Under the pieces are notes generated by a model, which saw only the letters and a program-made list of their open reading frames with translations, was not told the DNA's origin and did not search any database. A DNA stretch of 35,048 bases from positions 1 to 35,048 of the forward strand of contig CAMYOL010000069.1 in the NCBI GenBank assembly GCA_947260005.1, in the 5' to 3' direction. Of the stretch, positions 1 to 35,048 are shown piece by piece. Made by a program: the position numbers and the translations under genes. Position 1 is the first letter of the stretch. Every line of letters begins with the position of its first letter. Source of the DNA: an uncultured Ectothiorhodospiraceae bacterium (GTDB lineage Bacteria; Pseudomonadota; Gammaproteobacteria; UBA6429; Thiohalophilaceae).

Positions 1-1
1 T

Positions 2-187
2 CCGCGTCGCAATGTTGCCCTGTTTGATTTCGGTATCCTGTCGAGCGTGTTGCACGGTCTTGTCATGGTGCCCCAGGCCTTTTACTATCCGAACGAACAC
101 GCTCACATGTGGTCGGATGTTCCGTTCATCTTTTTGATGGCTGCTTTGCTGTGGGTCTGGCACCCGCAACGTAAAGGCCAGGTTTAG
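2..187 (+). CDS. C-terminal fragment of a small membrane protein (5' end outside window)
   Basis: An open frame runs from the window edge to a TAG at 185-187, giving 61 residues. The visible part has two hydrophobic stretches, around residues 6-24 and 43-55, and ends in a short basic tail (HPQRKGQV). This suggests the last two membrane helices of a small integral membrane protein. I do not recognise a family with confidence, and the start lies upstream of the window. Only seven bases separate its stop from the GTG of the next open frame, but that frame is a gene remnant, so the spacing says little about an operon. Confidence 0.55.
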   Translation, partial: PRRNVALFDFGILSSVLHGLVMVPQAFYYPNEHAHMWSDVPFIFLMAALLWVWHPQRKGQV

Positions 188-194
188 CAATCAA

Positions 195-680
195 GTGTGG
201 AATATCGGCATCGAATTTCGTCAAATGGTGAGTGAAACGATCTCCGATAGCGCAAGGCAGTTAACGTATGTTGGCAGTACCGTCAACGTTGCCGATGACT
301 CTTACACTAACACCATCGGTGAACCTTTGATTACTGCATCCTGGATAGACCCGGACTTCAATTCTAAACAACGTGCGTTTTATTACGTGCGCATGATCGA
401 AATTCCCAAGCTATGCTGTACCGCGTATGACGCCAAGTTATTCAAAGTGGAAATGCCGAAGGAAGTGTCCATGGTTGTGCAGGACCGCGCCTTGAGTGCA
501 GTGAATAGAAGAAGAGCTTCAGTTATGCAGTCTTCTGTATCGAAGTTAGTAACAAACAAATGTGTACGTAACCATAAGTTGGCCATCCCCATGAGTAACT
601 GGTCTCGACCCAAAGGCGACATTATTAATTACTACTTATCCTTCCCGAAAGCGGACATTAAGCAGATAATGAATCAATGA
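195..680 (+). pseudogene. Remnant of a DUF3604 protein C-terminus
   Basis: Residues of this frame from about 24 to 98 closely resemble the C-terminal end of DUF3604 proteins as I remember them: a VGxTV segment, SYTNTIG, a W-x-DPDF motif, QRAFYYVR, IEIP, TAYDAK and a VQ(D/E)RA segment. Family members are several hundred residues long and end soon after that segment with a Trp-Tyr-rich tail. Here the similarity stops near base 495 and about 60 unrelated residues follow. The N-terminal bulk of the protein is absent. The only available start is a GTG with no convincing ribosome site. I read this as a truncated, decayed gene rather than a functional short protein. Its frame happens to overlap the ATPase start by ATGA at 677-680. 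Confidence 0.65.
561..586 (+). repeat. Left copy of a short repeat flanking the ATPase gene
   Basis: This stretch contains TGTACGTAACCATAA followed by a GTTGGCC end. The exact 15-base core recurs in inverse orientation at about 3521-3535, and the TATAAGTTGGCCA end recurs in direct orientation inside the hairpin at 3491-3507. The copy lies in the non-homologous tail of the DUF3604 remnant, so it is not conserved coding sequence. Confidence 0.6.
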
Positions 681-3373
681 AAAATATTCATAACTGGCAT
701 AGCAAAACCTCTGATCAGACATTATCTGAACTGGAGACAACGCACCTGGGTTTGAGTGAGGCTGACGTAAGCCTAAGGCTAACGACCTTTGGATCCAATA
801 AGTTGCCGGAGCCAACACGTCGAAACGTACTGCTACGATTTTTTCATCACTTTCATAACATCCTTATCTATGTTCTCCTGGGTGCGGCTGCAATTACAGC
901 ACTACTTGGCCATGTGGTTGATACTTTTGTCATTATTGCGGTGGTCATTATCAATGCTGTAATAGGTTTCTTGCAGGAAGGTAAGGCAGAAAAAGCAATG
1001 GAGGCAATTCGGCACATGCTTGCGTTGCGCGCCTCTGTGATTCGAGAAGGTCGACGCCATACTGTTAAAGGTGAAGAACTAGTCCCCGGTGATATTGTAT
1101 TATTGGATGCAGGCGACAAATTGCCAGCCGATTTACGTTTTTTAAAAACCCATGGTTTACAGATCCAGGAATCAATATTGACCGGTGAGTCGATGGCTGT
1201 TGATAAACATTCACAACCGGTCGCAACTGATGCAGCACTTGGCGATCGTTTCTGTATAGGATATAGCGGCACTACAGTCACCGGTGGACAGGGTATAGGA
1301 GTGGTGGTTGCCACAGGCTCACAGACAGAAATCGGACGTATAAGCGGTTTACTCTCTGAAGTACAGACCCTGAATACACCATTGGTGACGCAAATGGCTG
1401 TTTTCGCCAGATGGCTTACATTATTCATTCTTGTCATTGCGGCACTGATCTTACTCCTTGGTTATTTTGTACTGCATCACGATTTCGCAGAATTGTTTAT
1501 GGCGGTCGTTGGGATCGCCGTCGCGGCCATTCCTGAAGGATTACCTGCAGTATTGACCATCACATTGGCGGTGGGTGTGCAGGCCATGGCACGACGTAAT
1601 GCTATCGTTCGACGACTACCCGCAATTGAAACACTGGGCTCAGTCTCAGTGATCTGTTCCGACAAGACGGGTACGCTGACACGAAATGAAATGATCGTCG
1701 ACACGATTGTTACAAGCCTTGAACACTTCAATATCCATGGGACGGGTTACGAACCCTTGGGCGATATAAAAATTAATGATGATGAAGTCTCTGTGACAGA
1801 ACATCCGATATTACATGAATTAGGACGAGTAGCTGCCCTTTGCAATGATTCGGAACTGATTAAAATAGAAGATGTATGGACTGGGCACGGCGATCCGATG
1901 GAGGCCGCCTTGTTGGCTTTTGCTGGCAAAGCCGGCATCGAAGGTACTGAGATACGTCATCAATGGACGCGCACGGATGTTATTCCTTTCGATACCAAGC
2001 ACAAATACATGGCGACACTTAACCATGACCATGAAAATCATGCATTCATTTTTATAAAGGGTGCGCCGGAGACGATACTCTCTATGTGTCAGCAACAACG
2101 TAGTGGCTGCAATGAAACAAAACCACTAGATACTGCTTATTGGAATGAACAAGCCAATGCAATTGCGGCTCAAGGTCAGCGTGTCCTTGCCTTCGCTGCT
2201 AAGGCAGTGAATCCTGAACATACTGTGCTTGAACAGGCTAATGTAAAAGATTCACTGATATTGTTGGGCCTGGCTGGTTTCATCGACCCACCACGGCAAG
2301 AAGCGATTGAGGCAATCACCAAGTGCCATCATGCGGGCATTGATGTGAAAATGATTACCGGCGATCATGCCATCACTGCCGTTGCTATTGGTAAGCAACT
2401 TGGATTGCAAAATAGTGACCATGTATTAACCGGCATAGATCTGGATAAACTAGATGATGCCGAACTCGAATCTATCGTAGGCGACACCGGGATCTTTGCC
2501 CGCACAAGTCCTGAACATAAGTTACGTCTCGTCATGGCATTACAAGCGAATGGAATGACGGTGGCAATGACCGGTGATGGTGTTAATGATGCCCCCGCGC
2601 TTAAACGTGCCGGTGTCGGAATTGCCATGGGGAAAAGTGGCAGCGAAGCAGCGAAAGAGGCATCTGAAATCGTATTGGCTGACGATAATTTTGCTTCAAT
2701 TGTTGCCGCTGTGCGCGAGGGTCGGACAGTGTACGACAATATAAAAAAGGTGATCAGTTGGACATTGCCAACCAATGCCGGTGAGGCGATGACTATTATC
2801 CTCGCATTAATGCTTGGATTGAGCCTGCCAATCACGCCAATCCAAATCTTGTGGATCAATATGATAACTGCGGTGACGCTAGGTATCGCGCTGGCGTTTG
2901 AACCGACAGAAGAAAACACCATGCAACGGCCACCCAGACCTCGTAAAGAAGCGCTGCTAAGTGGTGGTCTTATGTGGCATATTGTTCTGGTCGCAGGCCT
3001 GTTTCTGGCAGGTGTGTTTAGTATTTATGAATATGCTATTTTACAGGGTTATTCAGAAAATCTGGCGCGCACCATGGCCTTGAATACGCTGGTCGTGCTG
3101 GAAATATTTCATCTTTTCTTTATCAGGAATATGTATGGGACGTCGTTAACCTGGAAAGCAATATGTGGAACCCGTGTGATATGGATCTCAGTCATTGCTG
3201 TAACCATTGGGCAGTTCACTATTACTTATGTGCCATGGCTACAAAGCGTGTTTGAAACAGAAGCGATTGGTTTACTAGATGGCTTATTGATCATTGCTGT
3301 TGGAATAATCATGTTTTCCATAATTGAAATTGAAAAACAAATACGGTTAAGAATACTGAAAAAAGTGTTTTGA
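677..3373 (+). CDS. P-type cation-transporting ATPase (P2 / PMA1-CtpF-like)
   Basis: This 898-residue protein is an ATP-driven inner-membrane cation pump. It has an N-terminal cation-ATPase domain (about 5-75), a TGES actuator motif (169-172), a PEGLP motif in M4 (286-290), the phosphorylated Asp329 in DKTGT (329-333), an MITGD motif, and the GDGVNDAP hinge near 630, followed by the last helices. The PEGLP signature places it with Ca2+/Na+/H+-type (P2/P3) pumps rather than heavy-metal (P1B) pumps. The M6 segment reads LWINMITA, lacking the Asp that SERCA pumps have there, as I recall for bacterial PMA1/CtpF-like proteins. The ion is therefore uncertain. The length is normal and no key residue is missing. 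The ATG overlaps the preceding remnant's stop. It looks like a single-gene unit bounded by repeats. Confidence 0.9.
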   Translation: MKNIHNWHSKTSDQTLSELETTHLGLSEADVSLRLTTFGSNKLPEPTRRNVLLRFFHHFHNILIYVLLGAAAITALLGHVVDTFVIIAVVIINAVIGFLQEGKAEKAMEAIRHMLALRASVIREGRRHTVKGEELVPGDIVLLDAGDKLPADLRFLKTHGLQIQESILTGESMAVDKHSQPVATDAALGDRFCIGYSGTTVTGGQGIGVVVATGSQTEIGRISGLLSEVQTLNTPLVTQMAVFARWLTLFILVIAALILLLGYFVLHHDFAELFMAVVGIAVAAIPEGLPAVLTITLAVGVQAMARRNAIVRRLPAIETLGSVSVICSDKTGTLTRNEMIVDTIVTSLEHFNIHGTGYEPLGDIKINDDEVSVTEHPILHELGRVAALCNDSELIKIEDVWTGHGDPMEAALLAFAGKAGIEGTEIRHQWTRTDVIPFDTKHKYMATLNHDHENHAFIFIKGAPETILSMCQQQRSGCNETKPLDTAYWNEQANAIAAQGQRVLAFAAKAVNPEHTVLEQANVKDSLILLGLAGFIDPPRQEAIEAITKCHHAGIDVKMITGDHAITAVAIGKQLGLQNSDHVLTGIDLDKLDDAELESIVGDTGIFARTSPEHKLRLVMALQANGMTVAMTGDGVNDAPALKRAGVGIAMGKSGSEAAKEASEIVLADDNFASIVAAVREGRTVYDNIKKVISWTLPTNAGEAMTIILALMLGLSLPITPIQILWINMITAVTLGIALAFEPTEENTMQRPPRPRKEALLSGGLMWHIVLVAGLFLAGVFSIYEYAILQGYSENLARTMALNTLVVLEIFHLFFIRNMYGTSLTWKAICGTRVIWISVIAVTIGQFTITYVPWLQSVFETEAIGLLDGLLIIAVGIIMFSIIEIEKQIRLRILKKVF

Positions 3374-3487
3374 ACCTGAATGACGAGACAAGGGGTTTCG
3401 TTAATTATACTATGAACGTCCATTTTTAAGTATTTAATAGGGATTTGAAAGTCGGCTCCTGGCCGAAAACGGACAGCTTATGCTTTC

Positions 3488-3536
3488 ATGTAACTATAAG
3501 TTGGCCAAAGCGGCCATTTTATGGTTACGTACATAC
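3488..3536. repeat. Imperfect palindrome downstream of the ATPase gene
   Basis: The two arms GTAACTATAAGTTGGCC (3490-3506) and GGCCATTTTATGGTTAC (3512-3528) pair imperfectly around a five-base loop. The right arm plus its outer bases matches the left repeat at 561-586 in inverse orientation; the left arm matches it in direct orientation. The 184-base gap that holds it (3374-3557) also contains a smaller hairpin, ACGAGAC/GTTTCGT at 3383-3401, with no T-run, so a terminator here is unproven. Confidence 0.6.
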
Positions 3537-3557
3537 AGTGATTCACTGAAAGATAAT

Positions 3558-3914
3558 TGGTGGGCCCGGAAGGACTTGAACCTTCGACCAATGGATTCAC
3601 GTAGTCTCGATATTTCTATCCAGCGCGGACTATCTCATCACCCACAACACTAAAACATTTTTAGTTTGCTAGGGTGCGGGAGGCTTAAACCTGTTATTAA
3701 GGACACTTAGACAAATAAAAATATCTGCTAGTCCCCAGGTAGTCTCTGCACCTTCCGAAGGTGTACCTTCGGCTTGGCTCAGGATTGCCATCAGCTCGAT
3801 AAATAAACTCGACTGTTAAGGTTTCCCTGAATTCATCCCGTTCATCTTATTGCTTTCACAATAAGCGCACCATTTTGATGAGTCCACTGCTCTAACCAAC
3901 TGAGCTACAGGCCC
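3558..3914 (-). tRNA. tRNA-Ile2 (anticodon CAU), interrupted by a group I intron
   Basis: On the minus strand the 5' exon (3914-3878) and 3' exon (3597-3558) join into a complete tRNA. The acceptor pair is GGGCCTG/CGGGCCC, the D arm is GCTC/GAGC, the anticodon stem is GTGGA/TCCAT with loop CTCATAA, the variable loop is TGGTC, the T arm is GAAGG-TTCAAGT-CCTTC, the discriminator is A, and CCA is encoded. The anticodon is CAT. The anticodon-loop context and the TGGTC variable loop resemble bacterial tRNA-Ile2, whose C34 is changed to lysidine by TilS to read AUA, rather than elongator or initiator tRNA-Met. The exons are split directly after anticodon position 36. From memory, a tRNA-Ile(CAU) gene close to rpoD is also seen in other gammaproteobacteria, which supports a native locus. 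Confidence 0.93.
3598..3877 (-). ncRNA. Group I self-splicing intron (IC3-like) in tRNA-Ile(CAU)
   Basis: This 280-nt insert follows U36 of the tRNA and ends in G, the two bases group I splicing requires at its junctions. A GTG at intron positions 8-10 can pair with the exon CAU as a three-base P1 with a U-G wobble. P2 is CTTATTG/CAATAAG. The core has a TTCAGGGAAACC segment and AATCCTGAGCCAAGC (P4-P6), a CCGAAGG/CCTTCGG hairpin, then GGTGCAGAGACTA. Its GACTA (134-138) pairs with TAGTC (246-250) as P7. A GATA-GAAA-TATC hairpin forms a P9-like element near the end. These are hallmarks of the small IC3 introns of cyanobacterial tRNA-Leu and Azoarcus tRNA-Ile. No homing-endonuclease ORF is present. 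Confidence 0.92.
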
Positions 3915-3936
3915 TGTAAAGAAGCAATTATAAGTC

Positions 3937-4058
3937 ATTCCCGTGGAGGCGGGAATCTATTATTTTAATTTATGGATTCCCCTCTCCAGGGGAAAAGTGC
4001 CCCGCGGGTAAAGTACTCAACGGGTATGACGGCGCAGGGATTCCTCTCTTCAGGGGAA
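3937..4058. repeat. Three degenerate copies of a short hairpin repeat
   Basis: Three small stem-loops recur in the gap between the tRNA and rpoD: ATTCCCG/CGGGAAT (3937-3956), TTCCCCT/AGGGGAA (3977-3994) and TTCCTCT/AGGGGAA (4041-4058). The stems keep pairing while their sequence drifts. They resemble the widespread ATTCCCGC...GCGGGAAT intergenic palindromes of proteobacteria. I see no gene in the gap 3915-4140. Confidence 0.55.
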
Positions 4059-4140
4059 TGACAGAGTGTGGATTTCCGCCCATCGTGCCCCGCAATGAAA
4101 TAATCAGAGGGTATACGCGGGAATGGCGGTGTGCCCAAAT

Positions 4141-4167
4141 AAAAAGGGCGCTTAATGCGCCCTTTTT
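4141..4167 (-). terminator. Intrinsic terminator after rpoD (potentially bidirectional)
   Basis: A perfect inverted repeat, AAAAAGGGCGC then loop TTAAT then GCGCCCTTTTT, lies about 20 bases beyond the rpoD stop. The GC-rich core is flanked by an A-run and a T-run, so it has the form of a terminator in either direction. It closes the tsaD-dnaG-rpoD block before the tRNA gene. Confidence 0.88.
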
Positions 4168-4187
4168 ATTCAAGAAATGCCTATTCT

Positions 4188-5981
4188 TTAGGTATTTTTC
4201 TGTTCCATATCCAGGAAGCTACGTAAGGTCTCCGAACGGGTCGGGTGACGCAGTTTACGCAAGGCCTTGGCTTCAATCTGACGAATTCGCTCACGCGTTA
4301 CATCAAATTGTTTGCCGACTTCTTCCAAGGTATGGTCCGTGTTCATGTCGATACCAAAACGCATACGCAGCACTTTTGCTTCACGAGCGGTCAAACCACC
4401 GAGTACATCCTGGGTGGCTTCATGCAGTCCAGATGACGTAGCTGAATCCACCGGTGAAGTCGCATTACCATCTTCAATGAAATCACCGAGGTGCGAATCT
4501 TCGTCATCGCCAATCGGGGTTTCGGTTGAGATAGGCTCTTTAGCGATCTTCAGGACTTTACGGATTTTGTCTTCCGGCATTTCCATACGTTCCGCCAGTT
4601 CTTCCGGCGTCGCTTCACGTCCCATTTCCTGTAACATCTGACGAGAAATACGATTTAACTTATTAATCGTTTCAATCATGTGCACAGGAATACGAATGGT
4701 GCGTGCTTGATCGGCTATCGAACGGGTAATCGCCTGACGAATCCACCAGGTTGCATAAGTCGAGAACTTGTAACCACGACGGTATTCGAATTTATCTACT
4801 GCTTTCATCAAACCGATGTTGCCTTCCTGAATCAAGTCGAGGAATTGCAGGCCACGATTGGTGTATTTTTTCGCGATTGATATAACTAAACGTAGGTTAG
4901 CCTCGACCATTTCTTTCTTGGCGCGACGAGCCTTGGCTTCACCAATCGAAACCTTACGATTAATTCCTTTTAAATCCGAAATGCGCAGACCGCATTCTTT
5001 TTCAAGGTTAATCAACTTGTTTTGTGCCTTGGTGATCTCGTCTTCGTTATCTTTTAAAACTTGCGCATAAGTTTCACCTGAATTGAGATGACCTTGTAAC
5101 CAGGCAGCATCGGTTTCGTTTTCAGGGAAAGTTGTGACAAATTGTTTACGAGGCATGTGCGCCTTATTCACACAGATGTTCATAATCACACGTTCATGTT
5201 GACGAATGCGACCCACCAATAAACGCATGCGATGACGCAAGGTGTCGACCATACGCGGGGTAAGTTTTAACTGCATAAACTCGGCGATGATCTCAGTACG
5301 GATCTTGTCAGATTTTTTATCGGTGTGACCGTGCTTGGTTAAAACGCTGACAAACTTTTTATGCAGCTTACGCATTTTGTTGAAGCGCGCCTTGGCTTCT
5401 TCCGGATCCGGGCCGGTATCAACAGGCTCATCTTCCTCTTCCGCGGTGCCGGCATTCTTTGCCGCATTGGCGGCCGCCACTTCTTCGGGAGTCGGGATGT
5501 TATCCGGCGCATTCGGATCGATAAATGCGGTTAATATATCAGTCAGTTTGGCTTCACCAGATTCGATCAGGTCATAGGTCTCGATGACTTTGGCGATGGT
5601 GTCGGGATACATAGCCAATGAAGACAGCATGCCATTCAGGCCATCTTCGATACGCTTGGCAATTTCAATCTCGCCTTCGCGTGTTAACAGTTCGACTGCG
5701 CCCATTTCACGCATATACATGCGAACAGGGTCGGTCGTGCGACCGAATTCACTGTCCATATTGACCAGGGCAGCAGCGGCTTCTTCCGCGGCATCTTCAT
5801 CCACGGTATCTGTGATCACGTTGTCAGTCTCAACTGGGGCATTTTCGTGTACGACGATCCCCATGTCGTTGATCATGGCAACAATGTCTTCGATCTGCTC
5901 AGGATCGACAATATCATTGGGCAGGTGGTCATTGACCTCGGCATAGGTTAAATAACCTTGCTCTTTACCCTTAGCAATCAA
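4188..5981 (-). CDS. rpoD: Primary sigma factor RpoD (sigma-70)
   Basis: This is the housekeeping sigma subunit that directs RNA polymerase to -10/-35 promoters. The protein has 597 residues. It opens with part of region 1.1 ([17 protein letters not shown]), then region 1.2 ([15 protein letters not shown]), an acidic non-conserved insert, region 2 ([21 protein letters not shown] and [12 protein letters not shown], which melt and contact the -10), region 3, and a region 4 helix-turn-helix ending in [18 protein letters not shown]. Enteric RpoD begins about 13 residues earlier. Here the reading frame is closed by a TAA nine codons upstream, and the only start codon between is TTG at 5979-5981. 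A GGAG lies ten bases before it. dnaG ends 132 bases upstream in the same direction. Confidence 0.96.
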
Positions 5982-5991
5982 TCTTTTATAT

Positions 5992-6012
5992 CTCCAGTGG
6001 CCTTATAGCCAC
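5992..6012 (-). promoter_or_regulatory. Hairpin and Shine-Dalgarno preceding the rpoD TTG start
   Basis: On the minus strand a six-pair stem, GTGGCT-ATAA-GGCCAC (6012-5997), sits one base upstream of the putative ribosome site GGAG (5995-5992), which itself is ten bases before the TTG. The structure could affect ribosome access or mark an RNA-processing point in the dnaG-rpoD message. This is inference from position only. Confidence 0.4.
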
Positions 6013-6113
6013 ACCATGGCCATAATATTGGCAAGGTGGAAAAACCGACGGATTTTACTCGATCCGCGGAAGTTTTTCATTAAACGATACTCGATTTGAA
6101 CGGGGTTTTTGGC

Positions 6114-7910
6114 TTAAGTTCGTGATAATAGGGTCTGCAGTTCAGTTTTTTCTTCAGGACTGAGGACACCCTGATTCGCTTTCGCCAACAGGGTATCGGT
6201 CCGTGCACTGAGATGTTGAGCCTGGAGCCGTTCGATGGCACCGAGAAATTCCTGCTGTAAGGATTCTGGGTCATTTAAGGTGGGTTGCCAGGTTGCCAAT
6301 TTTGCTAAATGCTGCCCTTCTATCGTGCCGCGCCACCGTTCAAGTAGTGCCGCTGTAGTAAGAGTAGGGTTTGTTTTCAAAATATCAAGTAGATCAAGCA
6401 GTAACCCCATGCCGGGTTGATCAATTTGTGACAGTGATTCGGTCTCTTTAAGCTCAGAGGCAAGAGGGGGGTGAAATAGTAAGCATCTCAATGCGGTACG
6501 CACCAACGAAGGCGGTAGTTGCTGGTTATTGCTTGAGCTGAAGCTGACACGAGGTGGTGAGGAATTGAAGGCGGGTTCAGGACCTTGTCCTGATCCTATC
6601 AGGCCATGCAAATCGCGCTCATCTCGTTGTGTATAGCTTGCCAGGTCCTTGATTAACAAGGTTTTATAGGCTGCATCGCTCATTTTTTGCAAATAGGGTT
6701 TGGTCTTGTCAATCAGGGTGCGGTGGCCTTCCAGGTCATGACGGCTAATACCTTCTCTGAGGTGATCGAAAAAGTACTGCGACAGTGACTGGGCCTTGTC
6801 GATTAATTCCTCAAAGCCTTGTTTACCCGTTTTACGGACCATCGAATCGGGATCTTCGCCATCCGGTAAAAATAAAAATCGAATTTGTTGCGTGCCCTGA
6901 AGGCCAGGTAATGAATTTTCCAGTGCACGCCAGGCGGCTTCGTGGCCGGCGCGATCCCCATCAAAACAAAACACCACTTCGCTGGCGAGGCGAAACAATT
7001 TCTGTACGTGTTCAGTAGTACACGCGGTTCCAAGGCTGGCGACGGCATAGTTGATGTCTTGTTGCGCCAGCGCGATCACATCCATATACCCTTCTACAAC
7101 CAGCAAGCGCGGGATATCACGTAAGGCCTTGCGAACTTCATAAAGACCATATAACTCACGACCTTTGTGAAATATCGGGGTCTCAGGGGAGTTCAGGTAT
7201 TTGGCAGCTGATGGGCTATTTTCGCCATTTTGTTCAGGAATAATGCGACCGCCAAAGCCGATGACGCGGCCACGGCTATCACGGATCGGAAACATAATTC
7301 GATGCCAGAACCGGTCGAATGTCTTGCCATCATCCTTACGAATAAGCATACCTGAGATAATCAATTGCTCAGTCTGACCCGGAATCGCCTGTTCGATGTT
7401 GGTTCCGGGCGGGGCGTAACCAATATTATAGCGTGCTGCGATCTCACCGCTGAGACCACGGTTTTTCAGGTAATCAACGGCGCCCGATGCCCTGGGGTGT
7501 TGGCGTAATTGCTGGCGATAATAACGATCACACTGTCCCAACAAATCATAGAGATTAGTTTTCGCCTCTTTTTGCAGGCGCTGTTGTTCCGGGTCGGAAC
7601 GGCCGCCTTCTTCATATTCGACCTCGACACCGATGTGTTTGGCCAACTCTTCGATGGCTTCGACAAACTCGAGATGATCGTATTCCATAAGGAAGGTAAT
7701 CGCCGAGCCTCCCGCCTTACAGCCGAAGCAATGGTAAAATTGTTTTTGTTGATTGACCTTGAACGAAGGGGTTTTTTCGTTATGGAAGGGGCAGCAGGCC
7801 TCGTACTCACGCCCGGCTTTTTTCAGCGGCACACGTGCATCGATCACCTCGACGATGTCGACGCGACTAACTAAATCATCAATGAAGGAACGAGCAATTC
7901 GACCAGCCAT
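6114..7910 (-). CDS. dnaG: DNA primase DnaG
   Basis: DnaG lays down RNA primers for replication at the fork, in contact with the DnaB helicase. The 598-residue protein carries the N-terminal zinc-binding domain with ligands Cys40, His43, Cys61 and Cys64. A TOPRIM catalytic core follows, with the motifs LLVVEGYMDV and FCFDGDRAG, the latter holding metal-binding acidic residues. A less conserved C-terminal helicase-binding region ends the protein. The length is normal. It lies between tsaD (105 bases upstream, same strand) and rpoD, so co-transcription of the three is plausible. In enteric bacteria dnaG follows rpsU; here rpsU is on the other side of tsaD and points away. Confidence 0.97.
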   Translation of the reverse strand: MAGRIARSFIDDLVSRVDIVEVIDARVPLKKAGREYEACCPFHNEKTPSFKVNQQKQFYHCFGCKAGGSAITFLMEYDHLEFVEAIEELAKHIGVEVEYEEGGRSDPEQQRLQKEAKTNLYDLLGQCDRYYRQQLRQHPRASGAVDYLKNRGLSGEIAARYNIGYAPPGTNIEQAIPGQTEQLIISGMLIRKDDGKTFDRFWHRIMFPIRDSRGRVIGFGGRIIPEQNGENSPSAAKYLNSPETPIFHKGRELYGLYEVRKALRDIPRLLVVEGYMDVIALAQQDINYAVASLGTACTTEHVQKLFRLASEVVFCFDGDRAGHEAAWRALENSLPGLQGTQQIRFLFLPDGEDPDSMVRKTGKQGFEELIDKAQSLSQYFFDHLREGISRHDLEGHRTLIDKTKPYLQKMSDAAYKTLLIKDLASYTQRDERDLHGLIGSGQGPEPAFNSSPPRVSFSSSNNQQLPPSLVRTALRCLLFHPPLASELKETESLSQIDQPGMGLLLDLLDILKTNPTLTTAALLERWRGTIEGQHLAKLATWQPTLNDPESLQQEFLGAIERLQAQHLSARTDTLLAKANQGVLSPEEKTELQTLLSRT

Positions 7911-8015
7911 GGGCTTAGTTTACTGGGTTTTGATTCGGTTCGTCATCGCTAACTCTCAGAGCATGAGAATATATTCTGTACTCTCTGGCATGGGTAACGA
8001 GCTGGGGCCATCAGT

Positions 8016-9029
8016 TTAAATGGCCGGAAGCTCTTCTAGAGGCCATCTTGCTCGTGAAGCAAATTCGAGCCCTTCGTGCTGACCGGCCATTAAGCGCTGA
8101 CAACCTGCATACGCAATCATCGCGGCATTGTCCGTACAAAACTCATTTTGAGGGTAATGGACCTGATACCCCTTTTGTTTGGCGAATTCATCAAGTCGTG
8201 CTCTTAGCCGCTGATTTGCACTGACTCCACCGGCCATGATTAGCGTAGTGAGACCGGTCTGTTCCATTGCACGTCGGCATTTGATAAACATCGTTTCGAC
8301 GACCGCGTGCTCAAAGGCATAGGCGATGTCGGCCTTGGTTTGCGCGTCGTCACCATGATCACGCAGGGTATAAAGCGCAAAGGTCTTCAGACCACTGAAG
8401 CTAAAATCCAGGCCGGGTCGATCGGTCATCGGGCGTGGAAAGGTAAATCGTTGCGGATTACCCTGTTTCGCTAATTCGGCCAGGGCTGGCCCGCCAGGAT
8501 AGGGTAAGCCCAGCATCTTGGCGGTTTTATCAAAGGCCTCGCCCGCGGCATCATCCACAGATTCCCCCAATAATTCATATTGTCCTATGCCCTGTACGCG
8601 AATGAGTTGGGTATGGCCACCCGAGACTAACAGGGCAACAAATGGAAATTCAGGGGGGTTAGGATCGAGCATAGGCGCCAGCAAATGGCCTTCCATATGG
8701 TGCACGGCAATCGCGGGTTTTTCGAGCGCAAAAGCCATGCTGCGGCCAACGGTGGTACCGACCAATAAAGCACCTAACAAGCCAGGGCCGGCAGTGTAGG
8801 CAATACCGTCCACGTCAGTGAGTGCTAACTTTGTTTTTTCGATAACCTGTCGAATCAATGGGCTAATCTTGCGGATATGATCGCGCGAGGCCAGCTCAGG
8901 CACCACACCACCATATTCGGCATGCAGTTCCAACTGGGAATAGACCTCGTGCGCGAGCAGACCCCGTTCACTGTCATACAGTGCGGTGGCCGTCTCATCA
9001 CAGGATGTCTCAATACCCAGTACTAACAT
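8016..9029 (-). CDS. tsaD: tRNA N6-threonylcarbamoyladenosine transferase subunit TsaD
   Basis: TsaD, with TsaB and TsaE, transfers the threonylcarbamoyl group to A37 of ANN-decoding tRNAs. The protein has 337 residues, the usual bacterial length. It begins with the ASKHA-type [14 protein letters not shown]. The metal-binding HHMEGH motif gives His111 and His115, and the later VSGGHTQL and [12 protein letters not shown] segments are also family signatures. The ATG at 9027-9029 matches the family start exactly. It is divergent from rpsU, as in enteric bacteria, with 151 bases between them. Its substrates should include the intron-bearing tRNA-Ile2, whose A37 lies at the first base of the 3' exon. 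Confidence 0.97.
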
Positions 9030-9109
9030 GTAGAAAATCTCTCCAATTAAGCTATTTAAGTCTGGCGCCGATAAATTGCTCGAATTTGGCTATTTTAGCC
9101 CTCAGAATT

Positions 9110-9138
9110 TTGCATTCTCGGCGGCAGATCAGTAGAAT
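9110..9138 (+). promoter_or_regulatory. Predicted sigma-70 promoter of rpsU
   Basis: TTGCAT (9110-9115) and TAGAAT (9133-9138) are separated by exactly 17 bases, a good match to a sigma-70 promoter. Transcription would begin near 9145, about 35 bases before the rpsU ATG. A GGAAG ribosome site lies between them. Confidence 0.6.
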
Positions 9139-9180
9139 TGCGCGCCTTTATACCGTTAATCCAAAGGAAGTGAAAGCTTT

Positions 9181-9348
9181 ATGCCTTCAGTAAAAGTTAG
9201 AGAAAAAGCCGGTGTTTTATCGGAAGTTCGTCGTCGCGAATTCTACGAAAAGCCGACTTCAATCCGCAAACGCAAAATGGCCGCTGCCGTAAAACGTCAT
9301 CAAAAGAAAGTGATGCGTGACCGCTTACGCCGCACTCGCCTCTATTAA
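9181..9348 (+). CDS. rpsU: 30S ribosomal protein S21, internally shortened
   Basis: bS21 sits on the platform of the 30S subunit beside the 3' end of 16S rRNA and assists initiation. Reading the gene gives 55 residues, against 71 in Escherichia coli. The start MPSVKVRE matches E. coli residues 1-8. The next residues, [17 protein letters not shown], match from residue 25 on, and the C-terminus RRTRLY is intact. A block equal to residues 9-24 (16 residues, 48 bases) is therefore missing in frame; it includes much of the first helix and its conserved Cys. The gene has a good promoter and a GGAAG ribosome site, so it looks expressed. Either the lineage has a genuinely shortened S21 or a deletion/assembly error is present. 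It is followed by the yqeY-type gene 26 bases on. Confidence 0.93.
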
Positions 9349-9374
9349 TCTATAGAGTAATAACCCTTTCCAAT

Positions 9375-9818
9375 ATGAGCCTGACCGCCAAGATTCAGGA
9401 AGACGTCAAAGATGCGATGCGCGCGAAAGACAAAGAGCGCCTTGCCACCCTGCGTCTGATCACGGCCGCAATCAAACAAAAAGAAGTCGATGAACGCATC
9501 GTGCTTGATGATGCCGCGGTATTGGCGGTGCTCGAGAAAATGGTCAAGCAACGCAAAGACTCGATCGAGCAATTCGAAAAAGCCAGTCGTGACGATCTGA
9601 TCAAAAAAGAACAAGACGAGCTTGTTATCATACAGACCTATTTACCCGAACAGCTAGCCGAAGACGAAGTCGCCAAAATAGTCGATGAAGTCGTTTCCGC
9701 TACTGGTGCGCAAGGCATGAAAGACATGGGTAAGGTGATGGGGCAGGTTAAAGCCAAAGTGGCTGGCCAGGCCGATATGGGTTTGGTCAGTAAATTAGTC
9801 AAAGCAAAACTGTCTTAG
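9375..9818 (+). CDS. yqeY: GatB/YqeY domain protein
   Basis: This 147-residue protein is a complete YqeY-type protein: an N-terminal helical part with LRLITAAIKQKEVDER and a C-terminal segment TYLPEQLAEDEV, then MKDMGKVMGQVKAKV. The domain resembles the tail of the GatB amidotransferase subunit, which contacts tRNA. The free-standing protein's role is unknown, although it is commonly encoded next to rpsU, as here. It probably shares the rpsU promoter. In many gammaproteobacteria dnaG and rpoD come next; in this window the following 246 bases hold no gene that I can see, and then an lpxD-like gene starts. Confidence 0.93.
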   Translation: MSLTAKIQEDVKDAMRAKDKERLATLRLITAAIKQKEVDERIVLDDAAVLAVLEKMVKQRKDSIEQFEKASRDDLIKKEQDELVIIQTYLPEQLAEDEVAKIVDEVVSATGAQGMKDMGKVMGQVKAKVAGQADMGLVSKLVKAKLS

Positions 9819-10064
9819 ATTTCAACCTTAGATTTCCGGATCCAGGCACTCGGATTTAAATACCTTATTCCAGTCCCAATTCTCGTCATGAAGCTGAACG
9901 TTTAATAAATCGCATCAAACCTGCCCACAAAAAATTACAAGTATCGCTAGATAATTGACCATCGCACACTTGGCGGCAAAGGATAGATGCTGCATGATGT
10001 CACGGTCGTCCCGTGCCAGCATAGATTTATTTTAAATTGATCCAAACACATAAAGGATAATGAG

Positions 10065-11144
10065 ATGGAAAATGTCGGTTCAATGCCTGTCCAGGCCAGT
10101 CAAATCTTAAACGATTTCAAATCCTCCGGAATTATTGAATCAATGCATGGACCCGATACCCAGATTCACCAGATCGATAATGTTGAAAACGCGACGACTG
10201 AATCGCTGGTCTTTGTTGCGGATAGTGAGTTTGTTCAGCCTGCCCAGGCTGCCGCGCCTGCCGGCATTGTGACCACCGAAAAACTGGCTGGCGAATTTGC
10301 TGAACAGACACAAAGTGCCATTTTTATTTGTTCAAATGTAAAACTGGCACATGCAAAATTGCGTACCGCCTATGCTGATCGGGATGTAAGGGAATCTGAG
10401 TGGGAACAAATTCATCCTTCAGCGGTAATTCATGAGTCAGTCCGGCTCGCCAGTGATGTGATGATTGCGCCAGGTGTTGTGATCGGGCGTGACGTACAGG
10501 TTGGTGCGGGCAGCGTTATCATGTCGAATTCAGTCATTGAAGAAGGCACGCGTATTGGGGCGGATACCGTTATTCATCCGTGTGTTGTCATCGGTTACAA
10601 CTCTGAGCTGGGTGATCGAGTTATTATTAAATCGAGCTGTACCATTGGCAGTGAAGGGTTTGGTTTTGCCGCAGACAGCAAAGGTAAACACCATCGTATT
10701 CCGCAGTTAGGCAAAGTGGTGATCGAGAACGATGTCGTGTTAGGCGCGAATTGTAATATTGATCGGGCGACCTACAAGGAAACTCGTATTAGTGCAGGTT
10801 GTAAATTCGATGCCCTGTGTCATATCGCACACAATGTGTTTATGGATCAGGACTGTATTGTGGTGGCGCAAACCGGTGTGGCGGGTTCAGTGCAAATTGG
10901 TAAGCGCGTTATTATCAGCGGACAGGCGGCGATAAGTGATCATATTGTCATTGGTGATGATGTGGCACTGGTTCATCGTGCCGGGGTGATGAGTGATATC
11001 AAAACGCCGGGGGTGTATGCCGGTATTCCGACTCAACCTGTAAAACAATACTTTAAAAATATTGCAGTACAGCAGAAGTTGACCGAGTTGCGAAAAAAAG
11101 TGCAGGAGATGGAAAAGAAATTAGCAAGCCTGACTGATACTTAG
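10065..11144 (+). CDS. LpxD-like UDP-3-O-acylglucosamine N-acyltransferase
   Basis: Proteins of this family add a 3-hydroxyacyl chain from acyl-ACP to the 2-amino group of UDP-3-O-acylglucosamine in lipid A synthesis. The 359-residue protein has an N-terminal uridine-binding-type domain (about 10-105), then a left-handed beta helix of hexapeptide repeats (about 115-325) and a charged helical tail. The GSEGFGFA motif and the catalytic His256 in HIAHNV are present. It stands alone, away from the usual bamA-skp-lpxD-fabZ-lpxA cluster, so it may be a second LpxD paralogue. An AAGGA ribosome site lies seven bases before the ATG. A pathway other than lipid A cannot be excluded. Confidence 0.8.
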   Translation: MENVGSMPVQASQILNDFKSSGIIESMHGPDTQIHQIDNVENATTESLVFVADSEFVQPAQAAAPAGIVTTEKLAGEFAEQTQSAIFICSNVKLAHAKLRTAYADRDVRESEWEQIHPSAVIHESVRLASDVMIAPGVVIGRDVQVGAGSVIMSNSVIEEGTRIGADTVIHPCVVIGYNSELGDRVIIKSSCTIGSEGFGFAADSKGKHHRIPQLGKVVIENDVVLGANCNIDRATYKETRISAGCKFDALCHIAHNVFMDQDCIVVAQTGVAGSVQIGKRVIISGQAAISDHIVIGDDVALVHRAGVMSDIKTPGVYAGIPTQPVKQYFKNIAVQQKLTELRKKVQEMEKKLASLTDT

Positions 11145-11183
11145 AAAAATTTTCTTTATATTTATTCAATTATAAAAAGTACA

Positions 11184-11852
11184 CTAAGATGATTTTCCGA
11201 TCTTGCCTTCTTTACCACTCAATATATTTTGGATATTACTACGATGCCGCCAAAATAAAATAACCGTCATGATGCTGCAAGTGATAATGAGCGGTAAGAC
11301 CTGGTCCATTGGAAATTTAAAAACAAAACTCAAGAGCCCGAATACATAGAAAGGCGCTAGCGCGGTTGCGATCAGTGCCGAGAGCGATGAGATCTTAAAA
11401 CCCTTGGCCATGATCAACCAGGTTAATGCAGTGGCTAAGCCGACCGACCAATGAATCCCGAATAACACACCCAACATGGTGGCAACGCCTTTGCCGCCTT
11501 TGAAGCCGAAAAAGACCGGGTATAAATGCCCCAGAAAGGCAGCAAGACCAATCAATGCAAATGCAGTGGGGTGAATATCGGTTGGGCTAATTATTCGACC
11601 AACAATCGGCATATCAGTTACTAAAAAAAAGCTGGCGATGAATATGGGTAAAAAACCTTTGAGCATGTCACCAAACAGGGTGATGGCTGCCGCCTTTTTG
11701 CCGCCTACTCGAAGCACGTTGGTGGCGCCGGGATTACCGGAGCCTTCATTACGAGGGTCTGGTAAGCTCATGATTTTACAAACAATTATTGCAGTAGAGA
11801 TAGAGCCAATAAGATAAGCGGCGAAGATGAATAGGATTTCCAGTGGGGTCAT
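11184..11852 (-). CDS. plsY: Glycerol-3-phosphate acyltransferase PlsY
   Basis: PlsY acylates glycerol-3-phosphate from acyl-phosphate, the first step of phospholipid synthesis, in the inner membrane. The sequence has the family's multiple membrane helices and the conserved motifs GSGNPGATNVLR and FGFKGGKGVATMLG, which bind phosphate and substrate. The usual family start is close to MTPLEILF, so I place the start at 11852 (222 residues). The frame stays open upstream to a GTG at 11885, giving 233 residues; neither start has a clear ribosome site. plsY is convergent with the lpxD-like gene and divergent from folB, an arrangement frequent in gammaproteobacteria near tsaD. Confidence 0.94.
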   Translation of the reverse strand: MTPLEILFIFAAYLIGSISTAIIVCKIMSLPDPRNEGSGNPGATNVLRVGGKKAAAITLFGDMLKGFLPIFIASFFLVTDMPIVGRIISPTDIHPTAFALIGLAAFLGHLYPVFFGFKGGKGVATMLGVLFGIHWSVGLATALTWLIMAKGFKISSLSALIATALAPFYVFGLLSFVFKFPMDQVLPLIITCSIMTVILFWRHRSNIQNILSGKEGKIGKSS

Positions 11853-11984
11853 ATTGGCATTATGTGTGAAATTCTTTACGAGCACAATTTCAATCCGTCA
11901 ACGGAATATTTAATAAGCGCCTGGCAAATCCAGTTTAGATTTTTTAAACACGCTATTGCCTAGAGTTTGGTATTATCCCGTGCC

Positions 11985-12338
11985 ATGGATATTATATTTT
12001 TATCAGATTTACGTATTGAAACGGTCATTGGAATCTACGACTGGGAACGCGGCATCAAGCAGACCGTGATCTTTGATTTGGAAATGGCGGCCGATATTCG
12101 CAAGGCGGCCAGCAGTGATCATATCGACGACACACTTGATTATAAATCAGTGGCTAAACGGGTGATTCAATTTGTTGAGGTCAGTGAGTTTCAGTTGGTT
12201 GAAACCCTGGCCGAGAAAGTCGCTGAATTAATTTTAGATGAATTCGATGTCCCCTGGATTCGTTTAAAGCTCAACAAAGCCGGCGCGATTAGTGGAGCAA
12301 GCGGTGTCGGTATTTTGATTGAGCGCGGTCAACGTTAA
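11985..12338 (+). CDS. folB: Dihydroneopterin aldolase FolB
   Basis: FolB converts 7,8-dihydroneopterin to 6-hydroxymethyl-dihydropterin and glycolaldehyde in folate synthesis. From the ATG at 11985 the protein has 117 residues, the normal size. Characteristic features are the opening MDIIFLSDLRIETVIGIYDWER, the central DYKSVAKRV, and the LVETLAEKVA helix before the KLNKAGA strand. A TTG at 11967 would add six residues unlike the family, so I prefer the ATG. A TATTAT box at 11971-11976 is only eight bases before the ATG, so a leaderless message is possible. folK follows 14 bases after the stop. Confidence 0.95.
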   Translation: MDIIFLSDLRIETVIGIYDWERGIKQTVIFDLEMAADIRKAASSDHIDDTLDYKSVAKRVIQFVEVSEFQLVETLAEKVAELILDEFDVPWIRLKLNKAGAISGASGVGILIERGQR

Positions 12339-12352
12339 ATCCTGAAACGTTT

Positions 12353-12829
12353 ATGGCGACGATCTTCATCAGCATCGGCAGTAACATCAATGCAAATGAG
12401 AATATTCGCCTTGCGCTGGATGATCTCGCGGATAGTTTTACTGGTATCGTTAATTCAACTTATTATGAAAGTGAATCGGTCGGTTTCGAGGGCGACAATT
12501 TTATTAACCTGGTGACTCAGGCAGAGACAGAGTTAGATATTCCTACCGTGAACGAAAAGCTACATGCTATCGAAGATCAGCATGGGCGGGATCGTAGTGG
12601 ACCAAGATTCTCGTCGAGGACTTTAGATCTGGATTTATTATTGTACGATGACGAGATTTATGAAAATGGCAAACTGCATCTTCCCCGCGAGGAAATTTTA
12701 ACGAATGCCTTTGTCCTCTGGCCGTTAGCGGAGCTGGTACCAGATAAAATACATCCACTTGAGAAGAAGACCTATGCGCAATTGTGGGATCAATTTGATA
12801 AGACCTCACAATCGATTTGGCCAATTTGA
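12353..12829 (+). CDS. folK: 6-hydroxymethyl-7,8-dihydropterin pyrophosphokinase FolK
   Basis: FolK transfers pyrophosphate from ATP to the FolB product, preparing it for DHPS. The 158-residue protein begins IFISIGSNINANENI, has the GRDRSGPRFSSRTLDLDLLLYD signature around residues 79-100 with the magnesium-binding Asp pair, and ends with the PREEILTNAFVLWPLAELVP segment. Length and motifs are normal. It follows folB by 14 bases and must share its transcript. No ribosome site is obvious, so coupling to folB translation is likely. A poly-C tract and repeats follow directly. Confidence 0.95.
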   Translation: MATIFISIGSNINANENIRLALDDLADSFTGIVNSTYYESESVGFEGDNFINLVTQAETELDIPTVNEKLHAIEDQHGRDRSGPRFSSRTLDLDLLLYDDEIYENGKLHLPREEILTNAFVLWPLAELVPDKIHPLEKKTYAQLWDQFDKTSQSIWPI

Positions 12830-12860
12830 GTTAAATCTTTCACAATTACCCCCCCCCACC

Positions 12861-12976
12861 TCTTGTCATCCTAATCGGAGCGGAGCGTAGAGAACACTGC
12901 ATGAAACGCGTAGCGGTTCAAAGCATGTGGAGTGAAGCGAAGGATCTTAAGCATGCAACATCACTCTCAAGATCTT
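12861..12976 (+). repeat. Long direct repeat, copy A
   Basis: About 116 bases starting TCTTGTCATCCTAATCGGAG recur at 13136-13251 with only a few substitutions. The unit contains GAGTGAAGCGAAGGATCTT, a member of the widespread GTCATCCT...AGGATC intergenic repeat type. Together the copies bracket the 51-base tandem array. Confidence 0.85.
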
Positions 12977-13130
12977 TCATTACGTTTCACTCCATTCAAG
13001 ATGACAGTGTTGAGAGTTCAAGATCTTTCATTACGTTTCACTCCATTCAAGATGACAGTGTTGAGAGTTCAAGATCTTTCATTACGTTTTACTTCATTCA
13101 AGATGACAGTGTTGAGAGCTCAAGATCTTT
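12969..13130 (+). repeat. Tandem array of a 51-base unit, three copies plus a partial fourth
   Basis: The unit begins AAGATCTTTCATTACGTTT at 12969, 13020, 13071 and, partially, 13122, so the period is exactly 51 bases. Copies one and two are almost identical; copy three differs at a few positions. Because 51 is a multiple of three, the array keeps frames open and produces a 17-residue repeat on translation. There is no start site or codon pattern supporting a protein, and I treat it as non-coding. The whole gap between folK and the SDR gene (12830-13326) is made of this array and its flanking repeats. Confidence 0.85.
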
Positions 13131-13135
13131 CATTC

Positions 13136-13251
13136 TCTTGTCATCTTAATCGTAGCGGAGCGTAGAGAATACTGCATGAAACGCGTAGCGGTTCAAAGCA
13201 TGTGGAGTGAAGCGAAGGATCTTAAGCATGTAACATCACTCTCAAGATCTT
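13136..13251 (+). repeat. Long direct repeat, copy B
   Basis: Second copy of the unit at 12861-12976, offset by 275 bases. The differences are single substitutions such as CCTAATCGGAG to CTTAATCGTAG and AACACT to AATACT. It runs up to AAGATCTTCCCG, after which the sequence diverges from the array units. Confidence 0.85.
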
Positions 13252-13326
13252 CCCGCTTCGCTACATACAAGATGACAGTATTGAGAGAATGGGTAGCCGT
13301 GTAAGGCTTAAAGCAAAGCCCGGATT

Positions 13327-14061
13327 TTAACCGTTTAGTGATCGCCCACCATCAACGGCTATGACTTGACCGGTAATGTAGTTTGCGCCCTCAACCAAAA
13401 ATAAAATCGTTTGCGCAATATCATCTGGGTTACCTTTGCGCTTTAGAAAGGTGCGCGAGACAATGCGTTTTTTGGTGACTTCGTCGATTTCATCTGGCCA
13501 CATGATGGCACCCGGGGCGATGGCATTGACTCTGACATCGGGACCGAGTTCTCTGGCCAGTGATTTCGTGAGCATCACCAGACTGGCCTTGGCCATGCAA
13601 TAAAGTGTGTGTTCTTTTAATGGACGTTCGGCATGGATATCAACCATGTTGACAATACAACCGTTGTTTTCTTTTAAGTACGGTGCAGCGGCTTGAGATA
13701 AAAAGAACGGTGCTTTGGCGTTTGAACCAAATAAATCGTCCCATTGTTTTTCATCGGCCATACCGATTGGGGTGCGATAAAAACTGGAGGCATTATTGAT
13801 CAATATGTCGAGGCGACCCCAGGCATTATGAGCCTCTTTTACCAGGGCGGGAACGCTTTTAACGGACATGAGATCGGCCTGAACCAGTACCACTGAATTC
13901 TCGCGGATATCATTGAGTTCTTTTTGTAATTGTTGCGCCGACTCGCGGGAACTACGGTAATGCAGGACAATATTGATGCCGCTGCCATGTAATGTACGAG
14001 CGGTCGTCGCCCCAAGTCGTTGCGATCCACCTGTGATTAACGCCACTTTGCTCTGATCCAT
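13327..14061 (-). CDS. Pteridine reductase-like short-chain dehydrogenase
   Basis: This is a 244-residue NADPH-type SDR. The nucleotide-binding start is ALITGGSQRLG with a following LHYRSS, then LINNAS. The catalytic residues are Asp141, Tyr154 and Lys158: in NMVD an Asp replaces the usual SDR Ser. That Asp, 13 residues before the Tyr, with the R-L-G and HY-R-S motifs, is the pattern of PTR1 and bacterial pteridine reductases, as I recall them. The expected reaction is reduction of dihydrobiopterin or dihydromonapterin (FolM-like) and possibly dihydrofolate. Location near folB and folK supports a pterin or folate role. The substrate is inferred. The gene is divergent from the methyltransferase gene that follows. 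Confidence 0.87.
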   Translation of the reverse strand: MDQSKVALITGGSQRLGATTARTLHGSGINIVLHYRSSRESAQQLQKELNDIRENSVVLVQADLMSVKSVPALVKEAHNAWGRLDILINNASSFYRTPIGMADEKQWDDLFGSNAKAPFFLSQAAAPYLKENNGCIVNMVDIHAERPLKEHTLYCMAKASLVMLTKSLARELGPDVRVNAIAPGAIMWPDEIDEVTKKRIVSRTFLKRKGNPDDIAQTILFLVEGANYITGQVIAVDGGRSLNG

Positions 14062-14152
14062 TATGTTATCCTTACCGCCCGGAATACCCGGCTAACCAAA
14101 TTAACCCAGATCCTACTACACACTTTACCTCTATGTCAGTTAAGGAACCCAA

Positions 14153-15355
14153 ATGAACTCATCGCATGCTAATTCACCCAAATCGGGAGACTTGCCTGAG
14201 CCCGGTGAAGAAGCAAAATCACATAGTTTAAAGGTTGCTAAGCATATACAAGATCAGATTGTCTCGGCAGGTGGTCTGATAAGTTTTGAGACTTATATGA
14301 AGTCTGCCTTGTATTTACCAGAACTGGGCTATTATCGATGTGGAACTGAAAAATTCGGTGCACTGGGCGATTTTATCACCGCGCCTGAAATCTCGCCATT
14401 ATTTGCACAAAGTTTGGCGCATTTCATACTGTCAACCGAGATAGGGTCGGTGGTATTAGAGGTTGGTGCAGGGAATGGTTTGATGTGCATGGGTATTCTA
14501 AAGGCTCTGGAAAAACAGGCAGCCCTGCCGGACACTTATTATATATTAGAATTAAGTGCTGAGTTACGTGAGCGGCAGCGACAAACGATATCACAATTAC
14601 CCGGCATGATTGACAGGGTTAAATGGCTTGACCATTTGCCTATGGATTTTTCCGGTGTCGTGATTGCGAATGAATTACTTGATGCCATGCCGGTGACACG
14701 CTTTAGTTTAAATAATGAAAAAATTTTTGAGCAACACGTTGTTTGTCATGAAGGTGTGTTTGGTTATAAATATATTGAAGCGGAAAATCCGCGTTTGATT
14801 GAGCGGGTTAATGATTTACAAAGGCAGACCAGCATAGCCGAGGCACCCGAGTATCTGTCTGAAGTCAATTTCGTTGCGGAAGATTGGTTAAAAAGTCTGG
14901 CTGAGAATCTGTCTTCAGCGGTTGTATTGTTGATTGATTATGGATATCCGCGTTCTGCGTATTATCATGCGCAACGTAACATGGGCACATTGATGTGTCA
15001 TTATCAACATCGGGCACACCCTGAACCATTGCTGTTACCGGGTATTCAGGATATTACCGCGTTTATTGATTTTACCGCCATTGCCGATGCGGCATTAGAT
15101 GTAGGTATGGAAATAAACGGCTTTGCTACCCAGGCTCATTTTTTATTGAACCTGGGTTTGTTGGATATGTTGGATACCGACAAGTCTGTGGATACACAAG
15201 AAGAATTGCTTGAATATTTAAAGGCCTCGGGTGAGGTAAAACGTTTAACATTACCGGGGGAAATGGGTGAGACGTTTAAGGTTATGGCACTTTCCAAAAA
15301 CTGTCAGGGTGAAATACCCGGGTTTGATCAATTTGATATCCGACATTTATTATAA
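14153..15355 (+). CDS. SAM-dependent methyltransferase, MidA/NDUFAF7 family (COG1565)
   Basis: The 400-residue protein matches the family related to mitochondrial NDUFAF7, which methylates an arginine of a complex I subunit. Visible motifs are ISFETYMKSALYLPELGYY near residue 43, GALGDFITAPEISPLF near 73, the SAM-binding LEVGAGNGLM near 102, the IANELLDAMPVTRF signature near 170, and LLIDYGYP near 262. The bacterial function is not established; a role in protein arginine methylation is inference from the eukaryotic relative. An AAGGAA ribosome site precedes the ATG. It starts an apparent five-gene operon with uppP, the VanZ-like gene, cmoA and cmoB. Confidence 0.9.
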   Translation: MNSSHANSPKSGDLPEPGEEAKSHSLKVAKHIQDQIVSAGGLISFETYMKSALYLPELGYYRCGTEKFGALGDFITAPEISPLFAQSLAHFILSTEIGSVVLEVGAGNGLMCMGILKALEKQAALPDTYYILELSAELRERQRQTISQLPGMIDRVKWLDHLPMDFSGVVIANELLDAMPVTRFSLNNEKIFEQHVVCHEGVFGYKYIEAENPRLIERVNDLQRQTSIAEAPEYLSEVNFVAEDWLKSLAENLSSAVVLLIDYGYPRSAYYHAQRNMGTLMCHYQHRAHPEPLLLPGIQDITAFIDFTAIADAALDVGMEINGFATQAHFLLNLGLLDMLDTDKSVDTQEELLEYLKASGEVKRLTLPGEMGETFKVMALSKNCQGEIPGFDQFDIRHLL

Positions 15356-15380
15356 TTGAACTAAATAGAGATCGTAATTT

Positions 15381-16175
15381 ATGACAATAACACAAATATT
15401 GGTTCTCGCGCTTGTACAGGGTTTAACGGAATTTTTACCCGTTTCAAGTTCAGCTCATCTGGTATTAACCCCAAAATTATTTAACTGGCCTGATCAGGGG
15501 CTGGCCTTTGATGTTGCTGTCCATGTTGGAAGTTTAATTGCGGTGATGGGTTATTTTCGTAACGATATCTATAAGCTTGTTAGCTCATGGATGAAATCAA
15601 TAACCTTAAAGAGTCAGACATCTGAAAGCCATCTTGCCTGGTCAATCATATTAGGATCCATTCCCGTTGGCTTGGGTGGTTTGTTGTTACATGATTTGGC
15701 CGATACCGTCTTTCGTTCACCGTTAGTGATCGCCTGGGCGACGATTGGCTTTGGTTTGTTATTGTGGATTGTTGATTATTATATAACCCACCATAAACCG
15801 ATTGAAAAAATAACATTTGGATCGGCAATCTTTATTGGTTGTTCACAGGTATTGGCAATCATACCGGGGACTTCACGATCTGGAATAACAATGACATCGG
15901 CATTGTTATTAGGTTTTACTCGACAGGCGGCGGCACGTTTCTCATTTTTATTATCCATTCCAGCGATCGGAATGGCGGGTGGTTACAAAGGATTAAAATT
16001 AATTGAATTACCTGAGATTGCCTGGACTGATGTTCTTTCCGGAGTGGTGTTATCGGCATTGTCTGCGTACATTTGTATCCATTTCTTTTTGAAACTATTA
16101 GACAAATTTGGAATGTTTCCGTTTGTTGTATATCGTTTATTGCTTGGTGCCTACTTACTTTATGTCTTTCTTTGA
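15381..16175 (+). CDS. uppP: Undecaprenyl-diphosphate phosphatase UppP (BacA)
   Basis: UppP dephosphorylates undecaprenyl diphosphate so that the lipid carrier can be reused for peptidoglycan and O-antigen, and overproduction gives bacitracin resistance. The 264-residue protein has about eight membrane helices and both catalytic motifs: GLTEFLPVSSSAHL near residue 14 and PGTSRSGITMTSALLLG near 161. A GAGAT ribosome site precedes the ATG. It follows the methyltransferase gene by 25 bases and overlaps the VanZ-like gene by 14 bases. Confidence 0.97.
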   Translation: MTITQILVLALVQGLTEFLPVSSSAHLVLTPKLFNWPDQGLAFDVAVHVGSLIAVMGYFRNDIYKLVSSWMKSITLKSQTSESHLAWSIILGSIPVGLGGLLLHDLADTVFRSPLVIAWATIGFGLLLWIVDYYITHHKPIEKITFGSAIFIGCSQVLAIIPGTSRSGITMTSALLLGFTRQAAARFSFLLSIPAIGMAGGYKGLKLIELPEIAWTDVLSGVVLSALSAYICIHFFLKLLDKFGMFPFVVYRLLLGAYLLYVFL

Positions 16176-16572
16176 TAAATTCGAGCTTAAATGGTTTATA
16201 ACCTGGTGGTTGATGGGTTGGGCCTGGGTTAGTTTAATCTGGTATTTATCTTTAACAGCCACCCCTCTGGAAGTGGATCTTGGACTCGCTTTTAGCGATA
16301 AGGTCGGTCACTTTATTGCCTATGGCTGGCTAATGTTCTGGTTTGGCAATCTCTATCGCGGTTTACGCGTCCGCCTGTTTTATGCGGGACTATTTATTCT
16401 TATGGGGATTGGATTAGAGGTTTTACAAGGTATGGGTCAGGTCCGACAGTTTGAGTATTATGATATGTTCGCAAACTCAATCGGTGTGATTATTGGCTTT
16501 GTACTGGTATTAACGCCACTGGCAAAAGGACTGGTCTGGACGGAAGGTTTTTTCAAATCTATTTATGACTAA
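16162..16572 (+). CDS. VanZ-like family membrane protein
   Basis: A 136-residue protein with about four membrane helices and the VanZ-like core: SDKVGHFIAYGWLMFWFG with the charged DK-x2-H, and, in the third part, GLEVLQGMGQ and a polar segment EYYDMFANSIG. The domain was named after a teicoplanin-resistance protein, but most members have no known role. The start is the ATG at 16162 inside the end of uppP; a start at 16108 would add 18 residues not resembling the family. The stop overlaps the cmoA start by eight bases, so translation is probably coupled. Confidence 0.87.
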   Translation: MSFFDKFELKWFITWWLMGWAWVSLIWYLSLTATPLEVDLGLAFSDKVGHFIAYGWLMFWFGNLYRGLRVRLFYAGLFILMGIGLEVLQGMGQVRQFEYYDMFANSIGVIIGFVLVLTPLAKGLVWTEGFFKSIYD

Positions 16573-17311
16573 GAAGAAACAAACAAATCGTGATCGGGTT
16601 TACGCGGAACAAAATGACATGCTGGTTGATTTTGTTTTTGACGAAAAAGTGGCGCACGTTTTTCCGGATATGATTCGACGTTCGGTACCCGGATATGATG
16701 TTGTCATCCCAATGCTTGGCTTGTTTGCTGAACGTTATGCTAAGACCAATACTAATATATATGATTTAGGGTGTTCACTCGGTGCGGCGACCTTATCGAT
16801 GCGGCGGCGTATTACCCAGGATGGATGTAGAATTATTGCGGTTGATAATTCTGAGTCGATGACAGAACAATGTCGAGTTCACATTGAAAATGATGAAAGC
16901 CCCACTCAGGTGGAAGTGATGTGTGAGGACATTCTTAATGTCAGCATAAAAAATGCTTCGATGGTGGTGATCAATTTTACTCTGCAATTTATTAAACCCG
17001 GACTTCGTGAAAAACTATTACAAACTATATACACCGGGCTTATTCAGGGGGGCATATTACTCATCGCTGATAAAATCGTATTTGAAGATAAGAATGAATC
17101 TGATTTTCAAACTGACATGCATACTCAATTTAAACGTGCAAATGGATACAGTGAGCTCGAAATTGCCCAAAAACGAACGGCGTTAGAAAATATATTAATT
17201 CCAGATTCCATCAAACAGCATCAACAACGTTTAAGTGCTGTTGGATTTAGAAATATTAATATTTGGTTTCAGTGTTTTAACTTTGCTGGTATCTGTGCAA
17301 TTAAATCCTAA
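16565..17311 (+). CDS. cmoA: Carboxy-S-adenosyl-L-methionine synthase CmoA
   Basis: CmoA makes carboxy-SAM from SAM and prephenate; CmoB then uses it. The 248-residue protein has RDRVYAEQNDMLVDFVFDEKVAHVFPDMIRRSVPGY-type start features (residues 9-44), the SAM-binding YDLGCSLGAATLSM near 65, AVDNSESM near 95, and the C-terminal WFQCFNFAG. All match the family and the length is normal. The ATG overlaps the VanZ-like stop, and cmoB begins 13 bases after its stop. Confidence 0.97.
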   Translation: MTKKKQTNRDRVYAEQNDMLVDFVFDEKVAHVFPDMIRRSVPGYDVVIPMLGLFAERYAKTNTNIYDLGCSLGAATLSMRRRITQDGCRIIAVDNSESMTEQCRVHIENDESPTQVEVMCEDILNVSIKNASMVVINFTLQFIKPGLREKLLQTIYTGLIQGGILLIADKIVFEDKNESDFQTDMHTQFKRANGYSELEIAQKRTALENILIPDSIKQHQQRLSAVGFRNINIWFQCFNFAGICAIKS

Positions 17312-17324
17312 TAATTAAATTAAT

Positions 17325-18302
17325 ATGAACTTTGATTATCCCGATTCATTATTTACCGAGCTAGAGACGCTCGGTTTTGGTGCTTTGACATCGGTGATAA
17401 AGGAAAAATGTCGGCAATGTTTTTCATCGGCTCACCATGGTGATTTTGATAAATGGCAATCAGTTTTAGATACCCTGCCATTGATCAGCCCCTCTATTAT
17501 TGATATCAATCGTGCTGATATATTAGTTGGCCAATCGTCTGATATAAACGAAAAACAGCGAATACAATTTAAAGAACAGTTAAAACAATTTCATCCATGG
17601 CGCAAAGGGCCTTTTAATCTATTTGGGATCAATATTGATACCGAGTGGCGCTCTGACTGGAAATGGGATCGTTTGCAAAGTTTGATAACACCACTGACGG
17701 GCCGCAAAGTGCTTGATATTGGTTGTGGTAGTGGGTATCACTGTTGGCGTATGCGCGGTGAAGGGGCTCAGTTTGTACTCGGTATCGATCCTACTATGTT
17801 GTTTGTAATGCAGTTTTTATTATTACAACATTATATTCAGGATAAACAAGTTAATGTATTACCCATTGGTCTGGATGATATTGTCGGTCCGAAATTAAAC
17901 TTCGATACCGTCTTTTCAATGGGCTTGCTTTATCATCGTCGTGATCCCCAGGTTCATTTACAGGAATTAAAGCAATGCCTGCGTGATCAGGGGGAGTTAG
18001 TATTAGAAACACTAGTTATAGATGATCAATATGGTGATGAGTTGATCCCTGAAGGGCGTTATGCGCAAATGCGTAATGTATGGTCAATCCCCAGCGTGAG
18101 AACATTGGAAAGTTGGATGCACAAGGCTCAATTTAAAAATATACGCTGTGTGGACGTCTCCACTACGACTATCAAGGAACAAAGGAGTACTGACTGGATG
18201 ACATTCCAGTCGTTACAGGATTTTTTAGATCCAAATGATCATAGCAAAACCATTGAAGGATATCCCGCACCGCAACGGGCGATGATTATTGCAGAATCTT
18301 GA
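17325..18302 (+). CDS. cmoB: tRNA U34 carboxymethyltransferase CmoB
   Basis: CmoB transfers the carboxymethyl group from carboxy-SAM to 5-hydroxyuridine at wobble position 34, giving cmo5U in tRNAs that read four-codon boxes. The 325-residue protein has the HPWRKGPFNLFGINIDTEWRSDWKW segment (about 90-114), the VLDIGCGSGYHCWRM SAM motif near 130, SMGLLYHRRDP near 205, and a C-terminal GYPAPQRAMIIAE. Size and motifs are as expected. It is the last gene of the operon and converges on the GNAT gene two bases away, with no clear terminator between them. Confidence 0.97.
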   Translation: MNFDYPDSLFTELETLGFGALTSVIKEKCRQCFSSAHHGDFDKWQSVLDTLPLISPSIIDINRADILVGQSSDINEKQRIQFKEQLKQFHPWRKGPFNLFGINIDTEWRSDWKWDRLQSLITPLTGRKVLDIGCGSGYHCWRMRGEGAQFVLGIDPTMLFVMQFLLLQHYIQDKQVNVLPIGLDDIVGPKLNFDTVFSMGLLYHRRDPQVHLQELKQCLRDQGELVLETLVIDDQYGDELIPEGRYAQMRNVWSIPSVRTLESWMHKAQFKNIRCVDVSTTTIKEQRSTDWMTFQSLQDFLDPNDHSKTIEGYPAPQRAMIIAES

Positions 18303-18304
18303 AT

Positions 18305-18781
18305 TTAACTGTTTAATTGTTTTACAAGTTTAACCGCTTCAAATTTAGTGCCGTCTTTGCAAGTTTGCATAAAGTTTTCCTGGAAAATGTAATTTGATTT
18401 TTCATAAAATGTCGTTGCATTAACGGTTGAATTAATTTTGATCTCACTCTTGTTCAATGAGCGTGCAACATCTTCGATGTAACGTAATAAGCGGGAGCCG
18501 GCGCCTTTACCGGTATAGCTTGGCAATACATAAATGGCATCTACAGTAGATTCGGATGGATCATATTGTGTATAGCCAACGATCGTGTCGTTGTCGCAGG
18601 CAACAATAATTATTCGATCACTCAATAATTCATTGTAGTGAGTTCTTTTTGGGAAGCTGGCCAGATAGGCTTCTAATTGTTCCTTTGTATAATGATCTTT
18701 AAATAATTCAAAGATTGATTCACTGACGAGGGCATGTATGGCATCGATGTCATCTATCGTTGCAGAACGAATGTTATACAC
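18305..18781 (-). CDS. GNAT-family N-acetyltransferase
   Basis: The 158-residue protein has the GNAT fold: an opening IRSATIDDIDAIHALV, a central strand ending in YVLPSYTGKGAGSRLL that binds acetyl-CoA, and a VNATTFYEKSNY segment near the C-terminus. The acceptor substrate cannot be told from the sequence. A TATAAT box occurs just upstream of its ATG on the minus strand (18804-18799), without a recognisable -35. The start is the ATG at 18781; the next genes upstream are on other transcripts. Confidence 0.9.
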   Translation of the reverse strand: MYNIRSATIDDIDAIHALVSESIFELFKDHYTKEQLEAYLASFPKRTHYNELLSDRIIIVACDNDTIVGYTQYDPSESTVDAIYVLPSYTGKGAGSRLLRYIEDVARSLNKSEIKINSTVNATTFYEKSNYIFQENFMQTCKDGTKFEAVKLVKQLNS

Positions 18782-19154
18782 TATTGAAGTCTCACTAAAT
18801 TATAATAATTATTTTATATTTTTTATTGTAGAAAGGTAAAGCAAGGTGCATAGACTATCGAATTTAACTATAAAAATAAAGATGTGAATTTTTAGCACTA
18901 TATGATTATTTTCTAATTCACAATTGGTTACAATTGCAGGTAAAACCTTTCATGTTTTATAGTGTTTGAATTGAACGATGCAAAAAGCAACTAACCAGGG
19001 CTAATTTGAAATTTATTATGCAAAATGTATTTTAATTACCTTGATTAAGGCTTGGGTAAATTGTCTAATTTTTGAAACAGTACCCGCTTTTCGAAATTAA
19101 GTGCTACTGAAATAGTCGCTTTTTATTAAAATCAACGAATAAGGCATGACTTAA
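18782..19154. other. AT-rich intergenic stretch without a recognised gene
   Basis: About 370 AT-rich bases separate the GNAT gene from a small membrane-protein gene. I find no tRNA, no convincing reading frame and no strong repeat. It should hold the GNAT promoter; a TATAAT box near 18799-18804 (minus strand) is the only candidate I see. A short CCTT-GATT-AAGG palindrome near 19040 is noted without a proposed function. Confidence 0.5.
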
Positions 19155-19469
19155 TTAGTGGCTGGCGGTTAACAGCGCGAGACCGAGTCCGGCCAAGGTG
19201 CCAATAGTGACATAAATAGATTTAAAATGGGTTGGGATAAGCATCGCAATGAGGGCAGATACCAGGGCTATAAAGAGAGAGCCGATAGCGAGCCCGAGCC
19301 AATCAGTAACCGGGGCGCGATAAAACGAGATTAAAATAAATAACGGGAAGGCCCATAGCAGGGTTACAACGAATCGTCGTATGAAACTCGTTCGATGCGG
19401 TGTTTTGGTTTGGCTTGACCCATCCAGTAACGAACCAGCAGGGGGACGATATAGCTTATTATCTTGCAT
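19155..19469 (-). CDS. Small hypothetical membrane protein
   Basis: A 104-residue protein that I do not recognise. After a polar, basic N-terminus of about 30 residues it has three hydrophobic stretches (about 32-50, 55-77 and 82-101), consistent with three membrane helices and a positively charged cytoplasmic N-terminus. It is divergent from the patatin-like gene, with 94 AT-rich bases between them. The coding call rests on the membrane-protein composition and the lack of any competing frame. Confidence 0.6.
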   Translation of the reverse strand: MQDNKLYRPPAGSLLDGSSQTKTPHRTSFIRRFVVTLLWAFPLFILISFYRAPVTDWLGLAIGSLFIALVSALIAMLIPTHFKSIYVTIGTLAGLGLALLTASH

Positions 19470-19563
19470 AGGTTAAGTTTATCGCCCTGATTCATAGAAA
19501 TCATTTATTTTTTAAAATATTTATAATTTTTCTTTCATATATCCGCTATCTCAGCATAATAAA

Positions 19564-20523
19564 ATGATTGGTAACCTTAACAGGAATAATGGCGATAAAA
19601 TGAATAATTCAGACAAACCTAAAATTGGTCTCGCCCTCGGTAGTGGCTCATCACGTGGCTGGGCGCATATTGGCATTATCAATGCGTTACATGAGCTTGG
19701 AATTGAGCCGGAAGTAATCTGCGGGTGTTCGATTGGTAGCCTGGTTGGCGCATCGTATTCAGTGGGTAATCTGGAAAAACTCGAAAGTTGGGTAAAGTCG
19801 CTGAGCCGGATTTCAACTGCACGTTTTTTTGAAGTAAATTTTTCCTTAAAGGGATTTGTTAATCGTGAGCGATTTGAAGACTTCCTGACCGAGTATGTTT
19901 GCGCGGCGGATATCAACATAGAAGAACTAAGCAAAACCTATGCGACTGTCTCGACCGAGCTGGAAACGGGTAGAGAGCGATGGTTTACAAAAGGCCCATT
20001 GATTGAAGGCGTGTGTGCTTCGATTGCGATGCCAGGTTTATTTCCCCCTTTTCAGCACCATGGTGACTGGATGGTTGACGGTGCCCTGGTTAATCCGGTG
20101 CCAGTCTCTGTCTGTCGTGCCCTGGGTGCAGATATCGTCATTGCCGTAAATCTGAATAGTGACATCATTGGCAAGCGCTTTGAAAAAGAGGATGAGATTG
20201 CAGGTGATGATGAAGAGCCAAGTATGTTTGATTCGATTCGAGATTCGGCTCGAGAATACTCTTCCGCATTATTTCCTGCTTTAAATCAGGAGGCGTCCGT
20301 TCCGGGAATTCTCGATTCCATTGCAGGTTCTATTAATATTACTCAGGATCGAATAACGCGTAGTCGGATGGCGGGTGACCCGCCGGACCTTGTATTGAAA
20401 CCAAAGTTAGCACAGATAGGTTTATTGGAATTTTATCGTGGTGAAGAAGCGATAAAGGAAGGTCATGATTGTGTACAGAGGATATTGCCAGAAATTAAAT
20501 TTATGCTTCGGGGGTATCATTAA
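19564..20523 (+). CDS. Patatin-like phospholipase family protein (RssA-like)
   Basis: Patatin-like enzymes are serine acyl hydrolases with a Ser-Asp dyad. This 319-residue protein has the oxyanion-hole glycine motif GSGSSRGWAHIG (about 26-37), the nucleophile Ser56 in GCSIG, and Asp172 in VDGALVNPVPV. All catalytic parts are intact. The sequence resembles the RssA-type bacterial subgroup; the lipid substrate is unknown. A second in-frame ATG at 19600 leaves all motifs intact and is a possible true start, since the first 12 residues are not conserved-looking. It converges with rimO, ten bases away. Confidence 0.87.
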   Translation: MIGNLNRNNGDKMNNSDKPKIGLALGSGSSRGWAHIGIINALHELGIEPEVICGCSIGSLVGASYSVGNLEKLESWVKSLSRISTARFFEVNFSLKGFVNRERFEDFLTEYVCAADINIEELSKTYATVSTELETGRERWFTKGPLIEGVCASIAMPGLFPPFQHHGDWMVDGALVNPVPVSVCRALGADIVIAVNLNSDIIGKRFEKEDEIAGDDEEPSMFDSIRDSAREYSSALFPALNQEASVPGILDSIAGSINITQDRITRSRMAGDPPDLVLKPKLAQIGLLEFYRGEEAIKEGHDCVQRILPEIKFMLRGYH

Positions 20524-20532
20524 GTCCTGGAT

Positions 20533-21864
20533 TTAAGTTTTTAGTTGAGCATACAGGTCGTGCTCATCGCTATTGGAAACCTCGACCTCGATGAAATCAC
20601 CGACATTGATTTGTTTACTATCATTTGGCTCCACTATAACCATACCATCTATATCTGGAGCGTCGGCATACGAGCGGGCAATGATATTACCATCGTCGTC
20701 AATGTCATCGACCAGCACGGTTAACGAATTTCCAATTTTATTTTTAAGTTTGTTGGCACTGATCTCAGCCTGCTTAAACATAAAGCGTTCAAGACGATCT
20801 TGTTTAGTGTCTTCATCAACATGATGGTCGAGTTGGTTTGCTGCGGCGCCTTCAACCTCTGAGTACATAAAGCAGCCGACTCGATCAAGCTGGGCGGCAT
20901 CGAGAAAATCAAGTAATTCATTAAAATGACTTTCGGTTTCACCGGGAAAACCAACGATAAAGGTTGAGCGTAGCGCGATGTCGGGACACACGTCACGCCA
21001 TTGTTCGATGCGTTTTATAACATTTTCACTGTTAGCGGGTCGTTTCATGGCCTTTAATATTTCATGACTGGCATGTTGGAATGGTATATCCAGATAAGGC
21101 AATATTTTTTTATCCGCCATTAAAGGGATGATCTGATCAACATGGGGGTATGGATAAACATAATGCAATCGTACCCATACACCAAATTGCGATAATGCCT
21201 GGGCCAGGTCGGTCATATGAGTTTTTAGAGGTTGCCCTTGCCAGAAGCCCGGACGATATTTGACATCAACACCATAGGCACTGGTGTCCTGCGAGATAAC
21301 CAACAATTCTTTTACACCGGCCTGAACCAGATTACTGGCCTCCTGCATCACTTCTTCAATAGGCCGGCTGACCAGATCGCCGCGCAGGCTCGGAATAATA
21401 CAAAAGCGGCACCGATGATTGCAGCCTTCGGATATCTTTAAATAAGCAAAATGTTGCGGTGTTAATTTAATGCCTTGTTTCGGTACCAGATCGACGAACG
21501 GATCATGCGGTTTGGGTAAGTGACGATGAATATGTTGCATCACTTCCTGTTGGGCATGCGGGCCGGTCACGGCGAGTACATTCGGATAGGTTTGTTGAAC
21601 AATATCACCTTTTGCGCCGAGGCAGCCGGTCACAATGACTTTACCGTTCTCGTCCAGTGCTTCGCCAATGGTCTCGAGCGATTCTGCAATTGCATCATCG
21701 ATAAAACCACAGGTGTTGACGACGACCAGATTGGCCGATTCGAAATCCGGAACCAGCTCATAGCCTTCGGCACGAAGTTGAGTGAGGATATTTTCAGAAT
21801 CAACCAGGGCTTTTGGGCAGCCGAGGCTGATAAACCCTATTCTGGGTGTGTTATTTGTCATCAA
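20533..21864 (-). CDS. rimO: Ribosomal protein S12 methylthiotransferase RimO
   Basis: RimO is a radical-SAM enzyme that adds a methylthio group to an Asp of ribosomal protein S12. The 443-residue protein has the N-terminal cluster domain with Cys16 ([10 protein letters not shown]), Cys52 (NTCGFI) and Cys81 (GCLGAK). The radical-SAM cluster is Cys148-x3-Cys152-x2-Cys155 (CNHRCRFC), followed by IPSLRG. A C-terminal TRAM domain starts about residue 375. The [10 protein letters not shown] form separates RimO from the related MiaB. Two adjacent ATG codons make the start 21864 or 21861. Confidence 0.97.
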
Positions 21865-21927
21865 ATATTATGTTTTATGGGAATTGTATGGCCATTATAG
21901 CTATATCAGGCTCATAAGTATTTAGTA

Positions 21928-23274
21928 ATGAATAACCCATCCGATATAGATGGAATGCAGATGCTTAGCAATGTAACGTCACCAAAATTACAGGCGCTTG
22001 TGATTGAGCCGACCCAGCTTTATCAGGGGATATTCAGTCATGTATTGATGGGTCATAATTTTAATGTAGAGATTGTGTCATGTGCGCGTGAGGCTCTGGA
22101 GAATTTAAAGGCAAAGACATATGATCTTATTTTCCTGGCGATGCATTTACCGGATTCGGATGGTCCGATGTTGTGTGCCAAGTTACGTGCATTACCGCCG
22201 ACGATGAATATTCCCATTATTATGTTAAATTCTGATGATACTAAAATGGTATCACAAAAAGCATTAGTATCAGGAGCAACCGAAGTATTTCATAAAAGTG
22301 AACTAAAAGAACTAACAACTTATCTTGATCATTTTGTTACACAAATAAATAAGGAGCAGTTTGTTTATGGAAGAATTCTGTATATTGAAGATCAAGTATC
22401 GCTGGCAATGGAAACACAAAATTTACTAGAAGATACTGGTTATAGCGTAAAACATTATACCAATGCAAATGATGCACTTTGCGAATTACTTAATTCACAT
22501 TATGATTTAATACTTACTGACTTAATGTTAGAAGGTAATAAAACAGGTTACACATTAATTCGCGAAGTAAAAAATTTATCTGGTCGATACTCAGATATTC
22601 CAATTTTAGCGATATCTGGAATTAGTGACATACAGCGCAAAATCGAGTTGTTAAACTCCGGTGCAAGCGATTATATTCAAAAACCCGTTCTGGATGAAGA
22701 GTTGTTGGCTCGAGTACATAACCTGGTGCATATGCGGCATTTGCTCGATCAGGTAGAACATCAACGTACTGAGATGCGTGAGCTGGCGATGCATGATCAG
22801 TTAACCAAGCTATATAATCGTCATTTTTTAATGGACATGGGTCCAAAAAAAATACAGGAAGCACAACGACATAATGTCCCGATTAGTTTCTTTATGATTG
22901 ATCTTGATCATTTCAAACAAATAAATGATAAGCATGGGCACGCAATGGGCGACAATGTGTTAAAAAATGTTGCAATCACTCTAAAGGAGTTATCTCGAGG
23001 TGAAGATCTGTGTGCACGTTTTGGGGGAGAAGAATTTGTGATGATGTTAAGTCATTGCGATCATGAGAGCGCACAAAACAAAGCCGAGTTGATTCGGGTG
23101 GCGATTGCGGCCACCAAAATAGAAAATTTAAGTATAACCGCAAGCATTGGCGTAATTACTATGGATGCAACTGAAAATGCTGATTTTGATCAACTATTCT
23201 CTGCCGCAGATAAAGCTGTTTATATAGCTAAAGATAAAGGCCGGAATCGTATACAAATTGGGGAATTAATATAA
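21928..23274 (+). CDS. REC-REC-GGDEF response regulator (diguanylate cyclase)
   Basis: This 448-residue cytoplasmic protein has two receiver domains (about 20-138 and 148-268), a short coiled linker, and a GGDEF domain (about 285-445). The cyclase active site GGEEF is intact (366-370) and an RxxD product-inhibition site (Arg357-Asp360) lies five residues before it, so it should make c-di-GMP under feedback control. The second receiver keeps the acceptor Asp198 in LILTDLM. The first has Ala71 at that place (LIFLAMHLP), and HK instead of KP at 122-123, so it is probably a non-phosphorylated receiver. This layout resembles WspR/PleD-like regulators. No cognate kinase is encoded next to it. It ends one base from cca. 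Confidence 0.95.
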   Translation: MNNPSDIDGMQMLSNVTSPKLQALVIEPTQLYQGIFSHVLMGHNFNVEIVSCAREALENLKAKTYDLIFLAMHLPDSDGPMLCAKLRALPPTMNIPIIMLNSDDTKMVSQKALVSGATEVFHKSELKELTTYLDHFVTQINKEQFVYGRILYIEDQVSLAMETQNLLEDTGYSVKHYTNANDALCELLNSHYDLILTDLMLEGNKTGYTLIREVKNLSGRYSDIPILAISGISDIQRKIELLNSGASDYIQKPVLDEELLARVHNLVHMRHLLDQVEHQRTEMRELAMHDQLTKLYNRHFLMDMGPKKIQEAQRHNVPISFFMIDLDHFKQINDKHGHAMGDNVLKNVAITLKELSRGEDLCARFGGEEFVMMLSHCDHESAQNKAELIRVAIAATKIENLSITASIGVITMDATENADFDQLFSAADKAVYIAKDKGRNRIQIGELI

Positions 23275-23275
23275 C

Positions 23276-24508
23276 TCAATTTTTTGCATATGGCTTTATT
23301 GCTTGCTTGATTGCCTTAACACGCTGTTGAGCTAACTCTTCAGCGATCGCCTCACCTTTGAAGCCACGTTCAATAATAGGCTGTGTTTCTATACTTGCAG
23401 CAGCTGCAAATGCAGTCTGTAATATTTTTGGTTGGTCCATTATTTTATTTTCGTATCCGGTGCGACCACGCGCATCAGCTTCGCAGGCAAGTAAAAATAT
23501 CTCAAAACGTTCGGGGCGCCGAAACCCATCGAGCTCTTTGATTAGTTTTAATATCGTATTGGCGCGTAATTCTTTCGCGCGATGAAACTGTAAGTGGTGA
23601 CGAGCTACATGGACCGCAATCTCGCGATAATCTTTTGGTACCTTTAATCGATCCGATAAGGCCTTTACCAATGGCACGCCATTTTCTTCGTGACCTCGAT
23701 GCGAGGGCCACTCATCTTTCGGGGTGACACCCTTCCCCAGATCGTGTGTCATAGCGGCATAACGGACGCGAGTATCATTCGATAATTTTGCCGCCTGTTC
23801 AATGACCATTAAAGTGTGAATACCAGTATCAATTTCAGGATGATGTTGCGCAGGTTGGGGAACGCCAAACAGCGCATCAATCTCAGGGAATATACGTTCG
23901 AGCGCCCCACAGTCACGCAAAACTTCCAAATATCGAGCCGGTGCAGGTTCAGCCAGGGCCCGTTCTGTTTCCTGCCAGACACGTTCAGAAACGAGTGAAT
24001 CGACTTCACCATTGATCACCATCTCTTTCATAAGTGCTAAGGTCTCGTTGGCAATCGTAAATCCTAAATCGGCAAATCGTGCTGCAAAGCGAGCAATGCG
24101 CAAAACGCGAACTGGGTCTTCTGTGAAGGCGGGCGATACATGACGTAAAACACGATCATTTAAATCTTGTTGGCCATGGTAGGGATCAATTAAGTTACCA
24201 TTGGTATCCTGTGCAATGGCATTAATCGTTAAATCACGGCGCTTTAAGTCATCTTCTAAACTGACATCCGCATCAGCATGGAAGGCGAAACCAGCGTAAC
24301 CAGGGGCGGTTTTACGTTCGGTACGCGCCAGGGCATATTCTTCTTTGCTATCGGGGTGTAAAAATACCGGGAAATCTTTACCGACCGACTGGTATCCCAG
24401 CGAAATGAGTTCATCGGGATTGGCTCCGACCACCACCCAGTCTCGATCCTTGACAGGTCGACCTAATAATTGATCCCGGACACAGCCACCGACTAAATAA
24501 ATTTCCAT
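23276..24508 (-). CDS. cca: Multifunctional CCA tRNA nucleotidyltransferase
   Basis: Cca adds or repairs the 3' CCA of tRNAs. The 410-residue protein has the nucleotidyltransferase head (YLVGGCVRDQLLG, with the metal-binding Asp21 and Asp23), the RRDLTINAIA motif (about 90-99), and DPVRVLRIARFAARF (131-145). A C-terminal HD domain (His255-Asp256 in MTHDLGKG) is the phosphohydrolase/phosphodiesterase part typical of gammaproteobacterial enzymes. All motifs are intact. The gene is convergent with the REC-REC-GGDEF gene. Confidence 0.97.
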   Translation of the reverse strand: MEIYLVGGCVRDQLLGRPVKDRDWVVVGANPDELISLGYQSVGKDFPVFLHPDSKEEYALARTERKTAPGYAGFAFHADADVSLEDDLKRRDLTINAIAQDTNGNLIDPYHGQQDLNDRVLRHVSPAFTEDPVRVLRIARFAARFADLGFTIANETLALMKEMVINGEVDSLVSERVWQETERALAEPAPARYLEVLRDCGALERIFPEIDALFGVPQPAQHHPEIDTGIHTLMVIEQAAKLSNDTRVRYAAMTHDLGKGVTPKDEWPSHRGHEENGVPLVKALSDRLKVPKDYREIAVHVARHHLQFHRAKELRANTILKLIKELDGFRRPERFEIFLLACEADARGRTGYENKIMDQPKILQTAFAAAASIETQPIIERGFKGEAIAEELAQQRVKAIKQAIKPYAKN

Positions 24509-24544
24509 TTAGACAGTGTAACGATTTACGTTCTCACTGTTGAG

Positions 24545-25144
24545 TTATTTTATGGATTCTTTATCGATTTTTACTAATCCGCGTAAAATGCGAGTGCTTG
24601 GGCGAAGTTGGTACATGATGATAAGGAATTGGTATTTGAAATCGTTGAGTAACGAGCGATCACGTAAAAAAATAAAGGCAGCCAAAGAGCAGATCAATAA
24701 TTCCAGAATAAAAGTCCAATGAAATAAATAATTAGCAACCCACCAGTCATACACAGCTGGGATGCGCCAGATACCATGGTAGTCGGTATTAAATGGATAT
24801 AACCATTTAATACCCGAGGCAATACTATCGAGCACCATATGCAACAACCCACAAATGAGAAACAGGCTGAGCAACTTAATTCCGAGTCGGCCAAAAAATC
24901 GATATATCGGATAAACCAGTAGGGCGTAGATTCCGACCCAGTAAATCGGGATATGGGTCCAATAGCTATGATGTGGATGTTGCCGGTTATCGATTAAGTG
25001 GAAATAAGCCAGATCAAAATCCGGGGCAATACTGGCAACGAGTCCAACGATAAGGAATTTTATATAGTGGGCATTATCACGCTCAGATTTTAAATAACGA
25101 CGGGCCAGTAAAAATCCAGCGGGCATGTGAGCAATAAACATCAT
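24545..25144 (-). CDS. Membrane-bound metal-dependent hydrolase (YdjM/DUF457-like)
   Basis: The 199-residue protein has several membrane helices and a pattern of likely metal ligands: His6 in FIAHMPAG, Asp42 and Asp44 in APDFD, the HPHHSYWTH cluster (56-64), and a later LLHMVLDS. This pattern fits the COG1988 family of inner-membrane putative hydrolases to which Escherichia coli YdjM belongs. The substrate is unknown. Its start overlaps the creD stop by four bases (ATGA), so the two are expressed together. Confidence 0.82.
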   Translation of the reverse strand: MMFIAHMPAGFLLARRYLKSERDNAHYIKFLIVGLVASIAPDFDLAYFHLIDNRQHPHHSYWTHIPIYWVGIYALLVYPIYRFFGRLGIKLLSLFLICGLLHMVLDSIASGIKWLYPFNTDYHGIWRIPAVYDWWVANYLFHWTFILELLICSLAAFIFLRDRSLLNDFKYQFLIIMYQLRPSTRILRGLVKIDKESIK

Positions 25145-26484
25145 TCCCCCCGCCTGGTTAAGTTATACCAGTCGATATTGCGAGTGACATACATAATGAT
25201 GGCCAAAGCAACAAATACCCCAATCGAACCAGATAACATTGAATAATTTTGTTCCTGTAGCAGCGAGTAAAGATATATATAGAGTAAAGTAATGCCGGTT
25301 CCGATCAGGCTGGCGCGTTTATTGGTTTTTAGTATCGCTTTTGAATAGAGAGAAGTCATGGCGACAACGGCTGTGCTGGCGATGATGTAGGACCAAAAGA
25401 AACTGATGTGTTCAGAGAGTGCCAATAATAATAAAAAGAACAGGCACATGCCCAGCCCAAGTAATAAATACTGTAATAAATGGATACGCAGTTTATAGAC
25501 GATTTCCAGTAACCAAATTGCGACAAAGGTTAAAACCAGGAATAGTAATTGATATTTAATACTGCGTTCACTCATGCGGTAGTTGTCGACGGGGGTAATA
25601 AAATCGACACCCACCAATGAAGCGCTAAACTTGTTATAGTCGAACGTGTCATGCAGCCATTGTTGTGGATAATTTCGACTAATGTGCGAGATAGCCCAGT
25701 CGGCATCAAAACCTTGTGTTGTGATATTTCGATTGTTAGGTAATTTAAATCCCTGAAAACTGGGGTCGGGCCAGTCTGAACTAATGGTGATATCGGTATT
25801 CTTCGCCATCGGTGCGATGTATAGACTACTGCTACCGTTTAACACCATGGCAATATTAAATTTATAATCACCTGAATGGTTACCAAGCGGTACAGTTGGA
25901 ATATGAAATCCGGCATCGTGAGTATTTGTTTCGCCCAATCCGGGTTCGAAATTAAGACTTTGTTTGTTCCAGCGCAGCACAACTTGTTTTTGGATTGCGC
26001 GAGAGTCTGACACGTTCACCAGTAATTGGGCGTGTTTCCAATTGATTAATTGTGGATCGATACCCCATCGACTAAAGTCCGGTTGAGCAAAATGCCCGGT
26101 TAGATTGATTGACGATTGATAAACGGGTACTTCAAAAATACCGCGATATCGAATTTCATTTTTAACATTTGCCTTGATGTTGAGTGATTCGGGTAAGAAC
26201 ACTGCATGGCGAAGCTTTTTACTGGTTTCCTGCTTACCATGTTTGTTGGTCCATTTGTGAATTTCATAAAAGGGAATGACTAATCGAGGACCCAGTATGC
26301 GTTGTTGGTTTCCCCATTTATTGCTGATGTCATATACCGCATTATTACGAGTTGAATTTCGATCAACAATTTGTGAATTAATCATAGCAATTGGAATTTG
26401 TAAAAGTAGAACAACAAATCCAATAAAAAGAACCCGTAGGAAAATAGAATTTCGTAACCAATTTTGAATAGAGTCAATGATCAT
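25141..26484 (-). CDS. creD: CreD-like inner-membrane protein
   Basis: CreD family proteins have one N-terminal helix, a large periplasmic domain and a C-terminal bundle of helices. Here the 447 residues show a helix at about 17-38, a periplasmic part containing the NNAVYDISNKWG and QRILGPRLVIPF segments and, before the bundle, LVGVDFITPVDNYRMSERSIKYQLLF. About six helices follow. In E. coli creD is induced by the CreBC two-component system and affects envelope stress and colicin tolerance; its molecular role is unknown. No creB or creC lies nearby. A GAGAT ribosome site precedes the ATG. Confidence 0.93.
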   Translation of the reverse strand: MIIDSIQNWLRNSIFLRVLFIGFVVLLLQIPIAMINSQIVDRNSTRNNAVYDISNKWGNQQRILGPRLVIPFYEIHKWTNKHGKQETSKKLRHAVFLPESLNIKANVKNEIRYRGIFEVPVYQSSINLTGHFAQPDFSRWGIDPQLINWKHAQLLVNVSDSRAIQKQVVLRWNKQSLNFEPGLGETNTHDAGFHIPTVPLGNHSGDYKFNIAMVLNGSSSLYIAPMAKNTDITISSDWPDPSFQGFKLPNNRNITTQGFDADWAISHISRNYPQQWLHDTFDYNKFSASLVGVDFITPVDNYRMSERSIKYQLLFLVLTFVAIWLLEIVYKLRIHLLQYLLLGLGMCLFFLLLLALSEHISFFWSYIIASTAVVAMTSLYSKAILKTNKRASLIGTGITLLYIYLYSLLQEQNYSMLSGSIGVFVALAIIMYVTRNIDWYNLTRRGE

Positions 26485-26527
26485 TGCTGTTATCTCGTTG
26501 TGATTTAGTTGTTATAAACGGATTACA

Positions 26528-26541
26528 GCATTTACAAATGC
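26528..26541. promoter_or_regulatory. Palindrome upstream of creD, possible operator
   Basis: GCATTTACAAATGC is a perfect 6-2-6 inverted repeat, 44 bases upstream of the creD start. A weak TATAAC box lies between it and the ATG. A regulator-binding site is a guess from position and symmetry; the sequence is not a LexA box. Confidence 0.3.
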
Positions 26542-26609
26542 ACTCGCGATGATGAAATCTGACGAAATCAGGCAAAACGATTATTTAAGATGAAACGACC
26601 CCAGTAAAA

Positions 26610-26999
26610 TTAATCAGGCATAAACTGCCATCGTTTTTGGATTTTGAGGGCGTCCATTTTCATCTCATCAGGAAAAGGGGGGTAAGGGGCCGAATAGTGA
26701 ATGATATCCAGCATGGCGGCATCAATGGCGGGGTTACCGCTGGAGCTTATAATATGGGTTTGGATAAGTGTTCCGCCGTTACTCAATTCCAGCTCAATAT
26801 CAATATGAGTTTGCCGGCTGATTAGCTGGTTAAAATCCGGGTAGCGAGAGGCACCAATAATTTCGATTTTTTCTGTTATATGTTCAACATAACTGTATTC
26901 ACTTCTGCCGACTGATCCATCTATCGGAAAGATTTCGACGTGAGAACAAGCTGCTGAGATGACTATTAAGAAAGCTAGCGTTAAATGTTTCGGAGACAT
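26610..26999 (-). CDS. Small lipoprotein with a TonB C-terminal-like domain
   Basis: A 129-residue protein. The N-terminus is a signal peptide with a lipobox-like SAAC, giving lipidated Cys18. From about residue 50 the sequence resembles the TonB/TolA C-terminal domain: YPDFNQLI, a strand with a dG-type turn (ELSNGGTLIQ), SSSGNPAIDAAMLDII, an aromatic-proline PYPPFP, and a final KIQKRWQF strand. Typical TonB proteins have a membrane anchor, a long proline-rich spacer and this domain. Here the spacer is about 30 residues and not proline-rich, so it cannot span the periplasm. Energy transduction is therefore doubtful. I infer a periplasmic, membrane-tethered binding role. Confidence 0.7.
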   Translation of the reverse strand: MSPKHLTLAFLIVISAACSHVEIFPIDGSVGRSEYSYVEHITEKIEIIGASRYPDFNQLISRQTHIDIELELSNGGTLIQTHIISSSGNPAIDAAMLDIIHYSAPYPPFPDEMKMDALKIQKRWQFMPD

Positions 27000-27014
27000 C
27001 GGTATATAGTAGCG

Positions 27015-27160
27015 AAAAAAACCGGGGTCGGAGAAAAACCGGGGTCGAATTAATTGGGGTCAGAGACGTATTTTTAGTCAAAATACCTAATTAAAAAAAT
27101 ACGTCTCTGACCCCAATTAATTCGTCTCTGACCCCAATTAATTTCTGACCCCGGTTTTTC
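27015..27160. repeat. Large palindromic repeat built from GGGGTC units
   Basis: The left arm (27032-27075) has the sequence elements GAAAAACCGGGGTC, AATTAATTGGGGTCAGAGACG and TATTTTT. The right arm (27093-27160) is its inverse complement, but carries an extra copy of the AATTAATTGGGGTCAGAGACG unit. A further ACCGGGGTCG lies at 27021-27030. The arms would form a long hairpin around a short loop. It resembles small non-coding palindromic (REP/MITE-like) elements found between proteobacterial genes. It has no gene of its own. Confidence 0.8.
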
Positions 27161-27249
27161 ACCAGCATTCTTCTGTGATGCAGCTATACTCTTAAAATTA
27201 CTGAATTTTTTCATTTTTGAGTCAGCATTAAAGACCCTAAGGAGAGTAC

Positions 27250-28614
27250 ATGAGTTTCACCGTCATCAACCCGGCAACGGGTGAAACCCTGAAAGAAGTC
27301 CCAGCATGGGGTGAAAGCGAAATTGAATCAGCTTTGGCGCAAACGGCTAAAGTGGCACCACAATGGCGAGCTCGTTCTTATGATGAACGTGCCGCTTTAA
27401 TGCGTAAGGCGGCTCAAGTCTTGCGTGATAATGTCGAAAAATATGCACCGATCGTCACTCAGGAGATGGGAAAACTGATAGGCGACTCCCGTGCTGAGAT
27501 CGAAAAATGTGCAACGGTGTGTGATTACTATGCTGATAATGCAGCAACATTTTTACAGGACAAAGATATTGAATCTGATGCCTCCCATAGCTATGTCGCC
27601 TATTTACCGCTTGGTACGGTATTGGCGGTGATGCCCTGGAATTATCCATTCTGGCAAGTTTTTCGATTTGCCGCACCGGCTTTGATGGCGGGCAATACCG
27701 GTTTATTAAAACATGCTTCAAACGTCCCGGAGTCAGCATTGGCAATTGAAGACGTATTTAATCAGGCAGGATTTCCGCAAGGTGTGTTTACGGCGATGAT
27801 GATAAGAGCCTCTCAGGTCTCCAAGGTGATTGAAGATCCGCGTGTACATGCTGTGACGCTGACGGGTTCAGAGCCTGCAGGAATGCAGGTGGCCAGCACA
27901 GCTGGCAAGGCATTGAAAAAGTCGGTGCTTGAACTGGGGGGATCCGATGCGTTTATCGTTTTAGAAGATGCGGATCTTGATGAGGCGGTGAAAGGCGCCG
28001 TGGCCTCGCGTTATTTAAATAGCGGCCAAAGTTGTATTGCCGCGAAACGATTTATTGTTGTGGATGCGATTGCCGAGGATTTTGTCGCTCGTTTTAAAGC
28101 AGGAGTAGAAGCGCTCAAAACCGGTGATCCGATGCAGGCTGACACGCGTATGGGACCGATGGCGCGTACTGATTTGCGTGATGAATTGCATGTTCAGGTG
28201 ACAGATTCCATTGCAGCGGGAGCACAAGTGGTGACGGGTTGTGAACCGATCGACGGCCCCGGTGCTTTTTATAAGCCTTCTATATTAGACAGAGTGGAGC
28301 CCGGTGTTCGTGCCTATAGTGAAGAACTGTTCGGACCAGTTGCTATTGTTATACGTGCGCGAGATGAGGCCGATGCCCTGCGCATCGCGAATGAATCAGT
28401 ATTTGGTCTGGGCGGAAGCGTTTGGAGCAAAGATTCTAAACGGGCTGAGCGGGTGGCGCGCCAGGTCGAATCCGGTTGCACCTTTGTGAATGGTTTTGTT
28501 AAAAGTGATCCCAGACTACCGTTTGGGGGCATTAAACGTTCAGGTTATGGACGTGAACTCTCCTCGCATGGAATACATGAATTTGTAAATGCAAAAACCA
28601 TCTGGATTAAATAA
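27250..28614 (+). CDS. NAD(P)-dependent succinate-semialdehyde dehydrogenase-like enzyme
   Basis: Aldehyde dehydrogenase superfamily, 454 residues. The oxyanion Asn131 lies in VMPWNYPFW, the general base Glu228 in LELGGSD, and the nucleophile Cys262 in NSGQSCIAAKRF. The closing segment PFGGIKRSGYGREL is present. The short N-terminus (INPATGE at residue 6) and size resemble the Sad/YneI group that oxidises succinate semialdehyde, though other aldehydes are possible. A strong AAGGAG ribosome site precedes the ATG. The gene seems monocistronic: a palindromic repeat lies upstream and 170 bases follow before the efflux genes. Confidence 0.87.
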   Translation: MSFTVINPATGETLKEVPAWGESEIESALAQTAKVAPQWRARSYDERAALMRKAAQVLRDNVEKYAPIVTQEMGKLIGDSRAEIEKCATVCDYYADNAATFLQDKDIESDASHSYVAYLPLGTVLAVMPWNYPFWQVFRFAAPALMAGNTGLLKHASNVPESALAIEDVFNQAGFPQGVFTAMMIRASQVSKVIEDPRVHAVTLTGSEPAGMQVASTAGKALKKSVLELGGSDAFIVLEDADLDEAVKGAVASRYLNSGQSCIAAKRFIVVDAIAEDFVARFKAGVEALKTGDPMQADTRMGPMARTDLRDELHVQVTDSIAAGAQVVTGCEPIDGPGAFYKPSILDRVEPGVRAYSEELFGPVAIVIRARDEADALRIANESVFGLGGSVWSKDSKRAERVARQVESGCTFVNGFVKSDPRLPFGGIKRSGYGRELSSHGIHEFVNAKTIWIK

Positions 28615-28784
28615 GGTGCTTATTTTTAAAGCGACCTTTGCAAATGTTTATTCTGCCCAAGCTGTCCTGAACCGGTTGAATTTTTAAGGCACTAATCGCA
28701 AGATTACGTGTCTATTTCAACTCGGGCGGGCGTTTCCCGATTTAGAAATTCTAAACACTAACTGGATGTTAGTTGGGGAGTGAT

Positions 28785-29858
28785 ATGGGGCGTAAGTTTT
28801 TAATTCTATTTGTGGGTGGATTTGTCATTGCCGCCGTGATCTATTTTGTTGCAACCGGAAAGGATGTCCGCGAAGTTAAACTGGTGAGTGTCGAACGAGG
28901 CGATATTAAAAGCGCCATCCGTGTTACCGGCCGGGTCATTAATGACAAAACAGTGACTATGACGGCGCTGGTTAATGGTCAGATTGAAGGCATGTTGGTT
29001 AAAAAAGGCGATAAGGTGGCTGCGGACCAGGTGCTGGCATTTTTTGATAAACGCGAGGCCGATGCAAAATTAGCGAAATCAAAAGCGGTACTGGCCAGAG
29101 AAGAACAGGCGGTTATTGAATCGGAGTCTAAATTTAACCGTTTAAGAAATGTAAAGTCATCCGGTGGTTCCAGTCAGCAGATCATCGACGATGCGGAAGC
29201 CGAGATAAAAGCGGCGCGAACTCGAAGGCGGGTAGCCAAAGCCGATCTTAATGTTGCGACGATTCAGCGCGAAAAAATTGAAGTGCGTGCACCGTTTGCA
29301 GGTGTGATCACCGAGAAGACAACAGAAAAAGGGCAGTGGCTAGAAGCCGGAACCAAATTATTTACCCTGGTCGGTTTAGAGGGAAGAGAAATCGATGTCA
29401 AAGTGGATGCCGGTGACAGCGGTTCCATTAAAATGGGACAAACCGTCGATCTAACCTGTGATGCCTATCCGGGTTTAGTCTGGCAAGAAAAAATACATTG
29501 GATAGCACCCAGCATTATTCAGGATGAAAAGAGTGCGGCGGTCAATACTTTTTCGGTACGGATCAGCTTAAGTTCTCAGGCACCAAATCTGTTACTTGGT
29601 CAGCAGGTCGATGCTCATATTGTTTTGGCATCAAAACAAAATGTTCTACGTTTACCCTATTCAGCCGTTCAGGGCGAGCTTGATAACTACCAGGTTTTTG
29701 TTTTAGAAGATAACGTCGTTAAATCTAAATCGATCAAAGCCGGCCTGGAAGATGATCGATACATTGAAATACTCTCAGGTCTTGCTGAAGGTGAAAAGGT
29801 GATCCTTTTAGAAGGTAAAACATTAACTGAGAATCAGGTTGTACAAGTTAGCGAATGA
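28785..29858 (+). CDS. MacA-like efflux periplasmic adaptor (HlyD family)
   Basis: The 357-residue protein has one N-terminal membrane helix (about 4-20), a first lipoyl half (ALVNGQIEGMLVKKGDKVAA), an alpha-helical hairpin (about 85-150), a second lipoyl half (VRAPFAGVITEKTTEKGQWL) and C-terminal beta-barrel domains. Such adaptors link an inner-membrane transporter to an outer-membrane channel. The start is the ATG at 28785, with a GGGGAG ribosome site five bases before it; an upstream TTG at 28773 is less likely. The stop overlaps the ATPase gene start by four bases (ATGA). No outer-membrane channel gene is nearby. Confidence 0.93.
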   Translation: MGRKFLILFVGGFVIAAVIYFVATGKDVREVKLVSVERGDIKSAIRVTGRVINDKTVTMTALVNGQIEGMLVKKGDKVAADQVLAFFDKREADAKLAKSKAVLAREEQAVIESESKFNRLRNVKSSGGSSQQIIDDAEAEIKAARTRRRVAKADLNVATIQREKIEVRAPFAGVITEKTTEKGQWLEAGTKLFTLVGLEGREIDVKVDAGDSGSIKMGQTVDLTCDAYPGLVWQEKIHWIAPSIIQDEKSAAVNTFSVRISLSSQAPNLLLGQQVDAHIVLASKQNVLRLPYSAVQGELDNYQVFVLEDNVVKSKSIKAGLEDDRYIEILSGLAEGEKVILLEGKTLTENQVVQVSE

Positions 29859-30526
29859 TTAATCTACAGGGCATTCATAAGTCCTATCACATGGGGGATG
29901 TGACCGTACCCGTGCTCAATGGTATTGATCTAACGATTAATGCTGGTGAATTTGTTGCCATCATGGGGCCGTCCGGTTCAGGCAAGACAACACTTCTTAA
30001 TCTGATTGGTTGTCTGGATTCCATCGATTCGGGTGAGTACTCGTTAGCGGGTGAACAAATCAATACGCTTGATGATAAAAGTATGGCGCGCATTCGATCT
30101 CAACACATCGGATTTGTCTTTCAATTATTTAATTTAATACCGCGCATTAGTGCACGACGTAATATTGAGTTGCCAATGATCTATGCCAACATCAATAAAG
30201 CGGATCGATTTACTCGCACATCCAGTGTATTAGAACGTGTTGGTTTGAGCGATCGAGCCACACACATGCCCACCCAACTTTCTGGAGGACAACAACAACG
30301 CGTGGCCATTGCACGGGCATTGGTCAATAACCCTGAGTTATTAGTTGTTGACGAACCAACGGGTAGTCTTGATTCGAAAAACGGTGAAGAAATTATGCAG
30401 TTATTCGAAAAATTAAATGCAGAAGGTGTAACTATCGTTATGGTTACGCATGAACTGGATATTGCTGCTTATGCGCAGCGTCAGGTGCATTTACTTGATG
30501 GCAAAATTGATCAGGATAAAAGCTGA
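29855..30526 (+). CDS. ABC transporter ATP-binding protein (MacB/LolD type)
   Basis: A 223-residue ATPase. Walker A is GPSGSGKTT (38-46), the Q-loop VFQLFN near 88-93, the signature LSGGQ (142-146), Walker B with LLVVDEP (162-168), and the switch His in VTHE. The sequence fits the MacB/LolD/FtsE subfamily that drives FtsX-type permeases. It is preceded by the adaptor (four-base overlap) and followed directly by the permease gene, whose ATG comes right after the TGA. In E. coli MacB the ATPase and permease are one chain; here they are separate. Confidence 0.96.
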
Positions 30527-31771
30527 ATGATTTCAATACAGTTCTATTTTGATCGTCTAATACAGGCTTTTTACGCGTTACGCGATAATCGTTTACGCAG
30601 TGTGTTAAGTGTTTTAGGCATTGCGGTTGGTATTGCGGCGGTGATGGCAGTTGGCGCAGTAAGCAAGGGTGGGAGTTATTTAGTTTTCTCGGAATTAGAG
30701 ACGTTTGGTTTAAACTCAGTTTGGGTCTACCGTGATCGCAACGATAAAGATCCTAATCGCCGGATACGCAAAGGTACCGGACTGGATAATTATGATTATT
30801 ATGCTTTAAAAGATTCCTGTTGTAGCGTGATGGAAAAAATCACTCCGATGGTGTTTAGTAGTGAACGCAATATTATCCAAACCGGTAATCGCTATAGTAA
30901 CGCACGTGTATCAGGTGTGAACAGTGACTATCTGGATATTAACAATGATCATCTTATCTATGGCCGAAACTTTCGCCCGATCGATATAAAAAGACGGCGA
31001 GCATCTGCCCTGATAGGGCCGACGGTGGTCGAGGACTTATTCGGAAAAGACAGTAACCCGGTTGGTAAAGACATTCGAATCGGCTTGCGACGTTTTACCG
31101 TGATTGGTGTACTTGAAGAAAAGAGCCGGGATTTTCTCGCCAGTATAGGATCGGCCGGTGGGCAGGATGCCAATAATCGGATTTTAATTCCCTTTACTTT
31201 ATTTCAACAAATGAACGGGTCTAAAGCGATCAATTTTTTCCATCTAAAGGCCCGTTCGCTTGAAGAAGCTGATTTACTATCCGAACAGGCAAAGGCGTTT
31301 CTTAAAAGACGTAATGGTAAAAACTATCAATACAAAACCGAAACAATGGCGACCTATATCGGTACAGCTGACCGTATTTTGTCTGGTGTGGCGATGATCG
31401 GAGTGATTGCGGCATCGATATCGTTGTTGGTTGGAGGTTTGGGAATTATGAATATTATGTCTACCTCTGTGCTGGAACGCACACGGGAAATCGGTTTACG
31501 TAAAGCGATTGGCGCGAGTCAAACAGATATATTGATGCAATTTTTATTAGAGGCCATCGTGATAAGTACCGTTGGCGGTTCGCTGGGTTTAGTCCTGGGT
31601 GCGAGTGCCAGTATTATTTTGGCGATGATAACGGGTTTTCCATTAACGCCAACACCGTTGGTGATCCTTATCGCACTGGTCGTCTCAGTAATTGTCGGTG
31701 TTGCATCTGGATTTTTGCCGGCTCGACGTGCCTCACGTTTACATCCGGTTGAAGCATTGCGTTACGAATAA
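30527..31771 (+). CDS. ABC transporter permease (MacB/FtsX type)
   Basis: The 414-residue protein has an N-terminal helix (NRLRSVLSVLGIAVGIAAV, about 21-39), a large periplasmic MacB_PCD domain (about 45-260), and a C-terminal FtsX domain with three helices and the conserved ERTREIGLRKAIGAS loop. The final FLPARRASRLHPVEALRYE is the usual end of this family. With the adaptor and ATPase it forms a MacAB-like system expected to act on periplasmic substrates such as peptides or small molecules; the substrate is unknown. Confidence 0.95.
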   Translation: MISIQFYFDRLIQAFYALRDNRLRSVLSVLGIAVGIAAVMAVGAVSKGGSYLVFSELETFGLNSVWVYRDRNDKDPNRRIRKGTGLDNYDYYALKDSCCSVMEKITPMVFSSERNIIQTGNRYSNARVSGVNSDYLDINNDHLIYGRNFRPIDIKRRRASALIGPTVVEDLFGKDSNPVGKDIRIGLRRFTVIGVLEEKSRDFLASIGSAGGQDANNRILIPFTLFQQMNGSKAINFFHLKARSLEEADLLSEQAKAFLKRRNGKNYQYKTETMATYIGTADRILSGVAMIGVIAASISLLVGGLGIMNIMSTSVLERTREIGLRKAIGASQTDILMQFLLEAIVISTVGGSLGLVLGASASIILAMITGFPLTPTPLVILIALVVSVIVGVASGFLPARRASRLHPVEALRYE

Positions 31772-31798
31772 GTCTGCTGTATTCGATTAAATATAAGC

Positions 31799-32587
31799 AT
31801 GGAATATATTATTCTCTATTTACTGGTCGGTGCCTTGGCAGGTTTACTTGCCGGTTTATTTGGTGTCGGCGGTGGCCTGGTGATTGTACCCGTCCTGGTC
31901 TATTTGTTTACATTGCAAAATTTTGAACCCTCTGTTTTAGTTCATATGGCCATCGGCACCTCGTTAGCGACCATTGTGATTACCTCACTCTCATCTGTGT
32001 TCGCCCATCATAAACATGGAGCGGTGCGTTGGGAGATTGTTCGTCAACTAACACCCGGTATTGTTGTCGGTGCACTGCTCGGGGCCGTACTCGCCGACTT
32101 AATGTCCGCGAATATCCTGCGACGCTTCTTTGCATTTTTTGAATGGTTTGTCGGTATCCAGTTATTGCTGAATTTAAAAAGCAGGGCGGCGCGCTCTGTT
32201 CCGGGGGTGATCGGTTTGTTTTTCGCCGGTAAAATCATTGGTGCCGTTTCGTCAATTGTCGGAATCGGTGGCGGCACCCTGACTGTGCCCTTTTTAGTCT
32301 GGTGTAATGTAAAGATGCGTGAAGCCGTGGCAACCTCCAGCGCATGTGGACTGCCAATCGCACTGGCTGGGGCGATAGGTTTCATGGCCATGGGTCTACA
32401 GGCTGAGACGACAGTTAACAACAGTTTCGGCCATTTCTACTTTCCCGCCTTTCTCGGCATAATTATCACCAGTACAGTATTTGCGCCACTGGGTGCGATG
32501 CTGGCTCACCGTCTTCCGGCGGCTTTACTGAAACGGCTTTTTGGCCTATTTTTAATAGGACTTGGCAGTTATATGTTCCTGGTTTAA
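31799..32587 (+). CDS. TauE/SafE family membrane transporter
   Basis: A 262-residue protein with about eight membrane helices. The internal duplication is visible as two glycine-rich motifs, GLFGVGGGLVIVPVL near residue 20 and VGIGGGTLTVPFLVW near 155. Members export or import sulfonates, sulfite and other sulfur anions, but specificity varies and cannot be told here. The gene lies 27 bases after the efflux permease and may be read from the same message. There is no strong ribosome site. Confidence 0.92.
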   Translation: MEYIILYLLVGALAGLLAGLFGVGGGLVIVPVLVYLFTLQNFEPSVLVHMAIGTSLATIVITSLSSVFAHHKHGAVRWEIVRQLTPGIVVGALLGAVLADLMSANILRRFFAFFEWFVGIQLLLNLKSRAARSVPGVIGLFFAGKIIGAVSSIVGIGGGTLTVPFLVWCNVKMREAVATSSACGLPIALAGAIGFMAMGLQAETTVNNSFGHFYFPAFLGIIITSTVFAPLGAMLAHRLPAALLKRLFGLFLIGLGSYMFLV

Positions 32588-32635
32588 ATCTCCCCCCAAT
32601 TGGCCAGCTGGAAGCCAATTCGCCCCCTATAAAAA

Positions 32636-32651
32636 TGTGATCTGTATCACA
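32636..32651. promoter_or_regulatory. Crp/Vfr-like binding site 1
   Basis: TGTGATCTGTATCACA matches the Crp half-sites TGTGA and TCACA with the ideal six-base spacer. It lies 159 bases before the start of the diguanylate cyclase gene, near the end of the TauE/SafE gene. Confidence 0.6.
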
Positions 32652-32730
32652 GTATCTAAACTTGCTGGAAAATAATACTATTTGAAACAGAAACTTAGTA
32701 ATACGCAATAGACTTACCGATGTTTCTGGT

Positions 32731-32759
32731 TTGATTGAAATACACACACAAATTATGTA
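32731..32759 (+). promoter_or_regulatory. Possible sigma-70 promoter of the dCache-GGDEF gene
   Basis: TTGATT (32731-32736) and TATGTA (32754-32759) are spaced 17 bases apart. Transcription would begin near 32766, at the second Crp-like site. The -10 box is imperfect, so this is tentative. Confidence 0.4.
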
Positions 32760-32765
32760 ACATTG

Positions 32766-32781
32766 TGTGACATTGTTCACA
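32766..32781. promoter_or_regulatory. Crp/Vfr-like binding site 2
   Basis: TGTGACATTGTTCACA again has TGTGA and TCACA separated by six bases. It lies 28 bases before the ATG and would overlap the start of transcription from the promoter proposed at 32731-32759. A factor bound here would be expected to repress rather than activate that promoter. Confidence 0.55.
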
Positions 32782-32809
32782 TATTGACCGATATGAGGTA
32801 TTCCTGCTA

Positions 32810-34537
32810 ATGACACTAATTAACCGCTTAAGAGCATTGTCCGTCTCGCGGATTATGCTGCTGGTAACGGTATTAGTCGCATTATTGCCTGTACTCATTC
32901 TCGGATTTCACCTATATAACTCCGCCTGGGAAAATGGCTGGCGCGAGATCCAGGAAAAGCACCAGCTGATTGCGCAAAATTTAGCGGTTCCATTGGCCAC
33001 CTACGTCAATGATCACAAGGGCATGCTATCGATTATGTCGGAGACCATCCCGATGATCGGATTGCAACGCAAAAACGTTCAACCACTTCTGGATAAGACC
33101 TTATCCAGCATGCAAGGTTTCCGTTCATTAATATTAATGGACATGCACGGTAAGATTATTTCTTCTGCAAGTATCGGGGCCAAATTCACGAATGGATTTG
33201 CCAACAGTATGGCGAATGAAAAGTGTTATTTAAAAGTACGAGAGACGGGTAAATGGAAGATCTCTAAAGTAAAACCTCATCCAATAACAAAACAACCGTC
33301 TATATATATGGGCCATGCGATACGTAATAAAGATAACAAGATTATTGCGGTATTATTAGGTGAGATTCGAATCGATTATATTGAGACAATTCGAAAACAG
33401 GTTAAATTTGGTAAGAAGGGCCACTCGGCTATCGTCGATCAGACAGGCCACGTATTGGTACATCCTAATGCCAAGTGGATGGCCGAAACAAAAGACTTAT
33501 CGGATTGGCCTATTGTGAAAAAAATGATGGCCGGGGAAACGGGTGTCACTTCTTTCTATTCGCCTTTTATGAAAGGTAATATGGTGGCTGGATATGCCGC
33601 TGTACCGGAAATAGGCTGGGGAATAATGGTGCCACAACCTGAATCCGAAGTGGCCGCGCAAGTGAATACCCTGATGCGTTCACATATTATATGGGGTGTG
33701 ACAGGCCTCATCATTGCAATTTTGCTTGCACTGGTTGTTTCTCATTGGGTGACCGGACCATTAGATAAACTGGCCAAAGCAGGTCGAGCACTAATGCAAA
33801 ACGGATTAGAGGGCAACCTACCTTCAATACGTAGTCATTCACCAAAAGAAATAAAGCAATTGGGTACGGTTTTGCGCGCATTAATATCATCCTTACAGTC
33901 CTCTCGGGACGAAGTACATGGACTCAATGATTCGTTACAACAACGCGTTGATGATGCAACTCAACAACTGCGTGAAGTAAATGAACGTCTCGAAGTGGCC
34001 GCGCAAAGTGATTACCTAACTGAGATAGCAAATCGGCGTTATTTTGAGGATTGTCTGCAACAAGCACTGTCGCGACGTAGTGGAGATATCGATCATTTCT
34101 GTGTCATGTTGATCGATGTTGATCACTTTAAGCAAATTAATGACTCCTATGGGCATGCAGCGGGTGATGCAGTATTGAATCAGGTCGCACGTATCCTGGA
34201 GCGGGGAATGCGTTCCGGCGATCTGGTTGCTCGTTATGGTGGCGATGAATTTGTTGCCTATATGCGTTGTTCTAGAGAGATAGCTCGCCAGCGTGCTGAA
34301 GAAATTCATGCTGCGATCGAGAATAGTACGGTTCCATGGGAAGAAAAATCGATCCATATCACCGCTTCGATTGGATTATATTGTCAGGTGCTAGGTATTA
34401 ATGAAGAGATAAAGGATGTATTACAGCATGCAGATAAGGCAATGTATTCTGCAAAAAGACAGGGTCGTAATCGTGTTATTGATATCAGTGAAGAATCGAT
34501 CAAGCCAATCATTGCCAAACAGTCTATGTCAGACTAA
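32810..34537 (+). CDS. Membrane diguanylate cyclase with periplasmic Cache sensor
   Basis: The 575-residue protein has a membrane helix (about 13-33), a periplasmic double-Cache-type sensor (about 38-285), a second helix (about 293-312), a HAMP-like linker (SHWVTGPLDKLAKAGRAL), a coiled coil (about 365-398) and a GGDEF domain (about 400-555). The active site GGDEF is at 477-481 and an RxxD inhibitory site (Arg468-Asp471) is five residues before it. It should make c-di-GMP in response to a small periplasmic ligand that I cannot name. Two Crp-like sites lie upstream, so control by cAMP or a related factor is plausible. Confidence 0.93.
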   Translation: MTLINRLRALSVSRIMLLVTVLVALLPVLILGFHLYNSAWENGWREIQEKHQLIAQNLAVPLATYVNDHKGMLSIMSETIPMIGLQRKNVQPLLDKTLSSMQGFRSLILMDMHGKIISSASIGAKFTNGFANSMANEKCYLKVRETGKWKISKVKPHPITKQPSIYMGHAIRNKDNKIIAVLLGEIRIDYIETIRKQVKFGKKGHSAIVDQTGHVLVHPNAKWMAETKDLSDWPIVKKMMAGETGVTSFYSPFMKGNMVAGYAAVPEIGWGIMVPQPESEVAAQVNTLMRSHIIWGVTGLIIAILLALVVSHWVTGPLDKLAKAGRALMQNGLEGNLPSIRSHSPKEIKQLGTVLRALISSLQSSRDEVHGLNDSLQQRVDDATQQLREVNERLEVAAQSDYLTEIANRRYFEDCLQQALSRRSGDIDHFCVMLIDVDHFKQINDSYGHAAGDAVLNQVARILERGMRSGDLVARYGGDEFVAYMRCSREIARQRAEEIHAAIENSTVPWEEKSIHITASIGLYCQVLGINEEIKDVLQHADKAMYSAKRQGRNRVIDISEESIKPIIAKQSMSD

Positions 34538-34619
34538 TCTATAATCATCAGCAATACCATTTTGTAAAATACAACTTCTGTCCCATTATTTGGTGGCAGC
34601 TTGATAATTCAGGAAAATC

Positions 34620-35042
34620 ATGTTGATACGATATAGTTTAATGTTCTTTATGGTTATCAGTATTAGTACCAGCGTTTTGGCTCTTGAGATTACTCCAGGC
34701 GAATGGGAGTTAACGGTAAAACAGAACGTCAGTGGTATGCCGGTTGGGGTGCCAACACAGAAACATCGAGAATGCTTTTCCGATGACGATCCAATCCCTA
34801 CCAGTTTTTTAAAGGCTCGCCAATGTGATGTTATCGAACAACGCGTACGTCACAGAACAGTTTATTTCAAGATTAACTGCTTTACCGAGCACGGTTCTAT
34901 CATTAATGAAGGTAAAATAAAATTTAGTTCGCTAAAGATTAGTGGTAATTCTAAAACGGATCTAGGTGAAGTTGCCGGTCGTACATCAGTATTGCGTTAC
35001 AAGTTTACCGGTCGCCGTATTGGTGAATGTTCATTAAAATAA
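34620..35042 (+). CDS. DUF3617 family periplasmic protein
   Basis: A 140-residue protein with a signal peptide of about 21 residues (cleavage after SVLA), then ITPGEWELTVKQ, the typical opening of DUF3617 proteins, which have no known function. Four Cys (52, 69, 87 and 137) could form disulfides in the periplasm. An AGGAA ribosome site lies before the ATG. The stop TAA is at 35040-35042, so the gene is complete at the window edge. Confidence 0.82.
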   Translation: MLIRYSLMFFMVISISTSVLALEITPGEWELTVKQNVSGMPVGVPTQKHRECFSDDDPIPTSFLKARQCDVIEQRVRHRTVYFKINCFTEHGSIINEGKIKFSSLKISGNSKTDLGEVAGRTSVLRYKFTGRRIGECSLK

Positions 35043-35048
35043 TAATTA

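Follow-up and report, generated by a model that had tools for sequence, protein, structure and literature searches.

A tRNA-Ile(CAU) gene split by a putative IA-like group I intron next to rpoD in a gammaproteobacterium, with a patchy distribution among relatives

The tRNA-Ile(CAU) gene analysed here belongs to an uncultured Ectothiorhodospiraceae bacterium and is interrupted in its anticodon loop by a 280-nt insert; the whole stretch of DNA that carries it, 35,048 nt in length, is referred to as the window. The locus raises the questions of what the insert is, to which lineage it belongs, and how it came to occupy this site. A very probable reading is that an Ile2 gene is split by an ORF-less group I ribozyme of an armed, IA-like rather than IC3 lineage, which is rpoD-linked in the family, has often been gained and lost, and has in part moved horizontally.

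A search of the window against Rfam with cmscan returned one above-threshold match, RF00028 (Intron_gpI), at 3889-3606 on the minus strand, with a score of 77.2 bits, above the cut-off of 50, an E value of 3.9e-18, and the model covered over its full length; at E ≤1 other families matched in the window below threshold only. The initial annotation, made from the letters and a list of open reading frames, had proposed a 280-nt group I intron splitting tRNA-Ile(CAU) and a check against the Rfam group I model, and the covariance score agrees with that proposal, the coordinates of which are exact. The whole split gene occupies 3558-3914 on the minus strand (357 nt; Table 1), with the intron directly 3' of U36 and G as its last base. 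ARAGORN detects zero tRNAs in the window and, with default settings, zero in the unspliced gene as well, and its intron option makes a wrong call on the unspliced gene (tRNA-Gln). When joined, the exons fold into a canonical cloverleaf of 77 nt, in agreement with the earlier claim that the tRNA halves fold once the insert is removed; its anticodon is CAT, and ARAGORN labels it Met. Two further features had been annotated correctly: no endonuclease ORF is present inside the window intron, 49 codons being the longest stop-free frame, and the neighbouring gene, which carries Pfam sigma-70 domains, is rpoD. It shares the strand of the tRNA and ends 273 nt upstream of it; further beyond lie dnaG and tsaD. 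The gene rpoD adjoins the tRNA in many relatives too and is found nearby in both beta and gamma loci. By eye, the spacer between the tRNA and rpoD (window 3930-4130) contains short GC-rich palindromes such as ATTCCCGCCTCCACGGGAAT, resembling small repeat elements.

Table 1. Coordinates of the split tRNA gene, its neighbour and the intron elements in the window, and of two interrupted phage tRNA genes, with the basis of each assignment.
Feature	Position	Strand	Basis
tRNA-Ile(CAU) 5' exon, acceptor 5' strand to U36	3878..3914	-	ARAGORN cloverleaf on joined exons
Group I intron, 280 nt, longest stop-free frame 49 codons	3598..3877	-	RF00028 77.2 bits and structure counts
tRNA-Ile(CAU) 3' exon, A37 to CCA	3558..3597	-	exon joining
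rpoD, upstream neighbour, same strand as tRNA	4188..5981	-	Pfam sigma-70 domains
Internal guide sequence GUG; P1 with exon C34-A35-U36 (3878-3880), U.G at 5' splice site	3868..3870	-	invariant in 46 introns
P2 hairpin, GAAA loop	3846..3865	-	8/8 pairs changed on both sides
P3 5' strand, partner 3677-3683	3834..3840	-	5/7 pairs invariant, 1 with both-side change
P4-P5 domain; P4 = 3825-3830 with 3779-3784	3779..3830	-	all cells pair; 1/8 pairs varies, on one side
P6a hairpin	3755..3772	-	6/7 pairs with both-side change
P7 5' strand, G-binding site by homology, partner 3628-3632	3740..3744	-	invariant in 46 introns
Arm between P7 and P3: P7.1 CCUG/CAGG, then P7.1a, mostly RGRRC/GYYCU, with UURAUNAC	3690..3739	-	in 46/46 introns
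P3 3' strand	3677..3683	-	structure counts
P8	3639..3676	-	2/5 pairs with both-side change; 97.4% of cells paired
P7 3' strand	3628..3632	-	structure counts
P9 hairpin, GAAA loop	3606..3623	-	5/6 pairs with both-side change; 94.5% of cells paired
P9.0 3' strand including terminal G, partner 3624-3627	3598..3601	-	all cells paired; 1/4 pairs with both-side change
Klebsiella phage Muenster interrupted CAU tRNA	L289 1483-1793 = record 302826-303136		RF00028 and exon reading
OU509535 interrupted CAU tRNA	L290 729-1029		RF00028 and ARAGORN on joined exons

The fold was assessed on homologous introns. Extraction gave 79 distinct stretches, of which 8 start at duplicated 5' halves. Among them 46 window-type introns including that of the window, selected on the 5' end and on a length of ≤300 nt (L060, L066 and L120 excluded), were aligned, and a structure of 70 pairs in 14 helices was drawn for the window sequence. 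Across the 46 introns 99.2% of 3219 cells are paired, including those of the P3-P8 and P4-P6 core of group I introns, and 26 of the 70 pairs have changes on both sides. None of 500 shuffles equalled the observed value by any of the five measures used, and pairing falls to 31-44% once the partners are displaced by 1 to 3 columns. Both-side changes occur in P2, P3, P6a, P7.1a, P8, P9.0 and P9, and at nearly every pair of P2, P6a and P9; P1, P5, P7 and P7.1 are invariant in the 46 introns and hence give no covariation signal. Since homologous introns retain the fold with covariation, the window intron is not a chance structure. Its own copy pairs in all designated helices except at one P3 pair (U-C, where 44 of 46 introns have U-G), and the elements named in the initial annotation, namely the position after U36, the terminal G, P1 (CAU/GUG), P2, P7 and the GAAA-capped P9, are all present.

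The tRNAs with a CAU anticodon are initiator Met, elongator Met or Ile2. A pattern search of 58 related genomes, allowing ≤2 mismatches, revealed two CAU types, ..CACTCATAATG and ..GACTCATAATC, the first of which we take to be Met. The window gene is of the ..GACTCATAATC type, as are the uninterrupted rpoD-linked copies in relatives. An identity as tRNA-Met, elongator or initiator, was considered for the window gene and is ruled out by this family comparison; judged by its sequence type, the tRNA is Ile2, distinct from both Met tRNAs.

The initial annotation had also named a second, uninterrupted tRNA-Ile(CAU) as a finding that would weigh against splicing. Such a gene was searched for in the organism's draft genome and not found; the pattern used, which misses divergent tRNAs, detected no uninterrupted elongator-type CAU tRNA, whether Ile2 or Met. 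The assembly (G000) consists of 81 contigs, is rated 99.5% complete and gives 25 tRNA matches at E ≤1, 3 of them below cut-off. No recognisable elongator tRNA-Met was found in it, and because this tRNA is missing as well as an uninterrupted Ile2, the tRNA set of the draft is probably incomplete. Its one CAU tRNA called by ARAGORN, among the fetched tRNA loci, is initiator-like by eye. In the set of 58 genomes, and within the reach of a pattern that missed the divergent tRNAs of G008 and G022, no uninterrupted Ile2-type match was found in any of the 12 intron-bearing family genomes (G000, G001, G006, G010, G013, G017, G018, G021, G024, G025, G034 and G035), two of which, G017 and G021, are each rated 100% complete.

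These observations bear on the alternative that the gene is a tRNA pseudogene holding a degenerate intron and that an intact tRNA-Ile2 elsewhere was missed by the draft assembly. The absence of several tRNAs from the assembly, a recognisable elongator Met among them, is in keeping with this alternative, and G036 provides a real case of an intact CAU tRNA beside an intron remnant. Both exons of the window gene are intact, however, every designated helix but for the one P3 pair is formed, and the 0 of 12 intron-bearing relatives with an uninterrupted Ile2-type match, within the pattern's reach, include the two genomes rated fully complete; a pseudogene is thus very improbable.

Given an intact split gene, the window intron is predicted to be self-splicing, a prediction in which the structure is backed by covariation and the chemistry is taken from the intron family. 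In the proposed mechanism the anticodon loop of pre-tRNA-Ile2(CAU), broken after U36 by the ORF-less ribozyme, would be aligned by pairing of the GUG guide with the anticodon CAU to form P1; a guanosine bound in P7 would serve for the cut after U36, and the terminal G, placed through P9.0, would allow U36 to be joined to A37. By analogy with group I chemistry, these steps would be two transesterifications with exogenous guanosine. Lysidine made by TilS lets the Ile2 tRNA read AUA, and tilS is present in the organism's genome above cut-off. With no other Ile2 gene detected, TilS should be able to form the lysidine only after splicing, and splicing would be required for AUA decoding provided that the interrupted gene is the sole Ile2 copy. 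That splicing takes place ahead of both lysidine and t6A modification may reasonably be expected.

The subtype proposed in the initial annotation, IC3, is not supported. The window intron carries a 50-nt arm between P7 and P3; across the 46 introns, P7.1 of this arm is invariant and two P7.1a pairs have changed on both sides. The Azoarcus ribozyme has no such arm, nor do the tRNA-Leu, tRNA-Arg and Azoarcus-type tRNA-Ile introns examined. The presence of P7.1 with P7.1a or P7.2 between P7 and P3 is an IA-type trait, and a passage of PMC4498298 describes the T4 td IA2 ribozyme as resembling two IC3 ribozymes (Azo and Syn) save for an extension between P7 and P3. Trees of the core, computed with the arm cut out, place the no-arm rows in one clade, of 18 rows with support 100/99 in the first tree and of 17 rows with 100/98 in the second, in which Ile2_odd_L066, phage_prot_L412 and other_noP71_L230 were left out and six left edges trimmed. 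Both trees omit the tRNA-Leu rows L042, L044, L191 and L193 and the Staphylococcus row L413, missed by the motif search, and both printed long-branch warnings. The window core lies outside this clade, which contains the Azoarcus-type, tRNA-Leu and tRNA-Arg introns. A clade of the window type with the Azoarcus type is rejected (AU 0.039), whereas a single clade of all bacterial armed introns is compatible with the data (AU 0.255). With T4 td, nrdB and a Staphylococcus phage intron added, the alternative to their grouping with the armed side obtains AU 0.335, two of these three reference rows being incomplete. IC3 membership was therefore rejected on the presence of the arm between P7 and P3 and on a core that does not group with known IC3 introns. 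IA-like appears to be a fair label for the window intron, resting mainly on the place of the arm, and the subgroup is left unnamed.

Alternatively, the intron might be an IC3 intron of the Azoarcus type, inherited vertically from an early proteobacterial ancestor, to which an extra arm was added in the Gammaproteobacteria. The two types do share the tRNA, the site, the GUG guide and the GAAA-capped P2 and P9, and rpoD is nearby at beta as well as gamma loci. Nevertheless, in one alignment the Azoarcus intron is only 54% identical to that of the window, compared with 76% and 83% for two other gamma-type introns (Rhizobacter and Variovorax reach 57-58% and Azonexus 63%), and the arm-less core trees separate the types (100/98), with a single clade of all tRNA-Ile2 introns rejected (AU 0.011). 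A similar arm is moreover seen in many phage introns, in a scan whose pattern was taken from the window type. Descent from IC3 with an added arm is accordingly unlikely, and two structurally different intron lineages, the armed gamma type and the Azoarcus IC3 type, occupy one tRNA-Ile site. Comparable arms occur in tRNA-Ile introns of Variovorax, Rhizobacter, a Comamonadaceae MAG and Azonexus and, judged by position, at the same place in four tRNA-Thr(TGT) introns (L170, L171, L173 and L177) and one tRNA-Lys(CTT) intron (L036) of Gammaproteobacteria; the strict arm pattern CCTG..ACAGG has no match in Thr, Lys, Leu, Arg or tmRNA introns.

The occurrence of the intron was surveyed in 370 genomes of the class, requested at a completeness of 90 or more, in which host genes were read by eye from the flanks because trial splicing with ARAGORN gave noisy names. 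A group I match (E ≤0.001) is present in 54 genomes (68 matches), above cut-off in 40, and a tRNA-Ile(CAU) intron at the window's site in 23. A pattern scan of named genomes returned at least 118 stretches, and the 80 listed include many interrupted genes of Gamma- and Betaproteobacteria together with 37 script-flagged uninterrupted and further unflagged uninterrupted tRNAs. Of 40 genomes of the window's family, 32 gave an RpoD match, and 30 loci were retrieved. Twelve of these have an interrupted rpoD-linked tRNA, including G035, whose contig ends inside the intron, and 14 an uninterrupted one; in three (G023, G033 and G036) the fetched stretch stops before any tRNA, and in one (G015) the fetched rpoD flank contains no tRNA, an uninterrupted Ile2-type match lying on a different contig. 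G006 has an interrupted tRNA but no RpoD match. With 23 of 370 class genomes and 12 of 26 scorable rpoD-linked family copies, the earlier view that such an intron is uncommon in a gammaproteobacterium does not hold. In G008 and G022 (L264 and L265), counted among the 14, the rpoD-linked CAU tRNA is divergent and uninterrupted (GGGCCTGTAGCACAACGG..).

The empty sites of relatives are precise and have the same rpoD-linked location. Intron presence changes 10 times across an RpoD tree of 26 genomes, compared with a mean of 8.8 for shuffled labels, 461 of 500 of which were as low. When the exons of interrupted genes were compared with those of uninterrupted relatives in 11 pairs, four (G034/G026, G406/G026, G034/G405 and G025/G009) showed 0 mismatches, two had a single mismatch, another two had 2, and the last three had 6, 8 and 10; the exons of the window's genus differ at 8 and 10 positions from those of G019, the nearest empty relative of the window on the RpoD tree (8 against the window itself). 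Intron distances correlate with RpoD distances (Mantel 0.63 for 11 family members, 0.52 for 42 and 0.59 for 50, with 0 of 2000 permutations as high), and much of the descent therefore looks vertical. A blastn search of plasmids and E. coli genomes with the intron gave no match at E ≤1e-5.

The positive correlation, together with precise empty sites that in some cases have identical exons, would also follow if presence varied by repeated loss alone from one vertically inherited insertion, with no horizontal transfer. Such a history is doubtful in view of the finding that the family introns do not form one clade when tested with 19 introns of other families (AU 0.014, and 0.005 after removal of four odd named rows). 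In addition, G037 and G276, which belong to one genus of another family, are 0.027 apart in RpoD and 0.215 apart in their introns, that of G037 being nearest to the window's genus, although the split of this pair tested alone is not significant (AU 0.214); two same-family pairs (0.205 and 0.166) are likewise not significant, which is in keeping with loss alone. Contamination was considered as the source of the window-like intron of G037 and rejected, as rpoD on the same contig groups with the congener and away from the window's family. We read the history of the intron as vertical descent with frequent loss and some horizontal transfer.

Several remnants and unusual insertions were observed in the course of the survey. 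At L046 (G036, 200-680) an intact CAU tRNA is followed by the 3' part of an intron and a 3' exon, a remnant below the Rfam cut-off that suggests replacement of an interrupted gene. At L050 (G037:C149) a partial second copy, also below the cut-off, retains the intron's 3' portion and the 3' exon, the intact L032 being on another contig. In ten loci of Betaproteobacteria (L051, L061, L062, L074, L081, L113, L116, L133, L156 and L167) the tRNA-Ile 5' half, ending in CTCAT, is repeated once or twice some 150-200 bp upstream of the interrupted gene, with short repeats such as ACACACCGCTTACACACC in the spacers; ACACACCGCTTACACACC-type repeats are perhaps scars of integration sites. By eye, L045, L049, L243, L245, L246, L252 and L255 are group I introns in the T loop of tmRNA, all below the Rfam cut-off, and a CAU tRNA at L253 (G080:C213) is seemingly interrupted elsewhere, after U33.

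Phage records were compared with the whole interrupted gene. There are 38 matching records, 26 of them of Acinetobacter phages, and most appear to match in the tRNA half only; among the 15 records listed, those of Klebsiella jumbo phages align from the tRNA into the intron. The introns of phage Muenster and of OU509535 score 104.1 and 89.9 bits with Rfam, measure 231 and 228 nt, and have nearly identical cores in different tRNAs. Joined, the Muenster exons give a CAU tRNA whose acceptor reads GGCCCCT and whose D loop is long, and ARAGORN makes no call on it; OU509535 has a different CAU tRNA, recognised by ARAGORN. The stretch of Muenster is matched at 99.7-100% by KP13-7, RCIP0023 and phiKp_21, and four annotated Klebsiella phage records show no annotated feature under the match. 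An annotated HNH gene starts ∼235 nt after the Muenster tRNA, past a tRNA-Asn, and in OU509535 the 3' exon is overlapped by an open frame that is HNH-like by eye. Scanning viral contigs with a pattern based on the window's core returned at least 120 stretches; most of the 80 listed show no tRNA. Among these 80, six are tRNA-linked by eye, with the arm in L322, L336 and L349 and without it in L303, L331 and L334, and the script's tRNA test flagged none.

The Klebsiella jumbo phages thus resemble the window in having a CAU tRNA into which an armed intron is inserted at the identical site, but these are phage genes, and their introns fall outside the gamma type in the core tree. A direct phage donor for the gamma-type intron is accordingly not supported, the Klebsiella phage introns not being nested with the gamma type. 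It is a tentative possibility that a phage-type (IA-like) lineage colonised bacterial tRNA-Ile(CAU) at the site of the unrelated Azoarcus lineage and spread, ORF-less, by way of phages carrying interrupted CAU tRNAs and of free-standing HNH nucleases close to them. According to a passage of a 2014 review (PMC3984707), all phage introns observed until then were in protein genes; the Klebsiella phage tRNA introns would, on the strength of their sequences, be counter-examples to that statement.

The Azoarcus tRNA-Ile intron is inserted after U36, as are those of the related beta loci. It shares with the window intron the tRNA, the GUG guide, the GAAA loops on P2 and P9 and the lack of an ORF; it differs in length (197 nt printed, with the 8 first bases left out), in having no arm, in sequence, and in belonging to a separate clade of the core tree. 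Group I introns in tRNA-Ile have already been published for Azoarcus (PMC3984707 and PMC8890501, in part), and a passage of PMC8450103 reports for Acidovorax and Burkholderia a tRNA-Ile2 with a group I intron that is missed by tRNAscan-SE, which is the same tRNA as that of the window, but in Betaproteobacteria. Interrupted tRNA genes are in print for the Beggiatoaceae (PMC4853749, in part); such published genes of Gammaproteobacteria involve tRNAs other than that of the window, and the intron type is left undefined in the part of the source consulted. The tRNA-Leu(UAA) introns of Gammaproteobacteria are also group I introns of the anticodon loop, but in another tRNA and at another position, and the arm is absent from those examined. 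T4 td (IA2), annotated as 'group 1A' in the T4 sequence record, shares the extra domain between P7 and P3 with the window intron (PMC4498298, in part), but td lies in a protein gene and contains an ORF, whereas the window intron is ORF-less and lies in a tRNA gene, and by eye td has two hairpins, described as an IA2 feature in part of PMC4227781, compared with one stacked arm in the window. No earlier description of an armed intron in a tRNA gene was found in mostly freely readable literature, including passages of PMC3984707, PMC4498298 and PMC4227781. As far as could be seen, the novelty lies in the phage-like armed subtype in tRNA-Ile(CAU), its patchiness and its phage cousins, the tRNA-Ile group I intron itself being known.

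The introns described here constitute a natural set, with 12 carriers and 14 non-carriers in one family and 23 of 370 in the class, in which a small ribozyme resides in an apparently single-copy tRNA gene and is accompanied by precise empty sites. This set bears on whether ORF-less bacterial introns move between species, for which the part of the 2014 review consulted finds scant evidence while noting phage-like introns in Bacillus (PMC3984707), and the Klebsiella phage cases bear on whether phages carry tRNA introns. With precise empty sites at hand, ORF-less movement and phage tRNA introns therefore become testable points, in a setting where two structurally distinct intron lineages share one insertion site in tRNA-Ile(CAU).
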